Source: an uncultured Roseovarius sp. (GTDB taxonomy: Bacteria; Pseudomonadota; Alphaproteobacteria; Rhodobacterales; Rhodobacteraceae). Taken from it: a stretch of 64,000 nucleotides of DNA. Where the stretch lies: positions 23,219 to 87,218 of the forward strand of contig NZ_CAMYMD010000067.1 in assembly GCF_947259555.1 (NCBI RefSeq), written 5' to 3'. Under the pieces are notes generated by a model. That model was not told where the DNA came from and searched no databases. It worked only from the letters and a program-made list of their open reading frames with translations. Below, one piece after another: positions 1 through 64,000 of the stretch. Positions within the stretch are counted from its first letter, which is position 1. Every line of letters starts with the position of its first letter. Both the position numbers and the translations under genes were made by a program.

Positions 1-58
1 TGCTCTGCGGGGCAGCGCGATTTTTGCGCTGATCCTCATCGGGGCCGTTGCGAGCCTC

Positions 59-763
59 GTGTTGCGGCTTGTGGAACAGCCGCTGTACGGGTTGAACAGA
101 CCATGGACACCGTATGTCACTCAAGCGGTCTGTCGGGCCTTTTTCCGCATCCTCGGGTTGCGCCGTGAGGTGATCGGAACGCCCATGACCTCGGCGGGTG
201 CTGTCGTCTCGAACCACGTGTCGTGGCTGGATATTTTTGCGCTGAACGCGTGCAAGCGCGTGTATTTCGTCTCCAAGTCAGAGGTCGCGGGTTGGCCCGG
301 CATCGGGGCGTTGGCGCGGTTGACCGGGACGGTTTTCATCGCGCGAGACCCAAAACAGGCGAGGACGCAGACTGATGTCTTTGAAGCGCGTCTTTTGGCA
401 GGGCATAAACTGCTGTTTTTTCCGGAAGGCAGCTCAACGGATGGAATGAGAGTTCTTTCTTTTAAATCAACGCTTTTTCAGGCGTTCTTCAGCGAACATC
501 TTAAGCACGATATTCAAGTACAACCCGTATCGGTCGTTTACGTCGCACCACCTGATCAAGATCCGAGGTTTTACGGCTGGTGGGGCGATATGGATTTTGG
601 CTCTCACTTGCTACGGGTCTTGGCCGTGCGGCGACAGGGACGTGTCAGGATTGTCTACCATTCCCCTGCAAAGGTTGAGGAATTCGGAAACAGAAAGACG
701 CTTGCGGCCTGGGCTGAGAGCCGGGTAAGGACGGGTATGCCCGAAACGTGTCAGGGGCAGTGA
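59..763 (+). CDS. Lysophospholipid (1-acylglycerol-3-phosphate) acyltransferase, PlsC-like
   Basis: NHVSWLDIFAL (HX4D box) and FPEGSSTDG motifs; true start may lie upstream. Confidence 0.8.
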   Translation: MLRLVEQPLYGLNRPWTPYVTQAVCRAFFRILGLRREVIGTPMTSAGAVVSNHVSWLDIFALNACKRVYFVSKSEVAGWPGIGALARLTGTVFIARDPKQARTQTDVFEARLLAGHKLLFFPEGSSTDGMRVLSFKSTLFQAFFSEHLKHDIQVQPVSVVYVAPPDQDPRFYGWWGDMDFGSHLLRVLAVRRQGRVRIVYHSPAKVEEFGNRKTLAAWAESRVRTGMPETCQGQ

Positions 764-788
764 GCGCCGCTTGCGGACCCGGACAACC

Positions 789-1454
789 TCAGCGCATCGC
801 GGCGACAAGACGGGCAAGCGCCGCCGCCGGATCATCCGCTTGCCAGATCTCCTCGCCGAAAGCGAAAAAGTCCGTCACGGGCGTGAGTTGCGCAACCAGC
901 TCGACGGTTAGCGCACCCTCTGCCACGACCGGCAACTCGATCATCTTTGACCACCAGTCAAAAAGGTCAGTCCCGGCGCGGTTGCCATCGTCAAGCGCGG
1001 TCGCGCCAACGGGTCCGAACGAGACGTAGTCGGCGCCAGCCTCGCCTGCTGTCATGCCATCATGGCGCGATGTGCCGCAGAAGCAGCCGACAATGGCATC
1101 TTCGCCCAGTTCCTTGCGCGCGGCTCGCACCGAGCGGGCGGCGTCGGGCAAATGCACGCCATCGAGCCCCAACCGTTCGACGAGCATCAGGTGGCTGTCG
1201 ATCACGAGGGCCACGTCGCGGGCATGCGCCACCTCGCGGCAGGCGTCGGCGGCGCGCGCGATCCGATCCTCGTCGCGGGTCGTGAGGGCAAGACGGATGC
1301 ACCCGACGTCATGGCTGTCGAGCACACGCGCCAGAGCGTCTGGAAACGTGCTGAGTTCGAAATCAGGTGGGGTGACGAGATATATCTGTGGCTGCTCTGT
1401 CTCGGCCATTTTGGGCTCTCCTGATTGATTTTGCCCATATAACGCGGAAGACAT
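789..1454 (-). CDS. thiE: Thiamine phosphate synthase family protein
   Basis: TIM-barrel ThiE-like pattern: DGVHL, GADYVSFGPV. Confidence 0.75.
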   Translation of the reverse strand: MSSALYGQNQSGEPKMAETEQPQIYLVTPPDFELSTFPDALARVLDSHDVGCIRLALTTRDEDRIARAADACREVAHARDVALVIDSHLMLVERLGLDGVHLPDAARSVRAARKELGEDAIVGCFCGTSRHDGMTAGEAGADYVSFGPVGATALDDGNRAGTDLFDWWSKMIELPVVAEGALTVELVAQLTPVTDFFAFGEEIWQADDPAAALARLVAAMR

Positions 1455-1602
1455 GGTTTTACCATCGCCTAAGCGCGGTCTTTTGCTTGCTTGAAAGATC
1501 CTGATAATCGGCCCGCCGTCGGGGCGGCTGAGGCATAATTGGCCCCTAGAAAGCCTGTGAGCGGCTCTCTATCTTGGGGGAAAGCGGGCAAAGGGGCAGG
1601 TC

Positions 1603-3015
1603 TTGGCGATAGCAGGCATGGCAGATGACTTGGTGCGCGGCATCGAGGGGTTGGGCGGACGCGTGGGCGAGGCGTTTTTCGAGCCGGTGATCCGGGTCGG
1701 GGTCACCGGGCTTGCGCGGGCGGGCAAGACGGTATTCATCACCTCCCTTGTCGCCAACCTGCTGGATCGCGCCCGGATGCCCGGCCTTTTGGCCGAGGCC
1801 GAGGGCCGGATCTTGGCGGCATATCTCCAGCCTCAGCCCGATGTGACCTTGCCGCGGTTCGACTACGAGTCGCATTTGGCGGCGTTGACGGGACCGGCGC
1901 CACATTGGCCCGAAAGTACGCGCGCGGTTTCGGAATTGCGGCTGTCGCTCCGGGTGCGACCTGCCGGGCTGCTGGCCGGGATGACCGGGCCGCGCGTGGT
2001 GCATCTCGATATCGTCGATTATCCCGGCGAGTGGTTGCTGGATCTGGCGCTTCTCGACAAGAGCTATGACCAATGGTCGGGCGAGGTTCTGGACCGGATC
2101 GCGGGCCGGGCAGAGGCAGAGGCATATCTTGGGCAAGAGGCGCAGGTTGATGGTGCCGCCGCGCTGCAAGAACCTGCGGCGCAAGGGCTGGCCGAAAGCT
2201 TTACCGCGTATCTGCACGCGGCGCGAAAGGCCGGGTTTTACGATTGCACGCCGGGGCGGTTCCTTCTGCCCGGCGATCTGGCCGGTTCTCCGGTTGTGAC
2301 CTTTGCACCACTGCGCGCAGGCGCGGCGGGCCGTGGCAGCCTGCGCGCCGAGATGGCGCGGCGCTATGAGGCCTACAAGCGTGAAGTCGTGCGCCCGTTC
2401 TTTCGGGATCACTTTGCGCGGATTGACCGGCAGGTGGTGCTGGTTGACGCGTTGGACGCGATCCACAAGGGGCCACAGGCCGTGGAAGACATGCGCCGCG
2501 CGATGGCCGAGATCCTCTCTACGTTTCGACCCGGGCGCAATGCATTCCTGACGCAGCTGTTGCTCGGAAAACGGGTGGAGCGCATTCTGTTCGCCGCGAC
2601 CAAGGCGGATCACTTGCACCATGCGCAACACGGGCGATTGACAGGCATCATGGCCGCACTCTTGCGCGACGCACGGGACCGGGCGGAATTTGCCGGGGCA
2701 ACGACTCAGTCCATGGCACTGGCCGCATTGCGCGCCACTGTCGAAGAGCAGGTGCGCCATGAAGGCGAGATGCTGGATTGCGTGCGTGGGCAGCTGTTGG
2801 AGACTGGTCGTCAGGCAGCATTTCATGCGGGCGAGTTGCCCGAGGATCCGGGACAGCTTTTGTCGCCGGCGAGGGCAGGGGCTACCGAATGGCTCGGGCG
2901 TGACTATCGCGTTATGCGATTTGCGCCCGCGCCCCTGAGCCTGCGCCCCGGCGAGGGGCCGCCGCATATCCGGCTTGACCGGGCCGCGCAATTCCTGATC
3001 GGGGACAGGGTGTGA
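1603..3015 (+). CDS. YcjX family GTP-binding protein
   Basis: Walker A-like GLARAGKTVF; followed by a YcjF/DUF697-like gene. Confidence 0.85.
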   Translation: MAIAGMADDLVRGIEGLGGRVGEAFFEPVIRVGVTGLARAGKTVFITSLVANLLDRARMPGLLAEAEGRILAAYLQPQPDVTLPRFDYESHLAALTGPAPHWPESTRAVSELRLSLRVRPAGLLAGMTGPRVVHLDIVDYPGEWLLDLALLDKSYDQWSGEVLDRIAGRAEAEAYLGQEAQVDGAAALQEPAAQGLAESFTAYLHAARKAGFYDCTPGRFLLPGDLAGSPVVTFAPLRAGAAGRGSLRAEMARRYEAYKREVVRPFFRDHFARIDRQVVLVDALDAIHKGPQAVEDMRRAMAEILSTFRPGRNAFLTQLLLGKRVERILFAATKADHLHHAQHGRLTGIMAALLRDARDRAEFAGATTQSMALAALRATVEEQVRHEGEMLDCVRGQLLETGRQAAFHAGELPEDPGQLLSPARAGATEWLGRDYRVMRFAPAPLSLRPGEGPPHIRLDRAAQFLIGDRV

Positions 3016-3458
3016 TGACCGCGCGCGCACAGTTGTGGCATTTGCCTAGTCTGGCGGTGATCCTGTGGAGTTTTACCCGCGCGACACCTTGGTTACCCCT
3101 GGTGCGCAGCCGTAGAGATGATCTGCGTGCCCTATCCCGCGTGATCCGCTGGGGTTGGGTGCGTGTGATACGCGAGCGCGGGTGTGTGGCAGGGTTCATC
3201 GTGCGGGACGGCGACGTGCTGCACGCGCTTTATGTACGTCCTGCGCACCGCGGGCGGGGCCTGGGCCATGCGCTGTTGACGGAAGCCAAGGCTGAGACCG
3301 ATGCGTTGCGGCTATGGGTACTGGAGGCGAATGCGGCTGCGCGGACGTTTTATGAGCGGCAAGGCTTTGTCGAGACCGCGCGCAGCAAGGGCTTGGGCAA
3401 TGACGAGGGGCTCCCGGATATTTTGATGATCTGGCGCAGCGAAGGAGAGCGCGCATGA
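3012..3458 (+). CDS. GNAT family N-acetyltransferase
   Basis: VRPAHRGRGLGHALL acetyl-CoA binding motif. Confidence 0.85.
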   Translation: MMTARAQLWHLPSLAVILWSFTRATPWLPLVRSRRDDLRALSRVIRWGWVRVIRERGCVAGFIVRDGDVLHALYVRPAHRGRGLGHALLTEAKAETDALRLWVLEANAAARTFYERQGFVETARSKGLGNDEGLPDILMIWRSEGERA

Positions 3459-4468
3459 GTGGCGAGGGCAAGGCGAAAGGGCCGGTGCTGATCGAGATGG
3501 ATGAGGCCGTGGATGAGGGCCCCGATCGCGCGCCGCCGATACCGGACATGGCCGACGCCCCCGAGGGCGGGGCGATGCAGACGGTGATCGCGCGGGGCGC
3601 GGGTCAGGGGCGCGCGCCGTCGCGGTTGGGACGGCTGTTTTGGGGGCTTGCTCTGGGTCTGGTCAGCGTGGCTGTGTCGGTGGCGACCTGGGATTTCGCC
3701 ATGGGGCTCATCGCACGCATGCCGATGCTGGGATATGTTGTCGCGGCAATGGGAGCGGGGTTGGTGATCGTTGCGTTGGTCATTGGCCTTCGTGAAGTCG
3801 CGGGGTTTGCAAGGCTTGGGCGGCTCGATGCCTTGCGCCGCGAGGCAACAGCGGCGCGCAGCGGCGAGGATCTGGGCGCCGCACGCGCCGTCGTGAGCAA
3901 GCTGCGCGCCCTCTATGAGGCGCGCCCCGAGGCGCGGTGGGGGCTGGAGCGTTTGTCGGCCCGAGAGGTCGAGCAATTCGATACGGAGGGTTTGTTAGGT
4001 CTGGCAGAGGCAGAGGTGCTGACGCCCCTCGACGCGTTGGCGGTGCGAGAGGTGGAATTGGCCGCACGGCAAGTCGCCATGGTGACCGCGCTTGTGCCTC
4101 TGGCGTTGGCCGATGTAATCGGTGCGGCACTGGCCAACCTGCGGATGATACGTGCCGTTGCCGAGATCTACGGCGGACGCGCGGGTGTTCTTGGCAGTTG
4201 GCGGCTTGCACGCGCGGTCATGACGCATTTGCTGGCCACGGGGGCCGTCGCGGTGGGAGATGACATGATCAGCAGCGTCGCAGGTGGCAGTGTCCTGTCC
4301 AAGCTGTCGCGGCGTTTTGGCGAAGGTATCGTGAATGGCGCTCTGACCGCGCGGGTCGGTGTGGCCGCGATAGAGGTTTGTCGGCCGCTGCCCTATGTCC
4401 GCGGCCAACGGCCGTCTGTCACAGGGGTGGTTCGGCGCGCGCTGACGGGGCTTTTTGCTCAAGGTTAA
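3455..4468 (+). CDS. YcjF/TIGR01620 (DUF697) family membrane protein
   Basis: Two TM segments plus DUF697-like C-terminus; overlaps upstream ORF; YcjX neighbour. Confidence 0.75.
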   Translation: MSGEGKAKGPVLIEMDEAVDEGPDRAPPIPDMADAPEGGAMQTVIARGAGQGRAPSRLGRLFWGLALGLVSVAVSVATWDFAMGLIARMPMLGYVVAAMGAGLVIVALVIGLREVAGFARLGRLDALRREATAARSGEDLGAARAVVSKLRALYEARPEARWGLERLSAREVEQFDTEGLLGLAEAEVLTPLDALAVREVELAARQVAMVTALVPLALADVIGAALANLRMIRAVAEIYGGRAGVLGSWRLARAVMTHLLATGAVAVGDDMISSVAGGSVLSKLSRRFGEGIVNGALTARVGVAAIEVCRPLPYVRGQRPSVTGVVRRALTGLFAQG

Positions 4469-4591
4469 GTGAGACCTGCTCCCCGGCTGCAAGATTGCCT
4501 GTCTCTTTACCCGCGTCCGTAGAGTGAAAGACGCAGCAGGTGCGATTCAAGACGATCGGGAAAGTGTCAACTGGATCAAGGGGGTAAGTGG

Positions 4592-4665
4592 CGGACCGAG
4601 GAGGATTCGAACCCCCGACCCCTTGATTCGTAGTCAAGTACTCTATCCAGCTGAGCTATCGGTCC
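4592..4665 (-). tRNA. tRNA-Arg (anticodon ACG)
   Basis: Reverse complement GGACCGATAGCTCAGCTGGATAGAGTACTTGACTACGAATCAAGGGGTCGGGGGTTCGAATCCTCCTCGGTCCG folds as cloverleaf; loop CTACGAA; GGTTCGAATCC T-arm. Confidence 0.95.
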
Positions 4666-4721
4666 GTGAGGCCAGCATCTAGACTCTGGCGCAGAGCATT
4701 GCAAGGGCGTTTTGGCAGAAA

Positions 4722-6113
4722 TCAGACCGGTTCGCCCAAATTTCCTTTGGGCAGAGTGATGCAAAACATGGTGCCGGTCTCGTCAGTGTGCTCGAGCAAG
4801 AGCGAGCCGCCGTGACCCCGTACCAGCTCTGCCGCGATGGTCAGGCCAAGGCCGGTGCCGCCCTTTGTGACGCCGCCCTGAAAGGGCTTGAAGAGGTGCT
4901 CGCGTGCTTTGGGGGGCAGGCCGGGCCCAGTGTCGGCAACGCGAATGATCCATGCGTCAGCATCTTCATCCGCGATCACGTCGATCTCGCCGGGTGCGCC
5001 GCTGTTGACGATTGCCTGACGGGCGTTGCGCACCAGATTGCCGATGACGCGATAAAGCTGTTCGGAATCCGCGCGCAGCATCAAGTCACCCGGCACATCT
5101 TCGGCAAAGCTGACGTCGGCATCCCCCGCAGCGAGCCGCTCGCTTTCGACAACGTCCGAGACAAGCTCTGCGAGGCGCAGGCGTGACAGGGTCGGGCCGG
5201 GCTCTTCGGCGCGGCCGTAGGCAAGCGTCGCTTCGCACAGGTGCACCGCACGGGTCAGCGAGTTGACCAGCTTGGGTGCGAGGCGTCTTACGGTAGGGTC
5301 TTCACTGGTTTCGATCCGGTCCGTAAAGAGTTGCGCCGAGGTAAGGATATTGCGCAGATCATGACTGACCTTGGCGACTGCGCCGCCCAATTGCGCCAAG
5401 TGCTCTTTTTGCTTGAGCGAGCCTGTAAGTTGGGTTTGCAGGGATTGTAGCGTTTCTTCCGCCTCTCGCAGTTCAAGGATACCGGAAGAGGGGGTAATGA
5501 CCCGCCGGGCATCCTCGGGGGCATCGGCATAGGCTTGCATATTGCCCACCACCCGACGGATGGGGCGCACAAGAAAGCATTGAACCACCCAAAAGAGCAA
5601 GACGGCGGTAAATACCGAAATGACCAGTGACAGCCACAGAATGCGCAGGCCGTAGTCGATCATCGCGGCACGAAGCTCTCCGGTTTGCAATGTGATCTCG
5701 ATGAGCAGGCCGCCCATGCGGACGGGCTGGCCGATCACGCGGATAACCTGCGAATCGGGGGTGGCAAGCCGCATCATCGCGTCGCGAATGAGGGTAAAGG
5801 CGGGCACGTCGCGCAAATCATAGGTTTTGGACACCGGTTGCGGGACCGGCGAGGACAGCACAAGTTGGCGCGCCTCGTCACGGCGCAGGACCACGTTGAA
5901 CACGCCCGCGTTGCGCAATAGCTCCTCTTGCAGGTCGGGGTTCACCTCTTCATCGGCCAGCAGCACGAGCGACGCGATCTGCGCCCGCTCCAGACGCGTT
6001 AGAAGAAAATCCTCTCGAAAGCGGGCGATGGAGGGAACGAAAATAAGCACTTCGGCCAGCATCACGAAGATGGCCGTGAGGATCAGTAGCCGTCCGGAAA
6101 GCGTATTGAGCAA
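4722..6113 (-). CDS. Sensor histidine kinase
   Basis: N-terminal TM, H-box KVSHDLRNILTS, ATPase G-boxes ADTGPGLPP and GGTGLGLTIA. Confidence 0.9.
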   Translation of the reverse strand: MLNTLSGRLLILTAIFVMLAEVLIFVPSIARFREDFLLTRLERAQIASLVLLADEEVNPDLQEELLRNAGVFNVVLRRDEARQLVLSSPVPQPVSKTYDLRDVPAFTLIRDAMMRLATPDSQVIRVIGQPVRMGGLLIEITLQTGELRAAMIDYGLRILWLSLVISVFTAVLLFWVVQCFLVRPIRRVVGNMQAYADAPEDARRVITPSSGILELREAEETLQSLQTQLTGSLKQKEHLAQLGGAVAKVSHDLRNILTSAQLFTDRIETSEDPTVRRLAPKLVNSLTRAVHLCEATLAYGRAEEPGPTLSRLRLAELVSDVVESERLAAGDADVSFAEDVPGDLMLRADSEQLYRVIGNLVRNARQAIVNSGAPGEIDVIADEDADAWIIRVADTGPGLPPKAREHLFKPFQGGVTKGGTGLGLTIAAELVRGHGGSLLLEHTDETGTMFCITLPKGNLGEPV

Positions 6114-6139
6114 GCGTTTCCTCCTTTGGTCCGCAGCGC

Positions 6140-7558
6140 TCAGGGCAACCAGCGCTGAACGAAGCCGACGACACGTTTCACCGTAGGGCTGTCGAACAGC
6201 TTTGGCGAGAAATAGGCCCCGGCGACGCGCTTGTTGATCTCACCCAAGGTGGGATAGGGCGCCACCATGTTGGCGACGTGCTTCATCTTGAACCCGTTGG
6301 CGAGGATGAAGGCCCAGAGGTTGATCAGCTCGCCCGCCTGCGCGCCGGCAATCGACGCCCCCACGGGCCGCCCGCGCACCACCATCACCTTGATCAGCCC
6401 GTCGGTCTTGCGCTCGGCAATGGCGCGGTCGTTATGGGTGTAGGGAAAGCGCACCACGTCGAGATTGCCGCCATGTTCCTTGCGCGCGGCCTCTTCGGTG
6501 AGGCCGACATGCGCGATCTCGGGGTCGGTATAGGTGGCCCAAGGCACGTGATCGGTACGTTCCCTGGCGGGCAGGCCAAGCAATGCCTGCCGGATGATCA
6601 GCCCGGCGTGATAGCCCGCCATATGGGTGAATTGCAGCCCGCCCGCCACGTCGCCGATGGCGTAGACCCGACGGTTGGTGGTGCGCATCGAGGCGTCGAC
6701 CTTGATGCCGCGTTTCGTGGTCTCGATCCCGGCGGCGTCGAGATTGAGGCTGTCGGTGTTGGCGCGGCGACCTACGGCCATCAGCAGATGCGTGCCCTTG
6801 AAGACGCGCCCGTCCTTGGCCTCGACCTCGATCGCGCCCGCCTTGCCGCGAATTTCCGAGGCCATGGCGCTTTCTTCGATGCCGATTCCCTCGGCCTTGA
6901 ACCGGTCGATCACGACCTGTGCCAGTTCCGGGTCATCCTGACCCAGCACCTTGGCCCCCTCGATCACCGTCACGTCGCAACCCAACCGCCGATGCGCCTG
7001 TGCCATTTCCATGCCGATCGGGCCGCCGCCGATGATCAGCAGGTGACCGGGCTTTTCGCGCAGCTCAAAGATCGTTTCGTTGGTCTCATAGGGCACCGTG
7101 TCGAGCCCCGGAATGGGCGGCACGAAGGGCGACGAGCCGGTGGCGATGATCACCCGGCGCGCGGTGATCAGGTGATCGCCTGCCTTCACTTGCTTGGGCG
7201 AGATGAATGCGCCGTAGTCGCGGATCACCCGCACGCCGAGCCCCTCGAACCGTTCCTGGCTGTCCACCGGCTCGATCTGGGCAATGACACCGGCCACATG
7301 ATCCTTGGCGGCGGCGTAATCCACATCCGGGGTCACATTCGCCACGCCGTATGGCGCGGCATGCGATTGCGCATAGGCCGCCTTGCCGCTGGCGATCAGC
7401 GCCTTGGAGGGCACACAGCCGTAATTCAGGCAATCGCCGCCCATCTTGTGCCCTTCGAGCAAGACCACGCTCGCCCCCATCTGCACCGCGCCCGCCGCGA
7501 CGGACAGCCCGCCGGAGCCGGCGCCGATGACCAGCAGATCCGTCTTAATCTCTTGCAT
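6140..7558 (-). CDS. FAD-dependent pyridine nucleotide-disulfide oxidoreductase (mercuric reductase / Lpd-like)
   Basis: GAGSGGLSVAAGA, GGDCLNYGCVPSKALI redox motif, AIGDVAGG; start trimmed to MQEIK. Confidence 0.9.
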   Translation of the reverse strand: MQEIKTDLLVIGAGSGGLSVAAGAVQMGASVVLLEGHKMGGDCLNYGCVPSKALIASGKAAYAQSHAAPYGVANVTPDVDYAAAKDHVAGVIAQIEPVDSQERFEGLGVRVIRDYGAFISPKQVKAGDHLITARRVIIATGSSPFVPPIPGLDTVPYETNETIFELREKPGHLLIIGGGPIGMEMAQAHRRLGCDVTVIEGAKVLGQDDPELAQVVIDRFKAEGIGIEESAMASEIRGKAGAIEVEAKDGRVFKGTHLLMAVGRRANTDSLNLDAAGIETTKRGIKVDASMRTTNRRVYAIGDVAGGLQFTHMAGYHAGLIIRQALLGLPARERTDHVPWATYTDPEIAHVGLTEEAARKEHGGNLDVVRFPYTHNDRAIAERKTDGLIKVMVVRGRPVGASIAGAQAGELINLWAFILANGFKMKHVANMVAPYPTLGEINKRVAGAYFSPKLFDSPTVKRVVGFVQRWLP

Positions 7559-7560
7559 GC

Positions 7561-8304
7561 TCAAATGTCCTTCTTGCCACGAATGCTCTTGATCAGGATG
7601 GGGAGTGCTGCGAGCGCGCACAAGCCCAGGATCGGCCCGATGATCTGCGGCTCCCACAGGAGCGACAGGTCGGGACTGTCGCCACGGTCGAACACCTCAC
7701 CCAGGCCAACGCCGATCCAGGTGAAGACAATGGCTCCGGGGATGATCCCCAGCACGGTGGTGATCGCGAAATTGACGAACCGCACGCCCACCAGCGCGGG
7801 CAGGAGATTGGCCACAAAAAACGGCACGGCGGGCACGAGGCGCATCAGGAACAGAACGCTGATCTCGTTGTCGTGCAGCCCGGCCTTGAGCCGCTTGAGT
7901 GTGCCCTCGGAGGTCTCGATGCGGGCGGCGAGCGTCTGCCCCAGACCCCAACGGGCGGCCAGAAAGATCGCGAAGGCCCCGAGCGAGGCGGCGAGCACGT
8001 TGAACGCTGTGCCCGACACGAGGCCGAAGAGAAACCCGCCTGTGACCGAGGCCACCGCCGCGCCGGGCAGCGAAAACGCCACGATCACGAAATAGATCGC
8101 GATGAAACTCAGCATCATCAGCCCGAAATTGGCGTCGCGAAAGGCCAGCAGCGCCTCGCGGTTGTCGCGCAGCGTGTCGAAGGTGATGTAGTCGCGCAGG
8201 GTGAAATAGCCGATGACGGCCACGGTGAGAATGATGGCAAGCGGCGCGTGTCGCGCCCAGCCTCCGGATTTCTGCTCGGTCGAATGCTGCATGCTGCTAT
8301 CCAT
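7561..8304 (-). CDS. TVP38/TMEM64 family membrane protein
   Basis: Multi-TM with LPGAAVASVTGGFLFG and VPFFVANLLPALVGV. Confidence 0.85.
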   Translation of the reverse strand: MDSSMQHSTEQKSGGWARHAPLAIILTVAVIGYFTLRDYITFDTLRDNREALLAFRDANFGLMMLSFIAIYFVIVAFSLPGAAVASVTGGFLFGLVSGTAFNVLAASLGAFAIFLAARWGLGQTLAARIETSEGTLKRLKAGLHDNEISVLFLMRLVPAVPFFVANLLPALVGVRFVNFAITTVLGIIPGAIVFTWIGVGLGEVFDRGDSPDLSLLWEPQIIGPILGLCALAALPILIKSIRGKKDI

Positions 8305-8488
8305 GATCCTGCTCGGGTTTGACTGCGTTGTCTTCTACTTGCACAGTCGCTTGCCGCTCTACCAGTGGCCTCACGTGGGGGTGAACGGGGGTGATGACCG
8401 GGACCTCTTTGCGCGGATATTTCGCATCGCTTGTAACATCATCGCACAGATCCCGCAGGATTTTGTTGCAGATACGCGTTGCAGGGGT

Positions 8489-8517
8489 TTGACTTGGCTG
8501 CGGACCGCTACTATAGA
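8489..8517 (+). promoter_or_regulatory. Sigma70-type promoter of rpmH
   Basis: TTGACT - 17 bp - TATAGA, upstream of rpmH. Confidence 0.75.
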
Positions 8518-8588
8518 GCGGGCTTCGGATACATCAGGGCCGTGCGCGATTCCGATTGCGGCGTGACCCCAAAGTCGGAGACGGAGCG

Positions 8589-8723
8589 ATGAAACGCACC
8601 TTTCAACCCTCGAACCTGGTTCGCAAACGCCGCCACGGGTTTCGCGCGCGCATGGCCACAAAGGCCGGCCGCAAGATCCTGAACGCACGTCGTGCGCGTG
8701 GCCGCAAGTCGCTGAGCGCGTAA
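8589..8723 (+). CDS. rpmH: 50S ribosomal protein L34
   Basis: [44 protein letters not shown]; absent from ORF track because it is short. Confidence 0.97.
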
Positions 8724-8735
8724 GCGCAGCACATT

Positions 8736-9155
8736 GTGACGATCATGACACCGCCGGAGGCCCCTGACCGCAAGCCAGGGAACACGCCCCCGGCGGTTTC
8801 GTCATGCGCGCATGGTGGATTAAAGGTGCTGCGCAAACGCGCCGACTTTCTTGCCGCGGCCCGCGCGCGCCGGCAGGGCACGCCCGCGATGATGGTGCAG
8901 GGGCGCGACCGGCGAGATGATGACCCTTCGATCCGCGTGGGCTTTACCTGCTCCAAGAAGGTCGGCAACGCGGTCGCGCGCAACCGGGCCAAGCGCCGTC
9001 TGCGCGCCGTGGCGCGCGAGGTCTTGCACATCCACGGGCAACCCGGCTGGGACTATGTGCTGATCGGTCGTCCGGTTGAGACCGCAGCCCGGGACTACGG
9101 GGCGTTGCGGGAAGATCTCATACACGCGTTGAAGAAGCTGCGGGGCAGGGCGTGA
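8736..9155 (+). CDS. rnpA: Ribonuclease P protein component
   Basis: [10 protein letters not shown]...[22 protein letters not shown] signature; next to rpmH. Confidence 0.95.
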
Positions 9156-9385
9156 GCCCGCTGGCGCGGTTCATGGCCTTGCCCATCAAGGGCTATCGCA
9201 TGATTCTGAGCCCTTGGGTTGGCTGGCATTGCCGGTATCAGCCGACATGCAGCCAATATGCACTGGACGCGTTGGAGCGTCATGGTGCTGTCCGGGGCGG
9301 GTGGCTCGCGCTCAAACGCATCGCGCGCTGCAATCCTTGGGGGCGATGCGGGTATGACCCGGTTCCCGACAGAAAGGACGAGTGA
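9152..9385 (+). CDS. yidD: Membrane protein insertion efficiency factor YidD
   Basis: [33 protein letters not shown]. Confidence 0.95.
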
Positions 9386-9399
9386 GCCCCCCGTTTTCC

Positions 9400-10491
9400 T
9401 CAGAGCAGGTGACCGGATTTGGCGGCCTTTGTGGCAAGATAGGCGTGGTTGTGAATATTCTCGCCCAGCTTCAAGGGAACGCGCTCGACCACCTCGATAT
9501 CATTTTGTTCCATCATCGCGATCTTGGCTGGATTGTTGGTCAATAGCCGCACCGCAGAAAACCCCATCAGCGTGAGAATGCGGGCGCCGATGCGGAAATC
9601 CCGTTCGTCATCCTCAAAGCCAAGGCGGTGATTGGCCTCGACCGTGTCGAACCCCTGATCCTGAAGGGAGTAGGCGCGCATCTTGTTGGCAAGGCCGATG
9701 CCGCGCCCCTCCTGGTTGAGATACAGCAGGACGCCGGTGCCCTCAGCCCCCATCTGGGCGAGTGCACCGCGCAATTGCGGGCCGCAATCGCATTTCAGGC
9801 TACCCATCAGATCACCGGTGAAACAGGCTGAATGCAGTCTTGCAAGAACCGGCGCGTGACGGTCTGGTTGCCCGATCTCTATTGCATAATGTTCCTCTCC
9901 GCCATTTTCGGGCCGGAAGATATGCAGCCGCCCGGCCTCGGACACTTCGAGAGGCAGTCGGGCACTGACCACGGGGTGCAGTGCGCTGGACTGTTCAAGC
10001 TCGGGGGCGACGTCGCGCGCGTCGAGCTGGGTCAGTCCGTTGCGCCGCGCAAATTCCACGCCGTCAGGCAATGTCAGAACAAGCGCGGCGGGCAGAAGCC
10101 GGGCGGATTTGACCAGTGAAAGAGCCAGCCTGTGCAGATCCGCAGCTCCTTCGCGTTCGGACGTGAGCGGCCCTTTCATGGGTGTCTTGAGATCGTCTGA
10201 CGGATCTGCCACTGCCAGAATCCAGCCCAGCGACACGTCCGGTGGGAGTACGACCCGTGCAAGGTCTCCGTCATAGGCGCGCGCCTTGAGTGTCGCAGCC
10301 CGCCGCGCGGTGATTGCCAGGACAGGGCTGTGCCCGAGTGCACGCAGATCCGCGAGCCGTTGTGCATCGAGTGTTTCGGCGGCCATGACAAGTGCGGCCC
10401 CCCTTGATCCGGAGAGTACGACTGGCACGCCCATTCGCAGATCGGACCGGGCGCGCGCGGTGAGTTCTGTTATATCGGGGGCAAGTGTCAT
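9400..10491 (-). CDS. ribA: GTP cyclohydrolase II with a RibB-like N-terminal extension
   Basis: CFTGDLMGSLKCDCGPQL, YLNQEGRGIGL, RLLTNNPAK. Confidence 0.93.
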   Translation of the reverse strand: MTLAPDITELTARARSDLRMGVPVVLSGSRGAALVMAAETLDAQRLADLRALGHSPVLAITARRAATLKARAYDGDLARVVLPPDVSLGWILAVADPSDDLKTPMKGPLTSEREGAADLHRLALSLVKSARLLPAALVLTLPDGVEFARRNGLTQLDARDVAPELEQSSALHPVVSARLPLEVSEAGRLHIFRPENGGEEHYAIEIGQPDRHAPVLARLHSACFTGDLMGSLKCDCGPQLRGALAQMGAEGTGVLLYLNQEGRGIGLANKMRAYSLQDQGFDTVEANHRLGFEDDERDFRIGARILTLMGFSAVRLLTNNPAKIAMMEQNDIEVVERVPLKLGENIHNHAYLATKAAKSGHLL

Positions 10492-10647
10492 GCGGATACC
10501 ATTTCGTGAGATGCGCTATATCTAGAGCTTTTTGTAACGAATGAAAAGAAACGCTCTCGCAGCAACACGTGGGCGTGAAAGTCGTGTTGCACATCTTGCC
10601 GCAAGCGATCCGGTGGCGCATGTTCCGGCAAAGGAAGGAAAACCACA

Positions 10648-11334
10648 ATGGCACAAGTCAAGAAAATTCTTCTCGTGGATGACGATGATGATCTGCGCGA
10701 GGCATTGGGTGAGCAGCTTGTCGTGACAGAGGATTTCGATGTGTTCGAGGCGTCGAACGGCACCTCTGCGATGGGCAAGATCAAGGACATGATCTACGAT
10801 CTTGTGATCCTTGATGTGGGTTTGCCGGATACGGACGGGCGCGAACTGTGTCGTCTGATGCGCAAGCAGGGGGTCAAGGCGCCCATTGTGATGCTGACAG
10901 GCCATGACGGCGACGCCGACACGATCCTCGGGCTAGATGCGGGAGCCAACGATTATATCACCAAGCCGTTCAAATTCCCGGTGCTTCTGGCGCGTATCCG
11001 CGCTCAATTACGTCAGCATGAACAATCGGAAGATGCGGTATTTCAGCTTGGGCCCTATACGTTCAAGCCAGCCATGAAGATGCTCATCACCGAAGATGAG
11101 CGCAAGGTGCGGCTGACCGAAAAAGAGGCGAATATTCTGAAGTATCTTTATCGCTCTACAGAGGGTGTGGTACCGCGTGACGTTCTATTGCACGAGGTCT
11201 GGGGCTATAATGCGGGGGTGACAACGCATACGCTGGAGACGCATATTTACCGATTGCGGCAGAAGATCGAGCCCGATCCGGGCAACGCTCGCCTTCTGGT
11301 AACCGAATCGGGTGGATATCGCCTTGTGGTGTAA
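10648..11334 (+). CDS. OmpR-family response regulator
   Basis: Receiver LLVDDDDD, LVILDVGLPD, K in YITKPF; C-terminal winged helix. Confidence 0.93.
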   Translation: MAQVKKILLVDDDDDLREALGEQLVVTEDFDVFEASNGTSAMGKIKDMIYDLVILDVGLPDTDGRELCRLMRKQGVKAPIVMLTGHDGDADTILGLDAGANDYITKPFKFPVLLARIRAQLRQHEQSEDAVFQLGPYTFKPAMKMLITEDERKVRLTEKEANILKYLYRSTEGVVPRDVLLHEVWGYNAGVTTHTLETHIYRLRQKIEPDPGNARLLVTESGGYRLVV

Positions 11335-11439
11335 TGGCCACGGTTTGTTGACCTGTATCAAAGTCGTATCTGCGGATCAGGATTAATCTGCTATTATACT
11401 ATTGTGTACGGTTAATACACGAACCTCCCTGTTGGACTG

Positions 11440-11466
11440 GCCCCGGCTTCGCGCCGGGGCTTTTTT
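11440..11466 (+). terminator. Rho-independent terminator
   Basis: GCCCCGGC-TTCGC-GCCGGGGC then TTTTTT. Confidence 0.85.
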
Positions 11467-11630
11467 CTGTCCGGGCTCGGGATTTTGGGGGCGCGGCCCC
11501 CGTCGCCGCGGGGCGGCGACTCCCCCGGGGATATTTATGGCCAGAAGAAACCGCGGCGCCGCGCAATCGCGGCTGGAAACGCGGCGCGCCTCGCTTTAGG
11601 GTCTGCGAGAACGCAGACAGGAGAGCACGC

Positions 11631-12419
11631 ATGGCCTTTACCCTCGCCACATGGAACATCAATTCGGTCCGCCTGCGCGAGGGGCTTGTGGCGCGGCTGA
11701 TGGAGGAGGAGAGGCCCGACATCCTGTGCCTTCAGGAGTGCAAGAGTCCGGTGGACAAGATCCCGTTGGAGCAGTTTCAGGCGCTTGGCTACAGCCACAT
11801 GGTTGCGCGCGGGCAGAAGGGCTATAACGGCGTGGCGATCCTGTCGAAACTGCCGATCGAGGATGCGGGCGACATGGATTTCGCCTCATTGGGTCATGCC
11901 CGCCACGTGGCGGGGCGGCTGGAGAACGGGGTCACCATCCATAATTTCTATGTGCCTGCGGGCGGCGACGTGCCCGACCGCGAGAAGAACGAGAAATTTG
12001 GCCAGAAGCTGGATTACCTGACCGGGATGCGCGACTGGTTTCGCGACAGCCGCCCGGAAAAGGCGATCCTGGTGGGCGATCTCAATATCGCTCCACGCGA
12101 GGATGACGTCTGGTCGCACAAGCAGCTGTTGAAGATCGTCAGCCACACGCCGGTCGAGGTCGAGCATCTGGGCAACGCGATGGAGGCGGGCGGCTGGCAT
12201 GACGTGACCCGGGCCGACATTCCCGAGGGCCAGCTATACAGCTGGTGGTCGTACCGCGCGCGAGACTGGGACGCCGCCGACAAGGGCCGCAGGCTGGATC
12301 ATGTCTGGGCGAGTGGCGACATCCGCGCCGCCGCCCATGGCAGCCGTATCCTGCGCGAGGCGCGCGGCTGGGAAAAACCGTCGGATCACGCGCCGGTTTT
12401 CGCGCAATTCGACCTTTGA
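11631..12419 (+). CDS. xthA: Exodeoxyribonuclease III
   Basis: ATWNINSVRLR, CLQECKSP, GDLNIAP, RLDHVW, SDHAPV. Confidence 0.95.
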   Translation: MAFTLATWNINSVRLREGLVARLMEEERPDILCLQECKSPVDKIPLEQFQALGYSHMVARGQKGYNGVAILSKLPIEDAGDMDFASLGHARHVAGRLENGVTIHNFYVPAGGDVPDREKNEKFGQKLDYLTGMRDWFRDSRPEKAILVGDLNIAPREDDVWSHKQLLKIVSHTPVEVEHLGNAMEAGGWHDVTRADIPEGQLYSWWSYRARDWDAADKGRRLDHVWASGDIRAAAHGSRILREARGWEKPSDHAPVFAQFDL

Positions 12420-12468
12420 ATCCGCGCCTCAGCCCCTCATATAGGGGCCAACACAAGGATGAAGGATA

Positions 12469-13401
12469 GTGACAATGCTTGAATTGGGTCAAGGACAGAA
12501 CAAACCTGCGGCAGGCGAACTGGTCAAGGATGTCTCGGAGGCCACTTTTATGGCCGAGGTCGTCGAGGCGTCGCAGAGCGTGCCGGTGATCGTGGACTTC
12601 TGGGCGCCGTGGTGCGGCCCGTGCAAGACGCTTGGTCCGGCGCTAGAGGCGGCGGTGAGCAAGGCTGGCGGGGCCGTCAAGATGGCCAAGGTCAATGTCG
12701 ATGAGAACCAGATGATCGCGGGTCAGTTGCGGGTGCAATCTCTGCCGACGGTCTATGCGTTCTGGCAAGGCCAGCCGATTGACGGCTTTCAAGGGGCGTT
12801 GCCGCCCTCGGAGATCGACGCCTTTGTTGCCCGCGTGGTCGAGGCCTCGGGCGGCGCGGCCGAGGGCGAAGGTGGTGGTCTGGACGAGGCGCTCGATGCC
12901 GCCGACGAGATGCTGGATCAGGGGGCGGTGACGGATGCCGCGCAGACCTATGCCGCGATCCTGCAAGAGGACGGGCAGAACGCCCGCGCCTTTGCCGGCA
13001 TGGCGCGCGCGCAGATCGCGGCGGGTGATCTCGATCAGGCCGAGGCGATTCTGAACGGGGCTCCGGCGGAGATTAGCAAGGCGCCGGAAATCGAAGCTGC
13101 GCATGCGCAGCTTGCACTAGCGCGGCAAGCTGAAAACGCAGGGCCCGTTGGTGATTTGCGCGCCGCCGTGGAGGCCGATCCGGACAATCATCAGGCGCGG
13201 TTCGATCTGGCGCAGGCGCTTTATGCCAGCGGCCACGCGCAGGAGGCGGTGGACGAGTTGCTGGAGTTGTTCCGCCGGGATCGCGAGTGGAATGACGGGG
13301 CCGCCAAGGCGCAGCTTTTCACGATTTTCGAGGCGCTCAAGCCGAACGATCCGGTGCTGCTGAGCGGGCGGCGCAAACTTAGTTCGATGATATTTGCCTG
13401 A
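12469..13401 (+). CDS. Thioredoxin-domain TPR co-chaperone, YbbN-like
   Basis: DFWAPWCGPCKTLGP thioredoxin site, C-terminal TPR; start may be 12475. Confidence 0.9.
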   Translation: MTMLELGQGQNKPAAGELVKDVSEATFMAEVVEASQSVPVIVDFWAPWCGPCKTLGPALEAAVSKAGGAVKMAKVNVDENQMIAGQLRVQSLPTVYAFWQGQPIDGFQGALPPSEIDAFVARVVEASGGAAEGEGGGLDEALDAADEMLDQGAVTDAAQTYAAILQEDGQNARAFAGMARAQIAAGDLDQAEAILNGAPAEISKAPEIEAAHAQLALARQAENAGPVGDLRAAVEADPDNHQARFDLAQALYASGHAQEAVDELLELFRRDREWNDGAAKAQLFTIFEALKPNDPVLLSGRRKLSSMIFA

Positions 13402-13427
13402 GCCGCGTGTCGGGCTAATTCAGCATC

Positions 13428-14075
13428 ATGACATACAATCTCGATCTGCCTGAGATCATTCCGATTTTTCCTTTGCCGGGCGCGCTGCTTTTGCCGCGTT
13501 CTTGCCTTCCGTTGCATCTGTTCGAGCCGCGCTATCTTGCGATGCTTGACGATACGCTGAAAACGCCCGGTCGACTCATAGGCATGGTGCAGCCCAACCG
13601 TGTGCCGGGGCGCGAAGGTGGCACCGGCCTGCACAGCATAGGCTGCGTAGGCCGTGTGACGCAGTTCTCCGAGACTGAGGACGGACGTTACATGATCACC
13701 CTGACCGGTCTCTCGCGGTATCGGATCGCGGACGAGGTGGAGGGGTTTACGCCCTACCGACGTGCCAAGGTGTCTTGGGCGGGCTTCGAGCGGGACATGG
13801 GACCGGCGGACGGCGATCCCGGGTTTGACCGCTCCGCCTTCATGAACATACTCGCGCGTTATTTTCAGGCCCGTGAATTGCAGACGGATTGGGATTCTCT
13901 GAAAGAGGCCGAGGACGAGCTATTGATCAATTCCCTCTCGATGCTTCTCGGGTTCGAGCCGGAAGACAAGCAGGCCTTGCTCGAGGCGCCATCGCTGAGC
14001 ACCCGCCGCGAGACGCTTGTGACGCTGATCGAGTATGCGCTGCGCGGTGGAGACAACGAGGATATCATGCAATGA
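13428..14075 (+). CDS. LON peptidase substrate-binding domain protein
   Basis: [32 protein letters not shown]. Confidence 0.9.
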
Positions 14076-14266
14076 GGGAGGATGCGCAGACACCTCCGGC
14101 GTTTGACAGGCGCATGCTGGAAGCGTTGATCTGTCCGCAGAGCCAAAACACTCTGGAATATGATGCCGCGACGCAGGAGCTGATCAGCAGGTCAGCGGCC
14201 CTGGCCTATCCTATCCGCAATGGTATTCCTGTCATGTTGATAGATGAGGCGCGGAAGTTGGATTAG
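14072..14266 (+). CDS. Trm112 family protein
   Basis: [16 protein letters not shown]...[21 protein letters not shown] overlap with upstream stop. Confidence 0.9.
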
Positions 14267-15477
14267 TTCGCGCGTGTCGCGGTCAATTCAAAACCGACAT
14301 CGACATCAAAGGCGAGCGATCCTTCATCGCTCACCCCATTTCCGATGTTGAACTCGCGTCGGTCCAGCGTAAGTGAGCCATTCGCCTGCGCAGTGCCGTC
14401 CTCGATCTTCAGATCGAAGGGCATCTCTACAGGAACGGATTGTGCCCGTATGGAGAGAGAGCCTTTGGCGACATGGCCGTTTGGCGTGCTCAGAATGTCA
14501 GCAGTGAATGTCGCTGTCGGAAATTCGCTCACCTTGAAGAAATCCGCACCCATGGCCTGCTTTGTGACCGAGCCGAGCGTCAGGGATTGAATGCCGACAG
14601 TCACATCGACGGTGCCATGTTTTCCTTGGGGGTCAGGTGTTTCGGAGTAGGTGATGTCGGCGGTCCATTCGCCAAAGCTTCCGGTCACGGATGAGCCCAT
14701 CTGTTCTATCGTAAGCTGCAACTGACCGCTCTCGACCTGCCAGTCGCTCTCGACACTGGCCAGTTTCGCGCCGCTTGCTGTCTCCGACTCCGCGAACCAG
14801 CCAAGCGCCGTCGCTCCACCCATAGCACCTCCCCAAACGATGAGGGCCGCGATGAGGGGCAAGGCATGCCCGGGTTGGCGGGCGGTCGGTGTGGCGGGGG
14901 TTTGACCGGGCAACATGCGGCGCAGGGTGGCATCCCCGTCGAGAATATGATGTTTGGCAGCGCCGGCCGCATGCGCAAGCACGGCACCGCCGAGAACGAG
15001 CATGAAAATGAAATGCAAGGTCGAGGCAATCTGAGACAAGGAGTCTGATTTGGGTACCAAAGGCAGGGTCTGGCCGAAGGGCCACCAGATCGGGGCAAAC
15101 CCCGAGGTTGCCGCATGATGGACCCAGCCGGACAGCGGGACGAGAACGAGCGAGCCATAGAGCAGCCAATGCACCGTCTCTGCGGCCCATGCCTCAAGCG
15201 GGCGGTCGCCATTCAACAGGCCCGGCTTTGGTTGCGTGATCGCCCACAGAATGCGGGCAAGCGCCACAAAGAAAATCCCAACGCCAAGCGTCTTATGCAG
15301 TGAAAAAAGAAATGCCGCACGCGCGATCAGGGTCTCTGTCGGGGCGGCCTCGACCTGGTGGGCCAGTTCCGTCGCCAACCAGCCAATCGGCAGGTTCGCT
15401 AAAATCAAGAGGGCCGTGAGCCAATGAAAACTCTTGGTCACGCGGCCATAGGTTGTTACGGAATTGGTGAGTGGCAT
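14263..15477 (-). CDS. Cytochrome b561-like membrane domain fused to YceI-like domain
   Basis: N-term [14 protein letters not shown]...HKTLG..W; C-term [12 protein letters not shown]...[10 protein letters not shown]...[11 protein letters not shown] (YceI); start trimmed. Confidence 0.88.
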
Positions 15478-15637
15478 CGAAGTTCTCCCGTCTGGTGCAC
15501 GCAATGTAGCCGGATGTGACTGCTGCGCAATGATTGCCGGCGCACAGCGAGCCTGCATGTTTGCGCGAGGTTTCAAAGCCGTTGCCATGGCAGGCACGGC
15601 GATGTATCCGGGGGCACTTTTCGAGGGAGGTGAGTAG

Positions 15638-16585
15638 ATGAGCCGAGCATTCGTTTTTCCGGGCCAGGGCGCTCAGGTGATCGGCATGGGGGCCGATCTG
15701 GCCAAGAGCTATCCGGCCGCGCGCGCGGTGTTTGACGAGGTGGACGAGGCGCTTGGCGAAAAGCTGAGCGCGCTTATCTGGGAGGGCGATCAAGAGGCGC
15801 TGACCCTGACCGAGAATGCGCAGCCTGCCTTGATGGCGACCTCGCTTGCGGCCGTGCGTGCGTTGAAGGCCGAGGGCGTTGAACTGGCTGAGGTGGCCGC
15901 GTATGTCGCGGGACATTCTCTTGGCGAGTATTCCGCTCTGGCGGCGGCCGGAGCCATCAGCGTGGCAGACACGGCGCGCCTGCTGCGTATCCGGGGCCAA
16001 GCCATGCAGCAGGCTGTCCCTGTGGGCGTCGGCGCGATGGCGGCTATCCTTGGCCTCGAGCTTGATGCTGTCCGCGCAGTTGCGGAAGACGCAGCGCAGG
16101 GCGAGGTATGTCAGGCGGCGAATGACAACGATCCAGCGCAGGTCGTGGTCTCTGGCCACAAAGCGGCGGTGGAACGCGCCGTGGATCTCGCCAAGGCCAA
16201 AGGCGCCAAGCGCGCGATGCTCTTGCCGGTGAGCGCGCCGTTCCACTGCGCTCTGATGGCACCTGCCGCAGAGGCCATGGCTTTGGCGCTAAACGACGTC
16301 GAGATTGGCGCGCCGGTTGTGCCTGTCGTGGCCAATGTACGTGCAAGTGGCGTGACAGACCCCACGGAGATCCGCAGGCTGCTTATCGAGCAGGTAACGG
16401 GCTCTGTTCGCTGGCGCGAGGCAGTAATTTACATGAAGACGCAGGGCGTGTCGGAGATCTGGGAGATTGGCGCGGGCAAGGCCCTGTCTGGCATGGTGCG
16501 TCGCATTGACCGTGAAGTAGGCTGTCGTAACGTCGGGACGCCCGACGATGTCAAGGCGGCAGCAGACGCGCTGGCCGGGGCCTGA
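15638..16585 (+). CDS. fabD: ACP S-malonyltransferase
   Basis: FVFPGQGAQ, GHSLGEYSALAAAG. Confidence 0.97.
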   Translation: MSRAFVFPGQGAQVIGMGADLAKSYPAARAVFDEVDEALGEKLSALIWEGDQEALTLTENAQPALMATSLAAVRALKAEGVELAEVAAYVAGHSLGEYSALAAAGAISVADTARLLRIRGQAMQQAVPVGVGAMAAILGLELDAVRAVAEDAAQGEVCQAANDNDPAQVVVSGHKAAVERAVDLAKAKGAKRAMLLPVSAPFHCALMAPAAEAMALALNDVEIGAPVVPVVANVRASGVTDPTEIRRLLIEQVTGSVRWREAVIYMKTQGVSEIWEIGAGKALSGMVRRIDREVGCRNVGTPDDVKAAADALAGA

Positions 16586-16618
16586 TTCCGGCACAAGATA
16601 CAGGATAGAGGACAAGGC

Positions 16619-17356
16619 ATGTTTGATTTGACAGGAAAATCGGCGCTGGTCACTGGCGCGTCGGGGGGTATCGGGGCAGAGGTCGCGCGTGCGCTGCACG
16701 GTGCCGGTGCGACGGTCGGGCTGAGCGGCACGCGTGTGGAGCCGTTGGAGACGCTTGCTTCGGAGTTGGGAGAGCGTGCGCATGTTCTACCCTGCAATCT
16801 GGGCGACGCGGAGGCTGTCGAGGCGTTGCCGAAGGCGGCGATCGCCGCGATGGGCGGCCTTGACATATTGGTGAACAACGCCGGCATTACCCGTGATCAG
16901 CTGTTCATGCGGATGTCAGATAGTGACTGGCATGATGTGCTTGAGGTCAATCTGACCTCGGCGATGCGACTGTGCCGTGCGGTTGTTCGCCCGATGATGA
17001 AATCTCGCTGGGGTCGGATCGTGAATGTGGGTTCTGTGGTGGGGGCTATCGGAAACCCTGGGCAGGCCAATTATGCGGCTGCCAAGGCCGGGCTGACGGG
17101 GCTTACGAAATCCATCGCCCACGAGGTCGCGAGCCGGGGCATTACCGCCAATATGGTCGCCCCGGGTTTTATCGCCACTCCGATGACCGAGAAGCTGACC
17201 GATGAGCAGAAAAGTGCGCTCAACGCGCAGATCCCGATGGCGCGCATGGGCAACCCCGAAGAGGTCGCCGCCGCGGTGCTCTACCTCGCAAGCCCGGAGG
17301 CAGGCTATGTGACCGGAGCCACCCTGCACGTCAATGGCGGCATGGCGATGTTGTGA
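16619..17356 (+). CDS. fabG: 3-oxoacyl-ACP reductase
   Basis: TGASGGIGAEVA, NNAGITRD, YAAAKAG, GYVTGATLHVNGGMAM. Confidence 0.97.
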   Translation: MFDLTGKSALVTGASGGIGAEVARALHGAGATVGLSGTRVEPLETLASELGERAHVLPCNLGDAEAVEALPKAAIAAMGGLDILVNNAGITRDQLFMRMSDSDWHDVLEVNLTSAMRLCRAVVRPMMKSRWGRIVNVGSVVGAIGNPGQANYAAAKAGLTGLTKSIAHEVASRGITANMVAPGFIATPMTEKLTDEQKSALNAQIPMARMGNPEEVAAAVLYLASPEAGYVTGATLHVNGGMAML

Positions 17357-17401
17357 GTTTACGCCGGGTCAGATCGGTGTGAGTGGGCGGAGTGAAAGCA
17401 T

Positions 17402-17429
17402 TTGCCATTGCCCTCGCATATGCTATAGG
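17402..17429 (+). promoter_or_regulatory. Candidate acpP promoter
   Basis: TTGCCA - 16 bp - TATAGG. Confidence 0.45.
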
Positions 17430-17586
17430 CCACGCAGATTAGCCGGAGGAACTTGCGGATTCTCCCGGTGGCCTGTCCGTTCAGGCAATCGAGAACCGCC
17501 CGATGGGGCATAATCCACGCCGCTTCCCGGGCCGGGCGGGGGCAGACAACGGGCGAAACTGCCCAAGACAAAATGAGGAACAAGAC

Positions 17587-17820
17587 ATGAGCGATATCGC
17601 AGACCGCGTGAAAAAGATCGTTGTGGAGCACCTGGGTGTCGAGGAAGACAAAGTTGTCGACAAGGCGTCTTTCATTGACGATCTCGGCGCGGACAGCCTG
17701 GACACCGTAGAGTTGGTCATGGCGTTCGAGGAGGAATTCGGCATCGAGATTCCCGACGACGCTGCGGATACGATCCAGACCTTCGGCGATGCTGTCAAGT
17801 TCATCACCGACGCGTCCTGA
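17587..17820 (+). CDS. acpP: Acyl carrier protein
   Basis: [18 protein letters not shown]...[28 protein letters not shown]. Confidence 0.98.
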
Positions 17821-17844
17821 TATCGTCAGACAGCGACACATCAG

Positions 17845-17873
17845 GGCCCTGCCGTATTCGGCGGGGCCTTTTT
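17845..17873 (+). terminator. Rho-independent terminator after acpP
   Basis: GGCCCTGCCG-TATT-CGGCGGGGCC-TTTTT. Confidence 0.85.
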
Positions 17874-18028
17874 GGTTCTAGGCTCTGCGCGACCACGGCG
17901 TTGCGTATTCCTGCACCGCTCCGTTACGGTGCTATGAGAGGCGGTTAACGCCTTGTTGATATCTCCCCTTTCCATCGCTCCAGCCGAGGGCGGCGCCCGC
18001 ACCGCGCGGGATCAGGAAAGGGATATCC

Positions 18029-20317
18029 ATGAACAAGGCAATTACCGATGACATCGTTTTCATGCCCCAGCCCTTCTCGGCGGGTTTGGGCCAATGGTCG
18101 AGCGGTGACGGAAGACCGAACTCTGACACCTATGAGAATGCTGCGAATGCTGCATTCGTGCCTGCGGATCAGGATTTTGGCGGTGCGCTGGAGTTGCAAA
18201 AAACCGAACCCGTTCAGCGTTTGCGCTACATGGGCGAAACACCGATCCTGCCGGGCTGCTATTTGCAGATCCGCGCACGGATCAAGGCGATCTCCGGCAA
18301 TCTGCCGAATGTGCGGATCGCGGCGTTCGCGGGTGGGGCAGGGGGAGAGCCTCTGCCTGGGGTCACAGTGACAGGCCCGCAAACCACGCTGACGACGTAT
18401 GGCGAGGTTCTGGAGGTGCAAGCAATCGTCGGCACCGGCACGCGGGTTGGCGTTGACATGCCTTGGGGGCGCGCGGCGATCTTTGGGCATTTCGGTCTAG
18501 ACCTCACCGGCCCGAGCGGTGGAGTCGTGCGGATTGATGACATCGTGATCGAGGATGTCAGCCGCTTTTTCCTGCGAGATGTGATCAGCACAGTGGACGT
18601 GCGCGACTTCGGCGCGATTGGCGATGGTGTCACGGATGACCATGGCGCATTCGAGGCGGCGGATACCGCCGCGCAGGGCCGCGAAATCATTGTGCCAGCC
18701 GGGTCGTACCGTCTCGGAGAAAGCACAACGATCCAGAATCGCATCCGCTTTGAGGGGACCGTCGTGATGCCCGATGCGGCGATTCTGGCCCTGACAAAGA
18801 ATTACGATCTGCCCAGCTATATCGACGCCTTTGGCGATAGCGAGCTGGCGTTCAAGAAAGCTTATCAGGCGCTCTTGAACAATCCCGGTCATGTCACGCT
18901 CGACATGGCAGGGCGCAAGGTGGCACTGCGCGAGCCTGTCGACATGGCTGCCACCGTTGGCAATCGAAGCACCTACAACCAGCGCCACGTCATTCAGAAC
19001 GGTCAGTTCTCGGTGTTTTCCGGCGCGGCCTGGGCAACAGACGTGGTGACCGCCCAGGCGAGCTATGATCCGGACAATGCCAAGCGGCTGACCAACGTCG
19101 CCAACGTTGCCAATATTCCGGTAGGATCATTGGTCGAGGGTAATGGCGTAGGGCGTGAAGTTTACGTGACTGCACGAAATGTCGGTGCGCAACGGCTCGA
19201 CATCAGCCAGCCTCTCTTTGACGCGGCCGGCACGCAGACATATACCTTCCGGCGGTTCAAATACATGCTCGACTTCAGTGGCTTCGAGGACGTCTCTAGG
19301 ATGGTGTTCTCCGAGGTTGATTTCCAATGTTCGGGCGATTGCAGCGGTGTCTTGCTTCCGCCTCAGGGCTCTGCAAACCATTTTCGCGATTGCTTTGTCA
19401 CTCGGCCACGGGATCGTGGTATCACGAGCCACGGCGAAGGTGATCAGGGCATGATGGTGGATCGCTGCCAATTCCTGTCCGATGAGGGGCCGCTCCTGTC
19501 GACTGAACGTGCCAGCATAGCACTCAATTCAAATGCCAACGACGTCAAGATACGCGATAACCGGGTGGTATTGTTTCGACATTTCGCGGTGCTTGCGGGA
19601 AGCAGCTCGATCATCTCCGGCAATCACGTGTTTCAGGGAGACAGTGCGGTGAATGGAGTGCGCGCGGCAGGATTTGTTCTGACACGTACAAATAACCGGG
19701 GCACGATCACCGGAAACTACATTGATAATTGTTTCATTGAATGGGCGAACGAGCATGACTCCGCTCCGGAATTTGCCAGCGAGTTCTCGTTCAGCGCTCT
19801 GAGCATCACGGACAACGTTTTTCTGGCCAGCGACATGGCACCATGGTTCACGTTCATCACTGTCAAACCGCATGGCGCGGGACATTTTCTAAACGGCATG
19901 ATCGTGACGGGCAATACCTTCCGGGCGATCGGTGAGATGGACCGGGTCGAGACAGTCGATACCAGCTTTGCCGATCTAAACTATGAAAATGTGCGCAATG
20001 TCACGTTTGCCGACAATAGCTTTCACAATATCGGCACGCCAGTGGCGAACCCATTGCTGATGCAGCACACAGAGGCAAGCGCGGACAACACCTGGATCGT
20101 TCGGCCCGCGCCGCGTTTGCCGTTTGGCGCTTGGGCACAGGTCGTGGAATCGGTTTTACCCTCAGGGCCCTTACGCGATGGTAATGATGCGGTGACGCAT
20201 GTCCTGCCCTATTTTCAGGCCAAACAGGGACCAGACAATGACCGGATCAACCTGCGTTGGCCTGTACCTGTTTCGGGTACGGTGGTCCTGCGGGTGCGGA
20301 TTGACGATCCGCTCTGA
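18029..20317 (+). CDS. Large right-handed beta-helix protein (pectate-lyase-3 / GH28-related), spike-like
   Basis: VDVRDFGAIGDGVTDDHGAFEAAD hallmark; repeated N-x-I-x-x-N rungs; no N-terminal signal peptide evident. Confidence 0.8.
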   Translation: MNKAITDDIVFMPQPFSAGLGQWSSGDGRPNSDTYENAANAAFVPADQDFGGALELQKTEPVQRLRYMGETPILPGCYLQIRARIKAISGNLPNVRIAAFAGGAGGEPLPGVTVTGPQTTLTTYGEVLEVQAIVGTGTRVGVDMPWGRAAIFGHFGLDLTGPSGGVVRIDDIVIEDVSRFFLRDVISTVDVRDFGAIGDGVTDDHGAFEAADTAAQGREIIVPAGSYRLGESTTIQNRIRFEGTVVMPDAAILALTKNYDLPSYIDAFGDSELAFKKAYQALLNNPGHVTLDMAGRKVALREPVDMAATVGNRSTYNQRHVIQNGQFSVFSGAAWATDVVTAQASYDPDNAKRLTNVANVANIPVGSLVEGNGVGREVYVTARNVGAQRLDISQPLFDAAGTQTYTFRRFKYMLDFSGFEDVSRMVFSEVDFQCSGDCSGVLLPPQGSANHFRDCFVTRPRDRGITSHGEGDQGMMVDRCQFLSDEGPLLSTERASIALNSNANDVKIRDNRVVLFRHFAVLAGSSSIISGNHVFQGDSAVNGVRAAGFVLTRTNNRGTITGNYIDNCFIEWANEHDSAPEFASEFSFSALSITDNVFLASDMAPWFTFITVKPHGAGHFLNGMIVTGNTFRAIGEMDRVETVDTSFADLNYENVRNVTFADNSFHNIGTPVANPLLMQHTEASADNTWIVRPAPRLPFGAWAQVVESVLPSGPLRDGNDAVTHVLPYFQAKQGPDNDRINLRWPVPVSGTVVLRVRIDDPL

Positions 20318-20328
20318 GAGCTGCGCGT

Positions 20329-20988
20329 TCAGAACTTTCGCCAGATCCCTAACTTGAGCCCGCGTTTCCCACTGCCGCTAAGCGGCGCGATCAGGCCAAA
20401 CTCGAGATATGCGCCGGGTCTCATCCTGTAGACGAAAGAAGGTGCCAGCCGTGTATAGGGCCGCCCGTGTGCCGGGCGGCCCGTCTGGATTTGCAGGATG
20501 GTCTTGCTGCGTCGAGAGGTGCTGAGACCGATTGTCATATCGCTTTCGAGAGTATGGCCGCCACTTTTGAAAAGTACGAGCCGTCCATCGACTGCCGCCC
20601 ATCCGTGGCGGTCCCAGATCGTAAAGCCCTGTCCGACCGATAGACCGGGGCGCAGCGCGTTTTGGCCATCGACCTGACCCAGGCCGATTTCTACGGCGAG
20701 TTTGAGCGGGCGCTCCAGCTGCCCAAGTGGCCAGCGGGCAAAGGCAATTCCCTTTGTCATGCGCAATGTGTCACCCCCCAGATCAAGCCCGAGCGTCAGG
20801 CGATCCGTCGCGCCATATTCGGCATAGAGACCAATGAAATGGTTGTAAAAGCCGAAGTCATCCGGTTGGTCGATCTGGCCCGACACCGAGAGGAACCCCT
20901 GACCCTTCTCGCGCGGCCATGCCCCCGCACGCGCCTCCAGGACGAGCCAAGGTGACAAGATCACAAGGACAAGCAGGCATCTCAACAT
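20329..20988 (-). CDS. Exported hypothetical protein, probable outer-membrane beta-barrel
   Basis: Signal peptide MLRCLLVLVILSPWLVLEARAGA; alternating strands, C-terminal IWRKF; start trimmed. Confidence 0.55.
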   Translation of the reverse strand: MLRCLLVLVILSPWLVLEARAGAWPREKGQGFLSVSGQIDQPDDFGFYNHFIGLYAEYGATDRLTLGLDLGGDTLRMTKGIAFARWPLGQLERPLKLAVEIGLGQVDGQNALRPGLSVGQGFTIWDRHGWAAVDGRLVLFKSGGHTLESDMTIGLSTSRRSKTILQIQTGRPAHGRPYTRLAPSFVYRMRPGAYLEFGLIAPLSGSGKRGLKLGIWRKF

Positions 20989-21100
20989 GGTTACCTCTGC
21001 CTTAACACTCGTTAAAAAGAGTAAAGCGGTGGTTAAGAGCCCTCGGGAATTTACCGTGCATGGCCCGCGTGTTAGGCTTGTGGAGCAAAGGAGGCTTGTC

Positions 21101-21421
21101 ATGCCGCAAATCACCACAGACACGGCTCACCAGACCGTGATAACGACGTTCGAAGTGACCCCGGGAACTTGCGAGGACCTCCTCGATTTGCTGAACGCCG
21201 CTTACAGCGACTTCATCTCGCAACAGCCCGGCTTTATTTCCGCCAGCCTGCATGTCAATGACGCCCAGACCAGGATCGCCAATTATTCGAAGTGGCGTGC
21301 GCGCGAGGATTTTCAGGCGATGCTTCGGAGCAGCGAGATGCGGGAGCGGAACCGCGAGATCAATGAGTTGTGCAAGAGCTTTGAGCCCGTGATGTATGAC
21401 GTTGTGGCGAGCTTTGGATGA
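21101..21421 (+). CDS. Antibiotic biosynthesis monooxygenase (ABM) domain protein
   Basis: QQPGFISASLHVNDAQTRIANYSKWRAREDFQAM. Confidence 0.85.
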   Translation: MPQITTDTAHQTVITTFEVTPGTCEDLLDLLNAAYSDFISQQPGFISASLHVNDAQTRIANYSKWRAREDFQAMLRSSEMRERNREINELCKSFEPVMYDVVASFG

Positions 21422-21705
21422 AAAAAGATATCGAGCAACCGGAAGATTTGACGCAGGAGGTGGCGGGGCTTCGACGCGAGTTGACCCGACTGAATGCACA
21501 CCGCTTCATCCGGGTTCACAATTCGATGCCGCGCATGCTGGCGTTCAACTTTGCGCGCGGGCTGGCCGTGGGTCTTGGCACGGTGATGGGGGCTACGGTG
21601 CTGTTGTCGGTCATGGTTTGGGCGCTTAGCCAGATCGAGTTTCTGCCGATCATTGGTGAATGGGCGGCGCAGATCGCACAACAGATGCAGACAGCGCAGG
21701 AGTGA
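21418..21705 (+). CDS. DUF5665-like small membrane protein
   Basis: NFARGLAVGLGTVMGATVLLSVMVW; ATGA overlap with upstream gene. Confidence 0.65.
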   Translation: MKKDIEQPEDLTQEVAGLRRELTRLNAHRFIRVHNSMPRMLAFNFARGLAVGLGTVMGATVLLSVMVWALSQIEFLPIIGEWAAQIAQQMQTAQE

Positions 21706-21782
21706 CGCGCCCGTGATCTGAATCAAGGCAGGGCGTCGAGCATCGCGTCAGTATTGGTGGACAAAATGCGAAAGGACATCCC

Positions 21783-22190
21783 ATGTACAAACACGTTCTG
21801 GTCCCGATTTCCTTCGATACGGACCGAGACGCAGCAGGCGCGCTGAGCGCGGCGCGTCTCTTGGCGGGCGACGCCGGTAAGATCAGCCTGCTGCATGTTA
21901 TCGAACACGTGCCTGATTATGCGATTTCCTATTTGCCACAGGGGTATCTGAAGGAGGCGCACAAAGCCGTTGAGGCCGAGCTGGCCGCCATGGCTGCGAC
22001 CTTGCCGAACGGCAGCTCGCATGTGATCGAAGGACATTCCGGGCGCACCATCCTTGACTGGGCAGAGGCGAACGGGCCCGATTGCATCGTGCTGGCCAGC
22101 CATCGTCCGGGCATGCAGGATCTGCTGCTCGGGTCGACTGCGGCCAAAGTCGTGCGACACGCAAATTGCGCGGTACATGTCATTCGGTGA
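21783..22190 (+). CDS. Universal stress protein (UspA family)
   Basis: MYKHVLVPISFD..., GPDCIVLASHRPGMQDLLLGSTAAKVVRHANCAVHVIR. Confidence 0.93.
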   Translation: MYKHVLVPISFDTDRDAAGALSAARLLAGDAGKISLLHVIEHVPDYAISYLPQGYLKEAHKAVEAELAAMAATLPNGSSHVIEGHSGRTILDWAEANGPDCIVLASHRPGMQDLLLGSTAAKVVRHANCAVHVIR

Positions 22191-22259
22191 TTGGCAAGTG
22201 TTGCGGATCGGGCAGGCACTCCCCACATCCCTTGAAAGGTGAACAAAAGGAGAGTGCCT

Positions 22260-22502
22260 ATGCAATGCCCAATCGATGGTGCCCAACTCGTTCTGGCGGA
22301 GCGTGCGGGGGTCGAGATTGACTACTGCCCTCAATGCCGTGGCGTTTGGCTGGACCGGGGCGAGCTGGACAAGATCATTGACCGCTCTGCCGGGGCAGTC
22401 GGCGGACCGGCGCCCGATCCCGACGACCGGGGCCATGACGGGCGCGGACAAAAGCCCCGCAAGAAGCGTGGCGGGTTTCTAGAGGAATTGTTCGATTTCT
22501 GA
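22260..22502 (+). CDS. zf-TFIIB domain protein
   Basis: MQCPIDGAQLV...IDYCPQCRGVWLDRGELDKII. Confidence 0.9.
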   Translation: MQCPIDGAQLVLAERAGVEIDYCPQCRGVWLDRGELDKIIDRSAGAVGGPAPDPDDRGHDGRGQKPRKKRGGFLEELFDF

Positions 22503-22546
22503 GCTAAAGGCTTGATCGCGGCGCATGTCGGGGCTAGGGGCCGCAC

Positions 22547-22891
22547 ATGGCCTATTTGCTGACCGCTCTGATTGCTGCGCTGATTGCCCTGCTGACCCTC
22601 ACTCCGCAAATGCCGGGGCCGCCGGGCTTTCCTGGGGTCGACAAATTGGCGCATTCAGTGGCGTTTTTGCTGCTGGTATTTCCGATATCGGTCACGCGCC
22701 CGCGCAAATGGCGCATCGTCGGTCTATGGGCGATGTGCTATGGCGCGCTGATCGAGATCGTGCAACCGCATGTCGGGCGCAGCGCTGAGTGGGCGGACCT
22801 GCTTGCCGATGGCGTGGGGGTGGCGATTGGGATTGCTCTGGCACTGGCTGCACGCAGGCTTGTTTGGACGTCCGGGGATGTGATGCGTTGA
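22547..22891 (+). CDS. VanZ-like small membrane protein
   Basis: DKLAHSVAFLLL...YGALIEIVQPHVGRSAEWADLLADGVGVAIG. Confidence 0.8.
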   Translation: MAYLLTALIAALIALLTLTPQMPGPPGFPGVDKLAHSVAFLLLVFPISVTRPRKWRIVGLWAMCYGALIEIVQPHVGRSAEWADLLADGVGVAIGIALALAARRLVWTSGDVMR

Positions 22892-23054
22892 CCGCGGTCA
22901 GCTCGTATGCCAAGTCCGTTTCGGAATGCAAAGGGCTTGCCGTTGCAGAAGGCTCTGCACCAGCGGCATGAAGCCATCGTTCCTATTCCAAGCGGAAACG
23001 AACCAAGGCGCGGCGCCGCAATCACTCGATTTGCGCCGCGCAGCAAGCGTTCAG

Positions 23055-23960
23055 TTATCCAATCACCCCCTGAAATTCACGCCATTCCCCCTTGGACATG
23101 CCGGAGGTATCCTGCGTGACCTCTTCGCCTTTTAGCATCCGTCGCACGCATTCGAGCGCCGTTGCCGAGAGCGTCGCGCCGCCCATCCGGTAATCCTCGA
23201 ACGCCTTATAGGCATAGGGCACCCAATCGGCGACAAGACGGCAGATTTCGTCGGCATAGACCCGGATTTCATATTGAGCGTGGGCGTCGGCGCGCAGGCG
23301 CAGGAAATGCAGAAGATTGTGCAGATCGACCTTCCAATACCATTGCGTATAGATATTGGCGGGCAGATTCATCCGTGCCAGCTCGCGCGCGAGCCCTTGC
23401 TGGCCGTCCTGTCCGATCATCTCTTCGTAGTGGTCATAGCAGCGCATCGCATCTTCGGTCAGGATGCGCAGCACACGCTGCGCCTCGTCGCCCTCAAGCG
23501 CCGCACCGCGCCCCTGATTGTTGGTTGTCGATTGCGCCGCGAGCGCATCGGGGGCCGGGATGTAGAACTCGCGGTCCAGGATCGAATAGCGCGCCGAGTA
23601 TTCGTTTACATTGGCGGTGCGGTGCCGGATCCACTGGCGCGCGACGAAGACGGGCAGTTTGACATGGAGCTTGATTTCGCACATCTCGAAGGGTGTCGAA
23701 TGCCAGTGACGCATCAGGTAGCGGATCAGCCCCTCGTCGTTCTGTACATGTTTAGTGCCGGCACCATAACTCACCCGCGCCGCCTGAACGATAGCGGCAT
23801 CGTCGCCCATGTAATCTATTACCCGGACAAATCCGTGATCGAGCACGGGGTGGGCCGTGTAGAGATGCGCCTCCATCCCGGCTGATGTCGTACGCCGGGT
23901 TTCATGCGTTTGGCCGCGTTGCGCGTCAATTTCGGCCTGTTGTTCGGGGCTGAGGGGCAT
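23055..23960 (-). CDS. thyX: FAD-dependent thymidylate synthase
   Basis: [19 protein letters not shown] (ThyX motif); start trimmed to MPLSPEQQ. Confidence 0.96.
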
Positions 23961-24167
23961 AGCGGAGCCTTTCATCACTATAGCGAGTCGCAGTCCACTA
24001 TATCTTGGGGATGCCCCCTGAGGAAAGCCGATAGAGAGTATGTGCGAGAGCGCCACAGAGTGTATTTTTCTACAACCGCTGCCTGCATCGGTGATTGACT
24101 TTTGAAGGCTAAAGCGGGAAGTTTCTGAAAAACAAGAAACAAATGACATATTGAGGGCAGTCTCATC

Positions 24168-25289
24168 ATGAAACAAATCGTGGCAGGCCTTATGGCCGCT
24201 GCCCTTTTGGGCGGCTGTGGAGGCGGATCAAATCCGTTCGAGAGATCGGCGACCGAAGACGAGAGCGCAACCGACGGTGGCACCACCGATGACGGGACCA
24301 CGGACGGCGGGACGACCGATGACGGGAGCACAGACGGCGAAACCAACACCGATGGTGACAGTTCGCCCACGGTCAACACAGAAGTTGCGGTGCCCGAAGA
24401 ACTGGCCGGTAACGTGCGCAGTGTCAGCTTTGACGCAGCGACTCAGACATTGGTCGTCGAAGCGCTGAACCTCGATGATGTGCCTGTAAGGGCAGTCTAC
24501 CGGCGTCGTCCGGGGCTGGACAGGAATGGCTATGTTGGGTTCAGCGTACAGAATGACCCGCTTGACCGGCATTTCACCGCCTTCGCCAAGGAATCGTCCA
24601 ACAGCAATTCCGTGCGCGCCGCGGTGGTCGGAAGCGGCGGACCTCGCAATATCGGGTTCCGTGGCGGGTTTTTCGAGCGCGACGGTGATTACACGCCGCC
24701 TGAGGTCAGCGAAACGACAGGTCTTGTCAGCTATGCGGGGCGCTATGTCGGGATCAGCAATATCGGCGTCACGAACGGGTCGGATCTGGCGGAGATCCCG
24801 GTCGATCTGTTGACCAGCGAAGCGTTCCCCGAAGAGTTGCGTCCGACACAGGCGGTTTCAGTGGATGGCAAGGTGTTCATCAACGCCGATTTCGCGGATA
24901 ACAGTGTCGAGGGTAATGTCTTTGACCGCCGTTTGGTGGAGACAAACACCCGGCTTCCGTCGGTCGTTCTCGTGACCTCGCCGATTGCTGGAAATGGCAC
25001 TTTCAACGGTGACGTTGAAATTGATAGCCGAGAAGACCTTAACGAGGACGGGATAGCGGATGGTTCGCGTACGGTCCTGGGGTCATATGGCGGCGTGTTC
25101 GGCGGGCCGAATGCCGACGCCGTGGCTGGTATTATCAATCTTGACGATCTCGGTGGCGGGCCAGAGCTTGAAGATCTGGGTCTGAACGGCGAGCTGCTGG
25201 AGACCGGCATATTCGTTCTCGATCAATGTGGGCAGACCGTAGATGCCGAGCTTTGCAACCTTGTCAATCCTGACGTTGCCTCGCCCTGA
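24168..25289 (+). CDS. Lipoprotein with acidic Thr/Gly/Asp linker and TbpB-barrel-like C-terminal domain; candidate Slam-dependent surface lipoprotein
   Basis: Lipobox LLGGC; linker [27 protein letters not shown]-terminal [19 protein letters not shown]. Confidence 0.7.
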
Positions 25290-26646
25290 GCGGGCCTTTT
25301 TCGGGGCGGCTCTGGTCGCCTTGATGGCGGGCGGATCGGCTTTGTCCGAGTCCGCCCGGCTGTCTCTTGCGCAAGCGGATGCGTTGGCAGCGCAGGCCTT
25401 GGCTGCGGGCGAGTCGCGTTTGGCCTACGATCTCAGCAAGGGGCTCTTGGAGGCCGGCAAGGACAATCCGCGCGCCCATTACTATCAGGCGCTTGCATTG
25501 GCGCAGGCGCGTGCGTTTGGTCCGGCCGAAAGGAAGGCGGCGCTCGCCTATTGGCATTCAAACACCGAAGAGCAGCGCTATCAGGCCGCCAATCTCGCGG
25601 CACAGCTGAGCTTTGCCGACGAACGACTGACAGGGTCGCAGTTCTGGCTGCGGCGAGCGGTCGATCATGCGCCCGATGAGGTTGCACGCGCGCGGACTGT
25701 CAGTGCGTTCCAGAATGTACGCGCGCGCAACCCCTTGCGCTTTGATTTGCGCGTGTCGACCGCACCCTCGGACAACGTGAATAATGGCTCAAACAGCCCA
25801 CTGAATGTGATTGACGGCGTGCCAGTGGTCGGCAATCTCAGCCCATCGGCACGAGCGCTCTCTGGCGTGATCACCAAGGCGCATGGCTCGCTGTCTTACA
25901 GGATCGCGCAGAGCGAGGGGCGTGAAACCCGCCTGCGCGGTCGGGTCACGGCACGACGGGTGGACATCTCCGACCGCGTGGTCGGTCTAAGCGGGGACGA
26001 CCTGTCGTCGACGCTCGTAGAGCTGGGAGTGACCCAATATTTACGCGGCTCGCGTGAAACCGTGACGTGGAAATTCGATCTCGATGGTGGTCGCGTCTGG
26101 TACGGCGGCGATCCCCTCTATGATTTCGCGCGCCTTGGCGTTGCCCGGTATCAGCGCCTGGACGAGCGATTTCTGCTCAGTTTTGGCGGCTCTCTGGAGG
26201 AGCAGCAGGACGAGGCCGCGCGCGGCGCGGACAGTACCATTTCCGGAGCCTTTGCAGGGATCGGGATGAGCCTTGAGGGGGGCGGGCGTGTCGGGTTTCG
26301 GCTGCAATATCGAGATGCTGACAGCAGCGGTGTCAACCGCACGTCAGACCAATGGACCGGCATTGCAACCTATGCCCTCGGTCGCGAGCTCGGGCCGGCG
26401 AGCCTGGAGTTTTCCCTTGGGGTCAGCCGGCTGGATTACGGGCGCTATCAGGTGGGGTTCATCAACGTGCCCGGGGGGCGCGATGACGAGTCGGTGTTCG
26501 GTGGTGTGACGGCCACGTTCAACGACTGGGGTTACATGGGCTTTGTGCCCACGCTCACCGTGACGAGCGAGCGCAGCCGGTCCAATATCAGCCGGTTCGA
26601 TGTTGAAGAGACGTCAGTCAGCCTCGGAATTCGTTCCGAATTCTGA
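25243..26646 (+). CDS. Slam/DUF560-like outer-membrane protein (N-terminal TPR-like region plus beta-barrel)
   Basis: Signal segment, helical AHYYQALALAQARAFGPAERKAAL, barrel strands ending SVSLGIRSEF (terminal Phe); overlaps lipoprotein gene; start uncertain. Confidence 0.7.
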   Translation: MPSFATLSILTLPRPERAFFGAALVALMAGGSALSESARLSLAQADALAAQALAAGESRLAYDLSKGLLEAGKDNPRAHYYQALALAQARAFGPAERKAALAYWHSNTEEQRYQAANLAAQLSFADERLTGSQFWLRRAVDHAPDEVARARTVSAFQNVRARNPLRFDLRVSTAPSDNVNNGSNSPLNVIDGVPVVGNLSPSARALSGVITKAHGSLSYRIAQSEGRETRLRGRVTARRVDISDRVVGLSGDDLSSTLVELGVTQYLRGSRETVTWKFDLDGGRVWYGGDPLYDFARLGVARYQRLDERFLLSFGGSLEEQQDEAARGADSTISGAFAGIGMSLEGGGRVGFRLQYRDADSSGVNRTSDQWTGIATYALGRELGPASLEFSLGVSRLDYGRYQVGFINVPGGRDDESVFGGVTATFNDWGYMGFVPTLTVTSERSRSNISRFDVEETSVSLGIRSEF

Positions 26647-26739
26647 GACGGGCAGGGTGGTTTGCTCTGGTTTTTGCCTCGACACTCGCGCGAGTGCCTC
26701 TATCCTCAGGACAAATGCAACGACGGAGGAATGCAAGTG

Positions 26740-27168
26740 ATGCGCATTAGATATTTGCACACGATGGTCAGGGTAAAGGACCTTGAAGCGACAATGCGGT
26801 TCTTTGGCCTGCTGGGGCTCAAGGAAACGCGCCGTTGGGACAACGATGGAGGGCGTTTCACACTTGTCTTCATGGCACCCGAAGGGCAAGAAGAATGCCC
26901 GGTCGAGCTGACCTATAATTGGGATGGCGACGAGGGGCTGCCGTCGGATAGCCGTCACTTCGGGCACCTGGCCTATTCTGTCGGCGATATCTACGAGATG
27001 TGCCAGCATCTTATGGATAATGGTGTGGAAATCAATCGCCCGCCGCGAGAAGGGCGGATGGCGTTTGTGCGCAGCCCCGACAATATTTCGGTGGAACTGT
27101 TACAAGAGGGGGAGGCCCTTGCGCCCAAGGAACCATGGACGAGTATGGAGAATATCGGCCATTGGTGA
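26740..27168 (+). CDS. VOC/glyoxalase family protein (lactoylglutathione lyase-like)
   Basis: RYLHTMVRVKDLEATMRFFGLLGLKETRR...FGHLAYSVGDIYEMCQHLMDNGVEINRPPREGRMAFVRSPDN. Confidence 0.88.
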   Translation: MRIRYLHTMVRVKDLEATMRFFGLLGLKETRRWDNDGGRFTLVFMAPEGQEECPVELTYNWDGDEGLPSDSRHFGHLAYSVGDIYEMCQHLMDNGVEINRPPREGRMAFVRSPDNISVELLQEGEALAPKEPWTSMENIGHW

Positions 27169-27863
27169 GGCTCGCGGCGGCATTGTTGATCGCGGTTGCA
27201 GCCTCCCCGGCGCAGGCGGCCTGCCGCCTCGCGCTGGTACTGGCGCTTGATGTCTCGTCCTCTGTGGACGACGAGGAATACGCGCTGCAACGGGTCGGGT
27301 TGGCCGCTGCGCTCGACGCGCCCGAAATCCGGCATGCCGTACTGCAAGGTGGGCAGGGCGATGTCGCGTTGGCGGTCTATGAATGGAGTGGCCGCTTTCA
27401 GGAAAAGCGGCATCTGGATTGGAGCGTCCTGCGCTCTGATGGGGATATCGACCGCGCGGTCGCGGTGCTTGCGGAGATGGAGCGTTCGACCTCGGATTAC
27501 CCTACGGCGCTTGGCTCGGCATTGGGGTATGGGGCGCAAGTGTTGACGCAGGCGCCTGCCTGTGACCGGCGGGTGATTGACGTCTCGGGTGACGGGATCA
27601 ACAATGAGGGGTTCGCGCCGGCGCTGGCCTACAGGCACTTTCCCTTTGATGGCGTCACCGTCAACGGGCTTGTGATTCTCGGGCATGATGCCGAGGTGGT
27701 CGCGCATTACCGGCGCGAGGTTCTGCGCGGCCCTGGAGCGTTCTTGGAGGTTGCGCAGGGTTTTGAAGATTTCCAAGAGGCGATGGCGCGCAAGCTATTT
27801 CGTGAAATCAGCGATATCCAGTTGGGTGCGCTTGCACCATCCGAGGCGGCGCCACGTCAGTAA
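27135..27863 (+). CDS. DUF1194 (VWA-like) exported protein
   Basis: CRLALVLALDVSSSVDDEEYALQRVGLAAAL...VIDVSGDGINNEG. Confidence 0.88.
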   Translation: MDEYGEYRPLVRLAAALLIAVAASPAQAACRLALVLALDVSSSVDDEEYALQRVGLAAALDAPEIRHAVLQGGQGDVALAVYEWSGRFQEKRHLDWSVLRSDGDIDRAVAVLAEMERSTSDYPTALGSALGYGAQVLTQAPACDRRVIDVSGDGINNEGFAPALAYRHFPFDGVTVNGLVILGHDAEVVAHYRREVLRGPGAFLEVAQGFEDFQEAMARKLFREISDIQLGALAPSEAAPRQ

Positions 27864-28402
27864 ATATAGCGGATCTGATCCGCCCAGTATCTTTCGACCC
27901 GGCGCAACGACGCCGTGATCTGATCTATGCCATCTGGTCCCAGAACTCCGCGCCCCTTCAACCCTTCGGCATGACGCGCGAAGAGACCTGCGACGACATC
28001 CCGAATGTGGCGGCCCTTCTCGGTCAGTCGTACCCGAACGGATCGGCGATCCACTTCGCAGCGTTGATGGTGCATATAGCCCATTTCGACCAGTTTCTTG
28101 AGGTTGTAACTGACGTTGCTGCCTTGATAGTAGCCACGCGTCTTGAGCTCACCTGCGGTGACCTCGTTATCGCCAATATTGAACAGCAAGAGCGCCTGTA
28201 CCGCGTTGATCTCGAGCACGCCCACGCGCTCGAATTCGTCCTTGATCACATCAAGCAAGAGCCGATGTAACCGTTCGACCAATGACAGCGCGTCCAAATA
28301 GCCACTTATGAAGCCATCATTGACAGGCGGCGTGTTCCGGGGGCTGTGAAAACTCATGTCCGTCTCCGTGCGATACTGCTCGCAGCCGAACCTGAGCGAC
28401 AA
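27857..28402 (-). CDS. MarR-family winged-helix regulator (LdtR-like)
   Basis: TAGELKTRGYYQGSNVSYNLKKLVEMGYMHHQRCEVDRRSVRVRLTEKG; start may be 28357. Confidence 0.85.
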   Translation of the reverse strand: MSLRFGCEQYRTETDMSFHSPRNTPPVNDGFISGYLDALSLVERLHRLLLDVIKDEFERVGVLEINAVQALLLFNIGDNEVTAGELKTRGYYQGSNVSYNLKKLVEMGYMHHQRCEVDRRSVRVRLTEKGRHIRDVVAGLFARHAEGLKGRGVLGPDGIDQITASLRRVERYWADQIRYIY

Positions 28403-28447
28403 ACCCGAACATTAGGTAAACCCTGACGAAATCCCCTAAAATACGCA

Positions 28448-28732
28448 CTAGTTTTCGCCGTGTGCTCGCTCGGTGATCTCGGCGATGAGCGCGACGAAAT
28501 TGGAAGGTGGGGCCGTTTGGCCCGTCACCCATTGATAGAGATCCTGATCGTTTTCGCACAGCAACGCGTCAAACCGATCAAGTGCTTCGTTGTCCATAGA
28601 GGCAAGCCGCGCATCGGCAAAGCGGGTCAGGATGATGTCCATCTCCTTGATGCCCCGGCGCATCGCCCGCATATGCAAGCGCTTCACGCGATGCGCATGC
28701 GGCTCATGTGCCGCGCCAGGTGCCTCATTCAC
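28448..28732 (-). CDS. sdhE: Succinate dehydrogenase assembly factor 2
   Basis: RRGIKEMDIILTRFAD...LDRFDALLCENDQDLYQWVTG. Confidence 0.88.
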   Translation of the reverse strand: MNEAPGAAHEPHAHRVKRLHMRAMRRGIKEMDIILTRFADARLASMDNEALDRFDALLCENDQDLYQWVTGQTAPPSNFVALIAEITERAHGEN

Positions 28733-29126
28733 CGGCTTCTTCCCGAAGCTTGGCGCGCAGGGTCTTCTCCAGACGCGCGAGACGGTCTGTAGACCGTGTC
28801 AACTGTGTGCGGATATCGCGAATTTCTGTCAGCATTTCAGTGACATCAGGAGATAATTCCCCAGCCTCGGGTGCGCCCGGCCCTTCACCCTCGCCGGAGA
28901 GCAGCCACAAGAGCGAGACATTAAGAAGCCCCGCCATCATCGACAACTTGTTCGCGCGGGGCTCTGAAAGGTCGTCTTCCCAGGCCTTGAGCGTCTTCAG
29001 CTTTACGCCGAGGCGCTTGGCAAGGTCGCCTTGCGTCATGCCCGAGCGTTCGCGGGCACCCGCCACGCGGTCGCCGAAGGTGGTGGCATCGGGGTCAAAC
29101 CAGCTTTCATTGGTGTCTGTTGTCAT
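28725..29126 (-). CDS. HTH (XRE) transcriptional regulator
   Basis: FGDRVAGARERSGMTQGDLAKRLGVKLKTLKAWEDDLSEPRANKL. Confidence 0.85.
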   Translation of the reverse strand: MTTDTNESWFDPDATTFGDRVAGARERSGMTQGDLAKRLGVKLKTLKAWEDDLSEPRANKLSMMAGLLNVSLLWLLSGEGEGPGAPEAGELSPDVTEMLTEIRDIRTQLTRSTDRLARLEKTLRAKLREEAGE

Positions 29127-29178
29127 CTCATCCCTTTCCGGCGATCGTCCTTGATCAACCTTTGGCGGCAACTTATGA

Positions 29179-30414
<1,236 letters not shown>

Positions 30415-30422
30415 GAACAAAC

Positions 30423-30827
30423 ATGGCGGGCGATCTCCCCGATTATTACTTCAGGGTGCGCGAGAACGGGGCCTTCGTGTTCCGGGTCGATACCGAGAAC
30501 CGGCAGCGCCGCATAGACATGGACCAGATCGCCGTCGTCAACATTCGCAAGTCCGAGATCAAGCCGCATGGCGACCGCGAGTTGAGCGAGGCGGATATCG
30601 CCGCGATCACCGAATGGATGACCGAGCGGCAGACGATCCTCGAGCATCGAGATATCGACGATATCCTGCGGGCGGTGGATTATCTCAACACCACCACCCA
30701 TTGGGCGCAGTCGCGTGCGACCGATGAGCAGTTGGAGCAGGTGACGGATGCGCTGTTGCTGGCCATGCACGACCTGCGCACCGTGCTGGTGCGCAAGAAG
30801 GCGGACCGATTGCTGAAGGACGGGTGA
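30423..30827 (+). CDS. Conserved hypothetical protein
   Basis: 134-aa ORF 9 nt after aminotransferase stop, host-like codon usage. Confidence 0.65.
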   Translation: MAGDLPDYYFRVRENGAFVFRVDTENRQRRIDMDQIAVVNIRKSEIKPHGDRELSEADIAAITEWMTERQTILEHRDIDDILRAVDYLNTTTHWAQSRATDEQLEQVTDALLLAMHDLRTVLVRKKADRLLKDG

Positions 30828-30843
30828 GGGGGAAGTCGCCGTG

Positions 30844-31050
30844 AGCCGCGCATCGACGGGCCGCGGTGCGGCGATCCAACGCTCGTTCGGCAGACCTTTA
30901 TCTCTGCCAAGTTGGGAAAACATTCACGCGATGCGCAGGTTGCAGCCAAATCGCCGTGCCGTCGGGGCGGCGTCATGCCGGAGGCATGCCTCTGGCATGA
31001 CGATGCGCGGCGGCCTAACGGTCGCGATTCGCGCAGGGTACTTTATTCAG
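30844..31050 (+). repeat. Dispersed repeat, copy 1 (with nested palindrome)
   Basis: Matches reverse complement of 53480-53657 by eye over most of its length. Confidence 0.85.
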
Positions 31051-31066
31051 AAGCCGTTATTCCCCG

Positions 31067-32422
31067 TCACGCCGCCACGCCGCGCGCCGACCAGCCCCAG
31101 AAGCGCAACAGCATGAACACCCCCGCCAGTGCCAGCCCGGCCGCGAGGCCAAGCCAGATGCCCGCCCCGCCATAGCCGAGGGTAAAGCCCAGCACGTAGC
31201 TCACCGGCACGCCGACGGCCCAGTAACTCAGCGCCGCGATCACCATCGGCACGCGGGTATCCTGCACCCCGCGCAAGAGGCCAAGCGCCATGACCTGCGC
31301 CGCATCGACCAGCTGAAACAGCGCCGCCGCCGCCAACAGCCCGCGCCCGATCTCGATCACCGCCGCGCGGTCCGGGTCGTCGGGGTCCAGAAACAGGCTG
31401 ATCATCGCGTCGGGCAGAGCCAGAAACAGCGTCATCGTCACCAGCGCCACCGCCCCCGACAGCCCCAGCACCACCCGTGCCCCGTCGCGCAAGCCCTGCC
31501 CGTCGCCGCGTCCGTAAGCCTGCCCGGCGCGCACCGTGGCGGCATTCGACAGGCCGACATGCACCATGAACACCACCGATGTCACCTGCAGCGCGATGCC
31601 ATGCGCGGCCAGTGGCAGCGTGCCCAGCCAGCCCATCATCACAGAGGCGGCGGCGAAAAGCCCGACCTCCGCGAGATTGGTGATACCGATGGGCCAGCCA
31701 AGGCGGAAGACGCTTGTCAGCGCCTCCCAGTCAGGCCGCCATAGGCGGGTGAAAAGCGCGTGTTCGGGGGCCACGAGGCGCACATAGAGCATGAGCGCCA
31801 GAAGGGAGCCGATATGCACCGTGAGCGAGGCGATGGTCGCCCCGCGCACGCCGAGTTCGGGAAAGCCCAGATTGCCGAAGATCAACAGGTAGTTGACCAC
31901 GATGTTCATCGCCACCGCCGCCAGAGTGATCCACAGCACCACCGCCGTGCGCTCGAGCGCCGCGAGATAGGATTTCAGGACCATCACCATCAGCGCTGGC
32001 AGGATGCCCCAACCGGCGATGATCAGGTAATCGGCGGCCAGCGCCGATGTGGACGGGGCCTGCCCCAGCAGGCCGAACACCGTCTCGGAGCCCAGCATCA
32101 GCGGCAGGGTGACAAGGCCGAACAGCACCGACACCCAAAGCCCCATGCGGGTGATGCGCCGCACCTGCGCGCCTTCGCCGCTCGCCTCAGCGGAGGCGAC
32201 CATCGGCATCACCGCCCAGGCAAAGCCCGAGCCCATGATGAAGAGTACGAAAAACATCGTGCCGCCCAGCACCTCGGCGGCCAGCGCCTCGACCGAATAC
32301 CAGCCGAGCATGAGCGCATCGGTCAGGGTGATGGCGAATTGCGCCACGTGGCTGCCGACGAGCGGCAGGCCAAGCCCCATCACGGCGCGGGCGTGCTGGC
32401 GGTATGAAAGACGCGGTTGCAT
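31067..32422 (-). CDS. MATE family efflux transporter
   Basis: 12-TM MatE pattern: LGLPLVGSHVAQFAITLTDALMLGWYSVEALAA; start trimmed. Confidence 0.93.
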   Translation of the reverse strand: MQPRLSYRQHARAVMGLGLPLVGSHVAQFAITLTDALMLGWYSVEALAAEVLGGTMFFVLFIMGSGFAWAVMPMVASAEASGEGAQVRRITRMGLWVSVLFGLVTLPLMLGSETVFGLLGQAPSTSALAADYLIIAGWGILPALMVMVLKSYLAALERTAVVLWITLAAVAMNIVVNYLLIFGNLGFPELGVRGATIASLTVHIGSLLALMLYVRLVAPEHALFTRLWRPDWEALTSVFRLGWPIGITNLAEVGLFAAASVMMGWLGTLPLAAHGIALQVTSVVFMVHVGLSNAATVRAGQAYGRGDGQGLRDGARVVLGLSGAVALVTMTLFLALPDAMISLFLDPDDPDRAAVIEIGRGLLAAAALFQLVDAAQVMALGLLRGVQDTRVPMVIAALSYWAVGVPVSYVLGFTLGYGGAGIWLGLAAGLALAGVFMLLRFWGWSARGVAA

Positions 32423-32464
32423 GGAATTGGCGTTAGCCGGGGCGGTCCTCGCGCGCAAGCCCCG

Positions 32465-33361
32465 TCAGAGCACCGCCAGCATGAGTTGCAGCGACAGCGC
32501 CGCAATCACCACACCCGCCGCAAGCTCCAGCAGTGGCAGCGCGCGGGCAAGGCCGCCCGCCTGACCGGTGGTGAGCCGCGCCAACGCCCCCTCGCGCAGC
32601 GTGACCGAGGCCAGCGCCACCGCAAGCGTCACGCTGGCGGTGCCCAATCCCATGGCGAAGGTGCCGAGGATGCCCGCCATCTCCAGCCCCATGCGCCATG
32701 TCAGGATCAGCAGGAACAGCGCCCCGGTGCAGGGCCGGATTGCCACGGCGGCAATCAGCGCCAGCGCATCGCGCCAGCCGGTGACCGATGCCGCCTCGTG
32801 CGCCGTGGGTCCATGTTTGTGCCCGCAACTGGAACAGGTGCCGTCGTGGGTGTGATTGACCGACCGTGCAGTGCGCAGTCTCCGCAACCCGCGCAGCGCG
32901 AGCCATGCGCCCACAGCCGCGATGGCGGCATAGCTGGCGGGGGCCATGATATCCTCGGCCAGCCCGGTCATGCGCTGCCGCGTCAGATCAAAGAGGAAGA
33001 CGCTGGCATAAACCAAAACCACCGCCGATGCCGCCTGCGCCAGGCTCGAGGCGAGCGCCAGCCTCGACAGGCGCAGCGCGCTCACGCGCGCGGCCATGCC
33101 ATAGCCGCCGATCAACAGCTTGCCATGCCCCGGGCCGGCGGCGTGGAAAAAGCCATAGGCGAAGCACAGCGCCATGAGGCCGGTCAGAGCCCCCGGATCG
33201 CCCGCCCGCAGGCTGCGCAACAGCCGCGCCATTGCCTGCTGCGTCTCGGCCTGCCCGGCATTGGCCCAGGCTGACACCGCACCGGCCCCGCCGAACCCCC
33301 AAAGCCAGACTACCAGAGCCAGCAGACAAAGGGCCGCAAAGCTCAGGACGGGGCGGCGCAT
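32465..33361 (-). CDS. Nickel/cobalt efflux-type transporter (NicO/RcnA-like)
   Basis: [14 protein letters not shown], His-rich [16 protein letters not shown]. Confidence 0.85.
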
Positions 33362-33987
33362 GACAGAACCATCGCCTGCGAAAAGAGATTGCCGACCTCG
33401 ACGCCCTCATATTGCTCTTCGGCGCTGAGCTGGCCCAGCAGCTCGCGGAAGGCGCGTTGCGAGGCGTCCAGATCCGGCTCGCGGATCGTGTAGCTGCACC
33501 CCTTCGGCAGGCCGATCGGGCCGGTCAGCGTGTGCTCCACATAATAGGTCGGATCATAGGCCGCGACCTTGAGCCCATCGCCCGGTACCGGGTCAAACGT
33601 GCGCTCATGCGTGGCGACAATGCGGCCCTCCTCCAGCGCGATTCCAGTCGGCACCGGATGATCGAGCGCAACCTTGTCATCGCCGTGATGCATATAGAGA
33701 TCGCCCTCGAACCCCTCGGGCCATTCCACCAGATCAAACCCCTTGAGCTGCGCCAGTTCGTCATCCGTCAGCACCCCGTCGCCATCGGCGTCGAGCCCCA
33801 TGTCGCTGAGAATGAGCAATGAGAAGAAATCGTCATAGGTCCACGTCACCTCGACGCGGGAGAGATTACCCTGATCGTCGCCGGTAAACTCCAGCGCCAC
33901 ATCGACAAAGACATGCGGATGCGCGGCAAGATTGCCGACGGGCAGGCAGAGGCAAAAGGCAAGCGCGGTGCTACGGGTCCGGATCAT
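33343..33987 (-). CDS. DUF1007 family exported protein
   Basis: [19 protein letters not shown]; adjacent to NicO transporter; start trimmed. Confidence 0.88.
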
Positions 33988-34060
33988 GGGCGCATGATTA
34001 CGCAGGTCACGGCATACGGGCAAGCGCGCAAGCCACACCCGCGCCCGCAATGCGCGAAAA

Positions 34061-34978
34061 TCAGCGCGGCCTGCGATCGTCGGGATGCAGCGACTTGCCC
34101 AGGATATGATCGCTCTTGTGCAGCACGTGCTGCGCGGTCGAAACGATCAGCGGATCAGGCGCGCGGGCGATCTTGACGTCCTTGTCTGGATAATCCAGCG
34201 AACTCAGAAAATGCTGCATGCAGTTGAGACGCGCGCGCTTCTTGTCGTCGGATTTCACCACCGTCCAAGGGGCATCGGCGGTGTCGGTGTAGAAAAACAT
34301 CGCCTCCTTGGCCTCGGTGTAGTCCTCCCATTTGTCAAGGCTGGCGCGGTCAATCGGGCTCAGCTTCCAATGCTTCAGCGGATCGGTCTCGCGGCTGGCA
34401 AATCGGGCACGCTGCTCGCCTTGGCTGACCGAGAACCAGTACTTGTAGAGGCGGATACCCGACCGGACCAGCATGCGCTCCCACTCGGGTGTCTGGCGCA
34501 TGAATTCGAGATATTCCCACGGCTCGCAAAAGCCCATCACGCGCTCGACCCCGGCGCGATTGTACCATGAGCGATCATAGAGCACGATCTCCCCTGAGGT
34601 CGGCAGGTGCTCGACATAGCGCTGGAAATACCACTGGCCCTTTTCCTGCTCGGTGGGCTTGTTCAGCGCCACGACCCGAGCGGTCCTCGGGTTTAGATGC
34701 TCAGTGAAGCGCTTGATCGTGCCACCCTTGCCAGCGGCGTCACGCCCTTCAAAAAGCAGCACAAATTTCTCGCCGCTCTCCTGCGCCCAGAGCTGCACCT
34801 TGAGCAATTCAGCTTGAAGTTTGGCCTTTTGCGCCTCGTAGCTGCGACGACTGATCTTGGTTTCATAGGGATATTCACCCGTCTCGAAGGCGCGGCGCAG
34901 CGTCGCTTTTTCAAGGTTCCTTGTTGTGTTCTGCGCTGTGGGGGGCGTCGCTTGTGCGGCGTCGGGTGTCTCTGTCAA
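34061..34978 (-). CDS. ppk2: Polyphosphate kinase 2
   Basis: LLFEGRDAAGKGGTIKRFTEHLNPR, YDRSWYNRAGVERVMGF. Confidence 0.95.
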   Translation of the reverse strand: MTETPDAAQATPPTAQNTTRNLEKATLRRAFETGEYPYETKISRRSYEAQKAKLQAELLKVQLWAQESGEKFVLLFEGRDAAGKGGTIKRFTEHLNPRTARVVALNKPTEQEKGQWYFQRYVEHLPTSGEIVLYDRSWYNRAGVERVMGFCEPWEYLEFMRQTPEWERMLVRSGIRLYKYWFSVSQGEQRARFASRETDPLKHWKLSPIDRASLDKWEDYTEAKEAMFFYTDTADAPWTVVKSDDKKRARLNCMQHFLSSLDYPDKDVKIARAPDPLIVSTAQHVLHKSDHILGKSLHPDDRRPR

Positions 34979-35285
34979 TTGGCTGTTCCTTGGTGTTCTG
35001 GATTGATGACGCCAAGGTTACACTTTTTCGAAGCAGGCCGCCTTGATGCGTGTCAATAGACTGTCGGACGGCTTGACCGGCCATGTGTCACCCCGCTATG
35101 GCCGACACAGTCAAACAGGCGCTGTTATTATCCTGATCGTCGAGGCCAAGCTGCTCCATTGCGCAGAGCGTGCCAAGGCAGACGTCGCAAGAATGCGGCT
35201 TCAGATTCAACAAGCTGGGGAAGTGTAGAATGTCATTTATGAAGCATAGTTTTCTGATTTTGACAGGTTTATCTCAGGTGAGAGC

Positions 35286-36452
35286 ATGACTCCGGGCGCG
35301 CGCGTTGCAGCGGCGATTACGGTGCTGGAAACGACCCGCACCGGGATAGCCGCAGAGAAGGCCCTGACCAATTGGGCAAGGAGCGCCCGATACGCGGGAT
35401 CTGGCGACCGAGCGGCTGTGCGCGATCATGTTTTCTCGGTTTTGCGCCGTTGGCGGAGCTGTGCCGCACTCGGAGGCGGCGACACGGGGCGAGCCTTGCT
35501 TCTTGGCCTTCTGCGCGATCAAGAGCTTGATCCAACCGAGTTTTATACGGGCACAGGCCATGCACCGCCGGTGTTGAGCGACGCGGAACAGCAGGCGGGG
35601 GAAGCACCGGACGCCGCGTCGGCGCGGGATCTGCCGGATTGGCTTTGGCCCCGTTTCAAACAAGCACTTGGCCCGGGGGCCGAAGCCGCAGCGCAAGTGC
35701 TACGCAACCGTGCGCCCATTGTTCTGAGGGTCAATTTACGGCACTGTACCCGGGCGCAGGCGATCTCGGGCCTTGTCGATGACGGGATCATGACGCAGCC
35801 AATGGAAACGGCAAAGAGTGCCCTGCAAGTTACTGCAGGTGAGAGAAAAATTTCTAGTTCAAAACTTTTCAAATCAGGTGGTGTTGAGCTTCAGGATGCA
35901 AGCAGTCAAGCTGCGGTAGAGGCCATGGACTTGCGGGATGGCGCGCGGGTCCTTGACTATTGCGCTGGCGGTGGCGGAAAGACTCTGGCCATGGCGGCTC
36001 TTGCCGATTGCGCGTGGTTTGCACATGACATTTCTGTTCCCCGTCTCGCCGATCTTCCGCCGCGCGCGCGCCGGGCCGGGATTGACGTGGAGATCTTGGA
36101 TGGATCTGCGTTACCACGTATGGCTCCGTTCAATATGGTCTTGTGCGATGCGCCGTGTTCCGGAAGCGGAACATGGCGACGTAATCCAGAGGCCAAATGG
36201 GCGTTAACACCCGAGCGACTGCGAGAGCTTACCGAGTTGCAGCGCCAAATCCTGTCCGAAGCTGCCAGCCTCGTCGCGCCGGGAGGGCGGTTGATTTATA
36301 CAACATGCTCCATTTTAACTGAGGAAAATCAAGAATCTGTTGATCGGTTCTTATGTGATTTTCCAGCGTGGTCCAAGCTGCAATCCCGCAATTGGCCTAT
36401 CTCGGATCAGAGCGATGGTTTCTTTTTCGCAGAGCTTTCGCGATATAGTTGA
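35286..36452 (+). CDS. RsmB/NOP-type 16S rRNA cytosine-C5 methyltransferase
   Basis: DYCAGGGGKTLAMAAL, LCDAPCSGSGTWRRNPEAKW, YTTCSILTEENQESV. Confidence 0.93.
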   Translation: MTPGARVAAAITVLETTRTGIAAEKALTNWARSARYAGSGDRAAVRDHVFSVLRRWRSCAALGGGDTGRALLLGLLRDQELDPTEFYTGTGHAPPVLSDAEQQAGEAPDAASARDLPDWLWPRFKQALGPGAEAAAQVLRNRAPIVLRVNLRHCTRAQAISGLVDDGIMTQPMETAKSALQVTAGERKISSSKLFKSGGVELQDASSQAAVEAMDLRDGARVLDYCAGGGGKTLAMAALADCAWFAHDISVPRLADLPPRARRAGIDVEILDGSALPRMAPFNMVLCDAPCSGSGTWRRNPEAKWALTPERLRELTELQRQILSEAASLVAPGGRLIYTTCSILTEENQESVDRFLCDFPAWSKLQSRNWPISDQSDGFFFAELSRYS

Positions 36453-36488
36453 TTTATCGTCAACCTTGACGGGAGTTGCCGGCGCGCA

Positions 36489-36503
36489 TTAAGCCTAGAT
36501 TAA
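36489..36503 (+). promoter_or_regulatory. Candidate CtrA binding site
   Basis: TTAA-GCCTAGA-TTAA (TTAA-N7-TTAA), 53 bp upstream of cckA ORF start. Confidence 0.5.
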
Positions 36504-36556
36504 GAAGTGTGTGGTCAAAAAGAGGGTGAAGGTATCGTGAGGCGAGGGCGCGCGAC

Positions 36557-38854
36557 GTGGCATTCACCACCCATCCAGGCGGTCCCATAGGCAAGGCGGC
36601 AACGCGTCTGGGCCCGAGAGCAGGCATGCTCTCGGTCGCAGCATTCGCTTTCTGGGCGGCTTCCCTTCTGGTGCCCCAAGATCATGCGCGATGGTTGTTG
36701 TGGTTGATCGCCGCCACGATCGGAAGTGTTGCCGTCTTGGTCATGGCCATAGGTCGGCGCGTCGCGCGGCAGACTTCAGATTTTGAGGCAGAGGCTGCGC
36801 ACCTGCTGGAGGCTGATCCGGTCCCGACGTTAGTCACCGGTATCGATGGACAGCTTGTCTACCGCAATATTGCGGCGACGCGTGATCTCGGGGCGGATCG
36901 GGAGACGACGCTGGCGGGTGCGCTGAGACAGGTGCTGGCCAATCCTGGTGCCGTTCTCTACCGGATGGAGACCCGCGCGCTTGCCAAAGGTTCGGCGGTT
37001 GAGGATCTGCTGACCCGTGCAGGTGCGCTGCGGCTCAGTGTCCATCGCTGCGGAGACAAGTGGTTGTTGTGGAGGATCGAGAAGGCCTCCGATCAGTTGC
37101 CGCGCGATACCGAGTCGCACCCGTTGCCGATGCTCACGGTCGGGCGCAACGATGCTGTGCTTTTCATGAATCCGGCCGCGCGGGACCTGGTTGGCGAGCG
37201 CGTGCGCTCGCTTGATAAGCTGTGTCAAGAAATGCCCCTGCGTTCGGGAGAGGTGAACGCCATTACCACGGCGGATGGTCCATTATCTTGTTTGGTGGCC
37301 GAGCGCGAGTGCATGGCGGGACGGCGGGAGATCTATCTGCTTCCTGGAGTTGTCGGACTGGGATGCCAGCCGGATGGCTGGGCCTTTTTCGATGACTTGC
37401 CGGTGCCGCTCTTGAAACTCGCCAGGGACGGCATGATCGAATTGTCGAACCGTCCGGCGCGAGACCTGCTCGGTATTGAAACTCGTGCGGGGCTTGGACT
37501 GAGTGACGCGCTTGAAGGGCTCGGTCGATCGATCGCCGATTGGATCGATGACGCTGCAGCAGCACGTGGTACCGTTCATTCCGAGTTTTTGCGTGTGAAA
37601 CGCGAGGATCGCGAGGTTTTTGTTCAGGTGACCCTCAATCGAGCGGTTGACCAGGGAGAGGTCGTTCTTATTGCCGTGCTGAACGACGCGACAAAGCTGA
37701 AATCGCTCGAGGCCCAATTCGTGCAGAGCCAGAAGATGCAAGCAATCGGCCAGCTGGCTGGCGGTGTCGCGCACGATTTCAACAATCTTCTCACCGCTAT
37801 TTCCGGTCATTGCGATCTATTGCTCCTGCGGCACGATCAGGGAGACGACGATTTTGGCGACCTTATGCAGATCAATCAAAACACCAATCGCGCCGCCGCA
37901 TTGGTCAGCCAATTGCTTGCCTATTCGCGCAAGCAGACACTGCGTCCTCAAGTCATCGACTTGCGTGACACATTGTCGGATCTGACGCATCTCCTCAACC
38001 GGCTGGTAGGCGAGAAAGTGTCCTTGTCCCTGCGCCAGGATCCGACTCTGGCCCCCATCCGCGCCGACAAGCGGCAGCTTGAACAGGTATTGATGAACCT
38101 CGTCGTGAACGCCCGTGATGCCATGCCCGAGGGAGGCGATATTCGAATCGAGACCCAGAATTTGATATTGGACGCGCCTCTAAGCCGTGATCGCGCCCTT
38201 GTGGCTGCGGGACAATATGTGTGTGTCCAAGTCTGCGATGATGGCGTCGGAATCGCGCCGGACAAGTTGCAAAAGGTATTCGAGCCTTTTTTTACAACAA
38301 AACGTACCGGTGAGGGCACTGGGCTCGGACTTTCGACGGCCTACGGCATAGTAAAACAAACCGGTGGTTTTATCTTCGCCGATAGCACGCTGGGCGAGGG
38401 CACATGCTTCAAGCTGCTCTTTCCGGCATATCTTGGGGACTATGTGCCGCTTGACAAACCGCCTTCGCAGGCCACCTCGCGGGCGCCGGCAACTGGCGTG
38501 GTCTTGCTGGTAGAGGACGAGGCGCCAGTGCGTGCCTTTGCCAGCCGCGCATTGCAGTTGCGCGGGTTCACCGTGCTCGAGGCGGACTCTGCCGAAGATG
38601 CTCTGGATATGCTGACGGATGAAACTTTGGACGTAGATGTGTTCGTGACAGATGTCGTCATGCCGGGGATTGATGGACCGGGCTGGGTGCAGAAGGCCTT
38701 GGAGCAGCGGCCCGATGCACGGGTTGTTTTTATGTCCGGGTATGCCGAAGAAACATTTGGACCCGCACAGTCGCGCATTCCAAATTCCGTTTTCCTCGCA
38801 AAACCCTTTTCACTTAACGAGCTGACTGAAATCGTACAACGCCAGATTTTGTGA
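36557..38854 (+). CDS. cckA: Hybrid sensor histidine kinase, CckA-like
   Basis: QLAGGVAHDFNNLLTAISGHCDLLL, GEGTGLGLSTAYGIV, C-terminal receiver VVLLVEDE...FVTDVVMPGIDGPG. Confidence 0.92.
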   Translation: MAFTTHPGGPIGKAATRLGPRAGMLSVAAFAFWAASLLVPQDHARWLLWLIAATIGSVAVLVMAIGRRVARQTSDFEAEAAHLLEADPVPTLVTGIDGQLVYRNIAATRDLGADRETTLAGALRQVLANPGAVLYRMETRALAKGSAVEDLLTRAGALRLSVHRCGDKWLLWRIEKASDQLPRDTESHPLPMLTVGRNDAVLFMNPAARDLVGERVRSLDKLCQEMPLRSGEVNAITTADGPLSCLVAERECMAGRREIYLLPGVVGLGCQPDGWAFFDDLPVPLLKLARDGMIELSNRPARDLLGIETRAGLGLSDALEGLGRSIADWIDDAAAARGTVHSEFLRVKREDREVFVQVTLNRAVDQGEVVLIAVLNDATKLKSLEAQFVQSQKMQAIGQLAGGVAHDFNNLLTAISGHCDLLLLRHDQGDDDFGDLMQINQNTNRAAALVSQLLAYSRKQTLRPQVIDLRDTLSDLTHLLNRLVGEKVSLSLRQDPTLAPIRADKRQLEQVLMNLVVNARDAMPEGGDIRIETQNLILDAPLSRDRALVAAGQYVCVQVCDDGVGIAPDKLQKVFEPFFTTKRTGEGTGLGLSTAYGIVKQTGGFIFADSTLGEGTCFKLLFPAYLGDYVPLDKPPSQATSRAPATGVVLLVEDEAPVRAFASRALQLRGFTVLEADSAEDALDMLTDETLDVDVFVTDVVMPGIDGPGWVQKALEQRPDARVVFMSGYAEETFGPAQSRIPNSVFLAKPFSLNELTEIVQRQIL

Positions 38855-38864
38855 GTGGGGTACG

Positions 38865-39515
38865 TCAATCAGCACGGTCCTCCGGTCGCGGCTTCGGTGG
38901 CTGGGCCTGATAAGTGCCGTCTGCGCCAATCCCACCCCAAAGGCTGAAATCGTCGGCGTATTTGCGGCGTAGCCTCGCCGCAGATTCGGGCGAAAGATTT
39001 AGAGGCAGGACCGGTGACCGATTGACGCTTTCAGGCGCAACAGTCACTCCGAGCCGTGCTTCGAGGAACTGTCGGAGTCCGGCTTGATCCTCATAACGAA
39101 ACAGATGGGTGACGCGGACGCCATTGCGCTGTGGTTCTAGGAACTTAGCCTGCCTGCCGACATTGGCGTAACTGGGTTGATCGCCGGCACAATACGCCGC
39201 AACGAAAGCATCGAAGCTCAATTTCTGCGTGCTGTTCACATGTCCAGCCATTTCGGGGCGGCGGCGATACCTGTACCAACTGCCAAGCCAATCAACCGGT
39301 TCGCGCATGACCGCGGCGACATCAAAGGAACCCTCGAAAAATCGCTCGACCATAGGTCTGAAAAACCGATTGTATCGAAATAAAGGCGCATGCTTGAGCT
39401 CTGGCGGCGCTGAAACCGCAATTGCCGCAAAAGGTGCGAGAGCCGCCTCATATGCCGTGCTGCCAGTCTTGGGAACCGACAACAAAACTAGCCTTGCTTG
39501 GGAGAAAATCAGCAT
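38865..39515 (-). CDS. Sulfotransferase-like protein
   Basis: [18 protein letters not shown] (P-loop-like 5'-PSB motif). Confidence 0.6.
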
Positions 39516-39641
39516 GCGCCCCTTTCGAATGTCATCTTCGATCCGCTCGTTGGCTGAAACTACTTCTTAATCTTTGCGGGCGAAAGTGGAGATACCATAA
39601 TTTACTTGAAGTGTTCGTGCTTTGTCTTCATAACGAACTGG

Positions 39642-39656
39642 GAACAAAAAAGGAAC
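39642..39656 (+). promoter_or_regulatory. Alphaproteobacterial-type SOS (LexA) box of recA
   Basis: GAAC-AAAAAAG-GAAC = complement of GTTC-N7-GTTC, upstream of recA. Confidence 0.75.
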
Positions 39657-39706
39657 ACAGCCAATCATTGCCGCGCGCGGCAGGGTGTGAAATAAGGGAC
39701 CGACAA

Positions 39707-40789
39707 ATGGCAACGGCAGATCTTCTATCCATGGATAACAAGCGAAACGCGGACAAGCAGAAAGCGCTCGATAGCGCGTTGGCTCAGATCGAACGGCAGT
39801 TTGGCAAGGGCTCGATAATGCGCATGGGCGGCGACAACCCCGTCAGGGATATCGAATCTACATCGACGGGCTCCCTAGGCCTTGATATCGCCCTCGGTAT
39901 CGGAGGCATACCCAAGGGCCGTGTCGTCGAGATTTATGGCCCTGAAAGTTCGGGCAAGACGACGTTGACCTTGCATTGTGTGGCTGAAGAGCAAAAGAAG
40001 GGCGGCGTTTGCGCATTCGTTGATGCCGAGCATGCGCTGGATCCTGTTTATGCGCGCAAGCTGGGCGTCGATCTTGATGAATTGCTGATTTCTCAGCCCG
40101 ACACGGGAGAGCAGGCGCTTGAGATTGTCGACACCCTGGTGCGGTCTGGTGCGATCAGTCTGGTCGTCGTGGATTCGGTCGCTGCTCTTACCCCGAAGTC
40201 GGAACTTGAGGGTGAAATGGGTGATAGCAGCGTTGGTGTGCAGGCGCGCCTGATGAGCAAGGCCATGCGCAAGCTGACCGGGTCGATCAGTCGAACCAAT
40301 TGCACGGTGATCTTCATCAACCAGATTCGCATGAAGATCGGCGTGATGTTCGGTAGCCCCGAGACCACGACGGGCGGAAACGCCCTCAAGTTTTACAGTT
40401 CCGTCAGACTGGACATTCGGCGTATCGGCTCACTCAAGGATCGCGATGAGATCGTTGGTAACGCGACGCGCGTGAAAGTCGTCAAAAACAAGGTGGCACC
40501 TCCGTTCAAGGAAGTCGAATTCGACATCATGTACGGTGAAGGAATCTCGAAAATGGGTGAGTTGCTCGATCTTGGCGTCAAGGCCGGGGTTGTTGAAAAG
40601 TCGGGCAGTTGGTTCAGCTATGGCGATCAGCGGATCGGGCAGGGCCGGGAGAATGCGAAAACATACCTTCGCGAACATTCTGAGATGGCACTGGAGATCG
40701 AGGATAAGATCAGGGCCTCGCACGGGCTCGATTTTGATCTGCCCGAGGGCTCTGACGGCTCCGAGAAAGGTGGCGTTCTAGAGGCGTAG
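39707..40789 (+). CDS. recA: Recombinase A
   Basis: [35 protein letters not shown]; start trimmed. Confidence 0.99.
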
Positions 40790-40814
40790 AGGAATAATCC
40801 TATCACACGTGATC

Positions 40815-40841
40815 AGGCCCGGCGATTGTCCGGGCCTTTTT
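40815..40841 (+). terminator. Rho-independent terminator after recA
   Basis: GGCCCGG-CGATTGT-CCGGGCC-TTTTT. Confidence 0.85.
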
Positions 40842-40919
40842 CTTGCGGTGGACATGATCCGGTGGCCCCGTTACATCAACAGGATACAGGCCAAACACAC
40901 GCTCGGGAAAGAGACACGC

Positions 40920-43586
40920 ATGCCCAGTCTGAATGAAATTCGTTCTACGTTCCTGAATTTTTTCGAACGCAACGATCACCGCGTGGTCGACAGCTCGCCC
41001 CTCGTTCCTCGCAATGATCCGACGCTCATGTTCACCAATTCCGGCATGGTGCAGTTCAAGAACTGTTTTACAGGTGTGGAGCATCGTGACTATACCCGTG
41101 CCACGACCAGTCAGAAATGCGTCCGCGCGGGCGGCAAGCACAATGACCTCGACAACGTCGGCTACACGGCGCGGCACCATACGTTTTTCGAGATGCTGGG
41201 GAATTTCAGTTTTGGCGATTATTTCAAGGAACAGGCGATCCCTTACGCATGGGACCTTCTGACCAAGGACTTCGGTCTCGACAAATCCAAGCTGCTCGTC
41301 ACAGTCTATCATACCGATGACGAAGCGGCGGAAATCTGGAAAAAATACGCGGGTCTGGGGGATGACCGCATTATCCGCATCGCCACCGACGATAACTTCT
41401 GGTCGATGGGGGCCACAGGCCCGTGCGGCCCATGTACCGAGATTTTCTACGATCATGGACCCGGGATCTGGGGTGGGCCACCGGGCAGCGCGGAAGAGGA
41501 CGGTGATCGCTTCATAGAAATATGGAACCTCGTGTTCATGCAGAATGAGCGCTTCGAGGATGGCACGCAGCGTGATCTCGACATGCAGTCGATCGACACC
41601 GGCATGGGGCTCGAGCGGATTGGCGCCCTTTTGCAGGGAAAGCATGACAATTACGATACCGATCTCATGCGCAGCCTGATCGAGGCAAGCGCCCATGCGA
41701 CGAGCGCGGACCCAGATGGTCCGGGACAAGTCCATCACAGGGTGATTGCCGACCATCTGCGCTCGACATCCTTTCTGATGGCCGACGGTGTGATGCCGTC
41801 AAATGAGGGACGTGGCTATGTTCTGCGCCGGATCATGCGCAGGGCGATGCGGCACGCGCATATGCTGGGCGCAAAGGACCCTGTGATGCATCGGCTCGTT
41901 CCGGCGCTGGTCGCACAGATGGGTCAGGCCTTTCCAGAGCTTGGCCGGGCGCAGGCGATGATCGAGGAAACGCTTAAACTCGAGGAAACGCGGTTCAAGC
42001 AGACTTTGGACCGCGGGCTGCGCTTGCTCGATGATGAATTGACGGAATTGCCAGAGGATGCTGCGCTCCCCGGCGAGACGGCGTTCAAGCTCTATGATAC
42101 ATTCGGTTTTCCGCTCGATCTGACCCAAGACGCGTTGCGCGAGCGTGGACGCGACGTGGATACGGAGGGCTTTGATTCGGCCATGGCCGAGCAGAAGGCC
42201 AAGGCGCGTGCGGCCTGGTCGGGGTCGGGTGAGGCTGCTGATCAGGCGGTTTGGTTCGATATCGCGGAGGAAACGGGCACGACGGATTTCCTCGGCTACG
42301 ATACGGAGGTGGCCGAGGCGCAGATTGTCGCTCTCGTGCAGGATGGGACGCGGGTTGATGCCGCGCCGGCGGCACAGACCGTACAGGTCGTACTGAACCA
42401 GACACCTTTCTACGCCGAGTCCGGCGGGCAAGTCGGGGACACTGGGATCTTGCGCAGCGAGACGGGGCGCGCCCGGGTTACGGATACCCGCAAGATTGCG
42501 GGCGTGTTCATCCATTATGCAGAGATCGAAGATGGCGAGATTTCTGCCGGGCAATCGGCGCAGCTCGAGGTCGACCATGATCGGCGCGGTGCGATCCGCG
42601 CCAATCATTCGGCCACACACCTCTTGCACGAGGCGCTGCGCAAGGCGCTTGGCGATCACGTGGCGCAGCGGGGCTCGCTCAATGCCGAAGATCGGCTGCG
42701 TTTCGATTTCAGTCATTCCAAGGCACTTAGCGCGACGGAATTTGAACGCGTCGAGCGCGAGGTGAATGAGTTTATCCGGCAGAACGCGCAGGTCGAGACC
42801 CGGATCATGACACCGGATGAAGCCCGGGCCCTAGGCGCGCAGGCGCTCTTTGGCGAGAAATATGGCGATGAGGTGCGCGTCGTGTCGATGGGGCAGGATG
42901 CGGGCTCTGGCAAGGGCACTGATGGTCAGACCTATTCTATCGAATTGTGCGGCGGCACGCATGTGCGCCGCACCGGCGACATCGGCATGTTCGTGGCCCT
43001 CGGCGACGTCGCGTCGAGCGCGGGCGTGCGCAGGATAGAGGCTCTGACCGGTGCGGCAGCATTCGATTATCTCAACGGGCAGAATGCGCGGCTGGTGCGC
43101 GCTGCTGCCGAGTTGAAGGCGCGCGCCGAGGATGTGCCAGAGCGCGTGCACGCTCTGCTGGAAGAGCGCCGCTCACTGGTCAATGAGGTGGCCCAGCTCC
43201 GCCGCGAGTTGGCGATGTCGGGTGGTGCAGGGCAGGGAGCGGGGGCGGAACCTCGCGATATTGGCGGCATTCAGGTGATCGCGCAGGTCCTTTCCGGGGT
43301 GCAAGGCAAGGATTTGCCGTCGCTGATTGACGAAATGAAGGCTCGGCTCGGCTCGGGTGCGGTCTTGCTTATTGCGGATACTGGCGGCAAGGTGGCAGTC
43401 GCGGCCGGTGTAACAACCGATCTGACCGATCGACTCTCGGCCGTCGATATGGTGCGGGCTGCCGTGGCTGAGCTCGGTGGCAAGGGAGGCGGCGGTCGTC
43501 CTGACATGGCGCAGGGCGGCGGCAGTAACATTGACGCTGCGGAGGCGGCCATCGCAGCTGCGTCAGACGTGGTCGATGGGTCATGA
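40920..43586 (+). CDS. alaS: Alanyl-tRNA synthetase
   Basis: [47 protein letters not shown]. Confidence 0.99.
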
Positions 43587-43603
43587 CCGCCTGAGGAGAC
43601 TGG

Positions 43604-43888
43604 ATGAGCGCCTATATCATTGGCCGGATCACAGTGACGAGTCCGGAAGATTATCAAGCTTATGCAAGCCAGACTGTGGCTCTGGCCGAAAGGTTTGGCG
43701 GGCGGTTTCTCGTCAAAGGCGGGTCTCAGGACGTGCTTGAGGGCAATTGCCCCGAGCGGCATGTCATCATAGAGTTTCCGAGCCGGGAGGCGGCGCTGGA
43801 GTGGTACAATTCAGACGCCTACCGCCGCATCCTGCCAATTGCGCTCAGCAGTAGCGAACGTGATATCGTTGTCGTCGACGGCATCTGA
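43604..43888 (+). CDS. DUF1330 family protein
   Basis: YIIGRITVTSPEDYQAYASQTVAL...VIIEFPSREAALEWYNSDAY. Confidence 0.9.
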   Translation: MSAYIIGRITVTSPEDYQAYASQTVALAERFGGRFLVKGGSQDVLEGNCPERHVIIEFPSREAALEWYNSDAYRRILPIALSSSERDIVVVDGI

Positions 43889-43908
43889 AAGTTTGAGGAG
43901 ATTCAACA

Positions 43909-44196
43909 ATGCCAGCCCTCTGGATTGCACATGTGACCGTTACAGATGACGAGGCGTACGGACGCTACGCAGCCCTCGCGGGGCCTGCCATCGCCGAGCA
44001 CGGCGGCACGTTCATTGCGCGGGGTGGACGCTATGTGCAGCTCGAAGGCAAGGAACGAGCGCGCAATGTTGTCGCGCGTTTTCCGAGCCTTGAGGCGGCC
44101 GAGGCGTGCTATCATAGCCCTGAATATCAAAAGGCGCTCGATCACGCGCGCGGGGCGTCCGAGCGGGAACTCATAATCGTAGAGACAAGTGAATAA
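43909..44196 (+). CDS. DUF1330 family protein (tandem paralog)
   Basis: LWIAHVTVTDDEAYGRYA...VVARFPSLEAAEACYHSPEYQKAL. Confidence 0.9.
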   Translation: MPALWIAHVTVTDDEAYGRYAALAGPAIAEHGGTFIARGGRYVQLEGKERARNVVARFPSLEAAEACYHSPEYQKALDHARGASERELIIVETSE

Positions 44197-44379
44197 ACGC
44201 AAATTCTTGAGCTCAGACGTGTTTGCCAATTCATTTTCCGCTCACTATCTATGAAACAGTACCGCCCTTCTCGTATCTTCGTTTCCATTTGGTGCTCAAA
44301 GTAGAAACAGGCTCATTGCCGCGTCTGGGCTCGTCAACGCGCGGGTCAGCCCTATTTCCTGTCGCGAAAGGGGAGCGCC

Positions 44380-44925
44380 ATGAGACTATTGCTAACGCTT
44401 ATCTTGAGCAGTTACGCGAGTTTTGCGGCGGCTCAAGATATAGAGGCCTTGGACCAAGACGGTGTCGTTGCCATGATGCGTCATGCGCTGGCGCCGGGTA
44501 CGGGTGACCCGGGCGGGTTTGAATTGAGGGACTGCTCCACGCAGCGCAATCTTGATGCGCGGGGGCGAGCGCAGGCGCGTCGTACCGGCGCGGCACTGCG
44601 TGAAGCCGGGATCGCGTTTGACAAGGTCTGGAGCAGTCGTTGGTGCCGCGCGCGTGATACCGCCGAGTTGATGGAGATGGGTAAGGTGATCGAGCAGCCC
44701 GCGCTCGACTCCTTTTTTGCAGGGCGCGGCGACCGGGAAGACCAGACTGCAGCAACGCTCGATCTCATTCAGGCTTTGCCCGAGCAGACGCGGCTTTTGA
44801 TTGTCACGCATCAGGTCAATATTACAGCCTTGACGGGACGGGGCGTGAGCTCTGGGGAGATCATCATAACGCGCAGGGGATCTGACGTGCTCGATGTGAT
44901 CGGTCGTCATCTGATTGCCCCGTAG
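44380..44925 (+). CDS. Histidine phosphatase family exported protein
   Basis: Signal peptide; VVAMMRHALAPG, VWSSRWCRARDTAELM, TRLLIVTHQVNI. Confidence 0.88.
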   Translation: MRLLLTLILSSYASFAAAQDIEALDQDGVVAMMRHALAPGTGDPGGFELRDCSTQRNLDARGRAQARRTGAALREAGIAFDKVWSSRWCRARDTAELMEMGKVIEQPALDSFFAGRGDREDQTAATLDLIQALPEQTRLLIVTHQVNITALTGRGVSSGEIIITRRGSDVLDVIGRHLIAP

Positions 44926-44934
44926 ACGTGCGGC

Positions 44935-45345
44935 TCAGCGCAGTCTCGGCACACCGTCGGCATGTGTGCTGCGATCGACGACGCCCGCGCGCAAGCTGCG
45001 GCCGATCCGATGTGCCAGCGCCGACCACGCGGCGGCCTGCTCGGGGCGCAGCTCTCGCGCGACTACGGCGTCAAAGAGCGCCAGCCAAGTCGAGAACATC
45101 CCCGGCTGAACGTTGCGGGCCTTCACATGGGCCGCCATCGGACTCCCGTCATAAACCCGCTCGTGCAGGATCGAATTGGCCCAGAAATCGGCGACCTTGG
45201 CCTCATGCGCGGGCCAGTCCTCGACATGCACGGCAAAGACCGGGCCCAAGCCGGGATGGTTGCGCACGGCCTCGTAGAACGTGGCAACGACCCGCTCTAT
45301 CTCGGGTCGGGTGATGTCGAAGCGTGGGGGCAGGGTGATGCTCAT
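44935..45345 (-). CDS. Group III truncated hemoglobin
   Basis: VATFYEAVRNHPGLGPVFAVHVEDWPAHEAKVADFWANSIL. Confidence 0.88.
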   Translation of the reverse strand: MSITLPPRFDITRPEIERVVATFYEAVRNHPGLGPVFAVHVEDWPAHEAKVADFWANSILHERVYDGSPMAAHVKARNVQPGMFSTWLALFDAVVARELRPEQAAAWSALAHRIGRSLRAGVVDRSTHADGVPRLR

Positions 45346-45462
45346 GGTCTTTATGTGGCGCGGGACGCGGGCCGAGGCAATCCCCTCTTGTGGCTGGGTG
45401 GGGCCGAAATCTTGAAAAGATTTCGGAGCGCTTTCTTTTCAAGAAAGCGGGCGCGCGCCCTC

Positions 45463-45491
45463 TGGACGCCTGCCGGGTCCGCGCCTATAAG
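45463..45491 (+). promoter_or_regulatory. Candidate sigma70 promoter of the ileS leader transcript
   Basis: TGGACG - 17 bp - TATAAG; predicted start falls at or near the ATG at 45499. Confidence 0.55.
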
Positions 45492-45498
45492 GCGAAGC

Positions 45499-45549
45499 AT
45501 GATGAGACGCATAGCGATCATTATTCGAATTACATGCCCGGCGCTCTGA
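45499..45549 (+). CDS. Ile-rich leader peptide upstream of ileS (MMRRIAIIIRITCPAL)
   Basis: ATG ATG AGA CGC ATA GCG ATC ATT ATT CGA ATT ACA TGC CCG GCG CTC TGA; 5 Ile codons of 16; hairpin overlaps its stop. Confidence 0.65.
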   Translation: MMRRIAIIIRITCPAL

Positions 45550-45567
45550 CCCCCTCGAGCCGCCGGG
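45537..45567 (+). promoter_or_regulatory. Candidate attenuator hairpin in ileS leader
   Basis: CCCGGCGCTC / GAGCCGCCGGG (one bulge) with loop spanning the leader stop codon. Confidence 0.55.
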
Positions 45568-45642
45568 ATCACAGGCGTTTGAGCCATCGCGCCGCCCCAG
45601 ACCCCCTGATTTCCAACACTCCAGTGACAAAGGACGTCACCC

Positions 45643-48612
45643 ATGTGTTCTGACATGCCCGACTACAAAGACACCCTGAACCTGCCCAAGACCGAGTTTC
45701 CGATGCGCGCGGGCCTGCCCAAGCGCGAGCCGGAATGGCTCGCCCGTTGGGAAGAAATCGGGATCTATGACCGGCTGCGCGAGCGGGCTGCCCTCGCCCG
45801 GACGGGCGAAAATCAGGAAAGCCGCGCGCCGTTTACCCTGCATGACGGCCCTCCTTATGCCAACGGGCACCTGCATATCGGCCACGCGCTGAATAAAATC
45901 CTCAAGGACATGGTGGTGCGCTCGCAGCAGATGATGGGCCGCGACGCGCGTTATATCCCCGGCTGGGATTGCCACGGGTTGCCCATCGAATGGAAGATCG
46001 AAGAGCAGTACCGCGCCAAGGGCATGGACAAGGACAAGGTCGATACCGTCGATTTCCGTCAGGAATGCCGCAAGTTCGCCGAAGGCTGGATCGACGTGCA
46101 GCGCGACGAGTTCAAGCGCCTTGGGATCACCGGCGCATGGGACAAGCCGTATCTGACGATGGATTTCCGCGCCGAGCGGATCATCGCGGAGGAGTTTCAG
46201 AAATTTCTGATGTCGGGGGTGCTCTATCAGGGCTCCAAGCCGGTGATGTGGTCGCCCATAGAGAAGACCGCGCTCGCCGAGGCGGAGGTGGAGTATCACG
46301 ACAAGGAAAGCTTTACGGTTTGGGTGAAGTTCGAGGTGGTCGGCGGACCGCTGGTGGATATCAAACCGGGTGCAGCACCAAATTCTGAGTTCGACGACAC
46401 GTCTGTCGTGATCTGGACCACCACGCCGTGGACGATCCCGTCGAACAAGGCGGTCGTTTACGGCGAGGGTATCGCCTATGGCCTCTACGAAGTCACCGAC
46501 GCGCCTAAGGAATGCTGGGCCAAAGTGGGAGAAAAATTCATCCTCGCCGACAAGCTTGCTGGTGATGTGATGACGCGCGCGCGGCTGGAGGAGGGGATGT
46601 ACACCCGCCTGCGCGACGTGACCGCCGATGAGTTGGCGGGCCTGTCGCTGCAACACCCGCTGGCCAATGCCGAAGGCAGCAAAGGCGAATGGGACGACCT
46701 GCGCGATTTCCGCGCCGCCGATTTCGTCACCGACGAGGAGGGCACTGGCTTTGTCCATTGCGCGCCGAGCCACGGGATGGAGGAATACGAGCTTTATCGC
46801 GGTCTCGGGATGCTGGAAAAGGTCATCACCTACAACGTGCTCGACGATGGCTCCTTCCGCCCCGATCTGCCGTTCTTTGGCGGCACGTTCATCCTTGACC
46901 GCAAGGGCAAGGAGGGCAATGCCAACAAATCCGTCATCGACAAGCTGGTGGAGGTCGGCGGGCTGCTGGCGCGCGGCAAGATCAAGCATTCTTACCCGCA
47001 TAGCTGGCGCTCCAAGGCGCCGGTGATCTATCGCAACACCCCGCAATGGTTCGCCGCCATTGACCGCGCGGTGGGCGACGGGCAGGATGCTTATGGTACC
47101 ACCATCCGCGAGCGCGCGCTGCGCTCAATTGATGAGCTGGTGACATGGACGCCCAAGACCGGGCGGAACCGGCTCTATTCGATGATTGAGGCGCGGCCGG
47201 ATTGGGTGCTGAGCCGTCAGCGTGCCTGGGGCGTGCCGCTCACGTGCTTTGTGAAGAGAGGCGCGCAACCTACTGATGCGGAATATCTTTTGCGCAATGA
47301 AGACGTGAATGCCCGCATCCTTGAGGCGTTCGAGGCCGAGGGCGCGGATGCCTGGTATAAAGAGGGTGCCAAGGAGCGGTTCCTCGACGGAATCGTCGAT
47401 CCGGCGGCCTGGGAACAGGTCGATGACATCCTCGACGTCTGGTTCGACAGCGGCTCAACCCACGCCTTCGTGCTGCGCGACCGCGAGGATGGGTCAGACG
47501 ACGGCATGGCCGATCTTTATCTCGAAGGCACCGATCAGCATCGCGGCTGGTTCCATTCCTCGATGCTGCAGGCCTGCGGCACCATCGGGCACGCGCCCTA
47601 TCGCGGCGTGCTGACCCATGGCTTCACACTGGACGAGAAGGGCAACAAGATGTCCAAATCGCTCGGCAATACCGTGGCCCCCGAGGATGTGACCAAGCAA
47701 TATGGGGCCGATATCCTGCGGCTGTGGGTGGCGCAGGCGGATTATACCGCCGACCTGCGGATCGGGCCGGAGATCCTCAAGGGGGTGGCGGATGGCTATC
47801 GTCGCTTGCGCAACACGATGCGATTCATGCTGGGGGGATTGAGCCATTTCAGCGAGGCGGATCGGGTCGCTCCTGACGAGATGCCGGAGCTGGAGCAATG
47901 GGTGCTGCACCGGCTGGCAGAGCTCGATCACAAGGTGAAGAAAGGCTATGAAGCCTATGATTTTCAAGGGGTATTTCAGCAGATTTTCAACTTCGCTACG
48001 ATCGATCTGTCGGCCTTCTACTTCGATATCCGCAAGGATGCGCTCTATTGCGACGGCGACACGGCGCGGCGTCGAGCAGCGCGCACGGTGCTCGATCTTC
48101 TGTTCCACCGGCTGACCACGTGGCTCGCGCCGGTGCTGGTCTTTACCATGGAAGAGGTCTGGCTGGAGCGCTTCCCCGGCACGCAAAGTTCGGTGCATCT
48201 GACCGATATCCCCGCCACGCCCGCTGACTGGTTGAACGAGCCGCTGGCGGCGAAGTGGGCGCAGGTGCGTCAGGCGCGTCGCGTGGTCACGGCAGCGCTG
48301 GAGGTGCAGCGTACCGACAAGGTGATCGGGGCCTCGCTGGAAGCAGCGCCAATCGTGCATGTGCGGGATCCGGATATGCTCGCGGCGCTCAAGTCGGTCA
48401 ATTTCGAGGATATCTGCATCACATCCGATATCACGCTCACCGACGTACCGCGCCCCGATGAGGCGTTTCGCCTGCCCGAGGTCGAGACGGTCGGTGTGGT
48501 CTTTGCCAAGGCGGATGGCGAGAAATGTCAGCGCTGCTGGAAGATCTTGCCGGATGTGGGCAACCATGCCCATGCAGGCACGTGCAAACGCTGTGATGTC
48601 GCGCTTGGCTGA
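45643..48612 (+). CDS. ileS: Isoleucyl-tRNA synthetase
   Basis: [39 protein letters not shown] at 45629. Confidence 0.99.
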   Translation: MCSDMPDYKDTLNLPKTEFPMRAGLPKREPEWLARWEEIGIYDRLRERAALARTGENQESRAPFTLHDGPPYANGHLHIGHALNKILKDMVVRSQQMMGRDARYIPGWDCHGLPIEWKIEEQYRAKGMDKDKVDTVDFRQECRKFAEGWIDVQRDEFKRLGITGAWDKPYLTMDFRAERIIAEEFQKFLMSGVLYQGSKPVMWSPIEKTALAEAEVEYHDKESFTVWVKFEVVGGPLVDIKPGAAPNSEFDDTSVVIWTTTPWTIPSNKAVVYGEGIAYGLYEVTDAPKECWAKVGEKFILADKLAGDVMTRARLEEGMYTRLRDVTADELAGLSLQHPLANAEGSKGEWDDLRDFRAADFVTDEEGTGFVHCAPSHGMEEYELYRGLGMLEKVITYNVLDDGSFRPDLPFFGGTFILDRKGKEGNANKSVIDKLVEVGGLLARGKIKHSYPHSWRSKAPVIYRNTPQWFAAIDRAVGDGQDAYGTTIRERALRSIDELVTWTPKTGRNRLYSMIEARPDWVLSRQRAWGVPLTCFVKRGAQPTDAEYLLRNEDVNARILEAFEAEGADAWYKEGAKERFLDGIVDPAAWEQVDDILDVWFDSGSTHAFVLRDREDGSDDGMADLYLEGTDQHRGWFHSSMLQACGTIGHAPYRGVLTHGFTLDEKGNKMSKSLGNTVAPEDVTKQYGADILRLWVAQADYTADLRIGPEILKGVADGYRRLRNTMRFMLGGLSHFSEADRVAPDEMPELEQWVLHRLAELDHKVKKGYEAYDFQGVFQQIFNFATIDLSAFYFDIRKDALYCDGDTARRRAARTVLDLLFHRLTTWLAPVLVFTMEEVWLERFPGTQSSVHLTDIPATPADWLNEPLAAKWAQVRQARRVVTAALEVQRTDKVIGASLEAAPIVHVRDPDMLAALKSVNFEDICITSDITLTDVPRPDEAFRLPEVETVGVVFAKADGEKCQRCWKILPDVGNHAHAGTCKRCDVALG

Positions 48613-48648
48613 CGCTCGCTGCGAGGCGCGGCTCCGGGGCCGCGCCTG

Positions 48649-49812
48649 TCACAGCGCGCGTGCAATACGACGCAACATGGCGATGTTGCGATCACGCACG
48701 CCATCCTCACGAAACCCGCGATCGGCAGCGGTCACAACGATCACCACGTCTTTGGCGCGGTCGATATAGATGTATTGTCCGTAGATCCCGTGCCCGAAAT
48801 ATTCGCCGTCCCTGACATCCCTCGGCATCCACCACTGGTATCCGTATTTCAGCTCGCCGGGCTCTGTCGGCGCGGTCGGCACCGTTGCTGCACGCATCCA
48901 GGCCTCTGGTACGATCTGCGTTCCCCGATAAGAGCCAAGCCCGGCAGCCATCAAGCCAAACCGCGCGTAATCGCGTGTGGTCAGGTTCAGCCCGCCAAGC
49001 GCAATGGCCACGCCCTCGCCATCGGTGATGAAGAAGGGCTCGACCTCCAGCCCGAGTGGCTGAATGATCTTTTCGGACATGAGATCCGGCAAGCTGCGCC
49101 CGGTGGCCCCCCTGAGCACCATGGCCAGAACGTGGGTGTCGACAGAGACGTATTGCCAGCGTTTTCCGGGCGGCGCGATGCGCGCGTTGAGGCCTGCGGC
49201 AAATTTATCCATCGCCCCGCCGAGCGCGAGCGTGCGGCCCATGCGGTTGATATCAGAGTCGTAGTCCAGATAATCCTCGTCGAAACGGACACCGCTCATC
49301 ATCAATAATACGTCGCGGATGCGTGCACCGTCATAGGCACTGCCGATGAGGCCGGGCGCATATCGGGTCACAGGATCGTCCAACGATTCAATTGCGCCCT
49401 CTTCCACCACGACCCCGAACAAGGCCGAGACAAAGCTCTTGGCCATCGACCAGCTGATCCGCCGGTCCTGTGGCCCGGTCCCCAAATGATAGCTTTCATG
49501 CACAACGGCCCCTTGATGCAACACCATCAGCGAGGTCAGGGTCCGCGCCTCGATCCAGTCCACGGCCCTCTCGGGCAAGGTCATCACAGGCCCTCGCGGC
49601 AACCTTGATACCGGTCCCGTCCCACGCGGCACCGGCACCGTCAGAAAGGCGTGCTCCATGTTGGAGAAATTCTGGACGATACGCCCCTTATCAAAGAGGC
49701 TGTTGACCGCCCAGAGGCGTGTAATCTCGTCCCGCTTCCATAGGCCGACCGCAATCGCGGCAAGGATGAGGGCCAAAGCGATGCGCCCCAGCCATTTGAA
49801 AACGCCATTCAT
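48649..49812 (-). CDS. Serine hydrolase (beta-lactamase class C-like)
   Basis: SWSMAKSFVSALFG (SxxK), EYFGHGIYGQYIYID; start trimmed. Confidence 0.9.
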   Translation of the reverse strand: MNGVFKWLGRIALALILAAIAVGLWKRDEITRLWAVNSLFDKGRIVQNFSNMEHAFLTVPVPRGTGPVSRLPRGPVMTLPERAVDWIEARTLTSLMVLHQGAVVHESYHLGTGPQDRRISWSMAKSFVSALFGVVVEEGAIESLDDPVTRYAPGLIGSAYDGARIRDVLLMMSGVRFDEDYLDYDSDINRMGRTLALGGAMDKFAAGLNARIAPPGKRWQYVSVDTHVLAMVLRGATGRSLPDLMSEKIIQPLGLEVEPFFITDGEGVAIALGGLNLTTRDYARFGLMAAGLGSYRGTQIVPEAWMRAATVPTAPTEPGELKYGYQWWMPRDVRDGEYFGHGIYGQYIYIDRAKDVVIVVTAADRGFREDGVRDRNIAMLRRIARAL

Positions 49813-49887
49813 CTTGCCCTCCTGCCCAGCCTCAGCCCAGAACACCACTGGCCTGTGAGGGAATCAAGCGTGACGTGGGGATCTGGT

Positions 49888-50583
49888 TCAGCGAAAACGA
49901 TCCACAAGCTTTTGCAGAGCAGAGCGGGTTTCGTCTTGTGGCGGCGCGGCGGATTTGGTTTGTCGGGCGGTTTGCGTCGGTTCGGGCCGTGGCTTGGCGG
50001 GCTTGTCCGGGCGCGCGGGGGCGGTGCGCTGTGCCACGGCGTTCTGAAAGCGATCCGGCTTGCCCTGCGCGAGCCAGGGCGCACCATCGCCGATCCCGCG
50101 CAACAGGTCATCGAGCCAATCGCGGTCGGCCTTGGCGAAATCCTGAAGCACGTATTGCGCCACCCGATCCTTGTGACCGGGGTGGCCGATGCCCAACCGA
50201 ACCCGCGCATAGGTCTCGCCGATATGCTGATGGATCGAGCGGAGCCCGTTATGGCCGGCATGGCCGCCGCCCTGCTTGACGCGCAGCTTGGCTGGCGCGA
50301 GATCCAGCTCATCGTGAAAGACAACCACATCGGCGGGGGTCAACTTGTAGAACCGCAGGGCGTCTCCGACTGACTGGCCACTAAGGTTCATGAAGGTCAT
50401 GGGCTTGAGCAGAATGACCTTCTCACCGTCGAGAACGCCCTCGCTTATCATGCCCTGAAATTTGCTCCGCCAAGGGCCGAACCCGTGATCCTCGGCGATC
50501 TGCTCCACCGCCATAAAGCCGATATTGTGCCGGTTTCTCTCGTATTTCGCGCCCGGATTGCCGAGCCCTACAAAGAGCTGCAT
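49888..50583 (-). CDS. pth: Peptidyl-tRNA hydrolase
   Basis: [46 protein letters not shown]. Confidence 0.97.
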
Positions 50584-50655
50584 TGCCCATGCCCCCATCT
50601 TGGTCGAGGATGGTCTAGGGCTTCGAGCGCCCGGAATCAACGGGGACGAGCGGGA

Positions 50656-51336
50656 ATGGCGGATTTCGAGATCGACGGGTTGCACTTCTCGGTGCCCGAC
50701 GCGCTGTTGAACGAGCGGATCAGGGCCAAGCTCGCATCGGGCGGCTATGAGGCCGACGAGGCCAATGCCGCGCGGATGCGCCTGCGCGAGGGGCAGCGCG
50801 TGCTGGAACTGGGGTCTGGGATCGGTTTCATTGCGTCAATCTGCGCGCGTGTGACGGGGGCAGAAAATGTCACCACAGTCGAGGCCAATCCCGCGATGCT
50901 CGAAGTGATCCGGGCCAATCTCGACCGCAATGGATTTGGCGCGGCGACGCTTTTGCATGGCGCGGTTGGCGGTCTGGCAGGCGGGCAGGCCAGCGTGCCC
51001 TTCGATGCGGGCAAGGCGTTTTGGGCGGCGCGGCTTGCAAACCGGGAGAAGGCGGGCGCAACCACGGTCACGGTTCCGGATCTTGGCCTTGATGCGTTAT
51101 TGCAAACGGTGCGTCCTCAGTTTGTCATCATGGATATCGAGGGTGCCGAGGAACACCTCTTTGCCGCCGCCTGGCCGGCACATGTCCGCTCTGTGATGAT
51201 GGAGCTTCATCCGGGACGCTACCCCGATACCGTCATCAAGCGGATCGTCGATTGCATGTCCGCCTCTGGATTGACGTATGATCCCGGACCGTCACGCGGC
51301 CGCATCCTGTGCTTTCGCAGAGTGCGCGGGCGCTGA
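50656..51336 (+). CDS. FkbM-family SAM methyltransferase
   Basis: [55 protein letters not shown]. Confidence 0.88.
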
Positions 51337-51342
51337 CGAACA

Positions 51343-51379
51343 ACGCGGCCGCGTTTCCGGGGCCGCGTCTTGATTTTTT
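51343..51379. terminator. Hairpin terminator between convergent genes
   Basis: ACGCGGCC ... GGCCGCGT followed by TTGATTTTTT. Confidence 0.6.
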
Positions 51380-51397
51380 GCCGAAATCGGGCCGGGC

Positions 51398-52045
51398 TTA
51401 CTCTTCAGCCGCAGCCTCTTCGGTGATCTCTTCGACCTCATCCTCGTCCTCGTCGTCTTCCTGGCTCTTGAGCGCCGAAGGAGCCGAGATGTTGCAGATC
51501 ACGAAGTCGCGGTCGATGGTCGGCTTTGATCCGGCGGGCAGGTCGACCATGGAAATGGTCAGCGTGTCGCCGATATTTTCCATCTTGGTCAGGTCGACGG
51601 TGATCTTCTCGGGGATGTCCCCGGCGGTCACCACCAGCTCGACCTCGGGGCGCACGACGGTCAGAACGCCGCCCTTACGCAGCGCCTTGCACTCTTCCTC
51701 GCCCTCGAACTCGACATGGATGAAGAGGTTGATCTTGGTGGTCCGGCGCAGGCGCATGAAATCGACATGCGTCGGCAGGTCCTTGACGATATCGCGTTGC
51801 ACGTCGCGGCAGATCACGCGCACATCCTCTTGGCCATCAACCTTGAGGTTGAAGAGCGTGGACTTGAACCGTCCCGCCTTCAGGCGCTTGATCAGCGCGT
51901 TATAGGGCAGTTGGATGGGCAGCGGCTCTTTGTCGCCACCGAATACGATACCCGGAACCAGGTGCGCACGGCGCACCGCACGAGCGGCGCCCTTGCCCGT
52001 CCCCGTGCGTTCCTGGGCGTGAAGATCAGGAATTTCTCCAGCCAT
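51398..52045 (-). CDS. rplY: 50S ribosomal protein L25/Ctc
   Basis: [36 protein letters not shown]; acidic C-terminus. Confidence 0.96.
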
Positions 52046-52203
52046 TTTGAATTCTCCATAGGTTAGAGCGGGGCTCCTCCAAGGCTGTAGCCCCGCATGA
52101 AGCTGCGCCTATAGACCACGCCAGAGCCCTTGAAAAGGGTCAAATGGTACGTGGCAGGCTTCTTCTTGGTAAAAAACCCGAATCCGCCGCAGGCTACCGG
52201 GCG

Positions 52204-53367
52204 TCACTCCCACTCGCCCGAGAACCCCTTGGGCACCATCAGGACGTCGCGGTCGAGATCATGCACATCACGCCGCCCGCAGAGGCCCATGGTGGTGTCC
52301 AACTCCTTTTGAATCACCTCCAGCGTCTTGGTGACGCCCGCCTCGCCCATGGCGCCAAGCCCGTAGACGAAGGCGCGCCCGATATAGGTGCCCTTGGCAC
52401 CCAGGCTCAGCGCCTTGAGCACGTCCTGCCCAGAGCGGATGCCGCTGTCGAGATGCACCTCGATCTTGTCGCCCACGGCATCCATGATCGCGGGCAGGGC
52501 GCGAATGGCCGAGAGTGCGCCATCGAGCTGTCGCCCGCCGTGGTTTGACACGATGATTGCATCGGCGCCGACATTGAGCGCTTCCATCGCGTCGCGCGGG
52601 TCCATGATACCCTTGATGATGAGCGGCCCGTCCCACATCTTGCGAAACACCCGGATCCGGTCCCAGTCGAGCGCCTGATCGAACGCCTCCGACGTCCATG
52701 TGCTGAGCGAGGACGGGTCAGAGACGCCCTTGGCATGGCCCACGATATTGCCAAAGCTGCGCCGCTTGGTGCCCAGCATGCCCAGCCCCCATTGCACCTT
52801 GGTCATCATGTTGGCGACGCTGGCGGGTGTCAGCTTGGGCGGTGCGCTGAGGCCGTTCTTGAGGTCCTTGTGCCGCTGCCCCAGCATCTGCAGATCGACC
52901 GTGATCATCGCCGCCGAACAGTTCGCCGCCTTTGCCCGGTCGAACAGGCGCTGCATGAAGTCGTCGTCCTTAAGGGTATAGACCTGGAACCAGAACGGCT
53001 TGGTGGTGTGCTCCGCCACATCCTCGATGGAACAGATCGACATGGTCGAGAGGGTGAAGGGCACGCCGAATTTCTCGGCCGCGCGCGCCGCCTTGATCTC
53101 GCCATCGGCATGTTGCATGCCGGTCAGGCCTACGGGGGCGAGACCCACTGGCATCGCCACATCCTGCCCGATCATCTTTGTCGACAGGTTGCGCCCGGTC
53201 ATGTCGATGGCAACGCGCTGTTTCAGGTAAATACGGTCGAAATCGGAAGTGTTCTCGCGAAAGGTCTGTTCCGTCCAACTGCCCGACTCAGCATAGTCGT
53301 AGAACATCTTGGGCACGCGACGGCGGTAGATCTTTTTGAGATCGTAGATATTGGTGATGACGGGCAT
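52204..53367 (-). CDS. lldD: Alpha-hydroxy-acid oxidizing (L-lactate dehydrogenase) protein
   Basis: FYDYAESGSWTEQTFREN, VSNHGGRQLDGA, DSGIRSGQDVLKALSLGAKGTYIGRAFVYGLGA; start trimmed. Confidence 0.94.
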   Translation of the reverse strand: MPVITNIYDLKKIYRRRVPKMFYDYAESGSWTEQTFRENTSDFDRIYLKQRVAIDMTGRNLSTKMIGQDVAMPVGLAPVGLTGMQHADGEIKAARAAEKFGVPFTLSTMSICSIEDVAEHTTKPFWFQVYTLKDDDFMQRLFDRAKAANCSAAMITVDLQMLGQRHKDLKNGLSAPPKLTPASVANMMTKVQWGLGMLGTKRRSFGNIVGHAKGVSDPSSLSTWTSEAFDQALDWDRIRVFRKMWDGPLIIKGIMDPRDAMEALNVGADAIIVSNHGGRQLDGALSAIRALPAIMDAVGDKIEVHLDSGIRSGQDVLKALSLGAKGTYIGRAFVYGLGAMGEAGVTKTLEVIQKELDTTMGLCGRRDVHDLDRDVLMVPKGFSGEWE

Positions 53368-53385
53368 GGGCGACACTCCGGGAAA

Positions 53386-53406
53386 TTGGTAAATATGCTT
53401 TACCAA
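53386..53406. promoter_or_regulatory. Palindromic candidate operator of lldD
   Basis: TTGGTAAA-TATGC-TTTACCAA, perfect 8-bp arms, 18 bp upstream of the start codon. Confidence 0.55.
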
Positions 53407-53479
53407 CCCCGGCACGCACGTGCAATCATTGGCGGTGTCGCAGGGGTGGGGGGAATGTTTGGCCTGGAGCTGCCACTGG

Positions 53480-53657
53480 ATCAAAGCACCCGCGCGATAC
53501 GCGGTCGAAGACCGCCGCGCATCGACGGGCCGCCCCGACGGCACGGCGATTTGGCCGTAACTTGCGCATCGCGTGGATGTTTTACTGACTTGGCAGAGAT
53601 AAAATTCTGCCGAACACGCGTTGGATCGCCGCACCACGGCCCGTCGATGCGCGGCTT
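53480..53657 (-). repeat. Dispersed repeat, copy 2 (intact terminal inverted repeats)
   Basis: CCGCGCATCGACGGGCCG ... CGGCCCGTCGATGCGCGG; opposite orientation to copy 1. Confidence 0.85.
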
Positions 53658-53681
53658 ACGACAACGGCAGCCTCAGGCCTG

Positions 53682-54473
53682 TCACGCCCGGTGCGCGCCC
53701 TCCGCGAGCCCGCGCACGAAATCGAGCACGCCGGAGACCGGCGCGCCCTTGGCGATCTCGCCAACGATGGCCGAGCCCACGACGCAGCCGTCGGCGACGC
53801 TTGCAATCGTCTGGGCGGTTTCGGGGCTGCGGATGCCGAAGCCCACGATCACCGGCAGGTCGGTCTGCGCCTTGATGCGGGTCACTTCCGGGCCTACGTC
53901 CGCCGCCTCTGCCGCTGCGGCCCCGGTGATGCCGGTGATCGAGACGTAGTAGACGAAACCGCTGGTGTTCTCGAGAACCTTGGGCAGGCGCTTGTCATCG
54001 GTGGTGGGGGTGGCGAGGCGAATGAAGTTGAGCCCCGCATTTGAGGCCGGAATGCACAGCTCGTCATCTTCCTCGGGGGGCAGATCGACCACGATCAGGC
54101 CGTCGATCCCGGCGGATTTGGCGTCGGTCAGAAACCGCTCCACGCCGCGATTGTAGATCGGGTTGTAATAGCCCATCAGCACGATTGGCGTGGTGTCGTC
54201 ACCCTCACGAAACTCGCGCGCCATTTGCAACGTCTTTTCCAGCGTCATGCCGCCTGCGAGAGCGCGCTGACCGGCCAGTTGGATGGTCGGCCCGTCGGCC
54301 ATCGGATCGGTAAAGGGCACGCCCAGTTCGATGATATCGACACCGGCTTTGGGTAGCCCCTTCATCACGTCGAGCGCGCGTTTGTAGTCCGGGTCACCCG
54401 CCATGATGTAGGAGACGAACGCCTTTTTGCCGGCGGTTTTCAACTCTGCGAATTTCGCGTCGATACGTGTCAT
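53682..54473 (-). CDS. trpA: Tryptophan synthase alpha subunit
   Basis: [44 protein letters not shown]. Confidence 0.98.
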
Positions 54474-54600
54474 GCGGGCCTGTCCTTCGAATGGGTCCGT
54501 GCGGGTTTGGCGCAAAGCGGGCGGGAAATCAATGCCCGGCTTGACCTTGCCCCGCGCAAACCCGTAGATGCGCGCAATTCACCGCAGGAAAGGGGCTGTC

Positions 54601-55698
54601 ATGGGCTTTAAAATGGGAATCGTGGGCCTGCCCAATGTCGGCAAATCCACGCTCTTCAACGCGCTCACCCGCACGGCTGCCGCGCAGGCGGCGAACTTTC
54701 CGTTCTGCACGATCGAGCCTAATGTCGGCGAGGTGGCGGTGCCGGATGCCCGGCTTGACAAGCTGGCGGCGATTGCGGGGTCCAAGCAGATCATCCCGAC
54801 GCGGATGACTTTTGTCGATATCGCGGGGCTGGTCAAAGGCGCGTCAAAAGGCGAGGGGCTTGGCAATCAGTTTCTGGCCAATATCCGCGAGGTCGATGCC
54901 ATCGCGCATGTGCTGCGGTGCTTCGAGGATGGTGACGTGACCCATGTCGAGGGGCGCGTCGATCCGGTGGCGGATGCCGAGGTGATCGAGACCGAATTGA
55001 TGCTGGCGGACCTTGATTCCATTGAGAAAAGGCGGGTTGGTCTGGTGCGCAAGCTGAAGGGCGGGGACAAGGAGGCGGTGCAGGCGGACCGGCTTCTGGC
55101 GCTCGCGCAGGCGGCGCTGGAAGAGGGTAATCCGGCGCGGACTGTCGAGGTTGACGATGACGATCTCAAGGCTTGGAAGATGCTGCAATTGCTGACCTCA
55201 AAGCCGGTGCTCTATGTCTGCAATGTCGAGGAAAGCAATGCCGCTGAGGGCAATGCTCATAGTCAAGCGGTGGCTCAGATGGCGGCTGCGCAGGGGGCGG
55301 GCAGCGTTGTGATCTCGGCTCAGATCGAGGAAGAGATCAGCCAGCTTGAACCTGAGGAAGCTATTGTTTTCCTTGAGGAAATGGGGCTGGAAGAGGCGGG
55401 GCTGGATCGGTTGATCCGGGCCGGATATGAGCTGTTGCATCTGGAGACCTACTTCACCGTAGGGCCCAAGGAAGCGCGGGCCTGGACCATTCCGAGCGGC
55501 ACGCCTGCGCCGAAGGCGGCGGGGGTCATTCATGGCGATTTCGAGAAGGGATTTATCCGCGCGGAAACAATCGCTTACGAGGATTTCGTGAGCCTTGGGG
55601 GCGAGCAGAAGGCCAAGGATGCGGGCAAGATGCGGGCCGAGGGCAAGGGCTATGTCGTCAAGGATGGCGACGTTCTGCACTTCCTCTTCAACACCTGA
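54601..55698 (+). CDS. ychF: Redox-regulated ATPase / GTP-binding protein YchF
   Basis: [54 protein letters not shown]. Confidence 0.98.
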
Positions 55699-55770
55699 GC
55701 GGGGCGATTTTCGGCGGTCTGTATCACGTCGGTATTCTATCGGTATCGCGTCGGTGGCGCAAAACGCCCC

Positions 55771-57252
55771 TCAGCCGCCCCGCCGTGCGGCAATGGCGCT
55801 GAGGGTGCGCTCTGTAATTTCTTCATAATGGCGGGCCCCGGCGGAATGGAATACCTTCTGCGCGGCGCGCGCATGGTCCTCGGCCCGCTCGAGGTGTGCG
55901 GCCTCGCCGGTCTTGTCGAAGAAGGCGCGCTCCAGATCGGCAAGGTTGGCTTGTGTCATGGCCCAGTCGAGCGGCACGCGGTCGCGGGTCCATTCCTCGA
56001 GGGCATGGCGATAGGCGGTGTCAGCGTCTTCGAGCCGTGCGGTGCCGACCTCCCGTTGCCCGAGGATGGCCAGCGCAGTGCCGAGGTTCATCTGGGTCCT
56101 GGCCCATTCGAGCGGCACGCGGTCGCGGGTGGATTCCTCGAGGGCGGCGCGATAGGCGGTGACGGCCTCTTCGAGCCGTGCGGTGCCGCTCTCGCGTTCT
56201 CCGATTGTTGCCAGCGCGGTGCCGAGGTTCATCTGGGTCATGGCCCAGTCGAGCGGCACGCGGTCGCGGGTGTGTTCCTCAAGGGCGCTGCGAAAGGCGA
56301 TGACGGCCTCTTCGAGCCGGTCGGTGCCGCTCTCGCGTTCTCCGATTGTTGCCAGCGCATTGCCGATGTTCATCTGGGTCTTGGCCCATTCGAGCGGCAC
56401 GCGGTCGCGGGTGGATTCCTCGAGGGCGGCGCGGTAGGCGGTGACGGCCTCTTCGAGCCGGGCGGTGCCGCTCTCGCGGTCCCCGAGGGTGCGCAGCGCA
56501 TTGCCGAGGTTCATCTGTGCCCTGGCCCAGTCGAGCGGCACGCGGTCGCGACTGGATTCCTCGAGGGCGGCGCGATAGGCGGTGACGGCCTCTTCGAGCC
56601 GGGCGGTGCCGCTCTCGCGTTCCCCGAGGATTCGCAGCGACACGCCCAGATCATTGAGCGCGGTGCCGCGTTCGTCCGCTGTGCGGGCGCGGGTGAGGAC
56701 CAATCGGGCGAGGGCCATGGAGATCTCGAGGTCGATCGCGATGCCCTTGTCGCGGCCATCGACATAATGGGTGTCCTGTAGCGCGCGCAGCGCCCCGAAC
56801 CCGGCGCGGCCGCCCGCCTCCAGATCGGCCTTGCGGATCAGATACTCGGCGGCGGTGGCGCTGTTACCCTCGAGCATGGCGATCTTTATGCCGCTGTCGA
56901 GCAGGCGGGCGCGACGGGCGGTGTCCGCCTCCAGCGCGGCGGCAATGGCATCGCTTGCGGCGGTATATTCGCCCTCGGCCGCCAATCCGGTCACGCGGGT
57001 CAGCACCTCATCCACGAAATCACCATGGTTGGAGGGCACGCGCCCCTCTTGCTGCACCCGCACGGCGATGTCCATGGCGTTCTGCAGGTCGAGCCAGGCC
57101 TGGCCGAGATCGTCGGTCTCGCGCGCGATGCGCTGTGCGAGGCGGATGATGGCGGTTTCGGTGATGCCTTCATTGCGGAGGCGGTCGGATTGGCCGGGTT
57201 GACTGGCGGCGCGCAATAGGGCTCGGACTCTACGATCTAGAGGTTCGTTCAT
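55771..57252 (-). CDS. Tetratricopeptide repeat protein with 47-aa repeats
   Basis: Repeated RESGTARLEEAVTAYRAALEESTRDRVPLEWARTQMNLGTALA. Confidence 0.88.
   Translation of the reverse strand: MNEPLDRRVRALLRAASQPGQSDRLRNEGITETAIIRLAQRIARETDDLGQAWLDLQNAMDIAVRVQQEGRVPSNHGDFVDEVLTRVTGLAAEGEYTAASDAIAAALEADTARRARLLDSGIKIAMLEGNSATAAEYLIRKADLEAGGRAGFGALRALQDTHYVDGRDKGIAIDLEISMALARLVLTRARTADERGTALNDLGVSLRILGERESGTARLEEAVTAYRAALEESSRDRVPLDWARAQMNLGNALRTLGDRESGTARLEEAVTAYRAALEESTRDRVPLEWAKTQMNIGNALATIGERESGTDRLEEAVIAFRSALEEHTRDRVPLDWAMTQMNLGTALATIGERESGTARLEEAVTAYRAALEESTRDRVPLEWARTQMNLGTALAILGQREVGTARLEDADTAYRHALEEWTRDRVPLDWAMTQANLADLERAFFDKTGEAAHLERAEDHARAAQKVFHSAGARHYEEITERTLSAIAARRGG
55971..56675. 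repeat. Coding tandem repeat, about five 141-bp units
   Basis: GCGGCACGCGGTCGCG anchor at 55971, 56112, 56253, 56394 and 56535, exact 141-bp period. Confidence 0.9.
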
Positions 57253-57959
57253 TTTGCTTGCCTCACTATGATGTGCCGAGCTTCTTGGACAGAAACATTT
57301 TCATCTATTAGCAAGATTAGAAGCTGTGTCACTTCAGTGTAGCTGCTGTTCATCTCATCCATGGTTTCTTCAAACTGGTGACGCATCATTAGTTGCCTCG
57401 CTTCGGCTTGGCGTCGATCTTGTTCTGTTTGCCCGTTAGATTGTTGTTGTAATAGCGCGTCCAGTCGCCTCAGTGCTACGCGGTTATCCGCATCTTTCCG
57501 GTCTTGTGGCTCCACGAAAGGCGCCAACGTATCGGCGAGGATGCGGGTATAATCGTCCAGCGCCGTTGCGGTGGCGAATGCGGGGTCTTCCTCGCAGTCC
57601 GGGTCTTTGAATAACTCCCTGATCTTCTGGGCCATGTATGCCGCGATCGTTCTGGCGTCCCGGTTTCCGTCGGAAAGCTCGTCTTCACTGGGCGCAAAGC
57701 GCTTCAGCATCTGTACAACGATTTTCTTGCGGTCCGCGCTCAGATGGCTGCGGTCAAGGACGTCCTGCATGTGGTCGGCCATTTTCGTGGCCAGCGGTCT
57801 GGCGTCCTTGTCGCTGCTGCGCTTGAACAAATCCGTCGCGGAAAGAGAGGCGCTGATCGCCGCCCCGGCACCGCCGGTGACCGTCAGGTCCGCCGCCATG
57901 GCGACCGAGGAAAAGGCAACCGCGATGTTGCCTGCGTGCAATACCTTTTCCACCATCAC
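57249..57959 (-). CDS. Hypothetical protein with glycine-rich hydrophobic N-terminus, coupled to TPR gene
   Basis: ATGA overlap with TPR gene; AADLTVTGGAGAAISASLSATDLFKRSSD. Confidence 0.7.
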   Translation of the reverse strand: MMVEKVLHAGNIAVAFSSVAMAADLTVTGGAGAAISASLSATDLFKRSSDKDARPLATKMADHMQDVLDRSHLSADRKKIVVQMLKRFAPSEDELSDGNRDARTIAAYMAQKIRELFKDPDCEEDPAFATATALDDYTRILADTLAPFVEPQDRKDADNRVALRRLDALLQQQSNGQTEQDRRQAEARQLMMRHQFEETMDEMNSSYTEVTQLLILLIDENVSVQEARHIIVRQAK

Positions 57960-58056
57960 CGCACCCTCCGGTAGAGGACATTAGTCAACTGCGTTGGAGC
58001 GTCAACCGGGTTGTGCGGGGTATGCGGTGGGGGGCTGGTCTGTTGTGGACATTTGA

Positions 58057-58125
58057 TTGATGCACCCGCGCGATACGCGGCCCAACGGGCCGCCGCGCAT
58101 CGTCGCGGCGCGACGCTGCGCGGCT
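58057..58125 (-). repeat. Dispersed repeat, copy 3 (short form)
   Basis: Shares GCACCCGCGCGATACGCGG and CCGCCGCGCATCG with copy 2; ends collapse into a near-palindrome. Confidence 0.7.
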
Positions 58126-58188
58126 GAGTGCAAGGGCGGTTCAAGGCCATTTCGTGCAAGCTCGACACGCCCAACCGCATCTCATGCC

Positions 58189-59727
58189 TCACGCCGGAAG
58201 ATGGATCCGAAACCGCTCGCGAATGGCACGGTCGGTGACCGGGTCGAACCGCGCCGCCGAGCGTTCCGAGAGAATCTTCATCTTCTTCTCGGTGGCCTTC
58301 TCGATCAGGTCGGGCTTGCCCAACTCGTCCCATTCCTTGGGCGAGACGCGGTTGGCGAGGCTGGGATAGACATAATCGGTCTGCATCCGACCGAGGGTTT
58401 GCGCCGCCCCCAGATAATGCCCGGGCCCACCGATGCAGGTGGACCGGATCACATCAAGGCTGAGCGTGTCCTCGTCTACCTCGATGCCGCGCGTGCAACG
58501 CAGGGCCTGACCGATCAGGTCATCGCCGAGGATGAGCGATTCGAGGCAGAAGCCCAGAAGCGAGGCATGCATGCCCGCCGCCTCGTAGACCATGTTGAGG
58601 CCCGAGAGCCCGGCCATGACATTCGACATCGCCTGTTCCCACCCGGCCTGCATATCGGGCAGCTTGGCATCGGCGATGCCTGCCGCAGCACCGCCGGGCA
58701 GGCCGTAGAATTTGTGCATCTGCGCGCAGCCTGCCGACAGCAGCGCCTGTTCGCCCGATCCGCCCGACATCGCGCCGGTGCGCAGATCGCTGACGAAGGG
58801 CCATGTGCCGAAGATCGCCGGATGCCCCGGTTTGACCGCGTTGACATAGACGAGACCGGCGAGGCATTCGGCCATGGCCTGAACGATGGCCCCGGCGATG
58901 GGGGCAGGGGCGGTGGCCCCGGCTTGCCCTGCCGAGAGCAGCAGGACGGGTATGCCGCCGTGAATGCACTCCTCCATCACGAGGCAGGATTCGGTGGCGA
59001 ATTTCATCGGCGGGACGACGAAGCAGTTGGAGTTGCTGATGAACGGGCGCGCGCGCCATTTTTCCTCGCCACCTGCGATCAGATGCAACATCTCGAGCGC
59101 ATCACGCACAAAGGCTGGCTCTGTGAAAGACACGCCGACATGCTTGGTGGTCCCGGCACAGCAGGCATAGAGGGTGTTGAGGTCCATCTCGCGGTTATCG
59201 GGGATGTCACGGCAGACCATCGGGCGCTGGACGAAGTGGATATTGTCCAGCTGATCGGCGATGCGGGCGGCGTCATGCAGATCCTGTACCGTGCTCTCTC
59301 GGTAGGTGCGGGCATGCGGCTCGACCAGATGCACCGCCGCGCCGGCTGTGCCATAATGTACGCGGGTGCCTTGCAACAGCATATCGTGCTGCGGGTCGCG
59401 ACCGCAGAGCGTGAGCGCGCGATTGGCCGAGGCGATGGTGTATTCGATCAGGGCGCGGGGAAAGCGGAGGCGCCCGTCTTCGCCCTGCACGGCCCCGGCG
59501 CCGGTCAGGTAGGCCACGCCCGAGGGCGGCGCATCGGCCAGCCCGATCTGTTCCAGCGCGTCGAGCACGGCTGCGTGAATGCGGTCCATCTGCAAAGTGG
59601 TGAGCGGGCGGTAGGTGCCGCCCTCAAGCCCGGGGCGGATCGGGCGCATGTTCGCGGCAAGCGGGTTGGAGCGGGCTTCGCGGCGGGCGGCGCGGCCACC
59701 GGCGCGGCGCGTTTTGGTCTCTGTCAT
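58189..59727 (-). CDS. Trimethylamine methyltransferase (MttB) superfamily, apparently non-pyrrolysine
   Basis: GGTYRPLTTLQMDRIH..., uninterrupted ORF; start trimmed to MTETK. Confidence 0.9.
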   Translation of the reverse strand: MTETKTRRAGGRAARREARSNPLAANMRPIRPGLEGGTYRPLTTLQMDRIHAAVLDALEQIGLADAPPSGVAYLTGAGAVQGEDGRLRFPRALIEYTIASANRALTLCGRDPQHDMLLQGTRVHYGTAGAAVHLVEPHARTYRESTVQDLHDAARIADQLDNIHFVQRPMVCRDIPDNREMDLNTLYACCAGTTKHVGVSFTEPAFVRDALEMLHLIAGGEEKWRARPFISNSNCFVVPPMKFATESCLVMEECIHGGIPVLLLSAGQAGATAPAPIAGAIVQAMAECLAGLVYVNAVKPGHPAIFGTWPFVSDLRTGAMSGGSGEQALLSAGCAQMHKFYGLPGGAAAGIADAKLPDMQAGWEQAMSNVMAGLSGLNMVYEAAGMHASLLGFCLESLILGDDLIGQALRCTRGIEVDEDTLSLDVIRSTCIGGPGHYLGAAQTLGRMQTDYVYPSLANRVSPKEWDELGKPDLIEKATEKKMKILSERSAARFDPVTDRAIRERFRIHLPA

Positions 59728-59767
59728 GTCATGATATCCTGTGGAGAAATTGTCGGAGGGTGGCGTG

Positions 59768-59857
59768 TCAGCCAATCTCCGGTCGACCGCGCGCCGCCAG
59801 ACCCCGTTCCGCGCCTATGGTGCGGACAATGAGCGTGATCTTGCTGCGTGGGTGCAT
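59768..59857 (-). CDS. Possible small ORF upstream of mttB-like gene (MHPRSKITLIVRTIGAERGLAARGRPEIG)
   Basis: 29 codons, AGGAG Shine-Dalgarno 6 nt before ATG. Confidence 0.35.
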   Translation of the reverse strand: MHPRSKITLIVRTIGAERGLAARGRPEIG

Positions 59858-59991
59858 GGTGGTCTCCTCAGGCACATGTCAAAGGAACCCCGATTCTGTT
59901 GACGCTGTCTGTTCCGTTTCCGACGCGTGTCGCAAACGGGCTGTGGTGTGCCGTGCTTGACCGCTGCGTTGTATGGGGCTAAGCCCATCTC

Positions 59992-60033
59992 ATGAGACCT
60001 GACTGCTTCATTATTTGCTGCATTATCCGCTGA
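59992..60033 (+). CDS. Cys-rich leader peptide upstream of cysS (MRPDCFIICCIIR)
   Basis: ATG AGA CCT GAC TGC TTC ATT ATT TGC TGC ATT ATC CGC TGA; hairpin starts at its last codons. Confidence 0.6.
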   Translation: MRPDCFIICCIIR

Positions 60034-60092
60034 GTTTTCTCAGGCGGGCCGGTCTTGTGTTTCCAAGCGATCACGAAGTTGCTAAGCCCGCC
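60027..60092 (+). promoter_or_regulatory. Candidate mutually exclusive hairpins in cysS leader
   Basis: CCGCTGAG-TTTT-CTCAGGCGG versus GGCGGGC (60043-60049) : GCCCGCC (60086-60092). Confidence 0.45.
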
Positions 60093-60115
60093 GCGGGACC
60101 GCGCGCGAGGACAAG

Positions 60116-61558
60116 ATGACGACGATCAAGCTGCACAATACCAAGACCCGCCAGAAGGAGGTGTTCGCGCCTCTCGATCAGGACGACGTGCGGATGTATG
60201 TCTGTGGGCCGACGGTCTATGACCGGGCGCATCTGGGCAATGCGCGGCCCGTGGTGGTATTCGACGTTTTGTATCGTTTGTTGCGGCATGTCTACGGGGC
60301 CGAGCACGTGACCTATGTGCGCAACTTCACCGACGTGGATGACAAGATCAACGCGCGCGCGGCGGAGAGCGGGCGCGCGATTGGTGAGATCACGGCGGAG
60401 ACGACGCAGTGGTTTCTGGATGACATGGCGGAACTGGGCGCGCTCCCGCCCGACCACATGCCGCGCGCGACGCAGTATATCCCACAGATGGTGGCGATGA
60501 TCGAGGGGCTGATCGCCAAGGGCCACGCCTATGAGGCTGAGGGTCATGTGCTCTTTGCCGTGGATAGCTGGCGCGAGGGCTATGGCAAGCTGTCGGGCCG
60601 GTCGGTCGATGACATGATCGCGGGCGCGCGGGTCGAGGTGGCGCCGTACAAGCGCAACCCGATGGATTTCGTTTTGTGGAAGCCGTCGGATGCGGGGCAA
60701 CCGGGATGGGAGAGCCCCTGGGGCCGGGGCCGGCCCGGCTGGCATATCGAATGCTCGGCGATGAGTTATGAGTTGTTGGGCGAGAGCTTTGATATTCACG
60801 GCGGCGGCAACGACCTGATGTTCCCGCACCACGAGAACGAGATCGCGCAAAGCTGCTGCGCGCATCCGGAGGGGGAGTTCGCGCGCTACTGGCTGCACAA
60901 CGAGATGCTGCAGGTCGAGGGGAAGAAGATGTCCAAGAGCTTGGGCAATTTCTTTACGGTAAGGGATTTGCTGGATCAGGGCGTGCCGGGGGAGGTGATC
61001 CGGTTCGTGTTTTTGTCGACGCACTATCGGAAGCCGATGGACTGGACGGCGGAGAAGGCGGAGCAAGCAGAGTTCCGCCTTCTGGAGTACAACAGAATAA
61101 TATCTGACTACGCCGATGCAGAACTCGCTAATGAAAAAAAAGTGAGCATGCCAATCCTCGAAGCTTTAAGTGACGATCTTAACACGCACTTGGCTCTTTC
61201 TCGGTTGCACGAACTCGCGTTAGACGCGAAAAACGCCGGTAGTTCCGACAATGGAGCTATGGCACTTCAACTAGCGCACGATCTGAAATTCTTGGGAATC
61301 TGGAATGAGCATTTTGGCAAAACTCCCCGCTCATTTTGGATCGATAAGACCGCAGAATTAACCATCGATCAACAAGCGCTCATTGCTACAATGCTTAGGA
61401 AAAGAGTTGATGCCAAGAAATCTAGAAATTTTGTTCGTGCTGATCAAATTCGAGATTTGCTAACATCAGCTGGAGTTGTGGTAAGCGATACACCGCAAGG
61501 CCCCGAGTGGGATGTTGGTCCCGATTTTGACCCTGCCAAGCTGGAGGCGTTGAAGTAA
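60116..61558 (+). CDS. cysS: Cysteinyl-tRNA synthetase (composition break in 3' third)
   Basis: [44 protein letters not shown]. Confidence 0.98.
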
Positions 61559-61584
61559 TGCGCCTGTCCGCACACCGCCTGCCT

Positions 61585-61720
61585 GCCGCGCAGCGCCCGA
61601 CCGCGGGGGGGCGCTACTCGGGTTGTGGGGCGCGCTTTATGGTGAAGTCTACTTCGACGAGTGTTCGGGTTGCGACGTTGCAGAAGCGCCCGCCCGGGGG
61701 GCGGTCGGGCGCTGCGCGGC
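61585..61720. repeat. 20-bp perfect inverted repeat flanking a 96-bp spacer
   Basis: GCCGCGCAGCGCCCGACCGC (61585-61604) and its exact complement (61701-61720). Confidence 0.8.
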
Positions 61721-61757
61721 GGTGCCTGCGGCACCTTGATTCCGCGCGGGGTGCCGT

Positions 61758-63374
61758 ATGACCCGCGAACGCCTCTATCTCTACGATACCACGCTGCGGG
61801 ATGGGCAGCAGACCCAGGGCGTCAGCTTTTCCACACCCGAGAAGATCCAGATCGCGGAAGCGCTCGACCGGCTGGGCGTGGATTATATTGAGGGCGGCTG
61901 GCCGGGGGCGAACCCCACGGACAGCGCCTTTTTCGACGCCGTACCGCAGACCCGCGCCATGCTGACAGCCTTTGGCATGACCAAGCGGGCCGGGCGCTCG
62001 GCGGAGAATGATGACGTTCTGGCGGCGGTGATGAATGCGGGCACGCAAGCCGTCTGCCTCGTTGGCAAGACCCATGATTTCCACGTCACCGAGGCGCTCG
62101 GGATCACTCTGGAGGAAAACGTCGAGAACATCGCCAAATCCGTCGCGCATCTGGTGGGGCAGGGGCGCGAGGCGCTGTTCGATGCCGAGCATTTCTTTGA
62201 CGGCTACTGCGCCAATCCCGATTACGCTCTGTCGTGCCTGCGCGCCGCAATGCAGGCGGGCGCGCGGTGGGTCGTGCTGTGCGACACCAATGGCGGCACG
62301 CTGCCCACCGAGATCGGGCGCATCGTGGGCGAGGTCATCGCGGCGGGCATCCCCGGCGACCGTCTGGGCATTCACACCCATGATGACACCGAGAATGCCG
62401 TGGCAGGAAGCCTTGCCGCCGTCGATGCGGGCGCGCGGCAGGTGCAGGGCACGCTGAACGGGCTGGGCGAGCGCTGTGGCAATGCCAACCTGACCACGCT
62501 CATTCCGACGCTGATGCTGAAACCGCCCTATGCGGACGCCTACGAGATCGGGGTGAGCCGCGAGGGGCTGAAGAACCTGACGGCGGTGAGCCGACAGCTG
62601 GATGAAATCCTCAATCGTGTGCCGCTGCGGCAGGCGGCCTATGTCGGGGCCTCGGCCTTTGCCCACAAGGCCGGGCTGCATGCGAGCGCGATCCTGAAAG
62701 ATCCCAGCACTTACGAGCATATCGACCCCGAGACCGTGGGCAATGCGCGCATCATCCCGATGTCCAATCAGGCCGGGCAATCGAACCTGCGGCGTCGTCT
62801 GGCGGAGGCGGGTATCGAGGTGGCACCGGGCGACGCGCGGTTGGCGCGACTGCTGGAGGTGATCAAGGAGCGCGAGGATCAGGGCTATACCTATGACAGC
62901 GCGCAGGCGAGTTTCGAAATTCTCGCGCGCAAGGAACTGGGGCAGATGCCGCAATTCTTCGAGGTCAAGCGCTACAAGGTCACGGTGGAGCGGCGCAAGA
63001 ACAAGTATGACCGCATGGTGAGCCTGTCGGAGGCGGTGGTCGTCGTGAAGGTCGATGGTGAGAAAAAGCTGTCGGTGTCAGAGTCGATGGATGCCGAGGG
63101 CTGCGACCGGGGGCCGGTCAATGCGTTGGCGCGGGCCCTTGCCAAGGATCTCGGGCCCTATCAGGATCACATCGCCGACATGCACCTGGTGGATTTCAAG
63201 GTGCGCATCACCCAAGGCGGCACCGAGGCGGTGACGCGGGTGATCATCGACAGTCAGGACGGTGCCGGGCGGCGCTGGTCGACGGTGGGCGTGAGCCCGA
63301 ACATCGTTGATGCCAGCTTTGAGGCGCTGCTCGATGCGATCAACTGGAAGCTGGTGCATGAGGGGGCGGTTTGA
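61758..63374 (+). CDS. cimA: Citramalate synthase
   Basis: YLYDTTLRDGQQTQGVSFSTPEKIQIAEALDRLGVDYIEGGWPGANPTD; C-terminal LeuA regulatory domain. Confidence 0.95.
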   Translation: MTRERLYLYDTTLRDGQQTQGVSFSTPEKIQIAEALDRLGVDYIEGGWPGANPTDSAFFDAVPQTRAMLTAFGMTKRAGRSAENDDVLAAVMNAGTQAVCLVGKTHDFHVTEALGITLEENVENIAKSVAHLVGQGREALFDAEHFFDGYCANPDYALSCLRAAMQAGARWVVLCDTNGGTLPTEIGRIVGEVIAAGIPGDRLGIHTHDDTENAVAGSLAAVDAGARQVQGTLNGLGERCGNANLTTLIPTLMLKPPYADAYEIGVSREGLKNLTAVSRQLDEILNRVPLRQAAYVGASAFAHKAGLHASAILKDPSTYEHIDPETVGNARIIPMSNQAGQSNLRRRLAEAGIEVAPGDARLARLLEVIKEREDQGYTYDSAQASFEILARKELGQMPQFFEVKRYKVTVERRKNKYDRMVSLSEAVVVVKVDGEKKLSVSESMDAEGCDRGPVNALARALAKDLGPYQDHIADMHLVDFKVRITQGGTEAVTRVIIDSQDGAGRRWSTVGVSPNIVDASFEALLDAINWKLVHEGAV

Positions 63375-64000
63375 GCGCTGCGTTCGACGCCGATGTGACC
63401 GCCTGTGCCGATCTGGTGCGGCGCGCCGATGCGCCTCGGTTTCAGGCGGCGATGGCGGCGCCTGTGGCGGCGCGGTCGGTGCTCTTTCCGCTCTATGCCT
63501 TCAATGTCGAGGTGGCGCGCGCGCCTTGGGTGACATCCGAGCCGATGATCGCCGAGATGCGCCTGCAATGGTGGGTTGATGCGCTGGAGGAGATCCGCGC
63601 GGGCGGTGTCGTGCGTCGGCACGAGGTGGTCACCCCGCTGGCGCATGTGCTGGATGCGGATGGGGCCGGGCTGCTCATTGATCTGATCGAGGCGCGAAGG
63701 TGGGATATCGAGCGTGCGCCGTTCGAGGACGAGGCGGATTTCATGCGCTATATCGAGGCCACATCGGGCAATCTGATCCGCGCGGCGGCGCGGGCGCTTG
63801 GGCCTGCCGATGAGGCGGTTCTGATAGATGCGGGCTTTGCCCTTGGTCTGGCCAACTGGTTCCGGGCAATCCCGGCGCTGGAGGCGGCGGGGCGAAAGCC
63901 CTTGCCCGACGGTCGGCCGGATGCGGTGCGCGCTCTGGCGCGTGAGGGGCTAAGTCGGCTGGCTAAGGCGCGGGCCGGGCGCGGGGGCGTGTCGCGTGCG
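63371..64000 (+). CDS. Squalene/phytoene synthase family protein, truncated by window end
   Basis: TTG start overlapping the cimA stop; LQWWVDALEEIRAG, FMRYIEATSGNLIRAAARALG. Confidence 0.8.
   Translation, partial: MSAAFDADVTACADLVRRADAPRFQAAMAAPVAARSVLFPLYAFNVEVARAPWVTSEPMIAEMRLQWWVDALEEIRAGGVVRRHEVVTPLAHVLDADGAGLLIDLIEARRWDIERAPFEDEADFMRYIEATSGNLIRAAARALGPADEAVLIDAGFALGLANWFRAIPALEAAGRKPLPDGRPDAVRALAREGLSRLAKARAGRGGVSRA

Follow-up and report, generated by a model that had tools for sequence, protein, structure and literature searches.

Leader peptides of the trpL, hisL and ilvL type are encoded by a short ORF that contains codons for the cognate amino acid, overlaps the 5' arm of a hairpin, and precedes a gene for that amino acid. 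The leader of ileS described here shares these characteristics. It differs in that it has neither a U-tract terminator nor a supported antiterminator, carries CGA-AUU as an unvarying codon pair whose distance from the hairpin is fixed, would control a tRNA synthetase gene, and is found class-wide in the Alphaproteobacteria. In the Firmicutes and Actinobacteria, Ile-tRNA is sensed upstream of ileS by the T-box riboswitch, which shares with the proposed element both its signal and its position, but which binds the tRNA directly and contains no ORF. Rho-dependent control of the tnaC type also involves a leader ORF, after which comes RNA that is rich in C, poor in G and devoid of an intrinsic terminator. 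Compared with that system, the ileS leader lacks an arrest peptide for a Trp-type ligand, and a role for Rho is putative.

The Sinorhizobium meliloti trpL (rnTrpL) mRNA starts at the leader AUG and is thus leaderless (PMC10117765). It resembles the ileS leader, which is probably leaderless too, in being an alphaproteobacterial leader peptide, and differs in its amino acid (Trp), its target (trpE) and its peptide. In Caulobacter, ribosome profiling identified a leader CDS of ileS, CCNA_03934, which served only as the negative control of a plate assay (PMC4117421); no sequence analysis or regulatory test of CCNA_03934 was found in the text of that paper. CCNA_03934, a small CDS upstream of ileS, may be the same element. 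No description of a CGA-AUU leader element was found in the open literature searched, and the leader with its hairpin looks like an undescribed isoleucine-supply switch.

Organization of the ileS leader region

The window analyzed is a 64,000-nucleotide stretch from an uncultured Roseovarius sp. The ileS gene (45643..48612, + strand, with its ATG at 45643) encodes isoleucyl-tRNA synthetase, and its product scores 772 bits against NCBIfam TIGR00392 (cut-off 621). It would be the regulated gene, and its Shine-Dalgarno sequence AAGGA (45630..45634, +) is kept in the genus. The promoter (45463..45491, +) consists of a -35 element TGGACG (45463-45468) and, 17 nt further on, a -10 element TATAAG (45486-45491). 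The latter is kept throughout the genus, while the former is replaced by CTTGnnn in four relatives. Downstream lies a leader ORF of 16 codons, MMRRIAIIIRITCPAL (45499..45549, +), recognized from its sequence and conservation, with an ATG at 45499, a second ATG at 45502 and a TGA at 45547-45549. Promoter, leader ORF, hairpin and ileS start all lie where the sequence-only reading had placed them, except that the gap between the -10 element and the leader ATG is 7 nt rather than 8.

The leader ATG has no Shine-Dalgarno sequence. Among 150 named or genus loci, a -10-like box ends 5–10 nt before the leader ATG in 146 (mode 6–7), the distance being 6–7 nt in 125 of these 146, and a Shine-Dalgarno-like sequence precedes the ATG in a single locus. 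This combination of spacing and missing ribosome-binding sites makes it likely that the leader is translated from a leaderless mRNA, and the leaders of the Rhodobacteraceae are probably of this kind.

Immediately 5' of the ileS promoter, the window holds a dispersed repeat (45404-45456) composed of two adjacent hairpins, CCGAAATCTTGAAAAGATTTCGG and CGCTTTCTTTTCAAGAAAGCG. Several more copies of it are present in this genome, and other members of the genus have many. Elsewhere in the window, Rfam matches were obtained for PYLIS_3, the mttB pyrrolysine element (45.8 bits; 58578-58676, -), and for the sRNA SorX (67.1 bits; 11395-11466, +).

The CGA-AUU-A core and its conservation in the Rhodobacteraceae

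The core of the element is the unit CGA-AUU-A (45526..45532, +), an Arg-Ile codon pair with the next base, followed by four free bases and a CCCG...CGGG hairpin at fixed spacing. It is a candidate stall site. All 22 homologues from the genus keep the reading frame, the -10 element and the CGA-ATT core, each has one or more Ile codons besides that of the core, and BLAST matches were obtained in 184 of the 298 genomes of the family, nearly all from different genera. The earlier proposal of a translated Ile-codon leader ahead of ileS is supported, and the comparison of ileS upstream regions across the Rhodobacteraceae that it called for shows the leader and its hairpin to be strongly conserved. 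In an alignment of 45 sequences, CGAATTA and CCCGGC are invariant, while the nearby Ile codons vary freely between ATC and ATT. Several leaders in the family hold one Ile only. The leader peptides conserve R-I-x-x-P, in which the P is forced by the CCCG stem, and at the nucleotide level CGA-AUU-A is conserved beyond what the encoded amino acids would demand.

A pattern scan of named genomes gave more than 100 loci, nearly all in the Rhodobacteraceae and nearly all ahead of ileS. A looser pattern matched 278 of the 298 family genomes, a figure which is an upper bound only, with some matches in the control and some in coding sequence. As the motif-based surveys preset CGAATT, we argue for invariance only from the sets derived by BLAST and k-mer counting. 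No second copy of the exact motif was found in this genome. Judged by these comparisons, the conservation of the Ile-rich leader and its hairpin is not a matter of chance.

Distribution of the element and the genes it precedes

The sequence-only reading overlooked the invariant unit of CGA-AUU-A with its fixed-spacing hairpin, which occurs class-wide and before other genes. The core is present in dozens of alphaproteobacterial families besides the Rhodobacteraceae. An unbiased k-mer count over 130 ileS upstream regions, in which each alphaproteobacterial family is represented by about one sequence, found CGAATTA in 27 against an expected 3.4; CCCG follows at the same spacing in 25 of the 27, with a clear hairpin in most, and the sequences with the core include an AT-rich genome whose leader reads MKFNKQIIIRIINPTSL. 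When all CGN-ATH-N5-CCCG combinations were counted, CGA-ATT occurred 28 times and each other combination at most once. The hairpin pattern was found in 80 of 385 alphaproteobacterial genomes and its reversed control in 1; among roughly 180 genomes of other Pseudomonadota, about 1 had the pattern. Outside the Rhodobacteraceae, all 95 distinct leaders have an upstream ATG in frame with the core, compared with 16 and 9 in the other two frames.

The genes following 96 elements are ileS (42), a family of ACT-like proteins (41), NTF2-like genes (4) and threonine ammonia-lyase (1, plus Azospirillum). Inspection of the remaining eight identified six AAA_33 genes, one FAD-synthetase-like gene (ribF), which lies just upstream of ileS on the same contig, and one probable chance match. 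NTF2-like or AAA_33 genes, for which there is no obvious isoleucine link, thus follow 10 of the 96 elements; these loci (L345-L348; L364, L377, L395, L408, L410, L411) likewise carry an R-I-x-x-P-A leader with a hairpin. The ACT-like proteins are about 90–110 aa long and have weak similarity to the small subunit of acetolactate synthase, below the curated Pfam and NCBIfam thresholds, and a designation as IlvH-like accordingly rests on weak matches. The ACT-like family is found downstream of the leader at L332, L338, L341, L342, L349, L361, L190 and L191, and in some loci another conserved ORF follows. Two leader-hairpin units in tandem, about 180–200 nt apart, precede one gene at L407, L409 and L412 and at the Azospirillum loci L071 and L084.

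Half of the ACT-type leaders have an ORF that continues beyond the hairpin, and in several of those read in detail it extends past the downstream start codon. A conserved (A/T)TTCG-like motif is located 10–13 nt after the ACT-type hairpin, with U at +11 in 72%. This motif resembles a hairpin-stabilised polymerase pause or a pairing partner for CGAAU. In ileS leaders, both base pairing between CGAAU and an (A/G)UUCG further downstream and a U/C-G pause 12–13 nt after the hairpin are weak. Sequence comparison shows the ORF, its frame, the codon invariance and the gene associations, along with the two hairpins described below.

Hairpins and RNA folding

The first hairpin, P1 (45537..45567, +), is formed by pairing of CCCGGCGCTC (45537-45546) with GAGCCGCCGGG (45557-45567), with one bulged base. 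It overlaps the last leader codons, and the UGA stop follows directly after its 5' arm. The predicted fold has -17.7 kcal/mol (z -3.1), the pairing holds in 99.8% of cells, and class-wide the upper-stem pairs 7–10 covary far above shuffles, while the loop sequence varies among leaders. The placement of the 5' arm over the last leader codons, as first read from the single sequence, is supported and strongly conserved. A second hairpin, P2 (45574..45593, +; 45574-45578 and 45581-45582 pairing with 45587-45593), is part of the minimum-free-energy structure at this locus. It is restricted to leaders of the Rhodobacteraceae type, where, among 45 sequences, 6 have a compensatory change from C-G to U-A and 13 have one from A-U to G-C, a result confirmed in a larger set; none of the other families looked at showed a P2.

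Ribosome-masked folding of 120 relatives indicated that P1 is present only without the ribosome and that P2 is affected little or not at all. The sequence-only reading had suggested that stalling at Ile codons switches the hairpins, yet pairing of the antiterminator type (2:3) had a probability of 0.00–0.04 in every ribosome state. It had further placed the ileS Shine-Dalgarno sequence in the loop of a GTGAC/GTCAC hairpin. This hairpin does exist here; it is found in only 5 of the 22 genus sequences, and masking of the Shine-Dalgarno sequence is not supported, its exposure being 0.40–0.42 regardless of ribosome state in the same folding. The second GAGCC segment, proposed to compete for the 5' arm, is a loop segment of a different hairpin and is unconserved. 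The remark that no U-tract is present stood: the search for intrinsic terminators found 0, and none follows P1 in the class-wide sequences read.

Three further candidates were tried and rejected: a pairing of AGGCGUUU with the ileS Shine-Dalgarno sequence, because it is unconserved in the Shine-Dalgarno region of other genera; a pairing between the 5' arm of P1 and the P2 segment GCGCCG, because it is broken in GGUG/CACC variants that retain P2; and T-loop or anticodon mimicry, because the P1 loops are unconserved and CGAAUUA has no flanking stem. No Rfam family covers the leader at the gathering score, and the T-box had no match in the window or in 20 related loci at the gathering score, or at 44900-46100 up to an E value of 5.

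Isoleucine codons, CGA and tRNA supply

In the ileS and ACT-type leaders from outside the Rhodobacteraceae, Ile accounts for 9.6–10.3% of the codons before CGA, compared with 4.6% in this genome, for which codon usage was counted from the 34 ORFs of the window. The share rises to 42% in 8 leaders of the Rhodobacteraceae type. Outside the Rhodobacteraceae, many leaders hold few Ile codons besides the AUU itself, and the leaders of NTF2-like and AAA_33 genes have no Ile enrichment. AUA makes up 26 of the 52 Ile codons in ileS leaders (those outside the Rhodobacteraceae), 3 of 45 in ACT-type leaders, and 8% in this genome. IleRS charges both Ile isoacceptors, and heavy use of AUA therefore fits control of ileS.

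CGA represents 6.4% of the Arg codons in the 34 ORFs of the window. The Arg tRNAs typed have the anticodons ACG, CCG and TCT; as none has TCG, CGA is presumably decoded through inosine wobble by tRNA-Arg(ACG), whose gene is at 4592..4665 (-). An in vivo assay with the his leader found decoding of CGA to be slow (PMC4046918), and the codon pairs that are inhibitory in yeast include CGA-AUA (PMC6379720).

Proposed mechanism

We consider it probable that the element is a cis-acting sensor of charged tRNA-Ile, in which stalling of the leader ribosome alters the fate of the nascent transcript and IleRS rises. What we infer from the comparative results is that the ribosome stalls, which way the response goes and how the output is produced; most confidence attaches to the sensing of Ile-tRNA by stalling, and less to any particular output. 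Transcription would begin at or beside the leader AUG, and the 16-codon leader would be translated without a Shine-Dalgarno sequence. When Ile-tRNA is scarce, the ribosome would stall with the slow CGA in the P site and AUU in the A site, right behind P1. Five bases lie between the A-site AUU and P1, so that, from known footprint sizes, a stalled ribosome would abut or open the base of the stem. The Ile run that precedes the pair in the Rhodobacteraceae would give more stall points. With ample Ile-tRNA, the ribosome would continue, melt P1 and stop at the UGA. These two positions of the ribosome would decide the fate of the nascent transcript, such that IleRS goes up as Ile-tRNA drops.

The output in the Rhodobacteraceae would involve neither an intrinsic terminator nor masking of the Shine-Dalgarno sequence. 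It would most likely be a change in RNA polymerase pausing at P1 together with Rho-dependent termination in the spacer (45594..45629, +), which by base composition is C-rich, G-poor and rut-like and is a candidate Rho loading region. The C/G ratio of the spacer is 2.26 in 127 relatives, compared with 1.01 in 220 control upstream regions (P about 1e-35), and about 60% of it is unpaired by folding. Such a C-rich, G-poor composition suits Rho and suggests that Rho takes part in the output. Because half of the ACT-type ORFs run past the hairpin, different genes may have different output steps.

Ile sensing alone would not require CGA to be invariant, AUU to be kept in preference to AUC, or the next base always to be A. 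We tentatively propose, as a possibility that falls short of being probable, a regulatory class in which one hypersensitive pair, CGA (inosine wobble, P site) and AUU (A site), stands a constant distance ahead of an entry-channel hairpin, a single hungry codon senses the charging of tRNA-Ile, and ileS, threonine ammonia-lyase and the ACT-like family form one Ile-tRNA regulon.

Alternative explanations

The nucleotide-level invariance of CGA-AUU-A and its fixed 4-nt spacing would also accord with a nascent-peptide or codon-pair arrest, in which CGA-AUU and the entry-channel hairpin pause ribosomes for a reason other than Ile, such as general translation stress or some other ligand, the Ile codons being of secondary importance. 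The element also precedes NTF2-like and AAA_33 genes, whose leaders show no Ile enrichment, and this points in the same direction, as does the single Ile of several Rhodobacteraceae leaders. We nevertheless think such an arrest unlikely, since ileS, the ACT-like family or threonine ammonia-lyase follows nearly 90% of the elements that were classified (the ACT-like link to Ile being one of weak similarity), and since the Ile enrichment, the frequent AUA of ileS leaders and the Ile run of the Rhodobacteraceae speak against it. The classical transcription attenuator of the sequence-only reading, where stalling switches mutually exclusive hairpins or Shine-Dalgarno pairing, has in its favor an Ile-codon leader overlapping a stable hairpin, a second, covarying hairpin downstream, and four bases of the P1 3' arm that could in principle pair with the P2 5' arm. 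It is rendered improbable by the missing U-tract, the negligible 2:3 pairing and the constant exposure of the Shine-Dalgarno sequence, and by the lack of conservation of the Shine-Dalgarno hairpin and the second GAGCC, along with a P2 unseen in the other families looked at.

Strong conservation of the primary sequence of CGAAUUA and CCCG/CGGG might instead mark a binding site for a protein or RNA, for instance through autoregulation of IleRS by a tRNA-like structure or as an sRNA released from the leader, with the ORF incidental. The ATG found in frame in 95 of 95 leaders, the Ile and AUA enrichment and the leaderless promoter spacing all argue for a translated ORF, while the unconserved P1 loop, the several gene families carrying the element and the absence of an Rfam match argue against a binding site, which we regard as very improbable. 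Conservation as a promoter and 5' UTR only, with no regulatory function, would explain why the conserved block includes the -10 box and the ATG; set against the compensatory changes in both hairpins, the conserved frame and codons, and the recurrence of the element before unrelated genes, it is hardly credible.

Implications

If the proposed sensing of charged tRNA-Ile is true, the Alphaproteobacteria would gain an apparent counterpart of the T-box that tunes isoleucyl-tRNA synthetase to tRNA charging, and other isoleucine-related genes would apparently be tuned in the same manner. An effect of codon-pair decoding speed is known mainly from the inhibitory codon pairs of yeast. The invariant CGA-AUU at a fixed distance from the hairpin leads to the testable claim that the speed at which a codon pair is decoded may also be a regulatory signal in bacteria.
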